Assembly: GCF_003253705.1 (NCBI RefSeq)
Contig: NZ_QKYU01000008.1
Span: 1 to 64,000, forward strand
Direction of reading: 5' to 3'
Source: Humitalea rosea
Lineage (GTDB): Bacteria > Pseudomonadota > Alphaproteobacteria > Acetobacterales > Acetobacteraceae
DNA: 64,000 bases
Shown here: positions 1 through 64,000 of the stretch, piece after piece
Layout: each line of letters opens with the position of its first letter
Position numbering within the stretch: the stretch's first letter is position 1
Translations under genes and position numbers: made by a program
Notes under the pieces: model-generated
What the model saw: only the letters and a program-made list of their open reading frames with translations
What the model was told of the DNA's origin: nothing
The model's database searches: none

Positions 1-91
1 CAGAGCAGGCGCGGGCGGCGTAGTCCCAACACAACGCAGCCGACCGCGCCTGCGGACCACACAAAAAGCGCTTGCTCAGCGTGACGGTATC

Positions 92-610
92 TCATTGCAC
101 CAGTATCTCCACGAAGAGCACATCCACGACACGGGCCGGGGCGGCGACGAGGTTGGCGCGGGCCATCAGCTCCTCCCGCAGGCGATGCGTGCCGGCGCTG
201 CCGCGCAATTCCTCGGGCCGCATCTCGCGCAGATAGGTGGTGTAGAGGTCGAGCAGGCGCGGCATCGCCGCCGCCAGGATCGCGCTGTCCTCGGGCCGCG
301 CCAGCTCCAGCCGCGAACGGATGCGCAGATAGGGCGCGCGCCGCCCCGGCGCGTTCAGGTTCGCGGTGATGTCGGGCATGTCGAGGAAGACCGGCGGGCG
401 CGGCGCGGGGACCGCCCCGGCCGCCGCATGCGCCTCCTCCGGCGGCAGCATTCCCAGCAGGCCAGGCAGGATGCCCGTGACCCACAGCCCCGCCCCGGCC
501 CCGCCCAGGATCAACAGCAGCCCGACCAGCAGGATGATCTTCTTCTTGCCGGATTTGCGCGGCGCCTCGGCCCCGCCCTCCGCCCCCGCTGGTTTCGCCT
601 TGCCCGCCAT
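92..610 (-). CDS. fliL: Flagellar basal body-associated protein FliL
   Basis: 172 residues. FliL is an inner-membrane protein around the MotAB stator that supports torque generation. The sequence shows a short Lys-rich cytoplasmic tail, one transmembrane helix at about residues 26-50, a Pro/Ala linker, then a periplasmic FliL domain ending in the typical VDVLFVEILVQ C-terminus. The start at 610 was chosen because an AGGAGGT ribosome site lies about 11 bases upstream; a longer in-frame reading reaches 862 but is Arg-rich and not FliL-like. It is divergent from flgF across a 266-bp control region, consistent with a flagellar role. The family call is confident from the membrane topology plus the conserved C-terminus and context. 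Confidence 0.9.
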   Translation of the reverse strand: MAGKAKPAGAEGGAEAPRKSGKKKIILLVGLLLILGGAGAGLWVTGILPGLLGMLPPEEAHAAAGAVPAPRPPVFLDMPDITANLNAPGRRAPYLRIRSRLELARPEDSAILAAAMPRLLDLYTTYLREMRPEELRGSAGTHRLREELMARANLVAAPARVVDVLFVEILVQ

Positions 611-721
611 CCGGCCCACGACCTCCTGTCGCTCCCCGGCCTGCGCCGGGATCTGATGGCGGCAAACTGGCCCTCGAAAGATGAAGGAAGCTTTACGGCG
701 GCGAGGTTTGCCGGGCGGTCG

Positions 722-736
722 CGGCAAAATCTGCCG
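722..736 (+). promoter_or_regulatory. Candidate FlbD-binding (ftr-like) site upstream of flgF
   Basis: CGGCA-AAATC-TGCCG is a perfect 5-bp inverted repeat around an A-rich centre, in the fliL/flgF divergent spacer. It resembles the flagellar ftr elements bound by FlbD in Caulobacter (CGGC, A-tract, GC-rich right arm). It lies about 40 bases upstream of a sigma-54-like element. Assignment is by resemblance only. Confidence 0.4.
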
Positions 737-776
737 CCTCCTGGCACGCAATGTCCGCGAAACCCGGCATTCGGGC

Positions 777-791
777 TGGCACGCCGCCTGC
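777..791 (+). promoter_or_regulatory. Candidate sigma-54 promoter for flgF operon
   Basis: TGGCACG-CCGC-CTGC matches the sigma-54 consensus TGGCACG-N4-TTGC at all but one position, with the -24 GG and -12 GC correctly spaced. It sits about 85 bases upstream of the flgF ATG. In several alphaproteobacteria the rod and hook genes are sigma-54/FlbD dependent, so the position makes sense. TGGC and TGC words are frequent in GC-rich DNA, so chance is possible. Confidence 0.4.
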
Positions 792-876
792 GTAGCCCCT
801 GTCAGCCCCGTCGCCGCGCCCAGTCCCAGGATGGGGCAGCGCGGCGACGGTCGGCCCCTCACCTGCGGAGCCCGTC

Positions 877-1611
877 ATGGACAGCCCCGGCTACATCATC
901 CTCTCCCGCCTGATGGCGCAGACGCGCGCGACGGCGGTGCTGGCCAACAACATGGCCAATGCCGACACGCCCGGCTTCCAGGCGCAGCGCCCGATCTATG
1001 CGAGCTATGCGAGCCGCAGCCAGGAGCAAGGCAGCGCCGATGCCCGCAGTTCGGACTACATCTGGGACCGCGCGACCTATCGCGACACCGCGGCGGGGCC
1101 GGTGCAGCAGACCGGCAATCCGCTCGACATCGCGATCTCCGGCGAGGGGCTTTTCGTCGTCGAGACCCCGCGCGGCGAACGCTACACCCGCGCCGGGCAT
1201 TTCACCCTCGATGCCACCGGCCGGGTGGTGACGCAGGCGGGCGAGCCGGTGCTGAACGGCACCGGCCAGCCGCTGACCGTGGCCCCGGGCGACGGGCGGC
1301 TCTCGGTCGCGGGCGATGGCACGCTGTCCTCCGAGAACGGGCCGATCGGGCGTTTTCGGGTGGTGCGCTTCGAGGACCCGCAGCGCTTGCAGGCCGAGGG
1401 CAACCGGCTTTTCGCCGCGGCCGATCCGCCGATCGACGTCGATCGCCCCGCGCTGCTGCAAGGGGTCGTGGAGGGCAGCAACGTCAGCCCGATCATGGAG
1501 ATGACGCGGCTGACCGAGGAGCTGCGCGAGTTCCAGATGGCGTCCCAATTCGCCGACAAGGAAGGCGAGCGGTTGCAGGGCGCGATCGACCGCATCCTGA
1601 AGCGCCGGTGA
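877..1611 (+). CDS. flgF: Flagellar basal-body rod protein FlgF
   Basis: 244 residues, a normal length for FlgF, a proximal rod protein exported by the flagellar type III system. The N-terminus carries the rod/hook family pattern with LANNMANADTPGFQAQ at about residues 22-37. The C-terminus has the matching EGSNVSPIMEMTRLTEELREF heptad segment that forms the coiled-coil D0 domain. It opens the flgF-flgG-flgA-flgH operon and lies downstream of the candidate sigma-54/ftr region. It could be confused with FlgG, but the shorter length and the adjacent bona fide FlgG support FlgF. Confidence 0.93.
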   Translation: MDSPGYIILSRLMAQTRATAVLANNMANADTPGFQAQRPIYASYASRSQEQGSADARSSDYIWDRATYRDTAAGPVQQTGNPLDIAISGEGLFVVETPRGERYTRAGHFTLDATGRVVTQAGEPVLNGTGQPLTVAPGDGRLSVAGDGTLSSENGPIGRFRVVRFEDPQRLQAEGNRLFAAADPPIDVDRPALLQGVVEGSNVSPIMEMTRLTEELREFQMASQFADKEGERLQGAIDRILKRR

Positions 1612-1617
1612 TGCATC

Positions 1618-1737
1618 CCGCCCAGATGAGGCCCTGATCCATGCGCTCGCTCTTCACCGCCGGCAGGCTGGTTTGCTGGCGCCGGCTCGCCGCCCAGATG
1701 AGGCCCTGATCCATGCGCTCGCTCTTCACCGCCGGCA
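1618..1737 (+). repeat. 48-bp direct duplication of the flgG translation start
   Basis: Positions 1618-1665 and 1690-1737 are identical over 48 bases and separated by 24 bases (offset 72). Each copy contains the GATGAGG ribosome site, the ATG and the first eight codons of flgG. The flanking bases differ (1617 C versus 1689 G; 1666 G versus 1738 C), so the repeat ends are exact. The second copy drives the intact gene. Confidence 0.95.
1641..1709 (+). pseudogene. Truncated duplicate of the flgG 5' end (22-codon leader frame)
   Basis: The upstream copy of the duplicated flgG start has its own GATGAGG ribosome site and ATG. It reads the eight FlgG N-terminal residues, then 14 unrelated codons, and stops at TGA 1707-1709, three bases before the real flgG ATG at 1713. 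It is in the same frame as flgG but cut off by that stop, so no extended FlgG can be made. If translated, its termination next to the true start could couple to flgG initiation. It is probably a by-product of the duplication, not a functional peptide. Confidence 0.6.
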
Positions 1738-2498
1738 CGGGCATGATGGCCCAGCAGGCCAACGTCGAAGTCATCTCCAACAACATCGCGAACATGAGCA
1801 CGACCGGCTACAAGCGCCGCCGCGCCGAGTTCCAGGATCTGATCTACCAGAACCTGCGCCGCACCGGCTCGCAATCCTCCGATACCGGCACGACGCTGCC
1901 CTCGGGCGCGCAGATCGGGCTCGGGGTGCGGACGGCGGCGATCTACCGCATCCATGAACAGGGCAGCCTGACGCAGACCCAGAACACCTTCGACCTCGCC
2001 ATCCGCGGCAATGGCTTCTTCCAGGTCACGCTGCCCTCGGGCGAAACCGCCTATACCCGTGATGGCACCTTCGGACTCTCCGCCGAGGGCATGCTGGTCA
2101 CCGCCGAGGGCTATACCGTGCAGCCCGGCATCACCGTGCCCCCCGCCGCGCGCGACGTCACCATCAATGTGAATGGCGAGGTGCTGGCCAAGCTCGACGG
2201 CGCCGTCGATCCGCAGAACGTCGGGCAGATCCAGCTTGCGGTCTTCGCCAATGAGGGCGGGCTGGAAGCGATCGGCGACAATATGCTGATGGCGACACCA
2301 TCTTCGGGCGCGGCCCAGGTCGCGGCACCGGGCCAGCCGGGCTACGGCTCCACGATGCAGGGCTACATCGAAACCTCCAACGTCAATGTGGTGCAGGAGA
2401 TCACCAACCTCATCACCGCCCAGCGCGCCTATGAGATGAACAGCAAGGTCATCACCACCAGCGACGAGATGCTGGCGACCCTGACGCGGCTGCGCTGA
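1713..2498 (+). CDS. flgG: Flagellar distal rod protein FlgG
   Basis: 261 residues, the usual FlgG length. FlgG forms the distal rod crossing the periplasm. The N-terminal signature MRSLFTAGTGMMAQQANVEV followed by SNNIANMSTTGYKRRRAEFQ is diagnostic. The C-terminus has the EISNVNVVQEITNLITAQRAYE-type helix (here ETSNVNVVQEITNLITAQRA) and ends in a LTRLR tail. The start at 1713 has a GATGAGG site; an identical decoy start lies 72 bases upstream (see the 48-bp duplication). The next gene, flgA, begins two bases after the stop. Confidence 0.96.
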   Translation: MRSLFTAGTGMMAQQANVEVISNNIANMSTTGYKRRRAEFQDLIYQNLRRTGSQSSDTGTTLPSGAQIGLGVRTAAIYRIHEQGSLTQTQNTFDLAIRGNGFFQVTLPSGETAYTRDGTFGLSAEGMLVTAEGYTVQPGITVPPAARDVTINVNGEVLAKLDGAVDPQNVGQIQLAVFANEGGLEAIGDNMLMATPSSGAAQVAAPGQPGYGSTMQGYIETSNVNVVQEITNLITAQRAYEMNSKVITTSDEMLATLTRLR

Positions 2499-2500
2499 CC

Positions 2501-3490
2501 ATGCGCGCGCTGTTCCTGCTGCTGCTGCTGGCCGCGCCGGCCCTGGCACAGGAGCCCATGGCGATCGCCCGCGCGGTCACGCTGCTCGCCGATCCCACCA
2601 TCCGCCTCGCCGATCTGTTCGACGGGCTCGGCGAACGCGGGATGGTGCCGCTTGGCGCCGCACCGCCGCCGGGCGGGCGCATCATCATCGAGACGGCACA
2701 GCTCGCCGCCATCGCCCGCGCCCAGGGGGTGGTCTGGCGCCCGCTGACCGGCAGCGAACGCGTCGTGCTGGAACGCCCCGGCCGCATGCTGGGGCGGGAG
2801 GAGATCGAGGATGTGCTGCGCGCCGCCCTCACACCCCTCGGCCTCGATGCCGAGGCGGAGTTGGAAACCCCGGGCTTCGCCGCGCCCAGCGTGCCGCTCG
2901 CGGCCTTCGTGCAGATCATGGCCGAGCAGGCGCATCTGGATGCGGCGACGCATCGCTTCTCGGTGACGCTGGTGGTGGTGGCCGAGGGCATGCCGGTCTG
3001 GCGCCAGCGGCTCGCGGGGCGCGCCGTCGCGACCAGCCCCGCCATCGTCGCGACACGGCGCCTCGCGCGGGGCGAGACCATCAGGCCGGAGGACGTGCGC
3101 CTCGTGCAGATCCGCGGCGAGCGGCTGCGCCCCGGTGTGGCGACCTCGCTCGACCAGGTCATCGGGCAGGAGGCCCGCCGCCCGCTCGGCCCGGAGCTGC
3201 CGGTGATGGCCAATGACGTGGCGGCCCCGGTGCTGATCGCGCGCAACAGCCTCGTCATGCTGCTGCTCGACAGCCCCGGGCTGGCCCTGGCCGCGCAAGG
3301 CCGCGCGCTGGAGAACGGCGCCCTCGGCCAGATCATTCCGGTGATGAACCTCGCCAGCCGCAGCATCGTCGAGGGTGTCGCATTCGCCGCCGGCCAGGTC
3401 CGCGTCACCTCCGGCAGCACGCCGGTGCTGCGCCCCGATGGCCGCGGCAGCGCCGCCGCCGCCCAGCTTGCCCGCCGCGCGCCCCGATAA
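2501..3490 (+). CDS. flgA: Flagellar P-ring assembly chaperone FlgA
   Basis: 329 residues. FlgA is a periplasmic chaperone needed to assemble FlgI into the P-ring. A Sec signal peptide is clear at residues 1-17 (MRALFLLLLLAAPALAQ). The C-terminal part from about residue 185 carries the SAF/ChapFlgA pattern: TSPAIVATRRLARGETIRPEDV, then IGQEARRPLGPELPV and VPVMNLASRSIVEGVA-like strands. It is longer than E. coli FlgA because of the N-terminal region, as in many alphaproteobacteria. The gene starts two bases after flgG, implying co-translation. Confidence 0.9.
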   Translation: MRALFLLLLLAAPALAQEPMAIARAVTLLADPTIRLADLFDGLGERGMVPLGAAPPPGGRIIIETAQLAAIARAQGVVWRPLTGSERVVLERPGRMLGREEIEDVLRAALTPLGLDAEAELETPGFAAPSVPLAAFVQIMAEQAHLDAATHRFSVTLVVVAEGMPVWRQRLAGRAVATSPAIVATRRLARGETIRPEDVRLVQIRGERLRPGVATSLDQVIGQEARRPLGPELPVMANDVAAPVLIARNSLVMLLLDSPGLALAAQGRALENGALGQIIPVMNLASRSIVEGVAFAAGQVRVTSGSTPVLRPDGRGSAAAAQLARRAPR

Positions 3491-3502
3491 GGAGTTTTCG
3501 CC

Positions 3503-4234
3503 ATGCGCCTTCTGCATCTTCTGCCGCTGCTGGCGCTGGCCGGCTGCGGCACCGTCGAACGCCTGTCCCGCGTCGGCCAGGCGCCGGCCATGGCGCCGAT
3601 CACCGACCCGACCCGTGCCCCCGGCTGGCGGCCGGTGAGCATGCCGATGCCGGCGCTGCAAGATGCCTATGCCTCGCCGGCCAGCCTCTGGCGCACCGGC
3701 AGCCGCACCTTCCTGCGCGACCAGCGCGCGGCGGCGGTGGGCGACATCGTCACCGTGCTGGTCGCCATCGCCGACAATGCGCAGTTGCAGAACCGCACGA
3801 ATCGCACCCGCGCCAACACCGAGAACATGGGGCTGCCGCGCATCCTCGGCCTCGATTCCTCCTTCTCCCGCATCCTGCCGAACAGCATCGACCCGAGCCG
3901 CCTGATCGAGGCCACCAGCGACACCAGCAGCGACGGCCAGGGCCGCGTGCAGCGCACCGAGACGGTGACCCTGCGCGTCGCCGCGACGGTCACGCAGGTG
4001 CTGCCGAACGGGAACCTCGTGATCGACGGGCACCAGCAGGTGCGGGTGAACAATGAGCTGCGCGACCTCGGCCTTGCCGGGATCATCCGGCCGCAGGACA
4101 TCGCCAGCGACAACACGGTGAAGCACGACCGCCTGGCCGAGGCCCGCATCACCTATGGCGGCCGCGGCACCGTCAGCGACGTGCAGCAGCCGCGCTACGG
4201 CCAGCAGGTGCTGGACGCGATCCTGCCGTTCTGA
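3503..4234 (+). CDS. flgH: Flagellar L-ring lipoprotein FlgH
   Basis: 243 residues. FlgH forms the outer-membrane L-ring. A lipoprotein signal with lipobox LAGC places the acylated Cys at about residue 15. The rest shows the FlgH features: SLWRTGSRTFLRDQRAAAVGDIVTV, then a QRTETVTLRVAATVTQVLPNGNL block and the VNNELRDLGLAGIIRPQDI segment ending in a short hydrophobic tail. It follows flgA by 12 bases with a GGAG ribosome site. FlgI, the usual partner, is not in the window. Confidence 0.95.
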   Translation: MRLLHLLPLLALAGCGTVERLSRVGQAPAMAPITDPTRAPGWRPVSMPMPALQDAYASPASLWRTGSRTFLRDQRAAAVGDIVTVLVAIADNAQLQNRTNRTRANTENMGLPRILGLDSSFSRILPNSIDPSRLIEATSDTSSDGQGRVQRTETVTLRVAATVTQVLPNGNLVIDGHQQVRVNNELRDLGLAGIIRPQDIASDNTVKHDRLAEARITYGGRGTVSDVQQPRYGQQVLDAILPF

Positions 4235-4245
4235 TCGGACGGGCT

Positions 4246-4264
4246 GGCACGGACCAGCCGTGCC
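4246..4264. terminator. Hairpin between convergent flgH and the oxidoreductase operon
   Basis: GGCACGG-ACCAG-CCGTGCC forms a perfect 7-bp stem with a 5-base loop in the 36-bp convergent gap. There is no T-tract on either strand, so termination is plausible but not of the classic form. Confidence 0.35.
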
Positions 4265-4270
4265 GCCGCG

Positions 4271-6526
4271 TCAGTCGATCAGGCGATCCAGCGTGATCGG
4301 GAACTGCCGCACCCGCCGCCCGGTCGCGTGCCAGACGGCATTGGCGATCGCCCCCGCCGTGCCGGTGATGCCGATCTCGCCCACGCCCTTGATCCCCAGC
4401 GCGTTCACATGCGCGTCGCGTTCCTCGACGAGGATCGCCTCCACCGACGGCACGTCGGCGTTCACCGGCACATGGTATTCGCCCAGGTCGGCGTTCATGA
4501 TCCGGCCCGAGCGCCTGTCGGTGACCGCCTTCTCCAGCAGCGCGAAGGACAGGCCCCAGATCATGCCGCCGTAATACTGGCTGCGGACCATCCTCGGGTT
4601 GATGATGGTGCCGGCGGCGAAGGCGCCGACCAGCCGCGTCACGCGGATCTGGCCGAGGTCCGGGTCCACCTTCACCTCGGCGAAGACCGCGCCATGCGCG
4701 TGCATGGCATAGGCCGATTGCGCCACGGGGTTCGCAGCGCTGCCGCCGCTGCCCTCGATCCCGGCAAGGCCGGCGCGGTCCAGGATGTCGGCATAGCTCT
4801 CGCCGCGCGCCTCATCGTCGCGGCGCGACAGCCGCCCGCCGCGCGCCACCACCCCGGCATTCCCCGCGCCGAACAGCGGCGAGCGCTCGTCGCCGGTCGC
4901 AAGCTCCGCGAGCCTCGCGATCACATCGGCGCCGGCGCCATGCACCGCCATGCCGGCGGTCGCGGTATGGGCCGAGCCGCCGGCGATCCCGCCATCCGGC
5001 AGGTCCGAGGTGCCGGAGCGGAACTCGACCTGGTCGATGTCAAGCCCCAGCCCGTCGGCGGCGATCTGCGCCAGCGCGGTCCAGGCGCCCTGGCCCATGT
5101 CATGCGCGCCGATCTCCATCAGCCCGGTGCCATCCCGCCGCAGCGTCGCCCGGGCCTTGGCCTGGAACATCAGCGCCGGAAAGGTCGCCGTGCCCATGCC
5201 CCAGCCGACGAGCATGCCCGCCGCGTCGCGCATCATCCGGGGCGCGAGCGGGCGCGACGCCCAGCCGAAGCGCGCGGCGCCCTGCTCGTAGCACTGCCGC
5301 AGCGCCTTGGAGGAGAAGGGCTTGCCCGAGATCGGCTCCACCTCGGCATAGTTCTTCAGGCGGAAGGTGAGCGGGTCCATGCCGCAGGCATCCGCCATCT
5401 CGTCGATCGCGCTCTCCAGCGCGATGCTGCCGGTGGCCTCGCCGGGCGCGCGCATGAACAACGGCGTGCCGGTATCCAGCCGGACCCCCTCATGCGAGGT
5501 GGCGATCGCCGGGCTGGCATAGAGGCTGTGCGAGGCGCCCGAGGCAGGCTCGAAGAAATCGTCGAAGCTGCTCGACGCGGTCTTGGTATGATGCCCGATC
5601 GCGGTCAGCGCGCCCCCGGCATCCGCACCCAGGCGCAGCGTCTGCCGCGTCGGCGCCCGGTGGCCGACCGGGCCGTACATCTGCTCGCGCCGCAGCACCA
5701 GCTTCACCGGCCGCCCGACCAGCTTCGCGGCCATGATGCCCAGCACCTGCGGCCCCGAGATCATGCCCTTCGACCCGAAGCCGCCGCCCAGGAAGGGGCT
5801 GCGGATATGGATGTTCTCGGGCGGGATGCCGAACAGCCCGGCGATCCGCGCCTGTGCCATGGCCATGCCCTGGCTCGGCGTGTCCAGTCGCAGCTTGTCC
5901 CCGTCCCAGACGGCGACGATGGCGTGCGGCTCCATCGCGTTGTGGTACTGCGCCGAGGTGTCATAGGTGGCCTCGACCCGCACGGCCGCCGCCGCCATTC
6001 CGGCGTCCACATCGCCGTGGTGCTCGGCAGCCGGAGTGCCGGCACCGACCACGGCGGGGAAGAAGCTCTCGGCGTCATGCAGGTCCATGCGGGCCGGCTC
6101 CACCTCGTAGCGCGGGGCCAGCAGTGCCGCGCCCTCCGTCGCCGCCTCGATCGTCTCGGCGATCACCACGGCGATCGACTGGTTGGCGTAGCGCACGCGG
6201 TCGTCCTGCAGCAGGTCGAGCCGGAAGGCGAAGGGCCCGGCCTTCTCGTCGGGGTCCTGCGCCAGCGCCGGCTTGTGGCCCGGCGTCATCACCTCCACCA
6301 CGCCCGGATGCGCGCGGGCCGCGGCGAGATCCAGTGCCGCGACCCGGCCGCGCGCGATGGTGCTGACCGCCAGCACCGCATGCAGCAGCCCCGGGGGATG
6401 GTTGTCGGCGGCATAGACCGCGCCGCCGGTGACCTTCAGGACGCCGTCGCGCCGCGTCAGCGGCTGGCCGATGCTGGAGCCCTGGCGGAGATGGACGGGC
6501 GCCTGGGCAAGGGTGTTCTCGGACAT
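4271..6526 (-). CDS. Molybdenum hydroxylase large subunit (PaoC/CoxL-like, Moco-binding)
   Basis: 751 residues, the usual length for the molybdopterin-cytosine-dinucleotide subunit of the xanthine dehydrogenase family. Visible features are the N-terminal ald/xan hammerhead domain (about residues 25-140), the cofactor loop GGGFGSKG at about 247-254, a QGAWTALAQIAADGLG block near the middle, and the catalytic GVGE motif with Glu at about residue 717. It is the third gene of a small-medium-large operon, starting three bases after the FAD subunit. The subunit set resembles E. coli PaoABC (aldehyde oxidation), but the substrate cannot be read from sequence; isoquinoline-, nicotinate- or aldehyde-type substrates remain open. 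Confidence 0.85.
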   Translation of the reverse strand: MSENTLAQAPVHLRQGSSIGQPLTRRDGVLKVTGGAVYAADNHPPGLLHAVLAVSTIARGRVAALDLAAARAHPGVVEVMTPGHKPALAQDPDEKAGPFAFRLDLLQDDRVRYANQSIAVVIAETIEAATEGAALLAPRYEVEPARMDLHDAESFFPAVVGAGTPAAEHHGDVDAGMAAAAVRVEATYDTSAQYHNAMEPHAIVAVWDGDKLRLDTPSQGMAMAQARIAGLFGIPPENIHIRSPFLGGGFGSKGMISGPQVLGIMAAKLVGRPVKLVLRREQMYGPVGHRAPTRQTLRLGADAGGALTAIGHHTKTASSSFDDFFEPASGASHSLYASPAIATSHEGVRLDTGTPLFMRAPGEATGSIALESAIDEMADACGMDPLTFRLKNYAEVEPISGKPFSSKALRQCYEQGAARFGWASRPLAPRMMRDAAGMLVGWGMGTATFPALMFQAKARATLRRDGTGLMEIGAHDMGQGAWTALAQIAADGLGLDIDQVEFRSGTSDLPDGGIAGGSAHTATAGMAVHGAGADVIARLAELATGDERSPLFGAGNAGVVARGGRLSRRDDEARGESYADILDRAGLAGIEGSGGSAANPVAQSAYAMHAHGAVFAEVKVDPDLGQIRVTRLVGAFAAGTIINPRMVRSQYYGGMIWGLSFALLEKAVTDRRSGRIMNADLGEYHVPVNADVPSVEAILVEERDAHVNALGIKGVGEIGITGTAGAIANAVWHATGRRVRQFPITLDRLID

Positions 6527-6529
6527 GGC

Positions 6530-7570
6530 TCAGGCTCCGATCGCGAAGGGGGAGGCCGGCAGCGCCGGCATGCGGGCCGGCGTGCCCGCGGCGGCCAGCG
6601 TCAGCGCGCGCACCAGGATGCGGCGCGCCAGCTCGATCTTGAAGGCGTTGTCGCCCGAGGGCCGCGCCGCTTCCAGCGCCGCCTCCGCAGCCAGTCGGAA
6701 CGCGGCCTCGTCGGGGGTGGCGCCGACCAGCGCCGCTTCGGCGGCGCGCGCCCGCCAGGGCTTCAGCGCCACGCCGCCCAAGGCCAGCCGGGCCTCGGCG
6801 ATGCGCCCGCCGTCCAGCCGCAGCCCTGCGGCCGCCGAGACCACGGCAAAAGCGTAGGAGGTGCGTTCGCGCACCTTGAGGTAGCGCGCATGGGCGGCGA
6901 AGGCTGCCTCAGTGCCCGGCAGCCGCAGGGCGAGGATCAGTTCGCCGGGGGCAAGCAGCGTCTCGCGCTCCGGCGTCTCGCCCGGCAGCAGATGGAACTC
7001 CTCCAGCGGGATGTCGCGATGGCCGGTGGCGCCGGCAACTTCCACGATGGCGTTGAAGGCGGCGAGCGGCACGCAGAAGTCGGAGGGATGCGTCGCGATG
7101 CAGCCCTCGCTCCAGCCGAGCACGGCATGCAGCCGGTTCTCGCCGCCGCGCGCGTCGCATCCGGCGCCGGGCTCGCGTTTGTTGCAGGCGCTGGCGACGT
7201 CATGGAAATAGGCGCAGCGGGTCCGCTGCAGCAGGTTACCGCCCACCGTCGCCGCATTGCGTAGCTGGGCCGAGGCGCCGGAGAGCAAAGCCTCCGCCAC
7301 CGCAGGGAAGCGGCGCGCGAAACCGGGGTCGTAAGCGAGGTCGGCGTTGCGCACCAGGGCGCCGATCCGCACGCCGCCATCCGGCAGATGCTCGATCGCC
7401 GACAGCCCGGGCAGCCGGCCGACATCCACGAGGCGGCTGGGACGGGCGATGCCGCCCTTCATCAGATCGACCAGGTTGGTGCCGGCCGCGAGATAGGCGG
7501 CACCCGGCGCCGAAGCGGCCGCCACGGCCTCCGGGATCGTCGTGGGGCGGATGTAGTCGAAGCGATTCAT
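6530..7570 (-). CDS. Molybdenum hydroxylase FAD-binding subunit (PaoB-like)
   Basis: 346 residues. It transfers electrons from the 2Fe-2S subunit to the final acceptor. An FAD-binding motif AAGGTNLVDLMK-type segment (here LAAGTNLVDLMKGG, about residues 28-40) is followed by TVGGNLLQRTRC. A Cys-rich insert with Cys at about 119, 129 and 138 (CNKREPGAGC) matches the extra 4Fe-4S loop of PaoB rather than the CoxM type. The C-terminal CO-dehydrogenase flavoprotein domain follows. The ATG at 7570 overlaps the small-subunit stop as ATGA, which decides the start over longer upstream readings. Confidence 0.85.
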   Translation of the reverse strand: MNRFDYIRPTTIPEAVAAASAPGAAYLAAGTNLVDLMKGGIARPSRLVDVGRLPGLSAIEHLPDGGVRIGALVRNADLAYDPGFARRFPAVAEALLSGASAQLRNAATVGGNLLQRTRCAYFHDVASACNKREPGAGCDARGGENRLHAVLGWSEGCIATHPSDFCVPLAAFNAIVEVAGATGHRDIPLEEFHLLPGETPERETLLAPGELILALRLPGTEAAFAAHARYLKVRERTSYAFAVVSAAAGLRLDGGRIAEARLALGGVALKPWRARAAEAALVGATPDEAAFRLAAEAALEAARPSGDNAFKIELARRILVRALTLAAAGTPARMPALPASPFAIGA

Positions 7571-8064
7571 GCCGCCTGCTCCTGTTCGGCGGCGTCCAGG
7601 GCGCGCTGCGCCTCCAGCACCGCCTCGGTGATGCCGGCATAGGCGCCGCAGCGGCAGAGATTGCCGCTCATGCCCTCCCGCACCCGCTCGGGGTCGGTGC
7701 CGGCCTGGCCTTCCCGGATCAGGCCGATGGCGCTCATGATCTGGCCCGGCGTGCAGTAGCCGCACTGGAACCCGTCATGCGCGATGAAGGCCGCCTGCAC
7801 CGGGTCCAGCGTGTCGCCATGCGCCACGCCCTCGATGGTCAGGATGTCCGCGCCATCATGGCTGATGGCGAGCGCCAGGCAGGAATTGGTGCGGCGCCCA
7901 TCGACCAGGATGGTGCAGGCGCCGCAGTGCCCGCGGTCGCAACCCTTCTTGGTTCCGGTGAGATCAAGCCGGTCCCGCAGCAGGTCGAGCAGCGTGACTC
8001 GCGGGTCCGGCAGCGCGAGCATCCGCTCCCGGCCGTTGACGGTGAGGGTAATTGATAGATTCAT
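7567..8064 (-). CDS. Molybdenum hydroxylase 2Fe-2S subunit (PaoA-like, no Tat signal)
   Basis: 165 residues. Eight cysteines bind two 2Fe-2S clusters: Cys42, 47, 50 and 62 form the plant-ferredoxin-type cluster, and Cys101, 104, 137 and 139 form the C-terminal cluster (CGYCTPG and CRCG). The start MNLSITLTVNG at 8064 gives no twin-arginine leader, unlike E. coli PaoA, so the enzyme is predicted to stay in the cytoplasm. First gene of the operon, divergent from a TetR regulator with a palindrome in the 97-bp spacer that probably controls it. Confidence 0.88.
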   Translation of the reverse strand: MNLSITLTVNGRERMLALPDPRVTLLDLLRDRLDLTGTKKGCDRGHCGACTILVDGRRTNSCLALAISHDGADILTIEGVAHGDTLDPVQAAFIAHDGFQCGYCTPGQIMSAIGLIREGQAGTDPERVREGMSGNLCRCGAYAGITEAVLEAQRALDAAEQEQAA

Positions 8065-8114
8065 GCTGGACTCCGATCGGGCCTGATGTGGGACATGCGA
8101 TCTGCCAGGAATAT

Positions 8115-8131
8115 ACGGAGGAGTCCTCCGT
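8115..8131. promoter_or_regulatory. Candidate TetR operator (17-bp perfect palindrome)
   Basis: ACGGAGGA-G-TCCTCCGT is a perfect 8-bp inverted repeat about one base. It lies between the oxidoreductase operon (start 51 bases away) and the TetR gene (start 30 bases away). Size, symmetry and placement fit an autoregulatory TetR operator controlling both genes. Confidence 0.65.
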
Positions 8132-8161
8132 TTAGCAAGCAATAGGAGTTCGAGGAGTCGT

Positions 8162-8776
8162 ATGACTGAGGCAGGCCGGGCCGCGCGCAAGCCAAGAGCC
8201 GATGCCGCGCGGAACCGGGAGCGCGTGCTGGAAGCGGCCAATGTCGTGTTCAACGCCGGCGGGCCCGAGGCGAGCCTGGAGGCGGTCGCCCGGCAGGCCG
8301 GCGTCGGCATCGGCACGCTCTACCGGCATTTCCCGACGCGCCAGGCCTTGTTCGAGGCGGTGTACCGGCGCGAGGTGCAGAATCTGGCCGAGTTGGCCGA
8401 GCAGTTGCTGGCCGATCGCTCGGCGGCGCTTTCCCCCGTCGAGGCATTGCGCCGCTGGATGCGCTCGAACGTCGCCTTCATCGCGACCAAGAAGGGCATG
8501 TCCGCCGCCCTGACCCAGGCGGCGCTGGCCCCGCCGGAACTGATGGCCAATTCGGTCGATCGCCTGACCCAGGCCCTCGGCGGCCTGATGGCGCGCGCGA
8601 TCGAGGCGGGGGAGATCCGTGCGGATATCGAGCCGCTGGACCTGCTGCGCGGCCTGGTCGGCCTCTGCTACGCCCATGACAGGCCCGGCTGGCAGGAGAA
8701 TGTGCTGCGGATGGTGGATGTGCTGGTCGATGGCCTGCGACGAGAGCCGGAGCAGCCTGCGCCGAATCACCGATGA
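8162..8776 (+). CDS. TetR/AcrR family transcriptional regulator
   Basis: 204 residues. The N-terminal TetR helix-turn-helix is clear at about residues 18-65 (RERVLEAANVVFNAGGPEAS, then VARQAGVGIGTLYRHFPTRQ). The C-terminal ligand domain resembles the SbtR-like TetR_C type (RRWMRSNVAFIATKKGMSAAL). Its divergent position and the shared palindrome suggest it represses the adjacent molybdenum hydroxylase operon until the substrate or product binds. The ligand is unknown. The start at 8162 has a GAGGAG ribosome site. Confidence 0.88.
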   Translation: MTEAGRAARKPRADAARNRERVLEAANVVFNAGGPEASLEAVARQAGVGIGTLYRHFPTRQALFEAVYRREVQNLAELAEQLLADRSAALSPVEALRRWMRSNVAFIATKKGMSAALTQAALAPPELMANSVDRLTQALGGLMARAIEAGEIRADIEPLDLLRGLVGLCYAHDRPGWQENVLRMVDVLVDGLRREPEQPAPNHR

Positions 8777-8870
8777 GCGGCGGCGGCCCCGCATGCGCCG
8801 GCCGCCAAGGCACCGCCGGAGTGGCGGCGCCTTCTGGCGTATCGGAGAGAAGATTTGCTTCGGCGAGAAG

Positions 8871-8888
8871 CTCAAGGAATTCCTTGAG
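8871..8888. repeat. 18-bp palindrome downstream of tRNA-Glu
   Basis: CTCAAGGAATTCCTTGAG is a perfect inverted repeat ending three bases beyond the tRNA 3' end. It can fold as a 7-bp stem with an AATT loop, but the following minus-strand bases (CTTCTCGCC) are only weakly pyrimidine-rich. It may be the tRNA terminator. Confidence 0.4.
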
Positions 8889-8891
8889 TCC

Positions 8892-8967
8892 TGGCGTCCC
8901 CAAGGGGATTCGAACCCCTGTTACCGCCGTGAGAGGGCGGTGTCCTAGGCCTCTAGACGATGGGGAC
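8892..8967 (-). tRNA. tRNA-Glu (anticodon CUC)
   Basis: A 76-base cloverleaf on the minus strand: acceptor GUCCCCA pairs with UGGGGAC, discriminator G, and CCA is encoded. The anticodon stem CCGCC/GGCGG encloses the loop CUCUCAC, giving anticodon CUC for GAG codons. The T-arm GGGGTTCGAATCCCC is intact. Confidence 0.97.
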
Positions 8968-9025
8968 ATATCCGAGGGTTGCGCCGTGTAGCCCTGCTTC
9001 CCGCCGGGATCAACCCCACCTGTTT

Positions 9026-9301
9026 TCAATCCGCCAGGCGCACCTCGCCGGCGATCGTCCCGCGCCGCGGGTCCAGCAGCAGCACCCGGTCCCCATCGGG
9101 GCGATGCACCCAGACGGCGATCCGCCCTTCCGCCGCCGCCATGCCACCGATGGTGGTGCCGGCCGGCTGGCCCAGGCTCGTGGCCATCCGCGGCGCCTCA
9201 GCCCCGCCGCCTGCGCGCTGGACGAGCAGCACGACCAGCGTCACGGTGCCCGCCACGATCAGCACCCCCATCACGGTCACCAAAATCTTGAGCGCGCCCA
9301 C
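9026..9301 (-). CDS. Small membrane protein, DUF6476-like
   Basis: 91 residues. One N-terminal transmembrane helix at about residues 5-28 follows the motif MGALKILVTVMG, typical of an alphaproteobacterial family of unknown function beside rluD. A short linker and a predicted small beta-rich periplasmic domain follow (RIAVWVHRPDGDRVLLLDP). The start is GTG at 9301. Its 5' end overlaps the likely TTG start of the divergent rluD by 14 bases, an unusual head-to-head overlap. No function is claimed. Confidence 0.7.
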   Translation of the reverse strand: MGALKILVTVMGVLIVAGTVTLVVLLVQRAGGGAEAPRMATSLGQPAGTTIGGMAAAEGRIAVWVHRPDGDRVLLLDPRRGTIAGEVRLAD

Positions 9302-10289
9302 AACCCCTCCCGATCATCACTCTGTCCTGGTCCTGCCCGAGCACGCCGGGGCGCGCCTGGACCGCTTCCTGGCCGAGGCGATAGGCTCGTTGTCGCGCTC
9401 CCGCGTCAAGGCGCTGATCGAGGCCGGGCACGCGACCCGGGATGGCATCGCGACCCGCGAGCCCGCCGATGCGGTAAAGGTCGGCGCCACCTACGCGCTG
9501 CAAGTGCCGCCGCCGGTCCCCGCGACTCCGCAGGGCCAGGACATCCCGCTGACCATCCTGTTCGAGGACCAGCACCTCATCATCCTCGACAAGCCGGCGG
9601 GGCTCGTCGTGCATCCGGCGCCGGGCAATCTCGACGGCACGCTGGTCAACGCGCTGATCTCCCATGCCGGCGACGAGCTGACCGGCATCGGCGGTGAGGC
9701 ACGGCCGGGAATCGTCCACCGGCTGGACAAGGAGACCTCCGGCGTCATGGTCGTCGCGAAATCGGAGCTGGCGCATCGCCGCCTCTCCGACGCCTTCGCC
9801 GCGCGCGACCTGGAACGGGAATACATCGCCCTCGCCTGGGGCCTGCCCGCCCCTGTGAGCGGGGAGGTGGATGCCGCGATCGGCCGCCACGCGACCGACC
9901 GCAAGCGCATGGCGGTGGTGGGGCCCGGAGGCGCGCGCTCCGGCAAGAACGCGCTGACCCGCTACGCGACCGACCGGGCCTGGGGGGCCTCGGTCTCGCT
10001 GCTGCGGCTGCATCTGGCGACGGGGCGGACGCATCAGATCCGGGTGCATATGGCCCATATCGGCCATCCGCTGGTGGGCGACCCAGTCTATCTGCGCCGC
10101 ACGCCGGCCGCGGCCAAATCGCTGGGCGTGGCGGTGCGGGAGACCCTGCTCGCCTTTCCCCGCCAGGCGCTGCACGCGGCGAGTCTGGGGTTCCGGCATC
10201 CGATCACCGGCGCGGAGCTGTCCTTCGCCACGCCGCTGCCGCCGGACATGCAGGGTCTGCTCGATCAGCTCGATGAAAAATCTCGATGA
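9288..10289 (+). CDS. rluD: 23S rRNA pseudouridine synthase, RluD type
   Basis: About 333 residues. RluA/RluD-family enzymes isomerise uridines in 23S rRNA (RluD: 1911, 1915, 1917). Domains: N-terminal S4-like RNA-binding (GARLDRFLAEAIGSLSRSRV, about residues 19-80), then the catalytic domain with RLDKETSG containing the catalytic Asp, and the RTHQIRVHMAHIGHPLVGDPVY block. No ATG precedes the S4 domain; TTG at 9288 gives a natural N-terminus and GTG at 9246 is the alternative, so the start is uncertain. It is divergent from the DUF6476-like gene, and rpoH follows downstream as in many alphaproteobacteria. Confidence 0.88.
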   Translation: MSAPTTPPDHHSVLVLPEHAGARLDRFLAEAIGSLSRSRVKALIEAGHATRDGIATREPADAVKVGATYALQVPPPVPATPQGQDIPLTILFEDQHLIILDKPAGLVVHPAPGNLDGTLVNALISHAGDELTGIGGEARPGIVHRLDKETSGVMVVAKSELAHRRLSDAFAARDLEREYIALAWGLPAPVSGEVDAAIGRHATDRKRMAVVGPGGARSGKNALTRYATDRAWGASVSLLRLHLATGRTHQIRVHMAHIGHPLVGDPVYLRRTPAAAKSLGVAVRETLLAFPRQALHAASLGFRHPITGAELSFATPLPPDMQGLLDQLDEKSR

Positions 10290-10615
10290 GGGCGCGTCAT
10301 CCTCTTGTCTTTGCCCGGAAAACTAACTATTTACCCCATCGGCGCCGCAACAGGCGGTTACCATTCGCGCCCGACGGTCGCCGTCGGATGTTCTTGCACG
10401 CCACCCTACCTCCCTGTAATGTTCTGATGTTGGTGATGGCCGGTGCCACTCAAGGCGTCGCGATCTGACTTTCTTCAGCCTCGTTCGTGACCGAGGCGCA
10501 GGTTCGCGCGTTAGGGCCGGTAATTGCCAGGTGTCCCATCCCGGGCACCGACCACCGGCCATATGCGAAGCCCTGCCGTCACGGGTGGCTTCCTCTGGCC
10601 TAGGAGGATGTGTTC
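10290..10615. other. 326-bp rpoH leader region, no gene seen
   Basis: Contains a 7-bp perfect hairpin CCGACGG-TCG-CCGTCGG at 10371-10387 (possible rluD terminator, no T-tract), then a sigma-70-like promoter at 10394-10422 and a roughly 190-base leader before rpoH. Short frames here lack coding character. The long leader leaves room for post-transcriptional control of rpoH, but no defined RNA thermometer could be recognised. Confidence 0.5.
10394..10422 (+). promoter_or_regulatory. Candidate sigma-70 promoter for rpoH
   Basis: TTGCAC, 17-base spacer, TAATGT: close to TTGACA-N17-TATAAT. It lies about 190 bases upstream of the rpoH ATG. Confidence 0.4.
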
Positions 10616-11497
10616 ATGGCGTCTTTCGCCCTGCCCATCGCGCCGGAAGGCAACCTCTCCCGCTATCTGCAGGAGATCCGTAAGTTCCCGATGCTCACGC
10701 CGGAGGAGGAACTCTCCCTGGCCAAGCGTTGGCGGGACAACGAGGACCATCCGGCCGCCCATAAACTCGTCACCTCGCATCTGCGCCTCGTGGCCAAGAT
10801 CGCCATGGGCTATCGCGGCTATGGCCTGCCCGTCGGGGAGCTGATCTCCGAAGGCAATGTCGGCATGATGCAGGCCGTCAAGCGCTTCGATCCCGACCGC
10901 GGCTTCCGCCTCGCGACCTATGCGATGTGGTGGATCCGCGCCGCCATCCAGGAATACATCCTGCACTCCTGGTCATTGGTGAAGATGGGGACGACCGCGG
11001 CCCAGAAGAAGCTGTTTTTCAACCTGCGCCGGCTGAAGGGCCAGATGGCGGCGTTGGAGGAGGGCGATCTGCAGCCCGAACAGGTCGCCAAGATCGCCCA
11101 CCGGCTCCAGGTGCCGGAGCAGGATGTGATCTCGATGAACCGGCGCCTGGCCAGCTCCGACAACAGCCTGAATGCCCCTCTGCGCGCCGATGGCGACGGC
11201 GAGTGGCAGGACTGGCTGGTGGATGAGAGCGACAGCCAGGAGACGGAACTCGCCGAGCGTGAGGATATGGGCAACCGCCGCGATCTGCTGAACGGCGCGC
11301 TCAAGACCCTCAACGAACGCGAGCGCCACATCCTGATCGAGCGCCGCCTCAAGGACGAGCCCACAACGCTGGAAGAACTCTCGCAGCAGTACAACATCAG
11401 CCGCGAGCGGGTGCGCCAGATCGAAGTGCGCGCCTTCGAGAAGCTGCAGAAGAGCATGAAGACCCAGGTCGTCGAGCGCCGCCTCAGCCTCGCGTGA
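10616..11497 (+). CDS. rpoH: RNA polymerase heat-shock sigma factor RpoH (sigma-32)
   Basis: 293 residues. Sigma-70 region 2 spans about residues 50-120 (HLRLVAKIAMGYRGYGLPVG, then DPDRGFRLATYAMWWIRAAI). The RpoH box QKKLFFNLRRLK near residue 130 distinguishes it from other group-3 sigmas. Region 4 near the C-terminus carries ISRERVRQIEVRAFEKLQ. The ATG at 10616 has TAGGAGGA seven bases upstream, preferred over an in-frame GTG at 10610. It directs heat-shock genes; hsp20 at 28.5 kb has a plausible target promoter. Confidence 0.97.
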   Translation: MASFALPIAPEGNLSRYLQEIRKFPMLTPEEELSLAKRWRDNEDHPAAHKLVTSHLRLVAKIAMGYRGYGLPVGELISEGNVGMMQAVKRFDPDRGFRLATYAMWWIRAAIQEYILHSWSLVKMGTTAAQKKLFFNLRRLKGQMAALEEGDLQPEQVAKIAHRLQVPEQDVISMNRRLASSDNSLNAPLRADGDGEWQDWLVDESDSQETELAEREDMGNRRDLLNGALKTLNERERHILIERRLKDEPTTLEELSQQYNISRERVRQIEVRAFEKLQKSMKTQVVERRLSLA

Positions 11498-11514
11498 CCG
11501 GGGGGCGATCGGAG

Positions 11515-11536
11515 GCCGGGGCACCATTGCCCCGGC
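11515..11536 (+). terminator. Hairpin downstream of rpoH
   Basis: GCCGGGGCA-CCAT-TGCCCCGGC, a perfect 9-bp GC-rich stem 18 bases after the rpoH stop. No T-tract follows, so it may act as a weak terminator or RNA-stabilising structure. Confidence 0.45.
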
Positions 11537-11615
11537 TGATGATCGCCATACCGGCCCGGCATTGGATGCCGCCGCATCGCGATGCCACCTTCATGACTGA
11601 AGGAGCATTCGAACA

Positions 11616-12113
11616 ATGACCACCCAACCCCCGAGCCTGCGCATCGGCCATGTGCATCTCAAGGTCGCCGACATGGAGCGCGCCTTGGGCTTCTGGCGCG
11701 ATGTGATCGGGCTGACGGTGATGCAGCGGATGGGGACCCGCGCGGCCTTCCTCTCCGCCGATGGCTATCATCACCACGTCGGCCTCAACACCTGGGAATC
11801 CCTCGGCGGGCATGCCCCCCCGGATGATGCGACCGGGCTCTACCACGTCGCCCTGCTCTATCCCGACCGCGCCGCGCTGGCCGTCGCCCTGCGGCGCCTG
11901 GTGGGTGCCGGCGTGGCGCTCGAAGGCGCCTCGGACCATGGCGTCAGCGAGGCGCTGTACCTCCGCGACCCGGATGGCAATGGCGTGGAGCTGTACTGGG
12001 ACCGGCCCGAGGCCGAATGGCCCCGCACCGCCGAGGGCAAGCTCGCCATGACCACCGCACGGCTGGATTTGCGCGCCCTGCTGGCCGAGGCGGCGCCGGT
12101 CAGCGCCACCTGA
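11616..12113 (+). CDS. VOC-family metalloenzyme (glyoxalase/extradiol dioxygenase-like)
   Basis: 165 residues with two beta-alpha-beta-beta-beta units. Candidate metal ligands are His in GHVHLKVADMERAL (about residue 13), His in GLYHVALL (about 78) and Glu in NGVELYWDRP (about 125), the pattern of catechol-2,3-dioxygenase-type VOC proteins. The substrate cannot be assigned; many small VOC proteins are glyoxalase-like or resistance proteins. It stands alone between rpoH and a convergent operon. Confidence 0.75.
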   Translation: MTTQPPSLRIGHVHLKVADMERALGFWRDVIGLTVMQRMGTRAAFLSADGYHHHVGLNTWESLGGHAPPDDATGLYHVALLYPDRAALAVALRRLVGAGVALEGASDHGVSEALYLRDPDGNGVELYWDRPEAEWPRTAEGKLAMTTARLDLRALLAEAAPVSAT

Positions 12114-12146
12114 CCGGGTCGCGGCGACCGGCGGCGGGCGGGCGCG

Positions 12147-13136
12147 TCAGCCCGTCGTGACGCCGGCGCTGCGCACCGCCTCGCGCCACTTCGCGATCTC
12201 GGCGAGGACGAAGGCGGTGCATTCCTCCGGGCTCTGCGGCGCCGGGCTGCCGCCCAACTGCACCATGCGCGCGGCCATGGCGGGATCGCGCAGGATCGCG
12301 GTCACATCGGTATTGATGCGGGCCACGATCTCACGCGGGGTCGCCGCCGGAACCGCGAGCCCGGCCCAGCCGATGGCCGAAAAGCCCGGCAGGGTCTCGG
12401 CGATGGTCGGCACATCCGGCATCTGCGGCGCCCGCTGTGGCGAGGTCACGGCGATGGCGCGGATGCGGCCGCCCTGCACCTGCGGCAAGGCGCTGGAAAC
12501 GCTGTCGAACATCAGTGGAATATTGCCCGACAGCAGATCGGCCATCGCCGGGCCGCTGCCGCGATAGGGCACATGGCTCAGCTTGATGCCGGCGCGGGCC
12601 GAGAACATCTCGGCCGACAAATGCTGCGACGTGCCGGGGCCGCCGCTGCCGTAATCGATGGTGCCGGGGGCGGCACGGGCGGCGGCGATCAGCTCTTCCG
12701 TGGTGCGCGGGGCGAAGCTGGGGCCGGCCACGATCACCAGCGGCACGGTGAAGACCGTGGTGATGTAGGAGAAATCCTTCTCCGCATCATAGGGCAGGTT
12801 GGGGATCAGGCTCGGGTTGATCCCGATCGTCCCGCTGGTGCTGACGGTGACGGTATAGCCATCGGCGGGCGATCGGAGCCCGGCCTCGGTGCCGACGACG
12901 CCGGCGCCGCCGGCCCGGTTCTCCACCACCACCCGCTGCGGCCAGCGCTGGGACAGCGTATCGGCCAGCAGCCGCACCATGGTGTCGGTCGCCTGGCCAG
13001 GCGGAAAGGGGATGAGGAAGCGGACCGGCCGGTTCGGCCAGGCCTCCTCGGCGAAGGCGGGGGTGGCGGCCAGGGGGCCGGACGTCAGGGCGGCGGCGGC
13101 CGTCAGCAGGCCGCGGCGGCGGATCTCATGGGTCAT
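12147..13136 (-). CDS. Tripartite tricarboxylate transporter receptor (Bug/TctC family)
   Basis: 329 residues, the usual length for Bug periplasmic solute receptors. The N-terminus has a twin-arginine-like signal (IRRRGLLTAAAALTSGPLAA) with cleavage near Ala-Phe-Ala-Glu. The mature start WPNRPVRFLIPFPPGQATDT and the VENRAGGAGVVGTEAGLRS segment are hallmark Bug motifs. No TctA/TctB membrane genes are nearby, as is common for orphan Bug proteins. It follows uraH by 46 bases, so the ligand may be a purine breakdown product, but this is inference. Confidence 0.85.
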   Translation of the reverse strand: MTHEIRRRGLLTAAAALTSGPLAATPAFAEEAWPNRPVRFLIPFPPGQATDTMVRLLADTLSQRWPQRVVVENRAGGAGVVGTEAGLRSPADGYTVTVSTSGTIGINPSLIPNLPYDAEKDFSYITTVFTVPLVIVAGPSFAPRTTEELIAAARAAPGTIDYGSGGPGTSQHLSAEMFSARAGIKLSHVPYRGSGPAMADLLSGNIPLMFDSVSSALPQVQGGRIRAIAVTSPQRAPQMPDVPTIAETLPGFSAIGWAGLAVPAATPREIVARINTDVTAILRDPAMAARMVQLGGSPAPQSPEECTAFVLAEIAKWREAVRSAGVTTG

Positions 13137-13182
13137 TGGGGCGTCTCCTTCGGCCGAATCCGATATATCAGGAGCGCGCCCG

Positions 13183-13530
13183 TTACGAGCCCCGGTAGGT
13201 CGAATAAGCCCAAGGGGTGCAGCCCAGCGGCACATGGTAATGCCCCTGCCCCGGCGCGATCCAGACGTTGATCGCGACCACATCGAGGAAGGGCGGCATC
13301 GGCCCCAGCCCCCGCGCGGCGAAATAGGCGCCGATGTGGAAGCGCAGCTCGTAGCGCGCGGGCACCGCCGCTTCCTCGGGCAGCAGCGGCACCGGGGAGC
13401 GGCCATCGGCATCGGTCATCACGCTGGCCAGGCGCCGCGGCGGATCTTCCATCTGGAACAGCTCGACCAGGACGCCGACGCCGGGGATGCCCTCGGCCTG
13501 GTTCAGCACATGGGTGGTGAGCAGGCTCAT
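13183..13530 (-). CDS. uraH: 5-hydroxyisourate hydrolase (transthyretin-like)
   Basis: 115 residues. UraH hydrolyses 5-hydroxyisourate, the first product of urate oxidation. The N-terminal LTTHVLNQAEGIPG carries the catalytic His, the mid-protein has the Arg-containing strand (YELRFHIGAYF), and the protein ends in the signature YRGS tetrapeptide. The ATG at 13530 overlaps the upstream flavoprotein stop as ATGA, so the two are translationally coupled. No OHCU decarboxylase or classical urate oxidase is present in the window. Confidence 0.93.
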   Translation of the reverse strand: MSLLTTHVLNQAEGIPGVGVLVELFQMEDPPRRLASVMTDADGRSPVPLLPEEAAVPARYELRFHIGAYFAARGLGPMPPFLDVVAINVWIAPGQGHYHVPLGCTPWAYSTYRGS

Positions 13531-14954
13531 TCGGCGGCACTCCGCACTTCCTGGGGGATCGGGCTGGTCAGTTCCCATTCATCATAGCCGAGCAGGCTGT
13601 CGAGGTGCTGCCCCGCATCCTCCAGCCACAGCATCCGGCAAATGCCATCCACGAGCCGCGCCACGCCGAATTTCAACCCGCTGATCGAGGCGCCGGAGAG
13701 GCCCATGCTCGGCGTCGCGCCGTAGTTGATCAGATGGATGTGGCGCAGCCCCGGTGCCGTGCCCGGCGTCTTTTCCCGCAAGGCGAAGGTGGGTTCGAGA
13801 TACGGGCAGGCGCCGAGCGCCGGCCATTCCAGCCCCTTCGGCGGCGTATAGACGTCGCGCCAGAGCAGGATGTGGGGTGCCAACCCCGCAAGCTCCGGCC
13901 GCAGCCCCATGTCGAAGCTGGTGCCGGTGCCGACGATGACATGATCGGCGCGATGCGGGCCTTGCGGGGTGTCGATGACGACCTCCTCGCCCTCCATCCG
14001 CGCGCCGAGGCTGGGCGCGCCCATGAACAGCGAGAAGCGCGGATCATGCGCGACGCGGTCCCAGCTTGCCTGCGGCGGCGGCTGGTTCAGGTCGAAGATG
14101 TGCCGGGTGAAGCGCCATTTCAGCGCATCGGGCATCGCGTGGAACTGGCCGAGGAACCCCGCCTGCTCCATCCAGCGGAAGGGGTTCACCCGCGGCATGG
14201 TCGGGCGGCGGACCAGCATGATGCCGGCGGCCGCGCCTTCCTCCAGCGCCGTCGCCAGATTGTCGAAGGCGGAAGCCCCGGCGCCGATCACGATCACCCG
14301 CTTGCCCGCCAATGCGGCGAAATCGACCGGCCCCGAGGTATGCGACACCCGATCCGCCGGCAGCGCGTCGAAGGGGGCCGGGATCGACCAGGCGCCCATC
14401 CCATCCATCCCCGTCGCCAGCACCGCTTTTCGCGCGCGCAGCGTGACCGGGCCTTCGGCGGTCATGACCCGCAGCAGCAGCAGGTCGGTCGCCGGGTCAT
14501 GGTCGATGCCGGTGACGTCGTGCCCATAGCGCACCGGCAGCGCGAGGGTCGCCTGCACCCAATCCAGATAGGCCTGCCAATCGACGCGGCCGATCTTTGC
14601 CAGCGCCTCCCAGGCGGCATCGCCATCGCGGGCGCGGAAGAAGGCCTCCGGTGTCAGCGCCGGCACGCCAAGGTCGGGGCCCGAGACATGCTTGGGCGTC
14701 CGCAGTGTCCTCATGCGGGCAAAACTGGTCCAGCAGCCGGCGCCGCCGGGTGCGGCGCGGTCCAGGATAGCGACCCGCCCCACCATCTGCCGCCGTAGCC
14801 CGAAGGCGGTGGCGAGCCCCGCCTGCCCACCCCCGATGATCGCCACATCCAGCACATCCTCCCCCCGCGACGGCACCCATTCCTCGCGCGGGTAGGAGAG
14901 CAGCGCCAATTGGCGATGCACCTCGGCGGTCAGGGCGGGCAGGCTGTCGGACAT
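13527..14954 (-). CDS. FAD/NAD(P)-dependent oxidoreductase, FMO-like
   Basis: 475 residues. Two Rossmann nucleotide motifs are visible: GGGQAG at about residues 41-46 for FAD, and GAGASA at about 210 for NAD(P)H, as in flavin-containing monooxygenases and Baeyer-Villiger-type enzymes. The start at 14954 is favoured over an upstream ATG at 14996, as it removes a Cys/Arg-rich extension. It is the first gene of a likely operon with uraH (4-base overlap) and a Bug receptor. The linkage hints at a role in purine or related heterocycle oxidation, perhaps replacing urate oxidase, but the sequence alone does not prove a substrate. Confidence 0.8.
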   Translation of the reverse strand: MSDSLPALTAEVHRQLALLSYPREEWVPSRGEDVLDVAIIGGGQAGLATAFGLRRQMVGRVAILDRAAPGGAGCWTSFARMRTLRTPKHVSGPDLGVPALTPEAFFRARDGDAAWEALAKIGRVDWQAYLDWVQATLALPVRYGHDVTGIDHDPATDLLLLRVMTAEGPVTLRARKAVLATGMDGMGAWSIPAPFDALPADRVSHTSGPVDFAALAGKRVIVIGAGASAFDNLATALEEGAAAGIMLVRRPTMPRVNPFRWMEQAGFLGQFHAMPDALKWRFTRHIFDLNQPPPQASWDRVAHDPRFSLFMGAPSLGARMEGEEVVIDTPQGPHRADHVIVGTGTSFDMGLRPELAGLAPHILLWRDVYTPPKGLEWPALGACPYLEPTFALREKTPGTAPGLRHIHLINYGATPSMGLSGASISGLKFGVARLVDGICRMLWLEDAGQHLDSLLGYDEWELTSPIPQEVRSAAE

Positions 14955-15035
14955 CGGCGGGCGGTCCCCAAAGCAGGCGGTCTTGCACCGCAGCATGAGG
15001 GGCGGTTCCTTGTCGGCGCAAGATCGGAGACAGGC

Positions 15036-15092
15036 ATGACCGTGGCACCCAATCTGGTGGCGGCGGTGCTGGCGGATCTGGGCAATCGCTGA
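15036..15092 (+). CDS. Possible 18-residue peptide upstream of MFS gene
   Basis: ATG at 15036 with GGAG six bases upstream reads an 18-residue, Val/Ala/Leu-rich peptide ending at TGA 15090. It could be a leader peptide or the remnant of a truncated gene. No homology is recognised. Confidence 0.2.
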   Translation: MTVAPNLVAAVLADLGNR

Positions 15093-15179
15093 GGCGCCGA
15101 CGCCAAAAGTTCGCTATACGTTCTTGCGGTGCCACATCGCCCCGGCCACACTCCCGGGGGCTGCTTCGCGGGAAAAGAC

Positions 15180-16361
15180 ATGTTCGTGGTCGGGGTCCTG
15201 TGGACGGCGTTCTTCCTCGTCAACTTCAACATCGCCATGATGATCCCCCTGCTGCCCTTCGTGCGGCAGGCCCTGGGGCTGTCCGCCGAGCAATCCGGCT
15301 GGGTGCTGGCCGCCTTCCCGCTTGCGGCCCTGGTCGGCAATCTCGTCCTCGGCCCCTGGATCGACCGCTTCGGCCGCAAGCGCTTCATCGTCACCGGGGC
15401 CGCCACCTGCGCCGGGATCTTCCTGCTGACCGCCCTGGCGACCGGCTCGACCATGCTCATCCTCTGCCGGGCGGCCATCGGGCTGTGCATGCCGATGATC
15501 GGCGCCTCCACCTTCGCCGCCATCGCCGATTACATCCGCGCCGAGGACCGGGCGCGGATCGCGGGCTATGTCACCACCGCCGCGCCCATCGCCTTCCTGC
15601 TGTCGATGTCCCTTGGCGTCGTGCTCGGCGGGCTGTTTTCCTGGCAGGTGCCGCTGGTGCTGATCGCCGCCGTGGCGGCGGGGCTCGCGCTCTGCGCCGC
15701 GCGGCTGCCGCCGACGCCGCCCGGGGCGATGTCGCTGGCGCCGGTCACCGGCCGGACCTACAGCACCCGGCTGCTCTCCCTGTCCATGAACGCGGCGACC
15801 CGCTCGCTGTTCATTGGCTATGTCTGCTGGTCGGCGGGGATCTTCGTCTTTCTCGGGCTGTACCCGAGCTGGGTCGTCCAGCGCGGGCTCGCCGGGCATG
15901 GCCCGGGCAGCATCGGCGGGATGCTGCTGCTGGGTGAGGTCGGCGGGCTGATCGGGGCGTTGATCGCCGGCCGCCTCGCCCGGCTCACCACCCGGCCCTT
16001 CGGCACCTGTGCCCTTGCGGCCCTCGCGACCGCCGGTCTGGTCCTGGCCGTCCCCTTTGGGGAGGGCAGCCCGCTCTGGCAAACCCTTGCCTATGGCGGC
16101 TTCGCCTTCGGGCGGGATCTGATGCTGGCCCTGACCCTGGGGGGTGCGATGCTGCTGGTGCCGGCGGTGCAGCGCGGCAGCCTGAGCGCCATCCTCAACG
16201 CCCTCTACCAGACCGGGGCCACCGCCGGGCTGCTGGCCAGTGCCTGGCTCTATCGGCTGGAGCCGGATTTCATGGGCAATGCGGCCGCCGCCGGCGTGCT
16301 GCTGCTCCTGGCGGGGGCGAGCCTGTGGTCGATCGCCCCGGCCAGGGCCGAGCCCCCGTAA
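15180..16361 (+). CDS. MFS transporter (DHA-like exporter)
   Basis: 393 residues from ATG 15180, with about 12 hydrophobic segments. The MFS signature between TM2 and TM3 is LGPWIDRFGRKRFIV (about residues 55-70). The N-terminal half resembles drug:H+ antiporters of the 12-TM class. A GTG 51 bases upstream would add a hydrophilic 17-residue extension and has no ribosome site, so the ATG is preferred. The gene is divergent from the flavoprotein operon; substrate unknown. Confidence 0.82.
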   Translation: MFVVGVLWTAFFLVNFNIAMMIPLLPFVRQALGLSAEQSGWVLAAFPLAALVGNLVLGPWIDRFGRKRFIVTGAATCAGIFLLTALATGSTMLILCRAAIGLCMPMIGASTFAAIADYIRAEDRARIAGYVTTAAPIAFLLSMSLGVVLGGLFSWQVPLVLIAAVAAGLALCAARLPPTPPGAMSLAPVTGRTYSTRLLSLSMNAATRSLFIGYVCWSAGIFVFLGLYPSWVVQRGLAGHGPGSIGGMLLLGEVGGLIGALIAGRLARLTTRPFGTCALAALATAGLVLAVPFGEGSPLWQTLAYGGFAFGRDLMLALTLGGAMLLVPAVQRGSLSAILNALYQTGATAGLLASAWLYRLEPDFMGNAAAAGVLLLLAGASLWSIAPARAEPP

Positions 16362-16362
16362 C

Positions 16363-16391
16363 GCCCGCCCCGCCGCCCGCGCGGGGCGGGC
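16363..16391 (+). terminator. GC-rich hairpin after MFS gene
   Basis: GCCCGCCCCG pairs with CGGGGCGGGC around a 9-base loop, starting two bases after the stop. Only TT follows, so it is a T-poor terminator candidate. Confidence 0.45.
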
Positions 16392-16469
16392 TTGCGGCCT
16401 CTGGCCTTCCCTCCGGGCTCGGTTACGGGCAGGAAGCGGGCCGAAACGCTTCCTTCACGGACAACTGGC

Positions 16470-17714
16470 ATGAGCCCCAAACTCTCCCTGCCCAAGGACC
16501 GCATCCGCATCCTGTTGCTGGAGGGGATCTCCGACACCGCCGCCGCGACCCTGCACGAGGCCGGCTACCGCTCGGTCACCCGCATGGCCAAGGCGCTGGA
16601 CGGGGCGCTGCTGCATAATGCGCTGAAGGGGGTGCATCTGCTCGGCATCCGCTCGCGCACCCAGATGGATGCCGCCGCCTTCGCCGCGGCGGACCGGCTG
16701 ATCGCGGTCGGCTGCTTCTCGGTCGGCACCAACCAGGTCGATCTGGAGGCCGCCAAGGCGATCGGCGTGCCGGTGTTCAACGCGCCCTTCAGCAACACGC
16801 GCAGCGTCGCCGAGCTGGTGATGGGCGAGATCGTGATGCTGATGCGCCGCATCCCCGACAAGTCCAACGGCGCCCATGCCGGCCGTTGGGAGAAATCCGC
16901 CGAAGGCTCGCGCGAGGTGCGCGGCAAGACCCTCGGCATCATCGGCTATGGCAATATCGGCACCCAGCTCAGCGTGCTGGCCGAGGCTTTTGGCCTGCGC
17001 GTGATCTTCCACGACGTGATCCCCAAGCTCGCCCACGGCAATGCCTCGGGCAACACGCCGCTGCCCGTGCTGCTGGCGCAGAGCGACATCGTCAGCCTGC
17101 ATGTCCCGGAAACCGCGGCGACCGAGGGGCTGATGTCGCGCGAGATGATCGCGCGGATGAAGCCGGGCGCGGTGCTGATCAACAACAGCCGCGGCACCGT
17201 GGTGGATCTGGACGCCCTGGCCGATGCGCTGCGCGAGGAGCGCCTCGCCGGGGCGGCCGTCGATGTCTTCCCGGTCGAGCCGGGCAAGCCCAACGACATC
17301 TTCCGCAGCCCGCTCCAGGGCCTGCCGAACGTGATCCTGACGCCGCATATCGGCGGCAGCACGATGGAAGCGCAGGAGCGCATCGGCGAGGAGGTCTCGC
17401 GCAAGCTGGTGGACTGGTCCGACACCGGCACCACCCTCGGTGCGGTGAATTTCCCGGAAGTGGCGCTGCCGGCGCGGCAGATCGGCACCCGCTTCATCCA
17501 TGTCCACCGCAACCAGCCGGGCGTGCTGGCCGCGGTGAACGACATCTTCCGCGAGGCCCGCGCGAACGTCGCCGCCCAGTTCCTGCAGACCGATCCGCAG
17601 ATCGGCTATGTGGTCGTCGATGCCGAGGGGATCGAGGACACCGAGGCCGTGCAGGAGGCCCTGCGCACCGTGCCGGGCACCCTGCGCTGCCGGGTGCTCT
17701 ACGACCGCGGCTGA
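16470..17714 (+). CDS. serA: D-3-phosphoglycerate dehydrogenase SerA
   Basis: 414 residues, the length of the E. coli-type short SerA. It oxidises 3-phosphoglycerate at the start of serine biosynthesis. Features: substrate-binding N-terminus (LLEGISDTAAATL), NAD-binding Rossmann motif GIIGYGNIGTQLSVLAEAFG, catalytic NNSRGTVVDLDAL and LTPHIGGSTMEAQERI with the catalytic His, and a C-terminal ACT domain (IHVHRNQPGVLAAVNDIF) for serine feedback. The ATG at 16470 is preferred over an upstream reading because MSPKLSLPKDRI is the normal family N-terminus. No serB or serC nearby. Confidence 0.95.
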   Translation: MSPKLSLPKDRIRILLLEGISDTAAATLHEAGYRSVTRMAKALDGALLHNALKGVHLLGIRSRTQMDAAAFAAADRLIAVGCFSVGTNQVDLEAAKAIGVPVFNAPFSNTRSVAELVMGEIVMLMRRIPDKSNGAHAGRWEKSAEGSREVRGKTLGIIGYGNIGTQLSVLAEAFGLRVIFHDVIPKLAHGNASGNTPLPVLLAQSDIVSLHVPETAATEGLMSREMIARMKPGAVLINNSRGTVVDLDALADALREERLAGAAVDVFPVEPGKPNDIFRSPLQGLPNVILTPHIGGSTMEAQERIGEEVSRKLVDWSDTGTTLGAVNFPEVALPARQIGTRFIHVHRNQPGVLAAVNDIFREARANVAAQFLQTDPQIGYVVVDAEGIEDTEAVQEALRTVPGTLRCRVLYDRG

Positions 17715-17720
17715 CGCCCT

Positions 17721-18539
17721 TCAGGCCGGGTGCAAGGTCACCGCCAGGGTTTCCCAAGGGGCGGCGGCCAGCGCCGCCCCCATGGCGGCGGCATCGGGAT
17801 AGGTCGCGGGGGCGGGCAGCCGCCGCACCTCGGTCTCGACCCGCAGGGCATCGCCCAGGAACGGCCAGGGGTCGCAGATCAACGCCCGCGGCCCGGCCCG
17901 GCGGAAGGTCAGCGGCCGGGTGCCGCCATCGGCGGTGGGGGCGTGGCCGGCGACGGTGCCGGCCTCGGTCGTATCGCCCCAGCAGATCACCAGCGACATC
18001 TGATCGACCGCGGCGAGCAGCGCGCTGTTGGCGGCGACCTCGGCCTCGCTCGCGCCAAGCTGGCTGATCCAATCGGCCTGCCTGACCGCCTGCTCGGCCA
18101 TATAGGCATCGGCCGCGGCGGCATCCTCGGCGGCGACGCGGTGGCGGTCCATGAAGCGCGTGTAGATCAGCGTGCCGTGGCGCGAGATCAGCAGCGCCGG
18201 CCACAGCCCCCAGGCCGCGAGCGCACGGTCCACGCCGAGCGACCACATCGGCGCATGGATGCGGGCGCCGACATGGCGAAAACCCCGCGGCTGGCCTGTT
18301 TCGGCATCGAAGCCGGGCGCCAGCTCCCAGTCCAGCCAGGCGATGTCATGCTGGGCGCAGGCCAGCACCACCGGCTCCAGCGGCGCCGGGCGATGGAAGC
18401 CGGGCGCACCCCAGGCGCGGGCCAGTTGGCCGGAGACCACCGCATGCGCGGGCTGGCTGATGCAGAGCAGATCGCCGTCGGGAAGGGTTTGGAGCAGCAT
18501 CCGGCCATGCTGCGGCGGGACGATCGGGTCCGCAACCAT
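17721..18539 (-). CDS. DUF3891 family protein
   Basis: 272 residues of unknown function. The conserved features are an N-terminal LPDGDLLCISQPAHAVVSGQ with a probable His ligand, QHDIAWLDWE (His-Asp), and a second His in SRHGTLIYTRF, which together resemble an all-helical HD-like metal site. No signal peptide or membrane segment. It is convergent with serA (six-base gap) and divergent from pntAA. Confidence 0.75.
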   Translation of the reverse strand: MVADPIVPPQHGRMLLQTLPDGDLLCISQPAHAVVSGQLARAWGAPGFHRPAPLEPVVLACAQHDIAWLDWELAPGFDAETGQPRGFRHVGARIHAPMWSLGVDRALAAWGLWPALLISRHGTLIYTRFMDRHRVAAEDAAAADAYMAEQAVRQADWISQLGASEAEVAANSALLAAVDQMSLVICWGDTTEAGTVAGHAPTADGGTRPLTFRRAGPRALICDPWPFLGDALRVETEVRRLPAPATYPDAAAMGAALAAAPWETLAVTLHPA

Positions 18540-18606
18540 CGAGCGAGCTTGCGTCGTTACTCACGCTTCATCATGGTGCGGCGCGATAGGGTCAAGGGGA
18601 CAGGCT

Positions 18607-19761
18607 ATGCGCCTTGCGGTGCTGAAGGAACGTCGCGGGGGCGAGACCCGTGTGGCTGCGACGCCGGAAACGGTGAAGAAGTTCATCGCGCTGGGCTGCA
18701 CCGTTGCCGTCGAATCCGGGCTTGGGCTGCATGCCGGGCTGACTGACGCCGCCTATGCCGAGGCGGGCGCAGACGTCTTCGCCGATGCCGCCACCGTGCT
18801 CTCCGGGGCGGGGATTGTGCTCAAGGTCCGCGCGCCCCTCGGCACCGGCGAGGGCGAGGTCGACGAGTTGATGCTGATCCCGCGCGGCGCGCTGGTGATC
18901 GGCACGCTCGGCGCCGATGCGGCCGCCGCACAGCGTTTTGCCATGCTCGGCCTGGATGCGGTCTCGATGGAACTGCTGCCGCGCATCACCCGGGCGCAGT
19001 CGATGGATGTGCTGTCCTCGCAGGCGAACCTCGCCGGCTACCGCGCGGTGATCGAGGCCGCCTTCGCCTATGACAAGGGCTTCCCGATGCTGATGACCGC
19101 GGCGGGCACCATTCCGGCTGCGAATGTGCTGGTGCTGGGTGCGGGCGTCGCGGGGTTGCAGGCGATCGCGACCGCGCGCCGCCTCGGCGGCCGGGTTTCG
19201 GCCAGCGACGTGCGCCCGGCGGCCAAGGAGGAAATCAAGAGCCTCGGCGCCGCCTTCGTCGGCTATGAGGATGAGGAGACCAAGGCGGCGCAGACCTCGG
19301 GCGGCTATGCCAAGGCGATGAGCCCGGAATACCTCGCCAAACAGGCCGAGGTCGTGGCCGTGGCGGCGGCGAAGGCGGACATCGTGATCTGCACCGCGCT
19401 GGTCCAGGGCCGCCGCGCCCCGATCCTGCTGAACGAGGCGATGGTCGCCGCGATGAAGCCGGGCTCGGTCGTGGTCGATCTGGCGGCCGAGGCCGGCGGC
19501 AATTGCGCCGCGACCGTCCCGGGCGAGGCCATCACCACCGTCAATGGCGTGAAGGTGCTGGGCTATCGCAACTGGCCGGGCCGCATCGCCGGTGCGGCGA
19601 GCAACCTCTACGCCCGCAACCTGCTGACCTTCCTGACCACCTTCTGGGACAAGGAGGCCAAGGCCCCCCTCCTGGTCGAGACGGATGACATCATCAAGGG
19701 CGCGCAGATCACGCGCGCGGGCGCCGTGGTGCACCCGAATTTCCTGCCCAAAGCGGCATAA
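18607..19761 (+). CDS. pntAA: NAD(P) transhydrogenase subunit alpha part 1 (PntAA)
   Basis: 384 residues. This is the soluble NAD(H)-binding dI component of the proton-translocating transhydrogenase. It has the alanine-dehydrogenase-like N-terminal fold (MRLAVLKERRGGETRVAATP) and a Rossmann motif VLVLGAGVAGLQAIATARRLG, followed by the AGGNCAAT loop. It lacks membrane helices, because in alphaproteobacteria the alpha subunit is split into pntAA and pntAB. The ATG at 18607 is preceded by AAGGGGA. First gene of pntAA-pntAB-pntB. Confidence 0.95.
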   Translation: MRLAVLKERRGGETRVAATPETVKKFIALGCTVAVESGLGLHAGLTDAAYAEAGADVFADAATVLSGAGIVLKVRAPLGTGEGEVDELMLIPRGALVIGTLGADAAAAQRFAMLGLDAVSMELLPRITRAQSMDVLSSQANLAGYRAVIEAAFAYDKGFPMLMTAAGTIPAANVLVLGAGVAGLQAIATARRLGGRVSASDVRPAAKEEIKSLGAAFVGYEDEETKAAQTSGGYAKAMSPEYLAKQAEVVAVAAAKADIVICTALVQGRRAPILLNEAMVAAMKPGSVVVDLAAEAGGNCAATVPGEAITTVNGVKVLGYRNWPGRIAGAASNLYARNLLTFLTTFWDKEAKAPLLVETDDIIKGAQITRAGAVVHPNFLPKAA

Positions 19762-19773
19762 GGAGAGCGAGCG

Positions 19774-20166
19774 ATGAACCCGACCGATCTCGCCATCCAG
19801 GCGAAGGTCCAGGCCGAACAGGCCATGAGCCTCGCGGAACGCGCCATGGCCGCGGCCCATGCGATACAGCCGCTGGCCGAGGCGGCGCATCCCTTCCTGC
19901 TGCTGCTGACGATCTTCCTCCTCGCCTGCTTCGTCGGCTACTACGTCGTCTGGTCGGTGACCCCGGCGCTGCATTCGCCGCTGATGGGCGTCACCAACGC
20001 GATCTCCTCGGTGATCGTGGTCGGCGCCATCCTGGCCGCCGGCATGGCCGAATCGCCGACCGCCCGGGTCTTCGGCTTCCTCGGCGTCACCCTTGCGTCC
20101 GTAAATATCTTTGGCGGCTTCATCGTGACGCGACGGATGCTCGCGATGTTCAAGCGGAAGGGCTGA
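19774..20166 (+). CDS. pntAB: NAD(P) transhydrogenase subunit alpha part 2 (PntAB)
   Basis: 130 residues. The N-terminal third is hydrophilic and helical; three to four membrane helices follow from about residue 45 ([19 protein letters not shown] and [14 protein letters not shown]). It forms part of the proton channel dII with PntB. It lies 12 bases after pntAA and 4 before pntB. Confidence 0.93.
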
Positions 20167-20170
20167 GGCC

Positions 20171-21577
20171 ATGGAGACGATTTCCACCCTCGCCTATCTG
20201 GTCGCCTCGGTGCTGTTCATCCTCGCCTTGCGCGGGCTGTCCCACCCCGAGAGCAGCCGCCAGGGCAACATGTTCGGCATGGTCGGCATGGGCATCGCCG
20301 TGCTGGCGACGCTGTTCCACCAGGGGATCGATGCCGGCGGCTTCGCGCTGATCATCGTCGCCATCGCGATCGGCGGCAGCATCGGCACGGTGCTGGCGCG
20401 ACGCATCCAGATGACCTCGCTGCCGCAGCTTGTGGCCTTCTTCCACAGCCTGGTCGGCATGGCGGCGGTGTTTGTCGCGGCCGCGGCCTTCTACTCGCCG
20501 GAATCCTTCGGGATCGGGACGCAGGGGCATATCAAGCCCTCCTCCCTCGTCGAGATGACGCTCGGCCTCGCGATCGGCGCGGTGACCTTCTCCGGCTCGC
20601 TGATCGCCTTCGCCAAGCTCGACGGACGCATGTCCGGCGCGCCGATCCTGTTCCGCAACCAGCATTGGCTGAACCTCGGCCTCGGCATCCTGATGCTGGT
20701 GCTGGCGATCGCCTTCATCACCACGGGGCACCCGCTGCTGTTCTGGGCGATCGCGCTGCTGGCCTTCGGGCTCGGCTTCCTGCTGATCATCCCGATCGGG
20801 GGCGCCGACATGCCCGTGGTCGTGTCCATGCTGAACAGCTACTCGGGCTGGGCGGCGGCGGGCATCGGCTTCACCGTCGGCAATCTGCTGCTGATCGTCA
20901 CCGGCGCGCTGGTCGGTGCCTCGGGCGCGATCCTGTCCTACATCATGTGCAAGGGCATGAACCGCAGCATCATCAACGTGTTGCTGGGTGGCTTCGGCAC
21001 CGATCCCTCGGCCGCGGCGGCCACTGGCGGCAGCGCCGGCCCCGCCCGCCCGGTCAAGGCGGGCAGCGCCGAGGACGCAGCCTACATCATGAAGAACGCC
21101 CAGAAGATCATCATCGTGCCGGGTTACGGCATGGCGGTGGCCCAGGCGCAGCAGGTGGTCCGCGAAATGGCCGATCTGCTGAAGAAGGAAGGGGTGGAGG
21201 TCTCCTACGCGATCCACCCCGTCGCGGGCCGCATGCCCGGCCATATGAACGTGCTGCTGGCCGAGGCGAACGTGCCCTACGACGACGTGCATGAGCTGGA
21301 GGAGATCAATCCGGAATTCGCCGAGGCCGATGTCGCCTATGTCATCGGGGCGAATGACGTGACCAATCCGGCGGCCAAGACCGACAAATCCTCGGCCATC
21401 TACGGCATGCCGATCCTGGATGTGGAGAAGGCGAAGACCGTCTTCTTCGTGAAGCGCGGCATGGCCTCGGGCTATGCCGGCGTCGAGAACGAACTGTTCT
21501 TCCGCGACAACACGATGATGCTGTTCGGCGACGCGAAGAAGGTGACGCAGCAGATCGTGCAGGCACTGCAGAAGTAA
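20171..21577 (+). CDS. pntB: NAD(P) transhydrogenase subunit beta (PntB)
   Basis: 468 residues. The N-terminal two thirds hold about nine membrane helices (dII), and from about residue 290 the NADP(H)-binding dIII has the motif IIVPGYGMAVAQAQ, then HPVAGRMPGHMNVLLAEA and GANDVTNPAA. The complex uses the proton gradient to reduce NADP+ with NADH. Third gene of the operon. Confidence 0.96.
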   Translation: METISTLAYLVASVLFILALRGLSHPESSRQGNMFGMVGMGIAVLATLFHQGIDAGGFALIIVAIAIGGSIGTVLARRIQMTSLPQLVAFFHSLVGMAAVFVAAAAFYSPESFGIGTQGHIKPSSLVEMTLGLAIGAVTFSGSLIAFAKLDGRMSGAPILFRNQHWLNLGLGILMLVLAIAFITTGHPLLFWAIALLAFGLGFLLIIPIGGADMPVVVSMLNSYSGWAAAGIGFTVGNLLLIVTGALVGASGAILSYIMCKGMNRSIINVLLGGFGTDPSAAAATGGSAGPARPVKAGSAEDAAYIMKNAQKIIIVPGYGMAVAQAQQVVREMADLLKKEGVEVSYAIHPVAGRMPGHMNVLLAEANVPYDDVHELEEINPEFAEADVAYVIGANDVTNPAAKTDKSSAIYGMPILDVEKAKTVFFVKRGMASGYAGVENELFFRDNTMMLFGDAKKVTQQIVQALQK

Positions 21578-21585
21578 CCCACACC

Positions 21586-21617
21586 GGGGTTGCGGGGCAG
21601 TGTCGCCCCGCAACCCC
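21586..21617 (+). terminator. Strong hairpin after pntB
   Basis: GGGGTTGCGGGGC pairs perfectly with GCCCCGCAACCCC around AGTGTC (13-bp stem), nine bases after the pntB stop. No T-tract follows; it could terminate or stabilise the transcript. Confidence 0.5.
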
Positions 21618-21630
21618 AGGATGAGGGGAC

Positions 21631-21735
21631 GTGTTGGACGAAATCACGCGGCGGCTGCCGGACCGGATCCTGATGGGGATCGTGGGGGCCTTGGTCTCGC
21701 TACGCAGCCTCGCGCTGCTGTGGGGCATCGTTTAG
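21631..21735 (+). CDS. Possible 34-residue hydrophobic peptide
   Basis: A GTG start at 21631 preceded by GAGGGGA reads 34 residues: a charged N-terminus (LDEITRRLPDR) and one hydrophobic helix (about residues 13-34), ending at TAG 21733. The good ribosome site and amphipathic-to-hydrophobic layout suggest a real small membrane protein. It lies between the pntB hairpin and the rpsU terminator. No family recognised. Confidence 0.4.
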   Translation: MLDEITRRLPDRILMGIVGALVSLRSLALLWGIV

Positions 21736-21740
21736 GCAAG

Positions 21741-21777
21741 CCAAAAGGCGGGGCCACGCAATGCGCAGCCCCGCCTT
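21741..21777 (-). terminator. Rho-independent terminator of rpsU
   Basis: Read on the minus strand: AAGGCGGGGC, 13-base loop, GCCCCGCCTT, followed by TTGG (CCTTTT run). A 10-bp stem ending in four T residues, about 45 bases after the rpsU stop. Confidence 0.75.
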
Positions 21778-21821
21778 CCAGAATTCCGGTGCGATACGCC
21801 CGCCGAAGCAGGCGTGGCGGC

Positions 21822-22025
21822 TTAGAAGCCTTCGCGTTCGAGCCGCTTGCGCTCGACCTTGCGGGCGCGGCGGACCGCTTCCGCGGCCTCACGCGCGCGG
21901 CGCTCGGACGGCTTCTCATAGTGGCGGCGAAGCTTCATCTCGCGGAAGACGCCCTCACGCTGGAGCTTCTTCTTCAGCGCCTTGAGCGCCTGATCGATGT
22001 TATTGTCGCGGACGACGACCTGCAC
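21822..22025 (-). CDS. rpsU: 30S ribosomal protein S21
   Basis: 67 residues, the normal S21 length. [20 protein letters not shown] and the Arg-rich tail ([20 protein letters not shown]) are diagnostic. S21 binds the small subunit near the anti-Shine-Dalgarno. Monocistronic with its own terminator. Confidence 0.97.
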
Positions 22026-22233
22026 GCGGGGCTACTCCTGCCGATATGGGCGAAAGGGAAACTGCGCCGAACCCGGGGCCCGTCGCGGAAGGCCTGTGTC
22101 TAGCATGGTGTCGCGCCGGGGGGAAAGCCCCCGTGGCTCAGGAACAGGGACGAATGCCCCTTTCACCAGGAAATCCCTGGCGGGGTGGTCGCAGGCCCTG
22201 TCGCGACGCCAATTCAGCCCCTATCTGCCATCC

Positions 22234-22740
22234 ATGTCCATCCTGAAGATATCCCGACTCGGCCACCCCGTGCTGCTGCGCCCCGCCGAGCCCATTATCG
22301 ACCCAAGCGCGCCCGAAATCCGGCGACTCGTGCGCGACATGGCCGAAACCATGCTGGATGCCTCCGGCCTCGGCCTCGCGGCGCCGCAGGTCTATCAATC
22401 GCTGCGCCTCTTCGTCTGGCGGCAGGGTGAGGGCGTGGCGGCGCTGCTGAACCCCGAGATCGTGGCGCTCGATCCGCCGGAGACCCTGGGCTGGGAGGGC
22501 TGCCTGTCCATCCCCGGCCTACGCGGCGCGGTGAAGCGCAGCCTGCGGGTCGGCTTCCGTGGCCTGGACCTTGAGGGCCATGAGGTCGAGGGCGAGGCCG
22601 AGGGCATGGTCGCCCGCGTGATGCAGCACGAGTTCGACCATCTGAACGGCGTGCTCTACCCGATGCGGATGCATGACCTTTCGCTGCTCGGCTTCACCGA
22701 GGAGCTTGCCCGCCATCCCCCCGCGGAGAATGCGACATGA
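22234..22740 (+). CDS. def: Peptide deformylase
   Basis: 168 residues. It removes the formyl group from nascent proteins. The three motifs are intact: GLGLAAPQ (45-52), EGCLS (88-92) with the metal Cys, and HEFDH (132-136) with the metal His pair and catalytic Glu. The ATG at 22234 gives the standard MSILKISRLGHPVL N-terminus. Its stop overlaps the next start as ATGA. The usual fmt partner is absent. Confidence 0.96.
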   Translation: MSILKISRLGHPVLLRPAEPIIDPSAPEIRRLVRDMAETMLDASGLGLAAPQVYQSLRLFVWRQGEGVAALLNPEIVALDPPETLGWEGCLSIPGLRGAVKRSLRVGFRGLDLEGHEVEGEAEGMVARVMQHEFDHLNGVLYPMRMHDLSLLGFTEELARHPPAENAT

Positions 22741-23321
22741 TCGAACGCAGCCCCGAACGCGACGCCGCCCTGCGGGCCATGCTGCCGCAGGTGCCGGAGT
22801 TCGGCTGGACCGAGCAGGCCCTGCAACGCGGCCTCGCCCGCGCCGGCCTGCCGGTGGAGGATGCGCCCTTCCTGTTCCCGGCCGGCCCCATCGGCATGGT
22901 CGAGGCGTTCAGCGACCTCGCCGATCGGGACATGGAGGCAGCCGCCCTCGCCGAGTCGCTGTCCGAACTGCGGGTTCCCGCGCGCATCCGCCGCGTGATC
23001 GCCCTCCGGCTGCAAGCGGCGCAGCCGCATAAGGCAGCGTTGCGGCGCGGCCTGGGGCTGCTGGCCTTGCCCTGGAACCTTCGGGTCGCGCTGCGCTGCA
23101 CGGCACGGACGGTCGATTCCATGTGGCATGCGGCCGGGGACACCTCGGCCGATTTCTCCTGGTACACCCGGCGGGCATCGCTGGCGGCGGTCTATGCCAC
23201 CACCCTCGCCTTCTGGCTCGCGAATGCCGATGAGGATCTGACCGCCACACTCGGCTTCCTCGACCGTCGCCTGGCCGGGTTGGCGCGGATGTCGCGGCGC
23301 CCGGCGGCACAAGCGGCCTGA
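22737..23321 (+). CDS. COQ9 family protein (ubiquinone biosynthesis)
   Basis: 194 residues. COQ9 proteins bind isoprene lipids and assist the Coq7 step of ubiquinone synthesis. An N-terminal TetR-like helical segment (about residues 1-60, FGWTEQALQRGLARAGLPVE) precedes the COQ9 domain; the conserved MWHAAGDTSADFSWYTRRA block at about 128-147 is diagnostic. Overlaps def by four bases. Confidence 0.88.
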   Translation: MIERSPERDAALRAMLPQVPEFGWTEQALQRGLARAGLPVEDAPFLFPAGPIGMVEAFSDLADRDMEAAALAESLSELRVPARIRRVIALRLQAAQPHKAALRRGLGLLALPWNLRVALRCTARTVDSMWHAAGDTSADFSWYTRRASLAAVYATTLAFWLANADEDLTATLGFLDRRLAGLARMSRRPAAQAA

Positions 23322-23369
23322 GCCGCGCGTTTTCCATCGCCAGGCCCACCCGGCCCCGTTAACCTTCCG

Positions 23370-23381
23370 CACAATATTGTG
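23370..23381. promoter_or_regulatory. 12-bp perfect palindrome CACAATATTGTG before a secreted-protein gene
   Basis: CACAATATTGTG lies 17 bases upstream of the GTG start at 23398, next to its GGGGGAG ribosome site. The AT-rich centre stands out in GC-rich DNA and could be a regulator site in the promoter or leader. The cognate factor is unknown. Confidence 0.35.
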
Positions 23382-23397
23382 AGGGGGGAGTATTCGG

Positions 23398-23889
23398 GTG
23401 GGTCATATCTTGCGCGGGCTCGTCATGGGGCTTGCCGTTGCCGTCTGTTCTCCGGCCGCGCGGGCACAATCCTGCCTCGCCGCAGCGGACCGCCAGGCCT
23501 TCGACGTCCGGGCGCTGCAAAGCCAGCTGATGGTCGCCGCCATCACCTGCGGGATGGAGCAGCCGTACAACCAGTTCGTGCGGCGCCACCAAGGCGAGCT
23601 GCGCCGCGCCTGGTCCACAATCCAGGGCCATTTCCGCCGGCGTGGTGAGGGGCAAGGCGGCACCGACCGCTACATCACCGGCCTCGCCAATACTCATTCG
23701 CAAGACAGTCTCCGCTACGGCGACGCCTTCTGCCGCAGTGTCGGTGGGTTGTTCGATGCGGCGCTGGCCGCACCCAATGGGGTGGCGCTGCAGCAGCTCA
23801 CGCTAACGGGGCAGATTTCGACCTTGCAGGACGCGCCGGCCTGCACGCGCCCGGCGCCGCTGCGAGTGGCGACCACCAACGGGAGGTAA
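23398..23889 (+). CDS. Hypothetical exported protein
   Basis: 163 residues from GTG 23398, which has GGGGGAG seven bases upstream. A Sec signal peptide is likely (hydrophobic LVMGLAVAVCSPAARAQS, cleavage after ARA). Cys residues (in SCLAAAD, ITCGMEQ, AFCRSV and APACTRP) suggest disulfides in the periplasm. A helical, charged middle (HQGELRRAWSTIQGHFRRRG) follows. No known domain is recognised; similar proteins appear to be uncharacterised. Confidence 0.65.
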   Translation: MGHILRGLVMGLAVAVCSPAARAQSCLAAADRQAFDVRALQSQLMVAAITCGMEQPYNQFVRRHQGELRRAWSTIQGHFRRRGEGQGGTDRYITGLANTHSQDSLRYGDAFCRSVGGLFDAALAAPNGVALQQLTLTGQISTLQDAPACTRPAPLRVATTNGR

Positions 23890-23909
23890 TCTTCCCGGAG
23901 GCCAGACGC

Positions 23910-23974
23910 AAAAAAGGGGCACTCCTCGCGGAGCGCCCCATTCCTGTTGGACCCAGCCCCGGGGGGCTGGGTCC
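23910..23974 (-). terminator. Tandem terminator hairpins after the OmpA-family gene
   Basis: On the minus strand, seven bases after the stop codon is a 12-bp perfect stem (GGACCCAGCCCC...GGGGCTGGGTCC, 23949-23974). A second hairpin (23916-23939) ends in a run of six T residues (23910-23915). The second has the classic intrinsic form; the first may protect the mRNA 3' end of an abundant porin transcript. Confidence 0.85.
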
Positions 23975-23980
23975 GGATGA

Positions 23981-25102
23981 TCAGCGCAGGACGATCTCGA
24001 CGCGACGGTTCTGCGGCTCACGCACGCCATCGGCGGTCGGGACCAGCGGGCGGCTCTCGCCGAAGGCCTGGACCACGATCTGCTCGCGGGCCACGCCAAG
24101 GCGGGTCAGCTCGGCAGCAACGGTCTCGGCGCGACGCAGCGACAGGCGCTGGTTGTACTGCGGGGTGCCCGAACGGTCGGCGTGGCCGGAGACCTCGATG
24201 CGGGTCACCTGGACGCGACGGCTGTTGGTGGCCGCTTCGCCGATGATCTGGCGGGCGCGGTCGGTCAGGTCGGCGCGATCCCAGTCGAAGAAGACCAGGT
24301 AGGTGCGGGCCGGGGCCGGGGCGGCCGGCGGGGTCGTCACGACGACGGGCACCGGGGCGGGAGCGACGCCGAAGGCGTAGCGCAGGCCAACGAGCAGCGA
24401 GTGGTTGAAGTTCTCGGTCTCGATCTTCGCACGGCCAGCGGTCACGACGCCGGTCGGGGTCGTCACGCGGCCATCGACTTCCGGCGAAAGCGTGCCGAGG
24501 AAGCGGTATTCGGCGGTCAGCGACAGGCCGGGGACGGCTTCGATCGGCAGGGCGGCGCCCACGATCGCCTGATAGGCGAAGCGGCCGTCATCGCCATCGA
24601 TGCGCACGCCGTTCACGCCCGGAGCGGAAGAACGGACGTTATCCCAGTTCTGGATGACATAGCCGGCGCCGAGGCCGACGTAGGGGACAACCGGCAGGCC
24701 CAGGTCGAAGTCGTACAGGGCATTCGCCATGACGCCATAGGACTGGGTGAAGCCACCGCTGACGGCGCGGTTGCCCGTGGCGCCGCGGAAGCCCGAGATG
24801 CTGTCGATCTTGTTGGAGCGGAAGTTGCCTTCCAACTCGGCGCGGACACCATTGCCGAAGCCGTAGCCGATGCTGAGCACGCCGACGTAGCCGGTCTCGA
24901 ACGAGGCGGTGCCGGTGCGGGTGCCGATGCCGGCATTGGTGAGAGCGGTGCGGCCCGCGGCGTTCGCGACCGAGAGGTCCGAATCCTGCAGGAAGTTCAC
25001 ACCAGCCCCACCGCCGATGTAGACACCCGAGACGGGCTGCGCCTGGGCGGCAAGCGGCAGGCTCAGGACGGTGGCGGCGAGAAGCGCCGTTTTGAGGTTC
25101 AT
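23981..25102 (-). CDS. OmpA family outer-membrane protein
   Basis: 373 residues. Signal peptide (MNLKTALLAATVLSLPLAAQ, cleavage at AQA), an eight-stranded beta-barrel to about residue 235 (GVYIGGGAGVNF ... YAFGVAP), a Pro-rich linker, then an OmpA peptidoglycan-binding domain with the motif IEVSGHADRSGTPQYNQRLS and a C-terminal NRRVEIVLR. It tethers the outer membrane to peptidoglycan. The ATG at 25102 has AGGGGA upstream. A 12-bp palindrome CTTCGTACGAAG lies in its 5' leader (25194-25205). Confidence 0.92.
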   Translation of the reverse strand: MNLKTALLAATVLSLPLAAQAQPVSGVYIGGGAGVNFLQDSDLSVANAAGRTALTNAGIGTRTGTASFETGYVGVLSIGYGFGNGVRAELEGNFRSNKIDSISGFRGATGNRAVSGGFTQSYGVMANALYDFDLGLPVVPYVGLGAGYVIQNWDNVRSSAPGVNGVRIDGDDGRFAYQAIVGAALPIEAVPGLSLTAEYRFLGTLSPEVDGRVTTPTGVVTAGRAKIETENFNHSLLVGLRYAFGVAPAPVPVVVTTPPAAPAPARTYLVFFDWDRADLTDRARQIIGEAATNSRRVQVTRIEVSGHADRSGTPQYNQRLSLRRAETVAAELTRLGVAREQIVVQAFGESRPLVPTADGVREPQNRRVEIVLR

Positions 25103-25277
25103 CGAATTTCCCCTTCGAATTCTATTCGGCTGCGTCGGAAGTCGTGACCGAATGGCCGTCCTGACCAACACTGCGTTGAAAGGTCCGATAGCACTTCGTA
25201 CGAAGCCTTGCCTACTGTGTCCGTACAAGAGATCGGTTACTGTTGCTGTGCGGCCACAGTGGTTATCGGCAAATTGG

Positions 25278-26405
25278 TCACAGTCCCGCGAGGGCGGCCC
25301 CATCCGGCAGGAACCCCAGCGCGCCCGTCGGAAAACGGCGCGTCGCATGGCCCATCTTCCGGCCCGGACGGGCCTCCGCCTTGCCATAGAGATGCAGCGC
25401 CACATCGGGCTGGGCGGCGAGGTCCAGGACCCGCGCCATCCCCTCCTGCCCCACCAGATTCCGCATCACCGCATCGGCATGGCGGCCCGGCGGCGGCAGC
25501 GGCAGGCCGGCCACGGCGCGGATATGCAGGTCGAACTGGCTGACCGCGCAGGCATCCATGGTCCAATGCCCGGAATTATGCGGCCGCGGCGCCATTTCAT
25601 TGCCGAGCAGCCGTCCGTCTTCCAGCAGGAAGAACTCGACCGCGAGCACGCCCACCAGTTCCAGGGCCGTAGCCATCGCCGCCGCATGGGCGCGGGCCGC
25701 CGCCGCCGTGGCGGCGGGAATACGCGCCGGCGCATAGGAGAGGTCGAGAATATGGTTCCGGTGCCGATTCTCGATCGCATCGAAGGTGACGGTCGCGCCA
25801 TCCGCCCCGCGGGCCACGATCGCCGAGACCTCGGCGACGAAGGGGATGAAGGCCTCGGCGATCAGCGGATGCGGCGCGAGGCGGTCGAAGGCGGCCTCGG
25901 CCTCGGCCAGCGTCTTCACCACCGCCTGGCCGCGACCGTCATAGCCAAGGCGGGTCGTCTTCAGCACCGCGGGCAGCCCGGTCCGCGCCAGCGCCGGGGC
26001 AAGGTCGGCCGGCTGCGCGATCAGCGCCCAGGCGCCGACCGGCACCCCGGCCTCGGCCAGCACGCGCTTCTCGACCGCGCGATCCTGGCAGGCGGCGAGC
26101 ACATGCGGCCCGGGGCGGCAGGCGACGCGGCCCTCAAGCGCCGCCAGGGTCGCATGCGGCACATTCTCGAATTCGAAGGTCACGACATCGACCGCGTCGG
26201 CGAAGCCGATCAGCGCGTCCATGTCGCCGTACTCGGCCACGGTGCTCTGGCTCATGACCTGGGCGCCGGGGCCCGCGACCTCGGGCGAAAACACATGGGT
26301 GCGGTAGCCGAGCCGCGCCGCCGACAGCGCCGACATCCGCCCCAACTGCCCGCCGCCGAGGATGCCGATGGTCGCCCCCGGCGCCAAAGGCACGGGCAGG
26401 CTCAT
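25278..26405 (-). CDS. purK: N5-carboxyaminoimidazole ribonucleotide synthase PurK
   Basis: 375 residues. ATP-grasp enzyme that carboxylates AIR at N5 in purine synthesis. N-terminal PreATP-grasp motif [22 protein letters not shown]-grasp core with [12 protein letters not shown], and [17 protein letters not shown] near the substrate site. Starts inside the purE stop (ATGA overlap), so purE and purK are co-translated. Confidence 0.96.
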
Positions 26406-26881
26406 GTTGGCGCCTCGGCCACCGCCTCGGTCTGTTCGGCGCGCAGCGCCTCCAGCCGTTCGGCCAGCGCCGGATCGGACAGGGCCAGGATCGCCCCGGC
26501 CAGCAGCCCGGCATTCACCGCCCCCGCACGGCCGATCGCCAGCGTGCCGACCGGGATTCCGGCCGGCATCTGCACGATCGAGAGCAGGCTATCCATGCCG
26601 TTCAGCGCCTGGCTCTGCACCGGAACGCCGAGCACCGGCAGCCGGGTCATCGCCGCCGCCATGCCCGGCAGATGCGCCGCCCCGCCGGCCCCGGCGATGA
26701 TCACGCGCAGGCCGCGCCCCGCGGCGCCACGGGCGTAGTCATAGAGCCGCTCGGGCGTGCGATGGGCGGAGACGACGCGGGTCTCGAAGGGGATGGCCAG
26801 GCGTTCCAGCATCTCGGCGGCGTGGCGCATGGTCTCCCAGTCGCTGCGGCTGCCCATGATGACGCCGACGAGCGGGCTCAC
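26402..26881 (-). CDS. purE: N5-carboxyaminoimidazole ribonucleotide mutase PurE
   Basis: 159 residues, class I PurE length. It converts N5-CAIR to CAIR. Hallmarks: [15 protein letters not shown] near the N-terminus, [15 protein letters not shown] with the active-site His, and [13 protein letters not shown]. Overlaps purK downstream and the YdcH-like gene upstream by four bases each. Confidence 0.96.
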
Positions 26882-27078
26882 GCCGAGATATCCGGCACCA
26901 GGCGGCTTTCGATCCAGGCGAGCTCATCCTTGAGCTTCAGCTTGCGCTTCTTCAGCCGCTGCAGGTGCAGCAGGTCCGCCGCACCGCCCTCGATCCGCGC
27001 GATCACGGTGTCGAGGTCGCGGTGCTCGGTGCGGAGCTCATGAAGGCGTCGGAGCAGGGCGTCGCGATCGGCAAGCAT
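26878..27078 (-). CDS. YdcH family (DUF465) small coiled-coil protein
   Basis: 66 residues. A helical protein with the DUF465 pattern: [20 protein letters not shown], then [20 protein letters not shown]. Function unknown in the family. It is the first gene of a YdcH-purE-purK operon (4-base overlap with purE), an arrangement seen in other alphaproteobacteria. A second, divergent paralogue starts 167 bases away. Confidence 0.85.
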
Positions 27079-27244
27079 GGCGTGCGGGCGGTGTCCGACA
27101 AAAGGCCAGGGGGGAAAACAAACCCGGCGCGGGTTTTGAATGCGCGGGGAGCGCCCCATGTGGTTACCATGGACGGCGGCGGGCGCGCCAGTCGGCGCCG
27201 CCCCCGCCAGTCCATACGGTGAAGCACGAGGAGGACGCCTGCCC

Positions 27245-27418
27245 ATGGCCAGCATCGCCAGATTGCGCGCACTCGAGGAACGTCATGCCGCGCTGGAGCG
27301 GCGGATCGAGAGTGAGGATGGCCGGCCCCAGCCGGACAATGCCGCCCTCAGCCAACTCAAGCGCGACAAACTGCGGCTGAAAGAGGAAATGCAGAAATTC
27401 CGACCCGATCCGCGATAG
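27245..27418 (+). CDS. YdcH family (DUF465) protein, second copy
   Basis: 57 residues. Same helical layout as the divergent neighbour: LRALEERHAALERRIESEDG, then SQLKRDKLRLKEEMQKFR. The ATG at 27245 follows AGGAGG by about ten bases, which excludes longer in-frame readings. Role unknown; the pair shares one intergenic control region. Confidence 0.8.
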   Translation: MASIARLRALEERHAALERRIESEDGRPQPDNAALSQLKRDKLRLKEEMQKFRPDPR

Positions 27419-27479
27419 CGGACCGGGCTGACCCCCTCAGAGGGCCCTGGTTACAGGACCAAGCTCAGTGGTTACAGAC

Positions 27480-28043
27480 TCAGGCGGCGTCATCCGCCTG
27501 GGCGTCGGCCAGCGGGACATTGGCCCGCTCGCCCAGCGGCGCGAGGGCCGTGTAAAGATCCGACTGGCTGCACAGGCCGAGGATCACCGGGTCGCGCGGC
27601 TTGATGTTGCTGCTGTTCCAATGGGTCCGGTCGCGCACCTTGGCGATGGTCTCCTTGGTGGTGCCGAGCAGCTTGCCGATCGCCGCGTCCGAGAGCAGCG
27701 GGTGGTTCCGCAGCAGCCAGGCGATGCCGTCCGGCCGGTCGTTGCGCTTGGCCACGGGGGTGTAGCGCGCGCCCTTGCCCCGCGCCTTCGGCGCCGGGGT
27801 GGCGGAGGCGAGGATTTGCAGCCGCAACGCGGGGTCGGCCTCGCAACGCGCGATTTCCTCCTTCGTCAGCTGCATGTTGGCGACCGGATCGTAGCCGACG
27901 ATGCCCTGGGCGACCTCGCCATCGGCGATCGCCTGCACTTCCAATGGATGCATGCCGACGAAATCGGCAACCTGCTCGAAGGTCAGGGCGGTCTTGTCGA
28001 TCAGCCACACGGCGGTGGCCTTGGGCATCAGGGGCGTGGACAT
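27480..28043 (-). CDS. trcR: Cell-cycle transcriptional regulator TrcR (DUF1013)
   Basis: 187 residues. TrcR is an alphaproteobacterial DNA-binding protein linked to the cell cycle. Conserved blocks: KATAVWLIDKTALTFEQVAD, then the C-terminal half with DRPDGIAWLLRNHPLLSDAA, a helix-turn-helix-like KLLGTTKETIAKVRDRTHWN, and PRDPVILGLCSQ. The ATG at 28043 has AAGG six bases upstream and is preferred over a GTG nine bases earlier. Divergent from the DUF1192 gene. Confidence 0.92.
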   Translation of the reverse strand: MSTPLMPKATAVWLIDKTALTFEQVADFVGMHPLEVQAIADGEVAQGIVGYDPVANMQLTKEEIARCEADPALRLQILASATPAPKARGKGARYTPVAKRNDRPDGIAWLLRNHPLLSDAAIGKLLGTTKETIAKVRDRTHWNSSNIKPRDPVILGLCSQSDLYTALAPLGERANVPLADAQADDAA

Positions 28044-28265
28044 GGGCGGCACCTTGGATCTGGCGTGCGTAAAAGATAACGCTGCGGCGGCACCAGGGAC
28101 GCGGCCTTAGGCCGGCCGCGAAAAGGGCGGCCGGCGGCGAAAGGGCCGCGCCGCGGGTTCGGGGTCGATATAGGTGCCCCCGGCCGCAGGGTCAAAGCCG
28201 ATATCTGGCTTCCATGCGCCGGGGCTGGCATTTTTGCCACGGCAGAACCGGGCAGGAGCAAAGAC

Positions 28266-28451
28266 ATGCAGGAAGAAGAGGGGCCACGCCGGCGGGACGC
28301 ATTCCAGCCCCGCGTGCTGGACGCGATGGGGGAGGAGGATCTCTCCGCCTATATCGGCGAGCTGCGTGGGGAAATCGCCAGGGCCGAGGCGGCGATCCAG
28401 GCGCGCCGCGCGCAGAAGCTGGCCGCGGCGGCCTTCTTCCGGCCCGGCTGA
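28266..28451 (+). CDS. DUF1192 family small protein
   Basis: 61 residues. The family core LDAMGEEDLSAYIGELRGEI followed by ARAEAAIQARRAQK and a terminal AAAFFRPG is intact. An alphaproteobacterial family of unknown function, predicted to be a soluble helical hairpin. Divergent from trcR across 222 bp and followed by a strong bidirectional terminator. Confidence 0.88.
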   Translation: MQEEEGPRRRDAFQPRVLDAMGEEDLSAYIGELRGEIARAEAAIQARRAQKLAAAAFFRPG

Positions 28452-28456
28452 GGCAC

Positions 28457-28496
28457 AAAAAAAGGGGCCGGCGGTCGCCCGCCGGCCCCTCTTTGG
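28457..28496. terminator. Bidirectional intrinsic terminator (DUF1192 / hsp20)
   Basis: GGGGCCGGCGG-TCGC-CCGCCGGCCCC, an 11-bp perfect stem. It is flanked by seven A residues on the left (T-run for the minus-strand hsp20) and TCTTT on the right (for the plus-strand DUF1192 gene). Confidence 0.9.
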
Positions 28497-28967
28497 TCAG
28501 GCGGCCTGCTGGGCCGGCTCGGCTTCCAGCACCCGCGGCGCCTGCGGCGCGGCCGAGGCGATCTGGATGCGGCGGGGCTTCAGCGCCTCCGGCACCACGC
28601 GGCGCAGGCTGACATGCAGCAGGCCATTGACCAGCTCGGCGCCCGAGACGGTCATATGGTCGGCCAGCACGAAGCGGCGCTCGAAGGCGCGGCCGGCGAT
28701 GCCACGGTGCAGGTAGCGGTGCTGCCCCTTGTCTTCCGGCAGGCGGCCGGAGATCACCAGGGTATTGTCCTGCGCGCTGATATCGAGGTCGTCCGACGCG
28801 AAGCCGGCGACGGCCATGGTCAGGACATAGGTGTCCTCACCGGTCTTCTCGATATTGTAGGGCGGGTAGGACGGGACATCCGCCGTCGTGCGGGCGGTGT
28901 CGAGCAGGCGCGCCATGCGGTCGAAGCCGATGGCGGAACGGAACAAGGGCTGGAAATCGACGGTCAT
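28497..28967 (-). CDS. Small heat-shock protein, Hsp20/IbpA family
   Basis: 156 residues. Holdase chaperone. N-terminal arm TVDFQPLFRSAIGFDRM is IbpA-like, the alpha-crystallin domain spans about residues 35-125 (YNIEKTGEDTYVLTMAVAGF ... FERRFVLADHM), and the tail carries RRIQI as the IxI-type assembly motif. The ATG at 28967 has AGGAGG eight bases upstream. A sigma-32-like promoter lies about 60 bases upstream, matching rpoH in this window. Confidence 0.93.
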   Translation of the reverse strand: MTVDFQPLFRSAIGFDRMARLLDTARTTADVPSYPPYNIEKTGEDTYVLTMAVAGFASDDLDISAQDNTLVISGRLPEDKGQHRYLHRGIAGRAFERRFVLADHMTVSGAELVNGLLHVSLRRVVPEALKPRRIQIASAAPQAPRVLEAEPAQQAA

Positions 28968-29028
28968 CTGAAAAACCTCCTGCATCAGCAAGGTCTGTGA
29001 CATGGCGGATCGGTCAGGCAGGTCCCCG

Positions 29029-29058
29029 AGATGGGCAACCCATGGCGAAACCAGCAAG
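29029..29058 (-). promoter_or_regulatory. Candidate sigma-32 promoter of hsp20
   Basis: On the minus strand, CTTG (29055-29058) and CCCATCT (29029-29035) are separated by 19 bases, resembling CTTG-N14-19-CCCATNT heat-shock promoters. It would give a leader of about 55 bases. Similarity only. Confidence 0.4.
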
Positions 29059-29130
29059 GGGAAAAAACCCAGCCGGACCGCGATCCACCGCCGACGACCC
29101 CATCAGGGCATCGCCAGCATGCAGGAGATG

Positions 29131-29167
29131 GAAAATCCCCCGCCCCGGTTCAAGAGGGGGGCGAGGG
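29131..29167 (-). terminator. Intrinsic terminator of rpmE
   Basis: Minus strand: CCCTCGCCCC pairs with GGGGCGGGGG (10 bp, one T-G wobble), followed by ATTTTC, starting seven bases after the rpmE stop. Confidence 0.75.
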
Positions 29168-29174
29168 AGAAGGT

Positions 29175-29405
29175 TCAGGGCGCCTTCTTGATGCCGAGGC
29201 CGGCGAACTTCTTGTTGAACTTCGCGACCTGGCCGCCGGTGTCCATGATGCGCTGCACGCCGGTCCAGGCCGGATGCGACTTCGGGTCGATGTCCAGACG
29301 CAGGGTGTCGCCCGCCTTGCCCATGCAGGAGCGCGTCTTGAAGGTGCTCCCGTCGGTCATGATGAGGTTGATCTCATGGTAGTCGGGGTGGATGTCGGGC
29401 TTCAT
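29175..29405 (-). CDS. rpmE: 50S ribosomal protein L31
   Basis: 76 residues. [20 protein letters not shown] and [20 protein letters not shown] are typical L31. Only one Cys is present (RSCMG), so this is the zinc-free (C-minus) form that does not depend on zinc supply. Monocistronic, with its own terminator. Confidence 0.96.
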
Positions 29406-29499
29406 GGCGTGGATCCAGGGTCTGGCGCCGATACCGACCGGCGCGTGAGGATGGGGGCGTATAAGGGAGGGGGGCCGCCGCGGCAACCCGGGCGCGCGG

Positions 29500-30156
29500 T
29501 CAGGCGGCCGTGATCTCCCCCCGCTCGATGACGAAACGCGCCTCGACCAGCGGTTTCAGCAGCTCGGGGTTGCTCTCGGTGATCAATATCGCGACGTCGG
29601 GCAGCGCGTCCCGCAGGCGTCGCAGCGCCTCGGCATAGCGCTGCGCCAAAGCCGGGGCGAGGCCCTGGAAGGGTTCGTCCAGCAGCACAGCGCGGGTGCC
29701 CACCATCAGTGCCCGGCCGAGTGCCACCATCTTCCCCTGCCCGCCCGAAAGCCCGGCGGCGGGGCGGGGCGCCAGCACCTCCAGTTCCGGCAGCAGGGTG
29801 AAGATGGCGTCCAGCCGGCGCGCGATCTCGGCTTTCGGCAGGCGCAGCACCTCGGCCGGCAGCAGCATGTTCTGGCGCACGGTGAAGGCACCGAACAGCC
29901 GCCGCTCCTCGGGCGCATAGCCGATGCCGAGGCGGGCGCGGTGGTGCGCGGGCACCCTTGCCGCATCCTCGCCGGCCAGCAGCAGCCGCCCGCCCCCCAG
30001 CGGCACCAGCCCCATGATGGCGCGCAGGGTCGTGGTCTTGCCCGCGCCATTGCGCCCGATCAGGGCCACGCGCCCGCCGGGCGGCACCTGCATCGAGACG
30101 GCGCGGAGCACGCCGGTGCCGGCGATGGCGACGGAGACGCCCTCCAGCGCGATCAT
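29500..30156 (-). CDS. livF: Branched-chain-type ABC transporter ATP-binding protein LivF
   Basis: 218 residues, slightly shorter than typical LivF (about 233). Walker [10 protein letters not shown] at about residues 34-42, ABC signature LSGGQGK (usual LSGGQQQ is altered) and Walker [11 protein letters not shown]. Last gene of a five-gene operon with 4-base overlaps throughout. Confidence 0.92.
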
Positions 30157-30914
30157 GGCAGCAGCGGGCCCGCTTCGATGCCGATGACCTCGCGGCGCAC
30201 CTCCGGGTCCTCCAGCACCTGGGCGGCGGGGCCGAGCGCCAGGATCTGGCCCTGCGACCAGACCGCGACGCGGTCGGCGAAGCGGGCCACCACATCCATG
30301 TCATGCTCGACGAAGACGGCGGTGACGCCCGCCTGCCGCAGCACGCGGACCAGGGTCTCGACGATCGCCATCTTCTCCGAGGCCGCGACGCCGGAGGTCG
30401 GCTCATCCATCAGCAACAGCCGCGGCTTCAGCGCCACGGCCATGGCGATGTCGGTCAGCTTGCGTGCGCCCTCGTTCAGCGCATCGGCGCGGGCATGGGC
30501 CAGCGGCAGCAGGCCGAAGCTGTCCAGCAGCGCCTCCGCATCGCGCCGGTATTCGGGGCGCAGCAGGGCGCGCCAGGGCGACCAGAAGCCGGCATGGGCC
30601 GCGACGGCCAGGGCGGCATTCTCCAGCACGGTATGCTCGCCCGAAAGCTGCGGCAGTTGGAAGGACCGGGCGATGCCCCGGCGCACGATCTTGCGCGGCG
30701 GCAGGCCCAGGATCGGCTGGCCGTCGAAGGCGATGCTGCCCGCCTGCGGCCGCAGATAGCCGGTGGTCATGTTGATGAAGCTGGTCTTGCCCGCCCCATT
30801 CGGGCCGATGATCGCCAGGAACTCGCCCTGCATCACATCGAGGTCGATGCCATCCGCCGCGCGCACGCCCCCGAAGGCGAGCCGCAGGCCACGGGCCGAG
30901 AGCAGCACGCTCAC
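30153..30914 (-). CDS. livG: Branched-chain-type ABC transporter ATP-binding protein LivG
   Basis: 253 residues from GTG 30914, whose GTGA overlaps the livM stop. Walker A GPNGAGKTS, Walker B LLLMDEPTSG and the H-loop VEHDMDVV are present. The ABC signature region reads NEGARKLTDIA, a degenerate form typical of LivG (LSYGQQR in standard ones). The C-terminal extension beyond the H-loop is the BCA_ABC_TP_C segment (EDPEVRREVIGIE). Confidence 0.92.
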   Translation of the reverse strand: MSVLLSARGLRLAFGGVRAADGIDLDVMQGEFLAIIGPNGAGKTSFINMTTGYLRPQAGSIAFDGQPILGLPPRKIVRRGIARSFQLPQLSGEHTVLENAALAVAAHAGFWSPWRALLRPEYRRDAEALLDSFGLLPLAHARADALNEGARKLTDIAMAVALKPRLLLMDEPTSGVAASEKMAIVETLVRVLRQAGVTAVFVEHDMDVVARFADRVAVWSQGQILALGPAAQVLEDPEVRREVIGIEAGPLLP

Positions 30915-31861
30915 GCGCGGCGCCCCCGGCGCAGCAGCGCCTCGATCACGCCCCAGAGCCCGCGCGAGGCGAAGAGAATCACCCCCAGCAGCACGCTGCC
31001 GAGGATCAGCTGCCAGGAATCGGCCAGGGTCGCGGCGGCATAGACGCGCACAAGCTCGAAGGCGATGGCGCCCAGGAACGGCCCCAGCACCGCCCCTGCC
31101 CCGCCGAGCACCGCGATGAAGACCAGCTCGCCGGATGCGGTCCAATAGCCCAGCAGCGGCGTCACATGCCGCGTCGTCATGGCGATGATCGCGCCCGCGC
31201 AGCCGGCCAGGAAGGCCGAGGCGACATAGGCGAACAGCAGCGCCGCGCGGGCGGAGATGCCCATGAATTCCAGCCGCGTCTCCCGCGTCTTGATCGCGCT
31301 CAGCGCCTGGCCCATCGGCGAGGCGAGGTAGATCCGCGCCAGCCACCCCGCGACCAGGCAGAGGCCCAGCGCGATCCCGAACAGCGCCCATTCGTAGCCG
31401 TCCCGCGTCAACGCCATGCCGGCGACGCGGGGCGGCTGGACCCGGATGCCGTCGGTGCCCCGGGTGAAATGGTAGAATTTCTCCAGCAGCGAATAGAACA
31501 CCATGCTGAGGGCCAGGTTCATCATGCCGAAGAAGATCTCCCGGTAGCGGGAGACGAAGAGGCCGATCACCAGCCCGAGCAGTGCCGCACCCAAGGCCGC
31601 CAGCGGCAGCAGCACCAGCGCCTCGGGCACCAGAGGTGCGAGGAAGGCCACGACATAGGCGGCGAAGGCGACATACAGCGCGTGCCCAAAGCTGACCTGC
31701 CCCGCCCGCAGCAGCAGCAGGATGCCGAGCACCGCGAGCCCCTTGGCCAGCGCGATGGTCAGCACGAATTTCAGCCAGGGCGCGCCGAAGGCGATGGCGA
31801 CCAGCGCCGCGGCACCGGCCAGCGCCAGCAGCGCCTCCTGTTTCCCGCCCGGCCTAGACAC
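30911..31861 (-). CDS. livM: Branched-chain-type ABC transporter permease LivM
   Basis: 316 residues with about nine to ten membrane helices. Conserved LivM blocks: LLLLRAGQVSFGHALYVAFA near the N-terminus and the coupling-loop region RETRLEFMGISARAALLFAY. Begins with GTG at 31861, overlapping the livH stop by eight bases. Confidence 0.9.
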   Translation of the reverse strand: MSRPGGKQEALLALAGAAALVAIAFGAPWLKFVLTIALAKGLAVLGILLLLRAGQVSFGHALYVAFAAYVVAFLAPLVPEALVLLPLAALGAALLGLVIGLFVSRYREIFFGMMNLALSMVFYSLLEKFYHFTRGTDGIRVQPPRVAGMALTRDGYEWALFGIALGLCLVAGWLARIYLASPMGQALSAIKTRETRLEFMGISARAALLFAYVASAFLAGCAGAIIAMTTRHVTPLLGYWTASGELVFIAVLGGAGAVLGPFLGAIAFELVRVYAAATLADSWQLILGSVLLGVILFASRGLWGVIEALLRRGRRA

Positions 31862-32789
31862 GCCGCGTCACCGCCACGCCGAACAGCCCCTGCGGCCGCA
31901 CCAGCAGCACCGCGACCATGATGATGTAGGGCACCACGACCTCGAACTCCGGCGCGAAATAGACGGCGATGGAGCGACCCAGGCCGATCATCAGCGCCGC
32001 GATCGCCGCCCCCTCGATCCGCCCGAGCCCCGCCGTCGCGACCACGGCGAAGCTCAGCACGATGGTCGAGGCCCCGACCCCCGGCACCACCGAGGCGGTG
32101 GGCGAGGACAACGCGCCCCCGAGCGCCGCCAGCGCCGCGCCGAAGGTGAAGGTCAGCAGGAAGACCCGCGTGCTGTCGATGCCGATGGCGGTCGCGGCCT
32201 CGCGATCCTCGGTGACCGCGATGATGACGCGCCCGGTCAGCGTCCGCCGCAGGAACAGCGTCAGCCCGACGAGCACCGTCAGCGCCACCCCCGGCAGCAG
32301 AAGAAGCTGATAGGCGTTGAAGGGGATCACATCCGCGCCGAAGGGCACGTCGATGGTGCCGAGCAGCCGCGTCGCGGTGTCGTTCTGCATCGGCTGCACG
32401 CCCCAGATCAGTTTTTGGACATCCTCCAGGATCATGAACAGCGCGAAGGTCACCAGCAGTTGCAGCACCGGGTCCTTGTCATAGATCCGGCGCAGCAGCA
32501 GCGTCTCGATCAGCGGCCCCGTCACCGCCCCCACCAGCGCCGCCGAGAGCACGATCGCCGGCAGCGAGGCCCAGGCCGGCAGCCCGAGCGAGGCGGCGAA
32601 GATCCCGGCACTCGCCGCGGTATAGGCGCCGATCGCATAGAGCGAGCCATGCGCGACGTTCAGGATGCGCATCACGCCGAACACCAGGGTCAGCCCCACC
32701 GCGACCATGAAGATCAGGGCAGCGGAGGAAATCCCGTCCAGCAGCGCCAACCCCAGCAGCAGGCCGTTGTCGGCGAACCAGTCGGCCAT
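31854..32789 (-). CDS. livH: Branched-chain-type ABC transporter permease LivH
   Basis: 311 residues with about eight membrane helices. LivH signatures: LGLALLDGISSAALIFMVAV, TLVFGVMRILNVAHGSLYAI at about residues 33-52, and EDREAATAIGIDSTRVFLLT in the coupling loop. Overlaps the receptor gene stop as ATGA. Confidence 0.92.
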   Translation of the reverse strand: MADWFADNGLLLGLALLDGISSAALIFMVAVGLTLVFGVMRILNVAHGSLYAIGAYTAASAGIFAASLGLPAWASLPAIVLSAALVGAVTGPLIETLLLRRIYDKDPVLQLLVTFALFMILEDVQKLIWGVQPMQNDTATRLLGTIDVPFGADVIPFNAYQLLLLPGVALTVLVGLTLFLRRTLTGRVIIAVTEDREAATAIGIDSTRVFLLTFTFGAALAALGGALSSPTASVVPGVGASTIVLSFAVVATAGLGRIEGAAIAALMIGLGRSIAVYFAPEFEVVVPYIIMVAVLLVRPQGLFGVAVTRRV

Positions 32790-34117
32790 CAGGCGTAGGG
32801 GATCGGCGCCGGCATATCCGCGAGAATGTCCGGCTTCAGGGTCTTCAGCCAGTCGGTGCTGATCTTGCCGGCCGGCGTCGTCACCATCTCGGCGGGGAAG
32901 ATCACCATATTGTCCAGCACCGCGAAGTCATGCGTGTCCACGCGCTTGGAGGTGCCGATGAGCTGCTGCTCCAGCCCCTGGCCATCCGCGCGGATCGTCA
33001 TGCGGCTGGTGGGCGTGTCGTATTCCAGCCCCGGGAAGGCCGCCGCCAGCTCGACCTGGTTCGGCCAGGCGCCGCCCTTGGCCGCCAGCGCCTTGGCGTA
33101 GCCCGCCTGCAAGGCCGACAGCGCCTGCGCCATGTGGAAGACCGGATAGATCGGATAGGCGTTGTAGCGGCGGCGGTAGTTTTCGACGAAGCGGGTCAGA
33201 TGCGCCTTGTCGCGCGGGCGCGGATGCATGTGCCAGTGATCGCCGCGCGCGCCGATGATATGCCCCGCCGGCAGGCTGCGCCCGACCCGCTCCAGTGAGG
33301 ATTCGGCCAGCGGCATCACGAAGGTCGAGCGTTCGAACAGCCGCCGCTCATTGGCCTGGCGGATGAAGGTGTCCAGATCCCCGCCCCAGGAGGCGGAGAG
33401 GATCACATCCGGCCGCAGCGCCAGCAGGCGGGTGATCTCGGTGGAGAAATCGGTGGAGCCGAAGCGCGGGAACAGCTCGGCGACGACGCGCGCATCGGGC
33501 TTCAGCGCCGCCTGCGCGGTGCGCCAGATCTCCCAGGAATCCCGGCCCCAGGCGTAATCCTGGTTGACCACGGCGACGGTGCGGAAATTCGGCTTGGTCT
33601 TCAGCAGATAGAGCAGCGGCGCCAGGATTTCCGGCGTCGCATTGGCCTGGGTGCGGAAGGCGTATTGGTAACTATGCTCCTCGAAGATGCGCTGCGTGCC
33701 GCAATCCCAGAGCAGCGTGACCTTCTTCAGCTCCTCGGCCAGCGGCGTGCAGGCGAGGCAGGAGCCGGAGGAGATCGAGGCGAGCATCACATCGACCTGC
33801 TCGTTCTGCACCAGGCGCCGGAATTCGCCGACCAGATGGTCCAGGCCCGGCCCCTCATCGACGAAGATCGCGCGCAGCGGGACGCCGCCGATGCCGCCCG
33901 CGGCATTGATCTCCTCGATCAGCATCTCCGCCGCCTGCTTGCCCGGCACGCCGAACACCGAGGCGGGGCCGGAGAGGAAGGTGGTGATGCCGAGCTTGAT
34001 CTCGGTGGGTCTGGTGCCTTGTGCCTGCACCGCGTTGCGCAGCGCATCCGGCAGGAACACCCCGCCAAAGCCCGCGCCGAGCAGGAGTCCGCGACGGGAG
34101 AAATCACTGTCGATCAT
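32789..34117 (-). CDS. ABC transporter substrate-binding protein, type I (Leu/Ile/Val-like)
   Basis: 442 residues. A twin-arginine signal (FSRRGLLLGAGFGG) implies export in folded form. The mature protein is a type I periplasmic binding protein: PTEIKLGITTFLSGPASVFG and EEINAAGGIGGVPLRAIFVD are typical. Two closely placed Cys residues (SGSCLACTPL) could form a disulfide. Despite the family label, such receptors bind diverse amides, aromatics or amino acids, so the substrate is open. First gene of the operon. Confidence 0.87.
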   Translation of the reverse strand: MIDSDFSRRGLLLGAGFGGVFLPDALRNAVQAQGTRPTEIKLGITTFLSGPASVFGVPGKQAAEMLIEEINAAGGIGGVPLRAIFVDEGPGLDHLVGEFRRLVQNEQVDVMLASISSGSCLACTPLAEELKKVTLLWDCGTQRIFEEHSYQYAFRTQANATPEILAPLLYLLKTKPNFRTVAVVNQDYAWGRDSWEIWRTAQAALKPDARVVAELFPRFGSTDFSTEITRLLALRPDVILSASWGGDLDTFIRQANERRLFERSTFVMPLAESSLERVGRSLPAGHIIGARGDHWHMHPRPRDKAHLTRFVENYRRRYNAYPIYPVFHMAQALSALQAGYAKALAAKGGAWPNQVELAAAFPGLEYDTPTSRMTIRADGQGLEQQLIGTSKRVDTHDFAVLDNMVIFPAEMVTTPAGKISTDWLKTLKPDILADMPAPIPYA

Positions 34118-34282
34118 GGCCGTTTCCCTGGGGCACGTCCGCTGCGCGGATCATTGTCCGGGGAGTATGGAGACCGCCCGCATCCCGGCGCAAGGCCCGC
34201 GCCGGCCATGCGGCCCGCGCGCATTGCCCCGCCCGGCCCCCGCCCCTAGCCTCGCCGGAGCAGTGAACGGGGCTCGCGCCGC

Positions 34283-35131
34283 TTGAACATCCTCTCCATC
34301 CAGTCCTCGGTCGCCTACGGGCATGTCGGCAATTCCTCGGCGGTCTTCCCATTGCAGCGGCTGGGGGCCGAGGTCTGGGCGATCAACACGGTCCAGTTCA
34401 GCAACCACACCGGCTATGGCGCCTGGCGGGGCGAGGTGTTTTCGGCCGGGCTGATCCGCGAGCTGCTCCAGGGCATCGCCGAGCGCGGCGTGCTGCCGGG
34501 GTGCTCGGCCGTGCTCACCGGCTACATGGGCGATGCCGCGATCGGGGAAGCGATCCTGGATGCCGTCGCCCAGGTCAAAGCGGCCAATCCCGAGGCGATC
34601 TGGTGCTGCGACCCGGTGATCGGCGATGTCGGCCGCGGCATCTTCGTCCGCCCCGGCATCCCCGAGTTCTTCCGCGACCGCGCCCTGCCGATGGCCGATC
34701 TGGTCACGCCCAACCAGTTCGAGTTGGAATGGCTGACCGGCACCGCCGTCACCACGCTGGCTGAAGCGCGCGCGGCCTGCGCCGCCTTGTCGGCGCTGGG
34801 GCCCCGGATCGTGATGGTGACGAGCCTCGCGGTCGAGGACACGCCCGCCGATTGCGTCGATCTGCTGGTCGCCGAGGCCGGCCGTTGCCACCGGCTACGC
34901 ACGCCGCGGCTGGCGCTTTCGGTCAATGGCGCGGGGGATGCGATCGCGGCGCTGTTCCTGTTCCACGTGCTGCGCGGCGCCGGCGGGGCCGGGGCCATGG
35001 CGGCGGCCGCCAGCAGCATCTGGGGCCTGCTGCGCGCGACCGAGGCCGCGGGTTCACGCGAGATCCTGACCGTCGCGGCGCAGGAGGAATTCGTCTCCCC
35101 GAGCCGGCACTTCACGCCCGAAGAGGTCTAG
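34283..35131 (+). CDS. pdxY: Pyridoxal kinase PdxY
   Basis: 282 residues. Phosphorylates pyridoxal in the B6 salvage pathway. Ribokinase-like fold with N-terminal ILSIQSSVAYGHVGNSSAVF (diagnostic of PdxY/PdxK), WCCDPVIGDVGRGIFVRPGI, and the catalytic GAGDAIAALFLF anion-hole motif with the Asp base. Begins with TTG at 34283; no ATG in frame gives a full N-terminus. Divergent from the ABC operon; IS debris starts right after it. Confidence 0.95.
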   Translation: MNILSIQSSVAYGHVGNSSAVFPLQRLGAEVWAINTVQFSNHTGYGAWRGEVFSAGLIRELLQGIAERGVLPGCSAVLTGYMGDAAIGEAILDAVAQVKAANPEAIWCCDPVIGDVGRGIFVRPGIPEFFRDRALPMADLVTPNQFELEWLTGTAVTTLAEARAACAALSALGPRIVMVTSLAVEDTPADCVDLLVAEAGRCHRLRTPRLALSVNGAGDAIAALFLFHVLRGAGGAGAMAAAASSIWGLLRATEAAGSREILTVAAQEEFVSPSRHFTPEEV

Positions 35132-35144
35132 TTTGTGTGGACTC

Positions 35145-35620
35145 TAGGGAGTCCCGATCTGTGTTGGACGTGATTCAAGGCGGCCTTGGGCGTGATGGAC
35201 GATTGGTGCTGAGCGATACGGCATGGGAGCGGATGGCGCCGCAAGGGCGTGTGATGGCGCATCTTCGAGGCCATGTCGGACGACCCTGACTTCGAATACC
35301 TGATCGTCGACAGCACCATCATCCGTGCCCATCAACACGCCGCCGGCGCCCCAAAGGGGGTCTGAAGATCAGGCCCTTGGCCGTTCCCGCGGCGGGCTGA
35401 GCACCAAGATCCATCTGGCCGTCCGGGGCCTCGGCATGCCTGTGCGCTTTACGCTGACCGGCGGCCAGCGCGGCGATTGTCCGCGGACCCACGCCCTGAT
35501 CGAGAACCTGCCCGCCGAGGTCGTCATGGCCGACACCGCCTACGACCGCCGATCCTCTGCCACGCGCCACGAGAAGACCACAAGACACTACCGCGCCATC
35601 GTCACCATCCTAATGCCTAT
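35145..35620 (+). pseudogene. Decayed IS5-family (IS427-like) transposase
   Basis: Fragments in at least two frames match the IS5-type DDE transposase: an N-terminal LSDTAWERMAP piece (about 35209), then MSDDPDFEYLIVDSTIIRAH from 35273 with the first catalytic Asp, and after a +1 frameshift SEDQALGRSRGGLSTKIHLA to ENLPAEVVMADTAYD with the second Asp. A deletion then joins this to a C-terminal RHEKTTRHYRAIVTI piece. The left end (about 35145-35170, GGGAGTCCCGATCTGTGTTG) looks like the element terminus. The element is dead. Boundaries are approximate. Confidence 0.8.
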
Positions 35621-35649
35621 GGCAAGTGTCCACAGGGCCAGCATTACAG

Positions 35650-36020
35650 TTGTATTTTGGTTTACGGTGTAAGAGCCGCGCTGCGGCTTGATGCGGCGGA
35701 TTTCCTGGATCGACCAACGGATCAGCGCAGGCGCGACAGCGTCCTCATCCTGGGTTGTGTTTTTGGGGGCGTCGTGGTGTTCGCATGATGCCGGATGGCC
35801 TGCTGACGCCAAGGGCCGGGGTCGCCGGTCGCCTCCGCCCGCATCCATCCGGTCTTGCGCCGTGGAGTTGCCCAGCAGCCCATCCAGGAACAGCCCCGCC
35901 GAAGCCGCTACCCGCGCTTGCGTGAACAAGGGGCGCATGCGTGCCTTGATGTCACGCAGCGAGGCAGCCCAGAGCTCCAGCGATCGTCTCGACCGATGCG
36001 CCAGACATCCATGACCTCCC
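35650..36020 (-). pseudogene. Decayed IS701-family transposase remnant
   Basis: On the minus strand, MSGASVETIAGA (another frame) and LELWAASLRDIKARMRPLFT followed by QARVAASAGLFLDGLLG match the N-terminus of IS701-type transposases. The reading frame then shifts (a degenerate copy of the usual RKTGWMRAEAAGDPGPWRQQA), and a C-terminal RWSIQEIRRI piece follows directly, so most of the catalytic core is deleted. Not functional. Boundaries are approximate. Confidence 0.7.
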
Positions 36021-36511
36021 AAATCATGGCTGCCCAGTGATTGCCAGGCCTGCTGTATCTCCGTCTTCAGCGGCACTGACGCGGCTCGGGCAATGGCCAT
36101 CGTGAAACGCGGCCGATACCATCGTATGGCGTCCAATCTGGAGCGGCATCTGCGGATCATATGAGAGCGACATCTCAGAGCCTCACAATGCGGTCTGGAG
36201 GGAAGTCCTGAACATCGGGCAAAAGCCCGCCCGGTCTCGGAGCCCGGTCTCGGAGATCAACCTCGCGTCCTGGGCCTCCATTCGGCCACGGCCGCCGCCT
36301 GCCGCGACCGGGGGACCTCGCCGAGTGGCTTCTGCTGGCGAAGCCTGTGCAACCCGGGCACAACCCATCCAGACGCACCCCGATATTTTGCACGTTGCGC
36401 AACAGGATTTTACCAGAAAGCCGTTGCTATATCTACAATCTATCGTGTTCCCGCTGGCGCCTACCCTATTGGGATGGCATCATCGAACATCACCAGCGCG
36501 AGGATACCGCC
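36021..36511. other. 491-bp non-coding stretch between IS debris and the EPS island
   Basis: No convincing gene. Residual IS-like sequence continues to about 36165, then a 13-bp perfect tandem repeat (36230-36255), and then a locally AT-rich segment from about 36385 to 36480 with a GTTGCGCAAC palindrome and TATATC/TACAAT-like words that could hold the promoter of the downstream FkbM gene. Confidence 0.5.
36230..36255. repeat. 13-bp tandem duplication
   Basis: CCCGGTCTCGGAG occurs twice head-to-tail (36230-36242 and 36243-36255), at the edge of the IS graveyard. It may be a slip or a scar of transposition. Confidence 0.9.
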
Positions 36512-37366
36512 GTGTCAGAGATCGCACATCCGATAAAGACGGCGATATGGCGTGACAGCCTCGTGAAGCGGTGCCTTGCCGCCGCCGCCTATCCGCTGGT
36601 CTGGGCCTTCAACCGCCCTTCCGCCGCCTGGGCCTCGCGGGCGCTCTATGATTTCGCGCTTCGCTGCAATGGCATCGCCATCAACTTCAAGGGCCGTCAC
36701 GGGCTCAACCGCGCCGAGGAGCGCTTCCTCGACAGCATCGCGCCGCGGTTACAGGGCGGCGTGCTGCTCGATGTCGGTGCCAATTATGGCTCCTATGCCG
36801 ACTACCTCTCACAGCTTGCGCCCACCGCCGAGATCCACGCCTTCGAACCACATCCGAGCACATTCGCCCGGCTCACCCGGCATCTCGCCGGCCGGCGCGT
36901 GACCCTGGTGCAGAAGGCGCTCGGCGATACCAGCGGCACGCTGTCGCTGTTCGATTTCGCAAGCGGCGACGGATCGACGCAGGCGAGCCTGAGCCGCGAT
37001 GCCATCGGCATCTTCGACAGCCAGATCGTCGAGCATCAGATCGTCTGCACCACCTTGGATGACTATCTCCGGGACGAAGGGATCGGAACCGTCGATTTCC
37101 TCAAGATCGATACCGAAGGCTTCGACCTCAATGTGTTGAAGGGGGCCGCCGCCGCCATTCGCGGCCAGCGGATCAAGCTGATCCAGTTCGAGTTCGTGCC
37201 CGCGAATATCGCGACGCATGTGACCATGCGCGATTTCTTCGAGGCGCTGCCTGGCTACAACATCTATCGGCTCTGCCTGAACGGCGAGCTGATGCCGCTG
37301 TTCCCCTATGACGTGAAGCGCTGCGAGATCTACGTCACGCAGAACCTGATCGCGCGTCCGGCCTAG
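36512..37366 (+). CDS. FkbM family methyltransferase
   Basis: 284 residues from GTG 36512, which has GAGG eight bases upstream; an upstream in-frame ATG (36347) would add a Cys/Arg-rich, non-family extension. SAM motif I is VLLDVGANYGSYADYLSQLA (about residues 80-99), and FLKIDTEGFDLNVLKGA is the FkbM-type acidic motif. It likely O-methylates a sugar of the surface polysaccharide. Its TAG stop overlaps the convergent methyltransferase stop within a shared CTAG. Confidence 0.85.
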   Translation: MSEIAHPIKTAIWRDSLVKRCLAAAAYPLVWAFNRPSAAWASRALYDFALRCNGIAINFKGRHGLNRAEERFLDSIAPRLQGGVLLDVGANYGSYADYLSQLAPTAEIHAFEPHPSTFARLTRHLAGRRVTLVQKALGDTSGTLSLFDFASGDGSTQASLSRDAIGIFDSQIVEHQIVCTTLDDYLRDEGIGTVDFLKIDTEGFDLNVLKGAAAAIRGQRIKLIQFEFVPANIATHVTMRDFFEALPGYNIYRLCLNGELMPLFPYDVKRCEIYVTQNLIARPA

Positions 37367-38364
37367 GCGTCCGGCGCCGGCAACCGCTCGGGCCCATGGG
37401 CGAATTGCGCGTGGTAGGTGCCGACCAGCGCGCGATCCGACACCGGCGCCCCATCCCGCCGCCGGCCAAAGAACCAGCAGCCGCCCGCCGCATCGGCACC
37501 GTGCCGCAGCAGCCCGTCGAGCAGCCGCAACGGCGGCGTGCACAACAGGCCAAAGCCCCGCGCGATCAGCCGCCATCGGCGCCCCGGCGAAACCGACTGC
37601 AGCAACGCGCCAAAGGTCCAGGCGGTGACGCTGCCGATTCCCATCGCGACGCCGGCCGCCACCTCGTCAAAGCGCCGGAACAGCCGGCGATGTCCGATCG
37701 GCGTGAACCGCGTAAAATCATACGCGCCCATGTGCACCGGTTGCAGGAAGGGCGTTACCGCGAAGACATGCCCGCCCTGGTCCAGCACCCGCCAGATCTC
37801 CGCGACGCAGCGTGCGGGATCGGCGACATGCTCCAGCACCGCGACCGCCACCACGAGATCGAAGACGCCATCAGGGAAAGGCAGCCCATGGGCATCGGCG
37901 ATGGCATCGACCGCGGGGCCGAAGGCGACATCGCTGTGCAGCACATGATCATCCACCCCGCCGAAGCGCAAGCCGCCCGATCCGATCACCAGCACACGCG
38001 GGTTCGGGCGGGAGGCGGCGACATAGGCCAGCGCATCGGCGGGATCGGGATGGCGGATGCTCGACCCGGTATCGCCAAGCCACCGCGCCACACGGCGGTA
38101 CAGCCGGCGCACTCCGCTCGCGCGATCCGCCTCACGGCCATAGCTCGGGCCGGTATAGCCATCACCGCTCTGGTAGTCGGCGATGGCGAAGGCCGAGGCC
38201 TCGTCGTCGATCAGCACCGGCACGCCGCCAACAACGGGAAAGCAGGTGCCGCAGCGGTGGCAGCGCAGGGCTGCCCCCTCGGCGTACAGGCTCTCGCCAT
38301 CGCGCGGGCAGGCGAGCGGAAAGCCGCGCAGCATCGCCGTGGCACTGGTCTCGATCCCGTCCAT
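37363..38364 (-). CDS. SAM-dependent methyltransferase with N-terminal zinc-ribbon
   Basis: 333 residues from ATG 38364. The N-terminus (about residues 18-55) has CPRDGESLYAEGAALRCHRC, a Trm112-like zinc-ribbon with Cys pairs, followed by PVVGGVPVLIDD as in many polysaccharide-cluster methyltransferases. A class I methyltransferase core follows: RVLVIGSGGLRFGG in place of the usual glycine-rich loop, then DAHGLPFPDGVFDLVVAVAV and LEHVADPARCVAEIWRVLDQ. Overlaps the upstream GT4 stop by one base (TGATG). Confidence 0.82.
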   Translation of the reverse strand: MDGIETSATAMLRGFPLACPRDGESLYAEGAALRCHRCGTCFPVVGGVPVLIDDEASAFAIADYQSGDGYTGPSYGREADRASGVRRLYRRVARWLGDTGSSIRHPDPADALAYVAASRPNPRVLVIGSGGLRFGGVDDHVLHSDVAFGPAVDAIADAHGLPFPDGVFDLVVAVAVLEHVADPARCVAEIWRVLDQGGHVFAVTPFLQPVHMGAYDFTRFTPIGHRRLFRRFDEVAAGVAMGIGSVTAWTFGALLQSVSPGRRWRLIARGFGLLCTPPLRLLDGLLRHGADAAGGCWFFGRRRDGAPVSDRALVGTYHAQFAHGPERLPAPDA

Positions 38365-39503
38365 CACCGCGCCACCAGCCCGTCGATCAGGGCCGCATGG
38401 GATTGGAACATCGTCTCCTGGTCATAGACCTGCTCCGCCCGCGCCCGGTTGGCGGCGCCAAGCCGCCGCCGCAGCGGCGGATCGCCCAGCAACCCATGCA
38501 GCGCCGAGGCCAGCGCCGCGTCATCGGGCCGCGCGATATGGGGATGGTTCTCAGGCGCCAGCATGGTGCGGATATCTCCCACATCGGTGGCCGCGACCGG
38601 CAGGCCGGAGGCCATGGCCTCCAGCACCGAGAACGGCATCTGTTCGGTATCGGAACACAGGCAAAACACGTCCAGCGCGCGATACGCCGCCGCCGGATCG
38701 GGCATATGCCCGGCGAAGAGCACCTGCTCCGCGATGCCCAACTCCGCTGCCAGCGCCTCAAGCATCTCCCGTTCCGGTCCCTCGCCGATAATCACCAGGC
38801 GAAACACCGCGCCATCCCGCCGCAGCAGCGCCGCGGCGCGCAGCAACCGTCCCAGGTTCTTTTCGGGCCGCAGCGCCGCGACGATGCCGATCAGCGGCCC
38901 CTCCCCCGGCACCGCCAATGCCGCCTTCGGTCCGGAGGGGGTGAAATGGCGCAGGTCGAGGCCGTTGGGAATATGGTGCAGCCGCGCCTCTGGCAGGCGC
39001 CAGGATCGCGCGGCGCGGAGCAAGGTCGTCGAGGGCAGCACCACCGTGCTCCAGCGCAGCGACAGGCGGCGCGCCAGCACGCGGCGGCCGATCTGGCCGC
39101 CGCTTTCCTCCTTGCCGAAACCGTCCTCGGTATGCAGATGCGGCAGCCGGGGTGAGGCGAGATTGGCGATGGCCCATTCGATGCTCCCCCAATTGCTGGT
39201 CACCAGAAGTGCGGGCCGCAACCGTCGCAGCACTGCGGCGATGCCAAGCAGGCGTTGCGGCCCCCCCCCGCCGGCGGGCGGCCGCACCAGGGTCAGCGAC
39301 ACGCCCCGATCGATGCGCAAGGCGCAGTCAGTCTGGCCATCGAGCGCGACCACCGCGTGGCGCCAGCGCGGCCCGAAGCGGTTGGCCACGGCGGCAAAGC
39401 GCACCTGCGCGCCCCCCACGGCGAAGCTCGGGAAAACATGCAGCAGCAGCGGCGCGGTGGAGGGCAGCCCGGCGACAGGACGCTGCGCGAGGGTCTGGCT
39501 CAT
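38364..39503 (-). CDS. Glycosyltransferase family 4 (GT-B)
   Basis: 379 residues. N-terminal acceptor domain begins LLLHVFPSFAVGGAQVRFAA (GGAQ/GGAE loop); the C-terminal GT4 core has GIVAALRPEKNLGRLLRAAA, VIIGEGPEREML, and the E-x7-E motif in FSVLEAMASGLPVAATDVGD. Retaining transferase acting at the cytoplasmic face during repeat-unit assembly. Starts at 39503, overlapping the previous GT4 stop by four bases. Confidence 0.9.
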   Translation of the reverse strand: MSQTLAQRPVAGLPSTAPLLLHVFPSFAVGGAQVRFAAVANRFGPRWRHAVVALDGQTDCALRIDRGVSLTLVRPPAGGGGPQRLLGIAAVLRRLRPALLVTSNWGSIEWAIANLASPRLPHLHTEDGFGKEESGGQIGRRVLARRLSLRWSTVVLPSTTLLRAARSWRLPEARLHHIPNGLDLRHFTPSGPKAALAVPGEGPLIGIVAALRPEKNLGRLLRAAALLRRDGAVFRLVIIGEGPEREMLEALAAELGIAEQVLFAGHMPDPAAAYRALDVFCLCSDTEQMPFSVLEAMASGLPVAATDVGDIRTMLAPENHPHIARPDDAALASALHGLLGDPPLRRRLGAANRARAEQVYDQETMFQSHAALIDGLVAR

Positions 39504-40672
39504 TCGACGGGCTCCCATGCGGCGCTGCGTGTGGCCCCGGGCGCGGCCATGGCCTCCGTCGCCAGGGCGACGACGCGGCGCGCATGGCCGCTCCAGGTCA
39601 GATCCCGCCGCAGTATGGCGGCCCGCGCCGCCTCACCCAGCCCCCGGCGCAGCTCCGCGTTGCGCGCCAGCAGCAGCACATTCGCCCAGAAGGCCTCGGG
39701 GTGACGAGGATCGAACAGCAGGCCGGTGCTGCCATGTTCCAGCAACTCGCGCAGATTCGCCTGATCGGGGGCGAGGATCGCCCGCCCGGCCGCCATGTAT
39801 TCCAACACCTTCAGCGGGCAGGCATACGCCACCGCCGCCGGCTGCAGCGCGATGTCGAAGCCCGCGATCAACCCCGGCACCGCGGTGCGCGCGGCGAGCC
39901 CGGTGAAGCGCAGCCGGTCGGCGATGCCAAGCTCCGCCGCAAGCCGCTCCAGGCCCGGCCGCGCCGGCCCATCGCCGACGATCTGCAACACCATCCGCGG
40001 CTCACCCTTCCAACCCGCGATGCCGCGCAGCAAAGCATCCAGCCCGTGCCAGTCACGCAGGAAGCCGATGAAGCCGAGCACGATCTCTCCCCCTTCGGGC
40101 CGGGCCGGAGCGGGCGGAAAATCGCGCGGGTCGATGCCATTCGGCACCACCGCGATGCGTGACACCGGCACGCCGGCCGCGACGATATGCTTGGCCAATA
40201 CCGCGGTGACCGGCAGCACGCGTGTGGCCCGACGCCAGACGAAGCGTTCGCCCGCGGCAGCGATGCGCCGCAGCGCCAGCCCGCCGAAGCGCGCGCGTTC
40301 CTGCGCCAGCGGCGCATTCACCTCAAGCAGGAGCGGCAGCCCCCGTCGCCATGCCACCAGCGCCCCGGCGAAATGGAACAGATTGGCGCGTTCGTAGATG
40401 ACATCGGGGTGGAAGGCTGCCGCGGCACGATCCAGTCGCCAGCTCGCGGGAAGGGCATAGGCGAGCTCGGCCAATTCCCCGACCCAGGCCGGCAGCAGCC
40501 GCCGGATCAGTGCCACCATGCGGCTGTCCTCGCCAAGGCCGGTGGTGGCGAAGCCCGCCGGCCCCACGACGCGGACCTCATGCCCCGCCGCGCGCAGCGC
40601 CGCGACCATGGCCTCCAGATGCACCGACTGCCCATCGCGCGACCGGATGCGGTGGCTGTAAAGGATCTTCAT
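39500..40672 (-). CDS. Glycosyltransferase family 4
   Basis: 390 residues. MKILYSHRIRSRDGQSVHLE is the N-terminal fold; the GT4 domain carries VLGFIGFLRDWHGLDALLRG, LQIVGDGPARPGLERLAAEL and KVLEYMAAGRAILAPDQANL. This resembles the exosortase-locus PEP-CTERM/EPS glycosyltransferase group. The stop overlaps the next start and the start overlaps the GNAT stop (ATGA), so these genes form one translationally coupled operon. Confidence 0.9.
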   Translation of the reverse strand: MKILYSHRIRSRDGQSVHLEAMVAALRAAGHEVRVVGPAGFATTGLGEDSRMVALIRRLLPAWVGELAELAYALPASWRLDRAAAAFHPDVIYERANLFHFAGALVAWRRGLPLLLEVNAPLAQERARFGGLALRRIAAAGERFVWRRATRVLPVTAVLAKHIVAAGVPVSRIAVVPNGIDPRDFPPAPARPEGGEIVLGFIGFLRDWHGLDALLRGIAGWKGEPRMVLQIVGDGPARPGLERLAAELGIADRLRFTGLAARTAVPGLIAGFDIALQPAAVAYACPLKVLEYMAAGRAILAPDQANLRELLEHGSTGLLFDPRHPEAFWANVLLLARNAELRRGLGEAARAAILRRDLTWSGHARRVVALATEAMAAPGATRSAAWEPVE

Positions 40673-41757
40673 GCGCACCCCTCCACCGATTGCAGCCACC
40701 CCGCGATCCGCCGGCGGCCCTGGCCCATCGTCTGCCGCGCCAGTTCGAGCATCCCGGCCGGATGCCACGGGTCGGTCAGCGCGACGCCGATGCGTTGCCG
40801 CCGTTGCGTGACCCACTGCGCCTTGTACGGATCATCGCCCCGGCCGAAGTCCAGTTCGGCGACACCGACATCGTCGATCAGCCCGCGAATCATCAGCGCC
40901 GTCAGCGCCGTGCCGGGGGATGCCGCGCGCTGCGCCTCGTCATGCGCGAGCTTCAGCAGCGCCGCGCGCCCCCCGGAAACAACCCAGTACTGCGCCGCCA
41001 CCGGCCGCTCCTCCCGATCGCGCAGCACGCCGAGGCGCAGCAGCCCCGCGGCGGCCGCGGCCCGCATCAGCGCCGCATCGAAATCGGGGAAGGGTTCGGC
41101 GGGCTTCCAGCTGCGGTCGCGCACCGCGACATAGGCGGCGATCCCGGCCTCCAGCGCGGGCCCCGGTGCGGTCATCAGGCTGAACCGCATCTCGCGCCCG
41201 GCGCGGGCCAGCTTGCGCAGGATGGTGGTGCGCAGGACCGGCGGCCGCGCCGCGAGATAGCCCGACCAGCTGAGGCCCGGCGGCAAAGCCTCCCGCCAAT
41301 TGCCGAAATGGCGGTAGCGGCCGAGCGCCAGCCCCGCCGATGCCACGCCCTCCAGGATAGCCTCCAGCCCCGGCGTGTCATCCGCCAGCGCCTCCAGGAG
41401 CGTCGGGCCGCGCCGACGCAGCAGCCGGGCGAGGCCGCGCCCTGCCGCCCTCAGCGTCCCGGGCCCGGCCCCCGCCGCGTTCAAGGGGCGCCAACTGAGC
41501 GTATAGGGCGTCACCAGGCTGCGGAGCCGGCTGCCCTGCCGCAGCAGGGGCAGCAGCACCGCATCCGAGCGGCCGCAGACGGCAAGCACCGGCTCCGATC
41601 CCACCGGCAGCGCATGCGCCAGGATGCTGTCGTACCAGACCCGGCCGGCGAAGAAATCGCCGCTGTCCCCGGCTGCGAGATAGGCGTCGCACCAAGCCGG
41701 AAGACAGGACCGGGCCAGCGGGATCAGCCGTGCGGCGGGGTCAGTCGCGAAGCGCAT
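40669..41757 (-). CDS. GNAT/FemAB-like acetyltransferase (BcsL/CelD type)
   Basis: 362 residues. Long N-terminal half with WYDSILAHALPVG, then a duplicated GNAT fold as in FemAB/CelD proteins: RFSLMTAPGPALEAGIAAYV, SWKPAEPF in the middle and QYWVVSGGRAALLKLAHDEA, ALTALMIRGLIDDVGVAELD and FGRGDDPYKAQWV at the C-terminus. Such proteins acylate or aminoacylate sugars in exopolysaccharide loci; substrate unknown. Its start lies 17 bases inside the YdcF gene. Confidence 0.8.
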   Translation of the reverse strand: MRFATDPAARLIPLARSCLPAWCDAYLAAGDSGDFFAGRVWYDSILAHALPVGSEPVLAVCGRSDAVLLPLLRQGSRLRSLVTPYTLSWRPLNAAGAGPGTLRAAGRGLARLLRRRGPTLLEALADDTPGLEAILEGVASAGLALGRYRHFGNWREALPPGLSWSGYLAARPPVLRTTILRKLARAGREMRFSLMTAPGPALEAGIAAYVAVRDRSWKPAEPFPDFDAALMRAAAAAGLLRLGVLRDREERPVAAQYWVVSGGRAALLKLAHDEAQRAASPGTALTALMIRGLIDDVGVAELDFGRGDDPYKAQWVTQRRQRIGVALTDPWHPAGMLELARQTMGQGRRRIAGWLQSVEGCA

Positions 41758-42493
41758 AGACGAGCCTCCCCACCCATTCGCGAAGCGCGAACCAGCTTTC
41801 CGGCAACCGGTCGGGCCGCGGCATCCAATCGGCCCAGGACAGGTCCGGCGCGCGGCCGAGGCGCAGCGGCGCCGGCACCGTCGCCAGCCCCTGCCGCGCG
41901 AAGGCGGCCAGCGCGCGCGGCAGGTGCCAGGCGTGGCTGACGACATAGGCGGAGCCGATCCCGTCGGCGCGCAGCAGCGCGGCGCTGAAGGCGGCGTTGT
42001 CCCGGGTATCGGCGGCATGGGCCTCGATCCAGCGCGCCGGGGTGCCGAAATCCTCGGCGAGGCTGCGGGCCATCAGCACCGCGATCGCCGGATCGCCCGG
42101 CGACAGCACGCCGCCGGTCACCAGCAGCGGCAGGCCGGTGCGGCGATGCAGCGCCGCCCCCGCGCGCAGCCGCTCCAGCGTCAGCGGGCCGACCTCGGCG
42201 CCACCGCTGCCATGCGCCACCTCGGCGCCCAGCACGATGATCGCGCCGGGGCTGGCGGGGCCCTGTTGGGCGGTGTCGCGGCCGAGCTCGCGTTCCAGCG
42301 AGAACATCAGCAGCCCGGCGATGGCCGGGGTCGCCAGCAGCAGGACCAGTGCGGCACTGAGCACCACCCATGGCCCCGCCCGCCGCGCCCCACCCCAGGC
42401 CAGGATGCCGCCGAACAGGCAGGCGATCACCAGCCCGAGCGGCGGCAGCACCAGCGCGGTCAGAACCTGTTGCAGCGACAGCACCGCGGGCAT
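41741..42493 (-). CDS. YdcF family protein (DUF218, ElyC/SanA-like)
   Basis: 250 residues. Two N-terminal membrane helices (about residues 11-55), then the DUF218 domain: GAIIVLGAEVAHGSGGAE, GPLTLERLRAGAALHRRTGL, PLLVTGGVLSPGDPAIAVLM and VVSHAWHLPRALAAFARQGL. Family members affect envelope polysaccharide and carrier-lipid balance, so it fits an EPS locus. Overlaps the GNAT gene by 17 bases and touches the fusion gene stop. Confidence 0.85.
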   Translation of the reverse strand: MPAVLSLQQVLTALVLPPLGLVIACLFGGILAWGGARRAGPWVVLSAALVLLLATPAIAGLLMFSLERELGRDTAQQGPASPGAIIVLGAEVAHGSGGAEVGPLTLERLRAGAALHRRTGLPLLVTGGVLSPGDPAIAVLMARSLAEDFGTPARWIEAHAADTRDNAAFSAALLRADGIGSAYVVSHAWHLPRALAAFARQGLATVPAPLRLGRAPDLSWADWMPRPDRLPESWFALREWVGRLVYALRD

Positions 42494-44763
42494 CAGAGCG
42501 CCGCCGCCATCGCCGGCGCCGCGGCCGCGAGCGAAGCCTCGCCGCCAAGCCGCACCTCGCGCCAAGTGGCGCTGCGGCCACCGATCTCCTCACGGAAGAA
42601 GGCGTAGTATTCATCGAGCCAGGCGAGGAAACGCTCCCGCTGCGCCAGCGTCCGCACATAGGGCGTGTTGCCCGGCACCAGCGATGGCGAATGGTACGTC
42701 AGCACGAAGACGCGATGGCCCTGCGCGAGCAGGAACCGGGTCAGCCGCTTCGCCTCGTCAATGGTCATGCCTTCCGGGGTCAGGCGAATGCGTTCCAGCA
42801 GGCCCATGTGTGCGGCGGCACCGGCAAGCCTGAGGCGCTGGCTGCGCGGGTGAAACAGCAGCGGCGCGAGGCGCTGCCCCTGCCGCCCGGCCAGCCGCCC
42901 GACCAGCGCCGCCGAGACCGGGATCTCCATCAGGCTCTGCTCCCGGTCCACCCAATAGGGGCCGGGGGAGCTGGCCCAGGCGTCGCGGCCTTGCCGCATC
43001 GCCGCCTGCGGCCAGCAGGGCGACACGCTGCTGTCGGCGATGTAGCCGAGCCGCTTCAACACATCGGCCGTCCGCACCCCGACGCCGAAGCGCCCCGTGC
43101 GGTAGATCAGCGGTGCGGCGCCGAAGGCATCGCCGAGCACACCGGTCAGGCGGCGCGCCTTTTCCAGCTCCATCGCGACCGGCAGGTTGCCGGCATAGCT
43201 GTTGTCCTCGCCGACCTCCTCGGTGAAGGGCGGCGTGACCCAGGGATGCAGCTGCGCCCCGACATCGCAGAGCCCATCACGCAACAACTCGCGCAGCGGT
43301 CCACGTCCGGCCTCCTGCGCGGCGACCGGGTAATCGGCCAGATAGACCGGCACCACCCCATGGCGGGCAAAGACGCGATGGGCCAGGTGCTGGCTGCCCA
43401 TCGAGCTTACGTCATGGGCGTCGCGGGACAGCGGGGACGACCAGTCGAAGGCCTCCTCGGCGTCCACCGTGGTGATCAGCAGCGGCGTGCGGGCCGGATC
43501 GCCCGACGGGCCGCAACTGGCGGGGACATGAAAGCGGCTGTCGATGATCGAGGCGGTGCAGCCGAGCCCGGTCTCGACCGCGGCCGGGCGGATCCTGCCC
43601 GCCATGCCGTAGATGCCGAGGTAGCGCGCCGCCACCTGCCGCATGTCGAACTCGCGCCGCGCCAGCGCGCGGCCCGCGGCGCCGATGCGCAGCCGCAGCC
43701 CCCGATCGGCGGCCAGACGCAGCACGGCATCGAGGTAGCCACGCATATCGTCGAACAGGAAGCCGGTCTCGCCGTGGAGCACGAAGCTGTCGTTGACGCC
43801 CGGCAGCCGGCGCACCACCACGGGCAGCCCATGCGCCATCGCCTCCGGCACCACCGTGCCAAAGCCTTCGAGCCGTGAGGCGAAGACCAGAACATCGGCG
43901 GCCACGAAATAGGGATGCGGGTCGAGCTGTTCGCCGGCGAAGATCACGGCCTTGCCAAGCCCGGCCGCCGCCACCGCGCGTTCCATGTCGCGGAGATAAT
44001 CGGGCTCCAGCGCCGGGCCGACCAGCAGCAGGCGCGCGCCCGGGTGGCGCATGAGCACGCCCGGCAGCGCGTCGATCAGGAAGCCCGGATCCTTGCGCGC
44101 GCACAGGCCGCCGACGAACAGCAGCACCAGATCCTCAGGCCCGATGCCCAAGGCCGCGCGCATCCGCGCCCGTTCGCCGGGCATGTCGGGCGGCAGGCTG
44201 ATGCCGCAGGCGACGAGATGGCAGCGCGCGGCATCCTCGATCACGGCGCGCGTCTGCTGGAACAGCTTGGGGCTGATGCTGACATAGGCGTGGAACAGGC
44301 GAAACCCGAGCGTCGCAATTCGTCGCAGACGTGGCCGATAATGTCCGACCAGAACCGGGATGCTGTCGTCCAGCGTCGCCGACAGCACCAGCCGGCGCCC
44401 GGCCAGCCGGGTCAGCAGATAGGTCACGAAATACCAATCCGCATGGGTACGGAAATGCACCGTGTCGTAGCGGCGCAGGTGGCAGAGGAACCACCAGGTC
44501 AAGCGCAGTTGGCGCCGCAGCGTGGAGAGCGGGCCGCCGCCGAGGTAGATGACGCGCCGCAAGGTCGAGCAGAAGCCCGCCGCCGCCGGATCGGCCGGCC
44601 GCGTGGTGTGGGTGACCAGCAGGTCGTGTTCCACATCGCCCGCCACTTCCTGCATCACGGCGCTGGAGCGTTCGAGGAACACCCCCTCCCCGGTGAAGGT
44701 CGGCCGGTAGTATTTGAGCACGTGCAAAATACGACGCGGGGGCGTGTTCGCGCAGGCGGTCAT
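42493..44763 (-). CDS. Fusion of GT4 glycosyltransferase and WalW-like polysaccharide deacetylase
   Basis: 756 residues. N-terminal half (about 1-390) is a GT4: LHVLKYYRPTFTGEGVFLER, LLFVGGLCARKDPGFLIDAL and VFASRLEGFGTVVPEAMAHG. From about residue 426 a NodB/WalW-type deacetylase follows: LLITTVDAEEAFDWSSPLSR with the acidic pair, VGAQLHPWVTPPF with a metal His, and YRTGRFGVGVRTADVLKRLG. The linker is about 35 residues, so one chain couples sugar transfer with N- or O-deacetylation. The ATG at 44763 has GGAGG six bases upstream. Usually these two functions are separate genes. Confidence 0.85.
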   Translation of the reverse strand: MTACANTPPRRILHVLKYYRPTFTGEGVFLERSSAVMQEVAGDVEHDLLVTHTTRPADPAAAGFCSTLRRVIYLGGGPLSTLRRQLRLTWWFLCHLRRYDTVHFRTHADWYFVTYLLTRLAGRRLVLSATLDDSIPVLVGHYRPRLRRIATLGFRLFHAYVSISPKLFQQTRAVIEDAARCHLVACGISLPPDMPGERARMRAALGIGPEDLVLLFVGGLCARKDPGFLIDALPGVLMRHPGARLLLVGPALEPDYLRDMERAVAAAGLGKAVIFAGEQLDPHPYFVAADVLVFASRLEGFGTVVPEAMAHGLPVVVRRLPGVNDSFVLHGETGFLFDDMRGYLDAVLRLAADRGLRLRIGAAGRALARREFDMRQVAARYLGIYGMAGRIRPAAVETGLGCTASIIDSRFHVPASCGPSGDPARTPLLITTVDAEEAFDWSSPLSRDAHDVSSMGSQHLAHRVFARHGVVPVYLADYPVAAQEAGRGPLRELLRDGLCDVGAQLHPWVTPPFTEEVGEDNSYAGNLPVAMELEKARRLTGVLGDAFGAAPLIYRTGRFGVGVRTADVLKRLGYIADSSVSPCWPQAAMRQGRDAWASSPGPYWVDREQSLMEIPVSAALVGRLAGRQGQRLAPLLFHPRSQRLRLAGAAAHMGLLERIRLTPEGMTIDEAKRLTRFLLAQGHRVFVLTYHSPSLVPGNTPYVRTLAQRERFLAWLDEYYAFFREEIGGRSATWREVRLGGEASLAAAAPAMAAAL

Positions 44764-44813
44764 GGCGTCCTCCGCCACTCTGTGCTTCCTGGCGGGAACA
44801 TGGCGGCACGAGC

Positions 44814-45854
44814 ATGACTGTGCGGATCTATTCCACCCCGGTGCGGAGCTTCGAGGAGCTCGGCGCCGACTGGCGCGCGCTGGAGGCCGAGGTTCCCGGA
44901 CGCTCCTTCTTCCAGTCCTGGAGCTGGGTCGGTTGCCTCGCCGAGGAACGCTATCCCGATCCCGTGCTGCTGCGCGCCGAGGCGGAGGGGCGCACCCTGG
45001 GGCTTGCGCTGTTCAACCGGCGCCAGGGCCGGCTCTGCCTCGCGGAAAGCGGCGATGCCGCGCTGGATGCACCGTTTATCGAGCACAATGCACCATTGAG
45101 CCTCGGTGACGACATCCGGCGCGGCCTGTTGCGCGCGGCCTGGGGCGTGGCGGGCGCACGCCGGCTCGTGCTCAGCGGCGTGGCGCCCGAGGTCCTGCAC
45201 GCGGCGGGCGGCACCGCGCTGCGGCTGCAGGCGCGTCCGGCGCCGCTGGTGGATCTCGGCGCGGTGCGGACGGCGGGGGGGGACTACCTCGCGACCCGCA
45301 GCGCCAATACCCGCTATCAGCTGCGCCGCTCCGCCCGCTTCTACGCGGCGGGCGGCGAGGTGCTGTTGCAGCGCGCCGCCGATGCGGCCGAGGCGCTGGA
45401 TTGGTTCGATGCCTTGCTGCGGCTGCATGAAAGCACCTGGCGCGAACGCGGCGGCGCCGGCGCCTTCGCAACCCCCTTCCTGCAACGCTTTCATCGCAGC
45501 CTGATCGCGCAAGGGGCTTCGCGCGGCGAGGTCGACATGCTGCGCGTGACCGCCGGGGAGCAGGAGGTCGGGTATCTCTACAACCTGCGCCTCGCCGGGC
45601 GCGTCTTTGCCTATCAGAGCGGGCTCGACCACGCCGGTGCCGGCACGCATGGCAAGCCGGGGCTGACCTGCCACGCCATGGCGGTGCAGCGGGCACTGGA
45701 GATGGGCGATGCCATCTATGATTTCCTGGCCGGGGCGGACCAGTACAAGCGCAGCCTCGCCACCGGCAGCGAGCCGATGGTCTGGGCAGAGCTGTTGCCT
45801 GTCTGGTCGCCCCTGGGCATGGCCGCCCGGCTGCGGCGGCTGGTGCTGCGCTAG
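44814..45854 (+). CDS. GNAT/FemAB-like acetyltransferase (second copy)
   Basis: 346 residues. Same class as the 40.7-kb gene: SFFQSWSWVGCLAEERYPDP N-terminal signature, STWRERGGAGAFATPFLQRF in the middle, then VGYLYNLRLAGRVFAYQSGL, KPGLTCHAMAVQRALEMGDA and YDFLAGADQYKRSL as the second GNAT unit. The QYKRSL ending matches BcsL/CelD proteins linked to exosortase EPS clusters. Divergent from the GT4-deacetylase fusion, with 50 bp between starts. Confidence 0.83.
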   Translation: MTVRIYSTPVRSFEELGADWRALEAEVPGRSFFQSWSWVGCLAEERYPDPVLLRAEAEGRTLGLALFNRRQGRLCLAESGDAALDAPFIEHNAPLSLGDDIRRGLLRAAWGVAGARRLVLSGVAPEVLHAAGGTALRLQARPAPLVDLGAVRTAGGDYLATRSANTRYQLRRSARFYAAGGEVLLQRAADAAEALDWFDALLRLHESTWRERGGAGAFATPFLQRFHRSLIAQGASRGEVDMLRVTAGEQEVGYLYNLRLAGRVFAYQSGLDHAGAGTHGKPGLTCHAMAVQRALEMGDAIYDFLAGADQYKRSLATGSEPMVWAELLPVWSPLGMAARLRRLVLR

Positions 45855-45859
45855 CCGGA

Positions 45860-46822
45860 TCATCTCGCCTCCACCTCGGCCAGCAGCCGCGGCGTAAGAT
45901 CCAGCCGTGGCCGGGCGCCACGCATCCGCCGCAGCGCCAGCACCGCGAAGGGGTCGCGCCAGAGGCGCGGTGTGCGCAGGCGCGGCGCCGCGGCGATCCA
46001 GTCCAGCACACAGGTGTCGGCATCCTCGGGCAGGGCCGTGAAGCCGCCGGGATAGATGGCGTCGCGAATGGCCGCCCATTGCAACCGGCCGCGCCCCTGC
46101 TGCACCAGCCGGTGCCAATGCCGGCGCGCATCCCGCGGATGCCAAAGGCGCAGGCTGGGCGCCCGCCAGGTCGCGCCGGGTTCCACAGCCAGGCGCTCCA
46201 GGACCCAGCCGCCGCGCTCCGCATCGAGATCATGCAGCACGAAGGATCCCACCAACCCATCGCCACGATACAGTCCGACCGGCAGCCGCAGCCCGAGTGA
46301 CGCCAGCCGCGCGACGAAGCTGCCGCGCAGCGCGAACAACGAGCCGTGCAGCCCGGGCTCCTCCAGCATCTGCCGCGTCAGGAACGCAGCGCTGCGCCCC
46401 GTGCTGGGCACCGCCGCCGCGGCCTGGGCCTGGGGCGCATCCCGCAGCCGCGCGGCCAGGTGTCGCAGCGCGCCGGGCGCGACGGCGGCGTAGCCATCGA
46501 CGAAGATGTAGGTCGCGGCCTCGGGGCGCAGCCGGTGGATGAACTGGTTGAAGGCATTCGCCTTGTCACCCTGCGCGATCGCATGGACGCTGCCGCGCAG
46601 CCCGGTCTCACGCAGCGCCGCGACGGCGATCTCCGCCGAGCCATCGGTGCTGCCATTGAGCAGCACCGTCACCCGCAGATCCACCCCCTCCCCCGCCCGA
46701 GCAAGGGCGCGCAGGCAGGCCGCGAGCGAGGGTGCCTCATTGCGCGCGAAGACGGCGGCACTCCATTCGGCGGCGCTCGCAACGCGACGGCTTGACGCCT
46801 GGGCCTGAAGAATCGTGTCCAT
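45860..46822 (-). CDS. Glycosyltransferase family 2
   Basis: 320 residues. GT-A fold: AEWSAAVFARNEAPSLAACL, then VTVLLNGSTDGSAEIAVAAL and YIFVDGYAAVAPGALRHLA, with the DXD-like site as VDGY (a change from the common DDD/DAD). A C-terminal region with RLWHPRDARRHWHRLVQQG is unusual. Two bases separate its start from the flippase stop. Confidence 0.8.
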   Translation of the reverse strand: MDTILQAQASSRRVASAAEWSAAVFARNEAPSLAACLRALARAGEGVDLRVTVLLNGSTDGSAEIAVAALRETGLRGSVHAIAQGDKANAFNQFIHRLRPEAATYIFVDGYAAVAPGALRHLAARLRDAPQAQAAAAVPSTGRSAAFLTRQMLEEPGLHGSLFALRGSFVARLASLGLRLPVGLYRGDGLVGSFVLHDLDAERGGWVLERLAVEPGATWRAPSLRLWHPRDARRHWHRLVQQGRGRLQWAAIRDAIYPGGFTALPEDADTCVLDWIAAAPRLRTPRLWRDPFAVLALRRMRGARPRLDLTPRLLAEVEAR

Positions 46823-46824
46823 GA

Positions 46825-48354
46825 CTAGCCCTGACGCACTGCGCCGAGGCGCTGGCGTAAGACCCGTCCGCCCATGCGGCGGAGAAGCCCGATCATGTCG
46901 GCCTCGGCGCCCGCCGGGCAACCGGCGGCGAACCAGGCGGTCGCAAGCATCGCGGTGAAGCTGACAACCCCAAGCGGGATCGACACCAGCAGCATCCGTG
47001 CCGCCGTGGCGGCCGCCTCGGGCGGCGCGGTCCAGCCGAGGCCGCTCGCCCACAGCAGCACTGCCATCACCGCCGTGGCCAGCGCCGGGCGCTGGATGCA
47101 GGCGAGGAACTGCCGCAGCGGCAGTTGCAGCAATCGCAGGGCGCAGGCGACCAGCACCACATGCTCGGCAACGACGGCGGCCCCCACGGCGATGCCGGCC
47201 CCGAGCAGCCCATAGGCAGGGGTCAGCACCAGCAGCAGCACCACGCGCAACGCCGCCGAGGCAGCCGTCACGCCGAAGATGCCGCGCAGCATCGTCTTGG
47301 CGCTGAGCAGCGCGGCGCTGACGTTGCCGAACAAGGTCAGCGTGCAGGCAATGCCCAGGATGGTGACGAGGGGTGCGGCCTCAAGCCACGCGGGGCCGAA
47401 GGCCAGCGCCACCACCGGCCCCGCCACCAGCGACACACCGACGCCCGCCGGCAAGGTCAGCAAGGCTGTCAGTGCGACGATCCGCAGGTAGGAGGATTTC
47501 AGCTCGGCACTGCCGCCGCGCAGCGACGCGGCGAAGCTCGGCATGCAGGCGCGGCAGATGGGGTCTACCATCTCGGTCGTCGGCAACACGGCGACCTCGA
47601 CGCCCACGGCATAGATGCCGAGCGGCGTCGGCCCCAGGATGCGGCCGATCACCATGCTGTCGGCGCGGTCACGCACCAAGGTGACGATGCTGATCGCCCA
47701 GGCCCAGCAGGAGACGCCGGCCAGATCCCGCCACGCGGACAGGGAGAGGCGAGGGCGGTAGGGGTGCAGCAGATGGCTCATCGCGACGATGCCGAGGCGA
47801 TTGGTCAGGATGCCCAGCACCAGCGCCCAATGGCTGCGCAGCACCCAGGCGCCCACGACCGTCACCACGATACCGGCGAGGCGCGGCACGAATTGCAGCT
47901 GGAACTCCTTGTTGAACATCAGGCGGCGGCGGAAATCGGCAACCCCGACATTCGTCGCGCCACTCAGCGCCGCCGAGACGGCAAGCGCCAGCAGCACCGG
48001 CTCCAGCCTCGGCTCGCCAAAGAACCCCGCCGCCGGCCCCGCCGCGATGGCGATCAGCCCACCCACGACGAAGGAGCGCAGCAGGTTCAACGTAAAAGCT
48101 GTGTCGTACAGCGCGGGGTGTGGATCTTGGGCACGGACGATCTGATCCTCCACACCGATGGCAAGACAGACATCCAGCGCCAGCGCGAAGGCGGTCGCGA
48201 GCGCGACCAGCCCGAAATCCCCGGGCGGCAGCAGGCGGACCAGCACCAGCGTGCTGGCAAGCCCCAGCAGCCGCGTCATCATCCGCCAGGCGATGACCCA
48301 ACTCGCGCCACGCGCCGTGCGCGCAAGGATGCTCTCCGGCACACCATCGCTCAT
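46825..48354 (-). CDS. Polysaccharide flippase (Wzx/PST family)
   Basis: 509 residues with about 12-14 membrane helices. MATE/MVF-like fold: RTARGASWVIAWRMMTRLLG and VLVRLLPPGDFGLVALATAF near the N-terminus are typical of the O-antigen translocase group. It should flip lipid-linked repeat units to the periplasm. Stop/start overlap with asnB upstream by four bases. Confidence 0.9.
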   Translation of the reverse strand: MSDGVPESILARTARGASWVIAWRMMTRLLGLASTLVLVRLLPPGDFGLVALATAFALALDVCLAIGVEDQIVRAQDPHPALYDTAFTLNLLRSFVVGGLIAIAAGPAAGFFGEPRLEPVLLALAVSAALSGATNVGVADFRRRLMFNKEFQLQFVPRLAGIVVTVVGAWVLRSHWALVLGILTNRLGIVAMSHLLHPYRPRLSLSAWRDLAGVSCWAWAISIVTLVRDRADSMVIGRILGPTPLGIYAVGVEVAVLPTTEMVDPICRACMPSFAASLRGGSAELKSSYLRIVALTALLTLPAGVGVSLVAGPVVALAFGPAWLEAAPLVTILGIACTLTLFGNVSAALLSAKTMLRGIFGVTAASAALRVVLLLVLTPAYGLLGAGIAVGAAVVAEHVVLVACALRLLQLPLRQFLACIQRPALATAVMAVLLWASGLGWTAPPEAAATAARMLLVSIPLGVVSFTAMLATAWFAAGCPAGAEADMIGLLRRMGGRVLRQRLGAVRQG

Positions 48355-50282
48355 GGTGACGGCACCGCGAGTCTCTCCTCCGGCATGGTCAGCCGCATGC
48401 CCCCGATGTCGGCGAGAAAACCCTCAAGGACCAACAACTGCCAGAGCGCCTGGGAATGATCGAAGCTGCCGGCCATATGCTGGTCCACCAGCCGTGCCAG
48501 GGCCGGTGCGTCGAAGACTCCGCTGTCCAGCATCGGCCCGCCGAGCAGGCGCGCCCGCACCGCCCCCGCCTGGGCCCGCAACTGTTGCCCGATCGGGGCG
48601 GCGAAGCCCTGCTTGCGACGCTGCAGCACCTCGGCTGGCAGGATCGAGCGCAGCGCGACGCGCAGCAGGTGCTTGCCCTGGCCCCCTTGGAGCTTCAGCC
48701 CGGCGGGCAGCGCCAATCCCCAGGCGGCCAGCGTCGGGTCGAGCAGCGGTGGCCTGACTTCGAGCGACACCGCCATGCTGGTGCGATCGACCTTGGTCAG
48801 AATATCGCCGGGCAGATAGGTGTGCAGATCGGCATATTGCGCTTGCAGCAACGAGTCATCAGGATCGCACTCCTCCATCAGCGCGCCGAAGCGCGCGGCC
48901 GGATCATGGCCATCGACCGCCGCGCGCATCCCCGGCGACAGCAACGCGCGGCGACGCTCCTGCCCGATGCGGGAAACGGTGCCGTAGTAGCCGAGCGCGC
49001 TGTCCAGGCTGATTTCGGTCAGCGTGTGCTTCGCCCGCAGCCAGCGCGGCGCGCGGTCGAGCTTGGGGTAGGCGCGCGCGAGCCCGCCGATCACCGGACG
49101 GCGAATCCGCGCCGGAATATGCCGCCGCACCGCCTCGGCCATCTGGTGCCAGCGGTAGCGGCGGTAGCCCGCGAAGACCTCGTCGCCGCCATCGCCCGAG
49201 AGCGCCACGGTGACATGCCGCCGCGCCAGGCGGCAGACCGCCAGTGTCGGGATTGCTGACACATCGCCGAAGGGTTCGCCGAACAGCGCCGCCTGGTGCC
49301 GGGCGGCGGCGACGTAATCGCTCGTCGCCATCGCCTCATGGTGCCGGGTGCCGAGCTGGGCCGCGAGATGCGCCGCCTGCGCCCGCTCATCGCACTCCCC
49401 GTCGAAGCCGATCGTAAAACTGTCCAACGGGCCCTTGGTCGCGGCGGCCGCGAGGGTGGTGATCGCGCCTGAGTCGATGCCGCCCGACAGGAAGCAGCCA
49501 AGCGGCACATCGGACATCAGCCTCAGGCGCACCGCCTCGTGCAGCCGCGATGCAAGCTCGCGGCCACCATCCCTCGGTGCCGCCACCACCTGCGTCGGAG
49601 GCTGCCAATAGCGTCGGGGCGGCGGCAGCGCGCCGATGCTCGCGCGATGCAGCACCAGATAATGTGCCGGCGGCAGACGGCGGATATCGGCATAGATCGT
49701 GTTGGGGTCGGGCACGTAGCCGAGGGCGAGGAAATCATCCAGCGCCGTGGGGTCGAGCCGGCGTGACAGCCCCGGCAGCATCAGCAAGCCCGCGATCTCG
49801 GAGGCAAAGGCGATGGTGCCATCGGGCAGGCGCGCGTAATGCAATGGCTTCTCGCCCAGCCGATCGCGCGCCAGCACCAACTGGCCGCGCTCACGATCCC
49901 AGAGCGCGAAGGCGAACATGCCGTTCAGGCGATCGAGGCAGCCCGGCCCCCACTCCCGCCACGCATGCAGGATGGCCTCGGTATCCGAACGTGTGCGGAA
50001 GTGGTGCCCCAGCGCCTCGAGATCCCGCCGCAGCGCCTCATGATTGTAGATCTCGCCGTTGAAGGAGATGACGAGGCTGCCATCCGCGTTGCTCATGGGC
50101 TGCGCGCCGCCGGCCAGGTCCACGATCGCAAGCCGGCGATGGCCGAGCGCCAGACCCGGCTCCGCGTGGTAGCCCGCGCCATCCGGACCGCGATGACGCA
50201 GCGCATCGGCCATCCGCCGGACGAGGCCGCTATCCGGCGACCTTGGGCTGGTGGGATGGAAAAGGCCAACCACGGCACACAT
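48351..50282 (-). CDS. asnB: Asparagine synthase-like amidotransferase (exosortase-locus type)
   Basis: 643 residues. N-terminal glutaminase: Cys2 nucleophile (MCAVVGLFHPTSP), RHRGPDGAGYHAEPGLALGH, and SFNGEIYNHEALR. The C-terminal AsnB ATP-pyrophosphatase has the P-loop FLSGGIDSGAITTLAAAATK and VALSGDGGDEVFAGYRRYRW. This enzyme class in exosortase A loci is thought to amidate a sugar acid rather than make free asparagine; the sequence alone cannot separate these. First gene of the flippase-GT2 operon. Confidence 0.9.
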   Translation of the reverse strand: MCAVVGLFHPTSPRSPDSGLVRRMADALRHRGPDGAGYHAEPGLALGHRRLAIVDLAGGAQPMSNADGSLVISFNGEIYNHEALRRDLEALGHHFRTRSDTEAILHAWREWGPGCLDRLNGMFAFALWDRERGQLVLARDRLGEKPLHYARLPDGTIAFASEIAGLLMLPGLSRRLDPTALDDFLALGYVPDPNTIYADIRRLPPAHYLVLHRASIGALPPPRRYWQPPTQVVAAPRDGGRELASRLHEAVRLRLMSDVPLGCFLSGGIDSGAITTLAAAATKGPLDSFTIGFDGECDERAQAAHLAAQLGTRHHEAMATSDYVAAARHQAALFGEPFGDVSAIPTLAVCRLARRHVTVALSGDGGDEVFAGYRRYRWHQMAEAVRRHIPARIRRPVIGGLARAYPKLDRAPRWLRAKHTLTEISLDSALGYYGTVSRIGQERRRALLSPGMRAAVDGHDPAARFGALMEECDPDDSLLQAQYADLHTYLPGDILTKVDRTSMAVSLEVRPPLLDPTLAAWGLALPAGLKLQGGQGKHLLRVALRSILPAEVLQRRKQGFAAPIGQQLRAQAGAVRARLLGGPMLDSGVFDAPALARLVDQHMAGSFDHSQALWQLLVLEGFLADIGGMRLTMPEERLAVPSP

Positions 50283-50472
50283 ACGATGCTCCTATTGCTG
50301 CTTGCTCCGGTCGCTGACCGGGCCGGTGCGGTGCTATCCTCGGCGTGCCGACGGGGAATGGATTGGATGCACGCCGCCACAAGACAGGCCCGGAATCTCT
50401 GTGCATGATGTCGGAACGACGAAGACGCTGCCCGGGGACGTCCACAGGACTGGCGCGGTCGTCTGGGAGAAG

Positions 50473-50619
50473 ATGCGGCGCATGACTTCAGACCAAGGCC
50501 CGGACGAGCCCACCCCCAGCCGTCGCTTCACCTGGCCGGCGGCGGCGCTGCTCATCCTCGTCCTGTGCATCCTGGCCTGGCTGCTCATCGGTGCCATCAC
50601 CTGGTGGTTCCTGCACTGA
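50473..50619 (+). CDS. Small single-pass membrane protein
   Basis: 48 residues from ATG 50473 (GGGAGA three to eight bases upstream; a second ATG at 50482 is possible). A charged N-terminus is followed by one strong hydrophobic helix (AALLILVLCILAWLLIGAIT). Its 3' end overlaps the convergent epimerase by 23 bases. Unknown function; short EPS-locus membrane proteins of this kind are common. Confidence 0.5.
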   Translation: MRRMTSDQGPDEPTPSRRFTWPAAALLILVLCILAWLLIGAITWWFLH

Positions 50620-51586
50620 CCACGGCACGGACGGGCGCGGGATCCTTGCGCGTCGCAAGGCCCGGGCCGCCGGCACGGAGCCAGGACAGCGTCGTGGCAA
50701 GCCCGCTGCGCAGCCCGACAGCGGGTCCGAGCCCGAGCCGCTCCTGCGCCCATTCCGGTGCACCGACGGAATGGCGTATCTCGCCCTGCCGCGCCGGCCG
50801 GTGCCGCACCGCGAACTCCCCGCCGCAAAGCTCCGCGATCATGGCGCCCAGCGCGAGGACCGAGGTCGCGCGCCCGGTGCAGACATTGAAGACGGGCGCG
50901 GTGACCGAGGCATGCCGCATCGCGCGGACAAGCGCGCGGACGACATCGCCGACGAAGACGAAATCGCGCGTCTGCATTCCGTCGCCGAAGACGTCGATGG
51001 GTTCCCCGCGCCGCATCCTGTCGCAGAAGATCGAGATGACGCCGGAATAGGGTGAACGCGGATCCTGGCGCGGGCCGAAGACGTTGAAGAAGCGCAGGCC
51101 CGCGGTGGGCACGCCATGGACGTGGCCAGCCACCCGCGCATGCTGCTCGCAGCCGAGCTTGTCGGCCCCATAAGCGGAAAGCGGTCGCAGGATCGAGGCC
51201 TCGTCGAGCGGCAAGGTGCCGCCCGACCCGTAAACCGCCGCGGAGGATGCGTAGACCACGGGCACCCCGCGGGCCCGGGCCGCATCGAACACGCCGATGG
51301 TCGCGGAGAGGTTGGTGCGATGGGTGCCCATCCAATCCTGCACGCCACGCTCGACAGAGGCGATGGCGGCAAGATGGTAGCAGGCATCGACCTCCGACAT
51401 CACCTCCCGCACGACCTCCCGATCGGAGATGTCGCCGAGGAGGAGGGTCGCACCCGGGGCGAGGTTGGCCTCCGTCCCGGTCGAGAGATCGTCCAGCACC
51501 AAGACCTGATCCCCCTGGACCCGCAGTGCCGCACACAGGTGGGAGCCGATGAAGCCGCAGCCGCCAGTGACAAGGATCCTTGCCAT
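50597..51586 (-). CDS. NAD-dependent epimerase/dehydratase (GalE-like)
   Basis: 329 residues. Extended SDR: NAD motif TGGCGFIGSHLCAALR at the N-terminus, STGTEANL ribose loop, SSAAVYGSGG and the YGADK catalytic Tyr-Lys pair at about residues 145-149, and NVFGPRQDPRSPYSGVISIF. It should interconvert a UDP-sugar (such as glucose/galactose or uronate epimers). ATG 51586 follows AGGAGG by ten bases; a 21-base longer start lacks a ribosome site. Confidence 0.87.
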   Translation of the reverse strand: MARILVTGGCGFIGSHLCAALRVQGDQVLVLDDLSTGTEANLAPGATLLLGDISDREVVREVMSEVDACYHLAAIASVERGVQDWMGTHRTNLSATIGVFDAARARGVPVVYASSAAVYGSGGTLPLDEASILRPLSAYGADKLGCEQHARVAGHVHGVPTAGLRFFNVFGPRQDPRSPYSGVISIFCDRMRRGEPIDVFGDGMQTRDFVFVGDVVRALVRAMRHASVTAPVFNVCTGRATSVLALGAMIAELCGGEFAVRHRPARQGEIRHSVGAPEWAQERLGLGPAVGLRSGLATTLSWLRAGGPGLATRKDPAPVRAVVSAGTTR

Positions 51587-51599
51587 CTCTGTAAAACCT

Positions 51600-51784
51600 C
51601 CTGACATCGCGTCGGGTCGGGACGATATCGAAGGACCCCAAAAAGGCGAAGTAGAAAAGCTGACACTTATTGATTTACATGTTGCATGTAATTATTTTCA
51701 TTGCATTTATCCAGATGAAATCGAAAGATATTTCGAATACGTCTTCCAAATACTCTTGGTCTGGAGAATATACGACTGTAAAGA
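51600..51784. promoter_or_regulatory. AT-rich divergent control region with 17-bp palindrome
   Basis: A conspicuous low-GC block between the epimerase and a GT2 gene. It holds TTACATG-TTG-CATGTAA, a perfect 7-bp inverted repeat (51675-51691), plus a second TTGCAT word shortly after. The block is probably the promoter/operator of the divergent pair; candidate binders are AT-preferring (MucR/H-NS-like) or dimeric regulators. No sigma-54 motif was seen. Confidence 0.6.
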
Positions 51785-52783
51785 ATGGCACGTCTGTGGC
51801 GACGCCCGCCTGAAAGGGAGCCGGTGGAGATCAGCGTCATCTGCCCCGTATTCGATACCTCCCCGCCGCTGTTGCAGGCCGCGGTGGCCTCGGTCCTCGC
51901 CGAGGGGGGAGAGACGGAACTCGAGCTCATCCTCGTCGATGACGCATCGCGCTCGAGCGACACCGTGGCGGCGCTCGATGCACTCGCGGCCAATGATTCC
52001 CGCATCCGTCTCGCGCGGCGCTGCGCAAATGCCGGCCCCGCCTCGGCGCGCAACGAAGGGATCGGTCTCGCGCGTGGTGAATGGATCGGCTTCATCGACG
52101 CCGACGACCTTTGGCTGCCGGGACGCATCGCGCGGTCGCGCATTCTGCTCGATCGCAAGGACGTCGCCTGGATCGGCGGGCGGCACCGCCTGCTGCATCC
52201 CGATGGCCTGTTGCATGACACGCCCAACCTGCCCGGGCGGGTGCTGGCCAGCCCGGAGCTGACCCGGATGTTCATCGCCAACTTCTGGATGCATCTCGGC
52301 GCGACCTTGGTGCGCCGGCATCTCGTGGAGCGTATCGGCGGCTTTTCCGAGGGGCTGAGCTACTATGAGGATTTCCTGTTCCTGACAAAGCTTTCCGTGC
52401 TTTCGGCGCTGCACCCGATCGATGCGGACGTCTATGCATGGCGGCGCGCCGGCACGGGGCTGACGGCATCGCCTGCGCGGCTCGCGGCGCGCTCGATGCG
52501 CATGCACGGCCTGGCCGCAGCCGATCCGTTGCTGCGAGGCTTCCGGCGCGAATTGCGCTGGGCGCGCTACAGCGCGCGCAAGGGGCTGGCGCTCAACAAC
52601 CTGCTCGCCGGCCGCCGCGGTCCCGCCCTGGCCCTGGCCTTAGACGCCTGGCGAATGGACCCGCGGGAATTCCGCGACCTGATCGTCTTCCTCGGCCTTT
52701 GGGCGAGGCACCGCACTGCGGCACTGGCGCATAGCCGGCGCTACAGCCCTGTCGAACACTTCCAACTGCAGGACAGCCAATGA
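51785..52783 (+). CDS. Glycosyltransferase family 2
   Basis: 332 residues. GT2 core: ISVICPVFDTSPPLLQAAVA, LILVDDASRSSDTVAALDAL, and ARNEGIGLARGEWIGFIDAD with the DAD metal site at about residues 104-106. ATG at 51785 has only a weak ribosome site; GTG 51824 is an alternative. Overlaps the FkbM gene by four bases, starting a three-gene operon. Confidence 0.87.
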   Translation: MARLWRRPPEREPVEISVICPVFDTSPPLLQAAVASVLAEGGETELELILVDDASRSSDTVAALDALAANDSRIRLARRCANAGPASARNEGIGLARGEWIGFIDADDLWLPGRIARSRILLDRKDVAWIGGRHRLLHPDGLLHDTPNLPGRVLASPELTRMFIANFWMHLGATLVRRHLVERIGGFSEGLSYYEDFLFLTKLSVLSALHPIDADVYAWRRAGTGLTASPARLAARSMRMHGLAAADPLLRGFRRELRWARYSARKGLALNNLLAGRRGPALALALDAWRMDPREFRDLIVFLGLWARHRTAALAHSRRYSPVEHFQLQDSQ

Positions 52784-53721
52784 CCGCGATCACCCAGAGC
52801 CGCGCCGAAGGGTTTGCGCTTCGCACCGCCTGCGCCGGCCTGCGCCTGTACTTCCAGCACGCGCCGGGCCGCCGCGGGAAGGCGTGGGTCTGGGACCGGA
52901 TTGTCCGGCGCTACATCACATGGCGGTCCTTCAACATCGAGGCGCGCACCCGCTTCGGCGCGCGGCTTGAAGGTGGCTTCCCGGATTCGGTGCATAGCTA
53001 TGTGTATTTCTTTGGCGTATGGGAACCGGCGATCACGGCATTGTACCGCGCGGCGCTGCGGCCCGGCGATGTCGTCATCGATATCGGGGCCAATGTCGGG
53101 CTGCATACGCTGCTTGCATCGCGCCTTGTCGGGCCGACCGGGCACGTGCATGCGGTCGAGGCTTCACCCTGGATCTTCCAGCGGCTGCAACGAAACTTAG
53201 CGACGAATGGGGCGGCGAACGTCCAGCCGTACAACATGGCGGCGACGGCCACGGCCGGCCCGGTGCCGGTGTATCTGCATGACGAGAGCAACCTCGGCGG
53301 CACGACCATCGTCGCGGCCGAGGCGGCCAAGACCGGCACCTTGCAGGAGGCCGTGGTCGAGGGCCGCCCCCTGCCCGACATCGTGCCGCTCGTCGAAATC
53401 ACCGCCGCCCGGCTGATCAAGATCGATGTCGAAGGCGCCGAGTGGCTCGTCGTTCAAGGCATGCGCGACGTGCTGCCGCTGCTACGGCCGGATGTGGAGA
53501 TCCTCGTGGAGGTCAACCAATCCGCGCTGGAAGGTCTCGGCGGCTCGCTCGACGCCTTCCTCGCCATCTTCGCCGAGGCCGGATTCTCGGCCTTTGAAGT
53601 GGCGAATGCCTATCAGGGCGGCTTCTACATCCAGCCGCCGCCGAGCCGCCTGGTGCCGCTGCAGCGACGGGACTTCGAGATGGCCGATCTGGTGTTCCGC
53701 CGGACGGCCGCGAAGGGCTGA
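52780..53721 (+). CDS. FkbM family methyltransferase (second)
   Basis: 313 residues. SAM-binding DVVIDIGANVGLHTLLASRL at about residues 101-120 and IKIDVEGAEWLVVQGMRDVL as the FkbM acidic motif. It carries an N-terminal extension of about 90 residues (with RRYITWRSFNIEARTRFGAR) not shared with the 36.5-kb paralogue. Likely methylates a polysaccharide sugar. Six bases before the next GT2. Confidence 0.88.
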   Translation: MTAITQSRAEGFALRTACAGLRLYFQHAPGRRGKAWVWDRIVRRYITWRSFNIEARTRFGARLEGGFPDSVHSYVYFFGVWEPAITALYRAALRPGDVVIDIGANVGLHTLLASRLVGPTGHVHAVEASPWIFQRLQRNLATNGAANVQPYNMAATATAGPVPVYLHDESNLGGTTIVAAEAAKTGTLQEAVVEGRPLPDIVPLVEITAARLIKIDVEGAEWLVVQGMRDVLPLLRPDVEILVEVNQSALEGLGGSLDAFLAIFAEAGFSAFEVANAYQGGFYIQPPPSRLVPLQRRDFEMADLVFRRTAAKG

Positions 53722-53726
53722 CGCCG

Positions 53727-54758
53727 ATGCTGGCGACCCCTGCCGCCAGCATCAGCGTCGTGGTGCCGAGCTACAACCGCGCGGCGCTGCTGCCGGAAAC
53801 CCTGGATGCGATCCTGGCGCAGACGCTGCCGGCTGTGGAGATCATCGTCGTCGATGATGGTTCGACCGATGCCACCCCGACAATTCTGGCCACACGATAT
53901 GCCGGCCAGGTCAAACTGATCCGCATCCGGAACTCGGGCGATCTCGTTGCGCGCAATGTGGGGCTGCGGGAGGCGCGTGGCGAGCTTGTCGCCTTCTGTG
54001 ACAGCGACGATGTCTGGCGCCCTGGCTTCCTTGCCGCGATGGCGGTGCTCTGGGTCGCCGAGCCACGCACCCGCGTCGCCTTCGCCGATTTCGCCATCAT
54101 CCGCGACGGGCGGTGGCAGGACGCGCGCAAGTTCGACGCAGCCCCGGCCGGTTTCTGGAGTGGGCTGCGACGGGTGGGTTGCAGCGGTCTCGGCGTGTTC
54201 GATTCGCCCATCGTCGAACGGCTGATCAGGTTTCAGCCGTTCTTCCCGTCCTGCATGGTGGCGGAGCGGCGCTTCCTGCTCGGGATCGGCGGGTGGGATA
54301 CCTCGGTCGGGCGCATCATGGGCACGGATTTCGCGACCGCGCTGCTGCTCGCGGAGCATGCGCCCTTCGGCGTGGTGCGGGACTCGCCGCTGGAGGCCGT
54401 GCCGCAGCCGCTGGTCGGCATCCGTAAGCATGCCAATAATTTCTCCGCCGATGTGCAGGCGATGAACCTTGGCGATGCCGCCATTCTCGAACATGTGCTG
54501 GCCCGACGGCCATCGCTGGCGCGCCATGCCGCGGCCATCCGCGACAGCGTCGCGCGCCGCCGCGCGGATGCGCTGGAACTGGCCTTCGCGCGGCACGACC
54601 ATGACTCGGTGCGCCGCATCTATCCGCTGCTGCCGCCCACCCACCGCCGCTGGCCGCTGCGGCTCAAGGCCGGTGTCTCGGCGATGCCGGTGCCACTGCG
54701 GGAACGGATCGGGCGCACGCTGCTGGCGCTCGGCACATGGCGCGCGCGGACGGGTTGA
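53727..54758 (+). CDS. Glycosyltransferase family 2
   Basis: 343 residues. Typical GT-A: ISVVVPSYNRAALLPETLDA, IIVVDDGSTDATPTILATRY, NVGLREARGELVAFCDSDDV with the DSDD metal motif at about residues 94-97. Third gene of the divergent GT2-FkbM-GT2 set. Confidence 0.9.
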   Translation: MLATPAASISVVVPSYNRAALLPETLDAILAQTLPAVEIIVVDDGSTDATPTILATRYAGQVKLIRIRNSGDLVARNVGLREARGELVAFCDSDDVWRPGFLAAMAVLWVAEPRTRVAFADFAIIRDGRWQDARKFDAAPAGFWSGLRRVGCSGLGVFDSPIVERLIRFQPFFPSCMVAERRFLLGIGGWDTSVGRIMGTDFATALLLAEHAPFGVVRDSPLEAVPQPLVGIRKHANNFSADVQAMNLGDAAILEHVLARRPSLARHAAAIRDSVARRRADALELAFARHDHDSVRRIYPLLPPTHRRWPLRLKAGVSAMPVPLRERIGRTLLALGTWRARTG

Positions 54759-54767
54759 GGCGGGGCG

Positions 54768-55997
54768 CTACAGCGGCGCGAAATACCGGGGCGCGGCCGG
54801 GGTCGCCGGCACCAGCTTGGGAAAGCCCCGGGTCACGATGCCGCGCCAGATGCGGGACAGCGCCTCCGGGCCGCGGCCATCGCGCAGCCGCGCGAGTGCG
54901 GCGGTCTGCTGGCCATATCGCGCGGTATCCATGCCGGCCATCACCGCATGCAAGGCCGCCTGCATCCCTTCGAGATCATCGCAGAGATGGCCGATGTCCT
55001 CGCCCTGGCGGAAGAGCGATTCGGTGATCGGCACGCGGCTGGCGATGACGGGCTTGCCCCAGGCCACGGCATCCATCAGCCCCCCGCTGGGCGACAGGCT
55101 GTAATACCCAGGCTGCAGCGGCAGGAAAACGTAGTGCAGCCGCGCCAGACCGGCCACGAATTTCTCCCGGCTGATGTGCCCGATCTCGACCTCATGCGCG
55201 ATGTCGGCGAAGCGCTCGCGCGGCGTGGTATGCGGCCGGCCGCCGATGATGTGGAATTCGATCGCATCGCCATAGCGCTGCCGGAACAGCCGCGCGGTAT
55301 CGAGGAAGGCGGTCAGCCCCTTCGCCTCCGTCGCCATGCCGACCAGGCCGACGCGCAGCGGCACCCCCAGCCCCGGTGCCGGATGCCCCGCGGCCTCTCG
55401 CCCATCCACCGGATGCGGCAACACATCGGTGCGCAGCGCGGTCTCGGGCAGGATCATGGCCAAGGCGTCGCGGATGCAATCCTCGAAGACCAGGAACCGC
55501 AGCATCGGATTCGGCAGGCTCAGCATGGAGCGCAGGTCGAAGCGCCGCGCCACCGGGTTGCGCGGCCGCCAGCCGATCACCTCATTCAGGTTCCCATGCA
55601 GCCCGACCTGCACCGCAACCGGCATGGGCGCCGCCGCGGCCGCCATCACCGCCGCGGCGATGGCCGTGGGCGTCGCGGAGGCGAGGACGATGAGATGCGG
55701 CTGCCGCACCGGCGCCGCCGCCAGTGCCGCGCGCAGCACCCGCCACTCATGCAGGAAGCGCCGTGCCGAGACGACATGCGTCTTCCAGCGGTACAGCGGC
55801 GACAGCGCGATCGGCTTGAATTCGACATTCAGCAGCCGCTCGATCGCGCGGTCGTCCCGAAGTGCGGCCAGATGATCGGCATCGGCATGCATGCGGATCT
55901 GCTGGCGCGGAAAGGCCAGCGACATCGCCTGGAGCAAGCCACGGTTGATCGGCACATGCCCGGTGCCGGTATTGGTCATGTCGAAGACCAGGATCAT
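54768..55997 (-). CDS. GT-B glycosyltransferase
   Basis: 409 residues. MILVFDMTNTGTGHVPINRG is the N-terminal glycine-rich acceptor loop; the C-terminal half carries VGLVGMATEAKGLTAFLDTA, IEFHIIGGRPHTTPRERFAD, and FLPLQPGYYSLSPSGGLMDA then VAWGKPVIASRVPI, a GT4-like donor site in which a Ser/Pro/Gly motif replaces the usual Glu-rich signature. Family assignment is by fold, not a close hit. Convergent with the GT2 gene. Confidence 0.72.
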   Translation of the reverse strand: MILVFDMTNTGTGHVPINRGLLQAMSLAFPRQQIRMHADADHLAALRDDRAIERLLNVEFKPIALSPLYRWKTHVVSARRFLHEWRVLRAALAAAPVRQPHLIVLASATPTAIAAAVMAAAAAPMPVAVQVGLHGNLNEVIGWRPRNPVARRFDLRSMLSLPNPMLRFLVFEDCIRDALAMILPETALRTDVLPHPVDGREAAGHPAPGLGVPLRVGLVGMATEAKGLTAFLDTARLFRQRYGDAIEFHIIGGRPHTTPRERFADIAHEVEIGHISREKFVAGLARLHYVFLPLQPGYYSLSPSGGLMDAVAWGKPVIASRVPITESLFRQGEDIGHLCDDLEGMQAALHAVMAGMDTARYGQQTAALARLRDGRGPEALSRIWRGIVTRGFPKLVPATPAAPRYFAPL

Positions 55998-56004
55998 GGC
56001 TGCC

Positions 56005-58107
56005 TCACCGGGCGCAGGGCCGCGCTTCGCCACGCGGCACGATGTGGAGGATCGGATCGCGGATGAAATCCTGCCGCCGGGTGAAGGGCGGCGCCTCGGC
56101 CAGCAGCGCGACATAGGTGCCGCGCGCCTCGGCCGAGCCCAGCACATCCGACACCGCCGCCAGGGATTGCAGCGCGAGCTGGCCGTAATCGCCCTCGGTC
56201 TTGCTCCAGCCCTGGCCATTCGACAGGCCGCGCGCCCGCGTGGCGGCGCCGATCTCGGACCAGCTGCGCAGCGGCTGCCCGTTCGGCGACTGGATCGCGA
56301 TCAGATAGGCCGCGCCATCATGCATGGCGAAGCCGCGCGGGGCGGCGTTGAAGCGCCCGACAAGGAAGCTCGCCATCCAGCCCAGCACCACGCGCGCATC
56401 CTCGCCACCGCGCCGGGCCGCATTCGCGGCGGTGGAGGCGAAGTAGTCCTGCTGCCACGGCGGCAGCACGCCCGGCGCGCCATATTCGCCGGGGATCCAG
56501 CCATGGGCGTCGCCCTGCTGAATGGTCCAGCCACGGATCTGGGCGCGGACCCAGCCCCAGTTGCCGGCGGCGGCGCCGCGCAGCCAGGGCAGGTTGGGGT
56601 CGTCCGCAGGGCTCGCCCATGCGGCATTGTCGAGCTGGCGCAGCGACCAGGCGGCCCCGCGCACCTGGTTGCCGCGCACGACATTCACGCCCTCGCCGAT
56701 GCCGCCATCGCGCCCGCCGCCCCGGGCCGCCGCCGCGGGCCATTGCGAGATGACGCACCAGGAGGCCTGGGCCTGCACTTCATCGAGGAAGGCGCGCCGG
56801 CCGGTCAGCAGATAGGGCACGAAGGCGAGGTCAGGCTGATGCGCGCAATCGGCCGCCCAGCCGGTATCGCCGGCGATCGGCTGCAACAGCCCGCCCGGCG
56901 CCGGCCCGCCGCGCCCATCGCTCCAGAGCCGCGGCCAATGATCGGTGTCGATCCAGCCCCCCGCCCCGCCGGCGCCGCCTGCCGGGTCCCAGTAGTGCCA
57001 GGGGATGGCGCCGGCCGCCTCGGCCTGGCCAATGGCGAAGGACGCGGCGCGGGCATCGCCGCTGATCAGCCACACCGCCTGCGGCATGGTCGCCGGGCCG
57101 ATATCGGCCCGGGCCCCGGTCTGCCCCATGTTCTGGGTGATCCCGCGTGTATCGAAGGGCTCCTGCCAGGCCGGTGCGGCCATCAGCCGCGCCATGCGGC
57201 CCACCAGCGCGTCATCGACCCCGGTCGAGACGTCATAGCGGGCGATGGCCCCGGCATCGGCGAGATACTCGGCATCATGCCGCACATGGGCGGGCGCGGG
57301 CGCCGCACCGCCACGCGCCGCCGCCGCCTCGCGGCCCCAGGCGGTGTACTGGTGGTGGCGCGGGATATCCGCGCGGATCGCCTCGCGCCCATCCAGCACC
57401 AGCCGGGCGCCATAGGCGGCCTCACCGCCACCGGGCCGCATCGCGACATCATTGCGGAACCAGCAATCGACCCAGAGCGTGCCATCGGCGCGCAGGGCGA
57501 CATCGGCCACGACCCGCAGCGAGGTCACTCCCCCCGCGACCTCCGGCGGCACCGGCGCCACCACCCGTGCCGCGACCGCGAGCGGCCCGGCCTGCCACGG
57601 CGGCGTGGTCACGGCGGCGCCGAAGGGGCGCAGCAGGTCGAGTTCCCAGGCGCGCCCCCCGGCGAGCGGCCGGACCCCCACCACCGCCTGCCGCCCGGCC
57701 AGTGCCGCCGTGGGATCCATCCGCCATGCCGGTGGCGCCGCCGCGCGCGACAGCACCACCCCGGCCCGCGCCCCCGCCGCCAACGCCGGGCAGGCCAGCG
57801 CGATCACCGCCAGCCGCACCGAGCCGTCGGGATGCCGCGCCTTCGCATCCATCTGCACCGCCAGGGTGCCACCGCCCGTGAGCCGCGCGGCAAGCCCCGC
57901 CTCCGCCGGCACATCGCCCGGCCGGAAGGCCTGGCCGAAGACGGCGATGCTGCCGGCGGGGGTGCCCCTGCCCTCCAGCACCAGGCCGAGCACATCGCCC
58001 TCCTGCCCGGCGCAGGGCATCGGCGGGCTCCGCACCTCCGCTTGCGCGGCATGGGGCAGCGCGAGGCTCGCGCCCCCGGCGGCGAGCAGGATGCGGCGCC
58101 TCAGCAT
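56005..58107 (-). CDS. Large exported protein, possible RIFT-barrel polysaccharide-active enzyme
   Basis: 700 residues. A Sec/Tat-like signal (MLRRRILLAAGGASLALPHA, cleavage near AQA) precedes a beta-rich N-terminal half with VQMDAKARHPDGSVRLAVIA, which resembles the RIFT-barrel pattern of PcRGLX/YetA (exo-rhamnogalacturonan lyase-like) proteins. The C-terminal half is Trp- and His-rich (IPWHYWDPAGG, WIDTDHWPRLWSDG, WGWVRAQIRGWTIQQGDAHG), suggesting a carbohydrate-binding cleft. No catalytic residues can be assigned. It lies between two glycosyltransferases, so it may process the exported polymer. Confidence 0.45.
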   Translation of the reverse strand: MLRRRILLAAGGASLALPHAAQAEVRSPPMPCAGQEGDVLGLVLEGRGTPAGSIAVFGQAFRPGDVPAEAGLAARLTGGGTLAVQMDAKARHPDGSVRLAVIALACPALAAGARAGVVLSRAAAPPAWRMDPTAALAGRQAVVGVRPLAGGRAWELDLLRPFGAAVTTPPWQAGPLAVAARVVAPVPPEVAGGVTSLRVVADVALRADGTLWVDCWFRNDVAMRPGGGEAAYGARLVLDGREAIRADIPRHHQYTAWGREAAAARGGAAPAPAHVRHDAEYLADAGAIARYDVSTGVDDALVGRMARLMAAPAWQEPFDTRGITQNMGQTGARADIGPATMPQAVWLISGDARAASFAIGQAEAAGAIPWHYWDPAGGAGGAGGWIDTDHWPRLWSDGRGGPAPGGLLQPIAGDTGWAADCAHQPDLAFVPYLLTGRRAFLDEVQAQASWCVISQWPAAAARGGGRDGGIGEGVNVVRGNQVRGAAWSLRQLDNAAWASPADDPNLPWLRGAAAGNWGWVRAQIRGWTIQQGDAHGWIPGEYGAPGVLPPWQQDYFASTAANAARRGGEDARVVLGWMASFLVGRFNAAPRGFAMHDGAAYLIAIQSPNGQPLRSWSEIGAATRARGLSNGQGWSKTEGDYGQLALQSLAAVSDVLGSAEARGTYVALLAEAPPFTRRQDFIRDPILHIVPRGEARPCAR

Positions 58108-59375
58108 CGCGCGGCCATGACCCGGCGGAACAGCGCGAGCTGGCCTTCCGTGGTCGCCTCCCAACTGAAGCCCTCCGCATAGGCGCGGGTCGCGGCACGG
58201 TCGGGCGGGCTTGCCAGCAGCCGCCGCACGCCCTCGGCGATGGCGGCCGGGCTTGCCTCCTCCAGCACCAGCCCGGCGGCGGGCGCGGCCACCGCCTCGC
58301 GGCTGCCCCAGGCCGGGCTCGCCACCACCGGCGTGCCGCAGGCCATGGCTTCGAGCAGCACATTCGCCCAGCCCTCGCGGCTGGAGGCGAGCACCAGCGC
58401 ATCCGCCGCGCCGAAATACAGCGGCAGCAGCGCATGCGGCTGGGCGCCCGCGAACTGGACCCGCTCGGCGACGCCCAGGCTCTGGGCCAGCGCGCCAAGG
58501 GCCGCGCGATCCGGCCCCTCCCCCACGATCAGCAGCCGATGCCCGGGCAGCGCCGGCAGCGCGGCGATGATGTGGTGGTGGCCCTTGCGCTCGATCAGAT
58601 GGCCGACCGAGAGCAGCACCGGCTCCGCCCCCAGCCCCAAGGCGGCGCGCGCGGTGCGGCGGCAGGAGGGCGGGCGGAAGCTGCGCAGATCGACGCCGTT
58701 GCGGAGCACCGTGACCTTCCCCGGCGGCGCGCCCAGCGCCACCAGCCCCTCCTTCAGCCCGGCGCTGACGGCGATCAGCGCATCCGCCCCGACGATGGCC
58801 CGCCGGATCGCGCGGCGCGGCAGGCGGTAGCCGGGCAGTTGGCTCACATCCGAGCCGCGTGCGGTCAGCACCACCGGCTTGCCGAACTCCAGCCCCAGCC
58901 AGACCGCGACGATGCCGTCGGGGTAGAGGTAGTGGCCGTCGATCGCATCGATCTCCAGCCCCTCCGCCAGCAGCCGCGCCAGCGCGGCCCGGGCGGCGAG
59001 ATAGAGGCTCGCCGGGCCGGTCAGCAGCCCCAGCCCCGGCAGCGCCAGGAAGCGCGGATGCAGCAGGCGCAGCCCGTGCCGCCGCTCCTCCGCCGGCACG
59101 GCGGCGTAGCGGGCCCAGCGGCCGAAGCGATCGGCGCGGGAGGGGAACCAGGGGGTCGGCGCGAGCACAAGGCTCCGCGCCTCACCGCTGGCGACGAGGT
59201 GGCGCAGCCTGCTCTCGACGAAGACGCCGTGATTGGGCTGCGCGGCGTTGGGGTAGAGCGTGCTGAAGGTCAGCAGGCGGATCGGCCGCTGCGCCGCGCC
59301 GGCCGGGTTGGGGCGGAGCAGCGTCCCGCCAGCCGCGGCGGTGGATGCGGGGGCTGCCTCGTTCTGTCGTGTCAT
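58101..59375 (-). CDS. Glycosyltransferase family 4
   Basis: 424 residues. N-terminal RLLTFSTLYPNAAQPNHGVF is the pattern of exosortase-locus EPS glycosyltransferases; VFVESRLRHLVASGEA and DAIDGHYLYPDGIVAVWLGL follow. GT4 core: SVGHLIERKGHHHIIAALPA, LLIVGEGPDRAALGALAQSL and EGWANVLLEAMACGTPVVAS. Its stop lies six bases inside the preceding (downstream) gene. Start 59375 chosen over 59399, as MTRQNE is cleaner, but ribosome sites are weak. Confidence 0.88.
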   Translation of the reverse strand: MTRQNEAAPASTAAAGGTLLRPNPAGAAQRPIRLLTFSTLYPNAAQPNHGVFVESRLRHLVASGEARSLVLAPTPWFPSRADRFGRWARYAAVPAEERRHGLRLLHPRFLALPGLGLLTGPASLYLAARAALARLLAEGLEIDAIDGHYLYPDGIVAVWLGLEFGKPVVLTARGSDVSQLPGYRLPRRAIRRAIVGADALIAVSAGLKEGLVALGAPPGKVTVLRNGVDLRSFRPPSCRRTARAALGLGAEPVLLSVGHLIERKGHHHIIAALPALPGHRLLIVGEGPDRAALGALAQSLGVAERVQFAGAQPHALLPLYFGAADALVLASSREGWANVLLEAMACGTPVVASPAWGSREAVAAPAAGLVLEEASPAAIAEGVRRLLASPPDRAATRAYAEGFSWEATTEGQLALFRRVMAARC

Positions 59376-59508
59376 GTTCGTCCGTCCCGCCCGCCGCATC
59401 CTTCATGTCGAAGGGCGCCCATGCCGTGCTGGTGGGTGGTGTCGCCGCCGCCCACCAGGCCAGCCAGCCGATGCCGATCAGCATCGCCAGGAAGTACAGA
59501 CCATCCAT
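59182..59508 (-). CDS. Small membrane-anchored protein overlapping the GT4 gene
   Basis: ATG 59508 follows GAGGAGG by six bases, an excellent ribosome site, 19 bases after the ligase stop. The first 58 residues look genuine: a membrane helix MDGLYFLAMLIGIGWLAWWA and a hydrophilic tail. After about residue 60 the frame is inside the GT4 gene and turns Arg/Pro/Ala-rich, so the last 50 residues are doubtful. Either a 194-base overlap is real, or a frameshift hides an earlier stop. Small proteins at this place occur in exosortase EPS loci. Confidence 0.5.
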   Translation of the reverse strand: MDGLYFLAMLIGIGWLAWWAAATPPTSTAWAPFDMKDAAGGTDEHDTTERGSPRIHRRGWRDAAPPQPGRRGAAADPPADLQHALPQRRAAQSRRLRREQAAPPRRQR

Positions 59509-59526
59509 GCGGGGCCTCCTCGGGGG

Positions 59527-60861
59527 TCATTGCGGCGCGGCCCGGGCAAAGGCCGGCGGCGCGGCGGCACGGCGCCGCCAGCCCGGCATCGCCACCGCGG
59601 CCTGCCCTGTCGGTGCAGCTTGCGCCAGCGCGGCCCGCGCCAGCCCATAGGCCCCCGCGACCACGACCAGCAGCGTCCAGTAGAAATCCCAATAGGACAG
59701 CGAAAGGAATGTCCCGCTGACCAGGTAAGCCACGATGGAGACCTGCGCCATGCGGCCAAGGTCATGCGCCCAGGCAAGCTCCGGCCGGTCGCGCGTCATG
59801 CGCTGAAGGCGCAAGGCATAGATCACGGTCATCACCGTCAGCCCGAACCAGACGAGGAAGGTCGGGAAGCCGTGTTCGCCCAGCATCTCGAACCAGATGC
59901 TGTGCACGGCGCGGGCGGGGCCGCCGGGGGCCACGGTATCCACCGCCGATTGCGTATAGGGGCCGGTGAAGCCCGCCCCCACCAGCGGCCGGCTCAGCGC
60001 GAGCTTGAAGGAGATGCCCCAGAGCACCAGCCGTTCGGAGGCGGATTCATCCTGCTGGTAGGTGGAGATGGTGTTCATCCGGCTGGTCCAGCCATCGGGC
60101 ATGAAGGAGATCGCGCCCGCGACGCAGCCGGCGAGCACGATGCCGGAGACGACCTTGCCCTTGCTCCGCACCCACATCATCAGGGTCACCGCCGCGAGGC
60201 CGAGCAGCGCGCCGCGGGAATAGCTCGCGATGGTCGCGAGCAGGGTCAGCGCCATGGCGATGGCCAGCCCGACCCGCACGATGTGCCGCGCGGATTGCAT
60301 CCGCAGATAGTTCATCAGCGGCAAGGTCACCAGCATGGCCGCGGCCAGATGGTTGTTGTCGGTGATCATCGTCTGCGCCGGGCCCCAGACCCGGTAGTTG
60401 CCGCCATTGACGATGGCGAAGATGCCGCCGCGCACGCCGTAATAGCCCAGCGAGATCGCCATGACCCAGACCAGCGCATGGATGCGCCGCCGGTCGGTGA
60501 GCAGCGCCGCCGTCACCAGCAGCCCGATCAGCACCTTGAAGACATGCTCCCACTTGGTCCAGACCGCCGCAGGATCGCCGAGCGCCACCGCCGAGGTGAG
60601 GGTGAAGCCGAACATCATCACCAGCAGCAGCACCGTCACCCCATTCCAGGCGAAGCGCTTCGGCTCCCCCGCGAGCAGGCAGCCGAGCAGGGTCGCGAGG
60701 AACACCGTCATCGCCCAGGGCAGTTCCGAGGCCGGACCCCAGACCAGCCGGTGCGGGTTCATGAAGGAGATCCACGACCACAGCAGGATGCCGGCGAAGG
60801 GCCGCGCCACCGCCAGCGCCAGCAGCAGCAGCATCGCCAGGATGAAGATGGCATCACGCAT
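59527..60861 (-). CDS. O-glycosylation ligase, exosortase A system-associated
   Basis: 444 residues with about ten to eleven membrane helices. N-terminal DUF5935-like block SWISFMNPHRLVWGPASELP near residues 30-49, then a Wzy_C/O-antigen-ligase domain with ITDNNHLAAAMLVTLPLMNY, ATIASYSRGALLGLAAVTLM and the loop with HSIWFEMLGEHGFPTFLVWF (essential-His type). These features define the exosortase-A-linked ligase/polymerase family. It would polymerise or ligate the repeat unit at the periplasmic face. Second gene after prsT, 15 bases downstream. Confidence 0.9.
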   Translation of the reverse strand: MRDAIFILAMLLLLALAVARPFAGILLWSWISFMNPHRLVWGPASELPWAMTVFLATLLGCLLAGEPKRFAWNGVTVLLLVMMFGFTLTSAVALGDPAAVWTKWEHVFKVLIGLLVTAALLTDRRRIHALVWVMAISLGYYGVRGGIFAIVNGGNYRVWGPAQTMITDNNHLAAAMLVTLPLMNYLRMQSARHIVRVGLAIAMALTLLATIASYSRGALLGLAAVTLMMWVRSKGKVVSGIVLAGCVAGAISFMPDGWTSRMNTISTYQQDESASERLVLWGISFKLALSRPLVGAGFTGPYTQSAVDTVAPGGPARAVHSIWFEMLGEHGFPTFLVWFGLTVMTVIYALRLQRMTRDRPELAWAHDLGRMAQVSIVAYLVSGTFLSLSYWDFYWTLLVVVAGAYGLARAALAQAAPTGQAAVAMPGWRRRAAAPPAFARAAPQ

Positions 60862-60876
60862 CTTCGCTATCCCGGC

Positions 60877-63687
60877 TCAACGCCCGCCGCGCAGGTCGCG
60901 CAGCAGCCGCTCGGCCTCGGCCCGTTCAGCGAAGGGCTGCGCGTCGGACATCACCGGCGCCAGCACCGACAGCGCCTCCTCCCGCGCCCCCGTCGCCTGC
61001 AGGGCATAGGCGAGGCGGAAGGAGGCCGCGGGGTCGGGCCGGGACATCGCGGCCCGCGCCACGGCGGCCTGCCGCAGCAGCGGCACCGCCTGTGCCGGCT
61101 GGCCGCCCCGCGCCAGGATCCAGCCCAGCGTATCCGCGGTGTCGATATTGGGTGCGAGGTAATAGGCGCGTTCCGCCAGGGCCCGGGCCGTCGCGTCATT
61201 GCGCTGGCCGAGCAGCCAGGCGAGGTTGTTCAGCGCCACCGCATCATCGGGCCGGTGCGCCACCACCTGACCGAGACGGGTCTCCGCCTCCTCCAGCCGG
61301 CCGGCGCCGATGTCGAGCTGCGACAGCAGCAGCAAGGCATCATCATTGGCCGGTTCCCGCTGCAGCCAGTCGCGCAGGGCAAGGGCCGCCTCGTCGAACT
61401 GGCGCGCGGCGATGCGGGCGCGGGCCAGACGCAGGGCGAGCGGCGCCGAGGGCGTCTCGGCATAGGCCGCGGCAAAGGCCTGGGCCGCATCCTGCGGCCG
61501 CTCCGCCGCCATCAGCAGATCGCCGCGCAGGGTCCGCGACGCCGGCTGCGCCTCGGCCTGCCGCGCCAGCCGGTCGGCCAGCTCCAGCGCCGCATCCGTG
61601 CCGCGCGCGCGCAGCACGAGGGTCGCCAGCGTGGCTTGCAGCGCCGCATCGCCGGGCTTCCGCCGCAGGCCAAGCTGGATCAGCGTCTCCGCGCCCGACA
61701 GGTCACCGGCATGGACCAGAATCCCCGCAAGCTGCTGCCGCGCCACGGTGGAGTCCGGCGTCTCGGCCAGGGCCTGGCGGCTGGCCGCCTCGGCCAGCGC
61801 CCATTGGTCGGCGGCGGCATGCGCATCCGCCCGGGCGATGAGCAAGGCCGGGCTGTGCTGCTCGCGCAGCAGCGGCCCCGCGGTCAACACCTCGGCGGCT
61901 TGCGCGGCCTCACCATGCCGCATCAGCACGTGCGCCAGCAGGAGGGCGAGGCGCGCGTCGCCCGGCGCCGCGGCCTGTGCCTGCGCCAGCACGGCGCGGG
62001 CCTCGGCCGCGCGGGGGCTGCCGGGCATCGCGGCGGCGGCCAGCTGCGCGGCGGCCTCGGCATTGCCGGGCACGGCGCGCAGCGCCTCGCCCAGCAGGCG
62101 CTCGGCCTCCGCCGGCTGCCCCCCGATCCGCGCCAGCCGGACAAGGCCAAGCCGGGCCGGCACCGAATTGGGATGATCCGCCAGGACCTTGGTGAAGGTG
62201 GCGCGCGACTGTTCGAGCTGTAGCTGCATCAGCTGCGCGGTGCCGGCCAGCACGCCCGCCGCCTCGCCATCGCGCGCCGCCGGGTCCAGCCGTTCCAGCT
62301 CGCTGCGCACGGTCGCGAGATCGCCCCGGTAGAGCGCGGCAAAGGCCAGCAGCTCCCGCGCGCCGTGACGCGAGGGATCGGCCCGCAGCACCTCCCCCGC
62401 CGTCGCCGCGGTGCCGGCGACATCGCCCGCGACCAGCCGCGCCGCCGCGAGATGCGACAGGATCTCGGCGTTTTGCGGCGCCAGCCCGGCGGCGCGCTCG
62501 AAGGCGGCGATGGCCTCCTGCCGCCTGCCCGCGGCACCATGCAGCCGGCCCAGCAGGTCGAGGCTTTCGGCATCCGCCCCGCCCCGCTCCGCCAGCCGCG
62601 TCAGCACCGCCGTCGCATCGCCGAGCCGGTTCGCCGCGAGATCGAAGGCGGCCACCAGCCTGGCGCCGCGCGGATCATCGGGACGCCGGGCGAGGTGGCG
62701 CCGGGCGGCATCCTCGGCCTGCGCCGTCTGGCCCAGGCCGCGCTTGGCCATGGCCTGCAACAGATAGCCATCGGGAAAATCACCGAGCACGGGCCCGATC
62801 CGCTGGATCTCGGCATCGACCCCGGCCCAGTCCCGCGACTGCGCCAGCAGCATCGCCCGCAGGTAGTGGCCGGCAACGCTGCCGGGCAGCACGGCCAGGG
62901 CGGCATCGATGTCCTGCTTCGCCTCGGCGGCCTGGTTGAGCCGCAGCAGGATCTCCGCCCGCCGCAGCCGGGCCGGGACATTGCCCGGCGCGATCGCCAC
63001 GATGCGGCCGAAGGTTTCCGCCGCGGCACGGGCCTCGTTGCGGTCCAGCAGCAGCACGCCCTTCCGCACCAGGGCGTCGATGGAGGCCGGATCGCGGGCC
63101 AGCACGGCATCGACCCGCGCCTCGGCGCCGGCGCGATCGCCGGTCGCCGCGGCCACGGCGGCGGCGGCCAGTTCCGGCTGCGTCGCGCCCGGCGCCAGGC
63201 GAACCGCCAGTTCCGCGGTCTCGCGCGCCTCATCCTTCCGCCCCAGCGCCAACTGCGCCAAGGCCCGCCCCGCCGCGACCTGGCCCCCGGCCGGGGTGCC
63301 CGGCCCGGGCTCGGGGAAGGCATCGAGCAAGGGGTTGAAGCGGCCGGCGAGGAGATAGGCGCGCATCAGCAGCGTGGTGCCGGCCGCGGGGTCGTAGCCC
63401 CGCTCCAGCGCCGCGCGGGCCTCCCGCTCAGCGGTCTCGCCATCGCCGAGTTCGAGGCTGGTGGCTGCAAGAGAGGCGCGCCGCGCGGCGGAGGCCGGCT
63501 CCTCGCGCACGGCATTGCGCCATTCGATCTGCGCCGCCCGCAGATCGCCGCGCGCCGCCGCCGCCTCGGCCCGTTCCAGCGCCGCCGCCATCGCATCCGG
63601 CGCCCCCGCCAGGAGCACGCCGCCGAGAAAGGCGGCACCGAACAGGCCATGCGCGGTGCGGCGGGAGGAGGGGTTCATGCGGGACAT
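60877..63687 (-). CDS. prsT: PEP-CTERM system TPR protein PrsT
   Basis: 936 residues. Signal peptide RRTAHGLFGAAFLGGVLLAG with an AxA site (DAMAAA) then over 20 TPR-like helix pairs. Length, export signal and repeat spacing match PrsT, the TPR partner of exosortase A loci, thought to organise the envelope assembly. ATG 63687 follows GGAGG by about six bases; an upstream ATG at 63771 gives an Arg/Pro-rich extension. Thirteen bases after the PrsR stop, so the two are co-transcribed. Confidence 0.9.
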   Translation of the reverse strand: MSRMNPSSRRTAHGLFGAAFLGGVLLAGAPDAMAAALERAEAAAARGDLRAAQIEWRNAVREEPASAARRASLAATSLELGDGETAEREARAALERGYDPAAGTTLLMRAYLLAGRFNPLLDAFPEPGPGTPAGGQVAAGRALAQLALGRKDEARETAELAVRLAPGATQPELAAAAVAAATGDRAGAEARVDAVLARDPASIDALVRKGVLLLDRNEARAAAETFGRIVAIAPGNVPARLRRAEILLRLNQAAEAKQDIDAALAVLPGSVAGHYLRAMLLAQSRDWAGVDAEIQRIGPVLGDFPDGYLLQAMAKRGLGQTAQAEDAARRHLARRPDDPRGARLVAAFDLAANRLGDATAVLTRLAERGGADAESLDLLGRLHGAAGRRQEAIAAFERAAGLAPQNAEILSHLAAARLVAGDVAGTAATAGEVLRADPSRHGARELLAFAALYRGDLATVRSELERLDPAARDGEAAGVLAGTAQLMQLQLEQSRATFTKVLADHPNSVPARLGLVRLARIGGQPAEAERLLGEALRAVPGNAEAAAQLAAAAMPGSPRAAEARAVLAQAQAAAPGDARLALLLAHVLMRHGEAAQAAEVLTAGPLLREQHSPALLIARADAHAAADQWALAEAASRQALAETPDSTVARQQLAGILVHAGDLSGAETLIQLGLRRKPGDAALQATLATLVLRARGTDAALELADRLARQAEAQPASRTLRGDLLMAAERPQDAAQAFAAAYAETPSAPLALRLARARIAARQFDEAALALRDWLQREPANDDALLLLSQLDIGAGRLEEAETRLGQVVAHRPDDAVALNNLAWLLGQRNDATARALAERAYYLAPNIDTADTLGWILARGGQPAQAVPLLRQAAVARAAMSRPDPAASFRLAYALQATGAREEALSVLAPVMSDAQPFAERAEAERLLRDLRGGR

Positions 63688-63700
63688 GGCGGTCCTCCGG

Positions 63701-64000
63701 TCATTCCGTTTCGGGTGAGGCGGGCGGCGCGGGCGTTTCGACGACCGATCCGCGACTGACCGACAGACCATGCGTTTCGAGCAAGGCGTAGATCGTGGGG
63801 CGGCTGACGCCGAGCAGCCGCGCCGCGACCGACAGGCTGCCGTTGCTGCGGGCCAGGGCGCGCTCGATCATGGCGCGCTCGGCCCGCAACCGCGCGGCGC
63901 GCAGGTCGAGGTCGGTGTCGGAATTATCCGGCGGTTCGGCAAGTTCCATGTCGGCCGCGGTGATCATCTGGCCATCGGCCATCAGCGCCGCGCGCCGCAC
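63701..64000 (-). CDS. prsR: PrsR-type response regulator, C-terminal fragment (runs off window)
   Basis: The last 99 residues are visible. RRAALMADGQMITAADMELA is the linker after the AAA+ domain of NtrC-family activators, and RAMIERALARSNGSLSVAAR with LLGVSRPTIYALLETHG is a Fis-type helix-turn-helix. Position upstream of prsT supports PrsR, the sigma-54-dependent activator of PEP-CTERM systems. The receiver and AAA+ domains, and the expected PrsK kinase, lie beyond the window. Confidence 0.8.
   Translation of the reverse strand: MRRAALMADGQMITAADMELAEPPDNSDTDLDLRAARLRAERAMIERALARSNGSLSVAARLLGVSRPTIYALLETHGLSVSRGSVVETPAPPASPETE

Follow-up and report, generated by a model that had tools for sequence, protein, structure and literature searches.

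A protein with a predicted RIFT-barrel/toroid fold encoded in an exosortase-A type exopolysaccharide locus of Humitalea rosea

The gene and its exopolysaccharide locus

The analysed window is a stretch of 64,000 nucleotides from Humitalea rosea (contig NZ_QKYU01000008.1, positions 1 to 64,000). The target gene lies in its exopolysaccharide (EPS) locus, together with the following features (all on the minus strand; basis in brackets):

56005..58107, minus strand: target gene, exported RIFT-barrel/toroid protein of 700 aa (ORF and AlphaFold2 model)
58039..58107, minus strand: putative signal peptide, residues 1-23, twin-arginine-like, RRRILLAAGG...AQA (sequence by eye)
57244..58038, minus strand: RIFT barrel and second beta domain, residues 24-288 (AlphaFold2 secondary structure, PF19501 on residues 55-107, hhalign to the PL26 barrel)
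56008..57243, minus strand: (alpha/alpha) toroid, candidate catalytic domain, residues 289-700 (AlphaFold2 models and structure matches)
56638..56841, minus strand: codons of the invariant His423, Arg483, Trp487 and Arg490, first to last (bacterial and phage alignments)
58101..59399, minus strand: upstream GT4 glycosyltransferase (Pfam)
54768..56006, minus strand: downstream group 1 glycosyltransferase; its start codon is uncertain, and the listed ORF reaches 56219 (Pfam)
59527..60861, minus strand: exosortase A-associated O-antigen ligase/Wzy-like protein (TIGR03097, 423 bits)
60877..63771, minus strand: PrsT TPR protein of the XrtA/PEP-CTERM EPS system (TIGR02917, 426.6 bits)
48351..50282, minus strand: XrtA-type amidotransferase, asparagine synthase-like (TIGR03108, 751.9 bits, below the cut-off of 816.9; Asn_synthase, 4.1e-92)

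The target ORF comprises 700 codons and a stop (ORF list and translation), in agreement with the 700-residue protein of the initial annotation, which had given no strand. It is a genuine gene; GC3 is 0.88 vs a GC2 of 0.61 (measured on the 719-codon version with TTG start), and neighbouring genes have similar values. The N-terminus (MLRRRILLAAGGASLALPHAAQA, followed by E) was judged by eye to be an apparent signal peptide, as annotated, and an RRx-hydrophobic motif precedes the domain in 33 of 48 short-form homologues (defined below). For the second half, previously described as rich in Trp and His, only the first part of the description held. In comparison with 58 ORFs of more than 250 aa from a 104-kb region, Trp makes up 5.1% of residues 289-700 (mean 1.6%, 95th percentile 3.1%) and His 1.46% (mean 2.0%).

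The reading frames of GT4 and target share 7 nt (ATGCTGA) at the stop of the former and the start of the latter. This overlap suggests translational coupling, and joint translation of the two is probable. An exosortase gene is located farther along the same contig (PF09721, 7.5e-59). Since the neighbours comprise glycosyltransferases, O-antigen ligase, PrsT and amidotransferase in addition to this exosortase, the EPS setting given by the initial annotation is confirmed and is of the exosortase-A type. No UDP-sugar dehydrogenase was found among the locus ORFs scanned with Pfam, and the two PF00984 matches of the host genome are on other contigs; the scanned ORFs thus give no evidence of the uronic-acid backbone needed for beta-elimination. 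The same EPS region contains three GNAT Acetyltransf_6 (FemAB-like) genes (40669-42018 and 44814-45854 of the window, and G000:C8:75210-76487). At its left edge (window 35325-36160), short ORFs resembling transposase remnants were seen (by eye only).

Predicted fold and conserved residues

Sequence searches with the target yielded no family from NCBIfam, PHROGs or PADLOC, only two PDB matches for the target alone (best E 0.59), and 0 PDB matches at E<=10 by profile. For structure prediction, AlphaFold2 was run with a 23-sequence alignment (full model: pLDDT 89.6, pTM 0.91). The model consists of a RIFT barrel, a second beta domain and an (alpha/alpha) toroid. Fold search, which together with structure prediction had been proposed as a check of the initial annotation, gave a carbohydrate-enzyme fold: all 7 PDB matches at E<=0.001 by Foldseek were chains of the PL26 exo-rhamnogalacturonan lyase PcRGLX (best 4.7e-5), which the initial annotation had named for the fold search. 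In the VIA comparison, the model aligned to 5xqg_D with Z 12.9 and rmsd 4.8 over 508 residues spanning 34-694, with 9% identity. PcRGLX was the only full-length PDB match of the model; other families in the VIA listing had Z 11.4 and below and covered almost only the toroid. The predicted fold thereby supports the annotated reading as a carbohydrate-active enzyme, which may act on the EPS.

The toroid was also folded alone (pLDDT 92.6, 49 sequences). By Foldseek it had no match at E<=0.001. Z scores from 16.9 to 13.8 were obtained among the 50 entries listed, with unsaturated glucuronyl hydrolases, sugar 2-epimerases, BACCELL_00875, YteR, GH48, PL26 and GH76 among the toroid-like proteins. The scores included Z 16.9 for 3wiw (286 residues aligned), 16.5 for 5noa and 16.1 for 1nc5 (YteR; 283 aligned); 3wiw and 1nc5 are members of the GH88/GH105-type families. 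Because its scores for hydrolases, lyases and sugar epimerases are nearly equal, the modelled toroid fits all three about equally, and its fold does not tell the chemistry.

The RIFT-barrel-like segment of the initial annotation was recovered weakly from the target (PF19501 on residues 55-107, 17.0 bits, under the cut-off of 22.1, E 0.0054) and more firmly from the family, in which PF19501 matches 16 of the 23 aligned members at E<=0.1 (best 6.9e-7); the AlphaFold2 model agrees. By hhalign, the barrel aligned to PL26 with E 4.4e-6 (prob 86.7, 62 columns), a significant sequence homology at the profile level. The toroid alone had no significant similarity to the PL26 profile (E 0.04, prob 1.3). 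With a larger profile and a permissive setting that included the barrel, the PL26 alignment extended over 495 columns (E 1e-5, prob 82) and was carried by the barrel. PF21345, the second PL26 domain, was found neither in the host genome in a search of 299 genomes nor in the target by Pfam scan at E<=1; three PL26-type proteins in the same search scored 372.5-477.9 bits, and one of them hits PcRGLX at 2.2e-207. Membership in PL26 was therefore rejected. Since PF21345 is absent and the toroid alone lacks PL26 profile similarity, the target family is treated here as a separate family with PL26 architecture.

Proteins of another lineage containing PcRGLX_1st were encountered at loci L137 (G425) and L138 (G477), the latter without a PDB match. 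At L137, the neighbouring ORF looks by eye like the FemAB/CelD-like GNAT proteins encoded in EPS loci, so these loci may be served by a further PL26-like lineage.

For residue counts, bacterial rows extending from model position <=40 to >=540 and viral rows with a summed score >150 (24 of 31) were used. Gly331, His423, Arg483, Trp487 and Arg490 were invariant in 96/96 bacterial and 23/24 phage rows; the remaining phage row lacks letters at these columns. In the 49 toroids from bacteria and phages, these residues and Gly366 were invariant. Arg333, Asp335, His371, Asp374, Asp420, Asp554, Arg585 and Tyr601 were frequent but not fixed. Asp335 occurred in 91/96 bacterial and 15/23 phage rows, and Asp554 in 94/96 and 16/20, respectively, with Glu in 3 more phage rows. 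As His and Arg are invariant and no acid of the toroid is fully so, the residue pattern leans toward a lyase or an epimerase. A literature search found no paper giving the catalytic residues of PcRGLX.

Relatives in bacteria and phages

The gene had been called an orphan, which did not hold: a second copy is present in the same genome, and there are many homologues. This paralogue (G000:C8:84975-87836, 28 kb away) is 50% identical over residues 52-689. It has 953 aa, no evident signal peptide, two CBM60 stretches (Pfam, E 3.2e-29) and no RTX motif. Family matches at E<=0.001 were obtained in 8 of 60 genomes and in 15 of 385 genomes of the class (host included in both). In the phylum, the family profile matched in 4 of 398 genomes, namely the host, G527 outside the class (E 1e-65) and two with weak short matches. 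A contig scan yielded 102 family-encoding stretches. By record title, the 80 retained are mainly Acetobacteraceae/Roseomonadaceae, with others from Caulobacter, Magnetospirillum, Skermanella and Neomegalonema. In total, bacterial homologues number about 100, mostly from Alphaproteobacteria. A tblastn search with the target gave one matching plasmid record and one matching phage record. Two annotated public records of relatives are labelled 'hypothetical protein' and 'calcium-binding protein', and a literature search over titles and abstract openings, with few subscription journals covered, found no description of the family.

Some homologues are unusual in extent or arrangement. Proteins at L025, L026, L029 and L008 share only the later part of the family model; for those at L025 and L026 (about 520-540 aa), Pfam gave a weak Tat-signal match and otherwise no family. 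Oceanibacterium hippocampi (L117) has three consecutive family copies, whose C-termini follow the pattern LSxxDF. In Siccirubricoccus sp. G192 (L114) and Pseudoroseomonas ludipueritiae (L080), homologues are spread over three and two frames, respectively (pseudogenes or assembly errors).

Full-length homologues fall into two forms, a short form with a signal peptide and a long form with RTX repeats or CBM60 modules, the long copy of the host being of the CBM60 type. The 90 classified sequences comprise 48 short and 42 long forms. These counts cover matches that begin at model position 30 or earlier and extend to at least position 600. The partial loci L007, L008, L025, L026, L029, L030 and L046 were excluded, as was a single partial frame from L120, and three rows truncated by the end of a contig were assigned to neither form. 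RTX-like motifs occur in 34/42 long vs 0/48 short homologues (Fisher 1.7e-17, uncorrected for shared ancestry). A crude signal-peptide proxy (cut-off 1.6) was passed by 33/48 short and 12/42 long forms; most of the 15 short forms below it have, by eye, an RR motif and an Ala-rich stretch, L070 (minus), L108 and L115 being without. All four host-family genomes with two complete copies (G000, G003, G020 and G022, host included) contain one of each form. The host genome encodes a PrtD-type type I ATPase, scoring over cut-off, and the architecture of the long form is consistent with type I secretion. For the paralogue, in which the RTX motif is absent, we infer type I export from architecture alone.

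In the tree, which was computed with FastTree only and has long phage branches, the clade containing the target comprises 34 short forms plus 3 sequences from viral contigs; the paralogue belongs to an adjoining clade of 13 long forms and 1 short form. Most long forms from other Alphaproteobacteria are placed elsewhere. The adjoining position of the two clades suggests a single duplication followed by a compartment split in the target/paralogue group.

For the neighbourhood analysis, 21 locus proteins were used as queries against contig-scan loci of at least 15 kb (53 of 80) and 15 of the 20 loci from searched genomes. At least one EPS-locus homologue was present in 44/53 contig-scan and 13/15 searched-genome loci vs 4/20 control stretches, and at least two in 38/53 and 13/15 vs 2/20; the controls were picked by hand, not at random, and three of the four with any EPS match (L195, L196 and L198) are on family-bearing contigs. 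An O-ligase homologue was found in 32/53 and 6/15 loci vs 0/20 controls, and a GT4 homologue lies directly upstream in 21/42 short-form loci. No EPS-locus homologue was found in 11 of the 68 loci examined, and the surroundings of the Skermanella rosea plasmid copy have no EPS gene among their 19 annotated features. Common descent links the loci, and some belong to the same genome, so the neighbourhood and form counts are not independent trials.

Phage relatives were detected with the family profile at 31 loci on 30 viral contigs, and BFVD contained two structure matches (E 5.9e-13, a Caudovirales protein, and 2.2e-8). PHROGs were applied to 15 flanking ORFs at 9 of the 31 loci; 7 of the 9 have portal, head protease, tail, ejection or endolysin genes, and the other two have no structural neighbour. 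EBPR siphovirus 1 gp39 is a relative and adjoins gp40, annotated as a glycosyl hydrolase. These surroundings suggest that the phage relatives serve as virion-borne depolymerases. Eight of the 31 relatives match only from model position 284 on, corresponding to a toroid without barrel; judged by start and score, four of them are near copies. Several viral loci nearly duplicate each other: L141 and L142 are identical, and L156 and L158 represent opposite ends of a single contig. In the FastTree analysis, L141-L143 (50-53% identical) group with host genes and may be bacterial or prophage DNA rather than phage genes. Of the 24 viral rows, 19 form one side of a tree branch together with two bacterial rows.

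Proposed function and comparison with known systems

We propose that the target is an exported enzyme that cuts the EPS made by the surrounding locus, by either chemistry (probability roughly 0.6). After crossing the inner membrane by means of a Tat-like signal peptide, the protein would work in the periplasm or at the site of export, where its RIFT barrel and its second beta domain would hold the EPS chain. The toroid with His423, Arg483, Trp487 and Arg490 would then cleave the chain, more probably by beta-elimination than by hydrolysis. The 953-aa CBM60 paralogue would be exported through a type I system and would attack the polymer outside the cell. Both proteins would then jointly determine how long the EPS chains are and how the matrix is released, in the manner of ExoK and ExsH with succinoglycan.

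Hydrolysis in the same place and for the same purpose overlaps with this proposal, which spans both chemistries, and is in itself rather unlikely. GH88, GH105 and GH76 enzymes hydrolyse with an Asp pair, and the highest toroid score belongs to an unsaturated glucuronyl hydrolase. Asp335 and Asp554 would provide such a pair and are nearly constant in bacteria, but they are less conserved than His423, Arg483 and Arg490, above all in phages. A polymer-level epimerase or tailoring enzyme, whose toroid would alter sugars of the exported chain without cutting it (e.g. by C5 epimerisation of uronosyl residues), would suit the invariant His, Arg and Trp side chains and the missing invariant acid. It would also suit Z 16.8 of the toroid with cellobiose 2-epimerase and another sugar epimerase, and Z 9.4 of the full model with human D-glucuronyl C5-epimerase (VIA). 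We nevertheless regard it as distinctly unlikely, as the sole full-length match is a lyase and as CBM60, the type-I-like architecture and the phage structural-gene context suit depolymerases better.

A non-catalytic factor for EPS binding or assembly, with an enzyme-like fold, would account for the Trp-rich toroid, and the catalytic residues are unmapped on any solved homologue; the strict His/Arg conservation across bacteria and phages makes such a factor very unlikely. The PL26-like fold would also be expected of a nutritional enzyme acting on plant rhamnogalacturonan, as PL26 does, and placed in the EPS locus by chance. Such an origin is most improbable given the conserved place beside GT4, O-ligase and PrsT homologues in many Acetobacteraceae loci, and no catabolic gene was found among the neighbours scanned.

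The proposal of an EPS-cutting enzyme can be extended, tentatively and at somewhat less than even odds, to a new carbohydrate-active family, probably of lyases, common to Alphaproteobacteria and phages. Hosts would trim their own exosortase-linked EPS with periplasmic and secreted copies, and tailed phages would bear the toroid on the virion to breach it. Some phage forms carry other sequence instead of the barrel, which would make the toroid a catalytic head that can be exchanged. To our knowledge, most enzymes that finish or trim exosortase-A EPS polymers have not been named. A paired family whose predicted fold is clear, with few invariant residues and with phage relatives, would provide a direct entry point to EPS length, to the release of the matrix and to the access of phages, and could be a source of new depolymerases.

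Among known proteins, PcRGLX (PL26; PDB 5xq3/5xqg/5xqj/5xqo) and YetA-like proteins resemble the target in full-length fold and barrel homology. In contrast to them, the target family is located in EPS synthesis loci, has two forms and also occurs in phages, in addition to the low identity, missing PF21345 and unmatched toroid profile described above. With GH88/GH105-type unsaturated glucuronyl hydrolases and the lyase BACCELL_00875, the target has the toroid fold in common; the match covers the toroid, with catalytic residues unmatched.

ExoK and ExsH are GH16 enzymes, and ExoK has a signal peptide. York and Walker reportedly found in 1997 that exsH of Sinorhizobium meliloti acts with prsD/prsE. 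The GH16 fold, to which PrmQ of Sphingomonas is also assigned, differs from that of the target. ExoK and ExsH of S. meliloti are two enzymes with demonstrated activity that cleave succinoglycan to a low-molecular-weight form (PMC4916376). PlyA and PlyB of Rhizobium leguminosarum are described as EPS glycanases secreted by type I (PrsDE) and acting at the cell surface (PMC9298526); they bear Ra/cadherin-like domains and are likened to the target pair by secretion and role. PrmQ, a predicted GH16 enzyme of the Sphingomonas promonan locus whose deletion gives rugose colonies (PMC11340318), is like the target a predicted exported glycan-cutting enzyme encoded with an EPS locus, in its case of the Wzy type. 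By analogy, the target and its paralogue are best read as a periplasmic/extracellular depolymerase pair like ExoK/ExsH, in which two enzymes of an unrelated family would act on one EPS.
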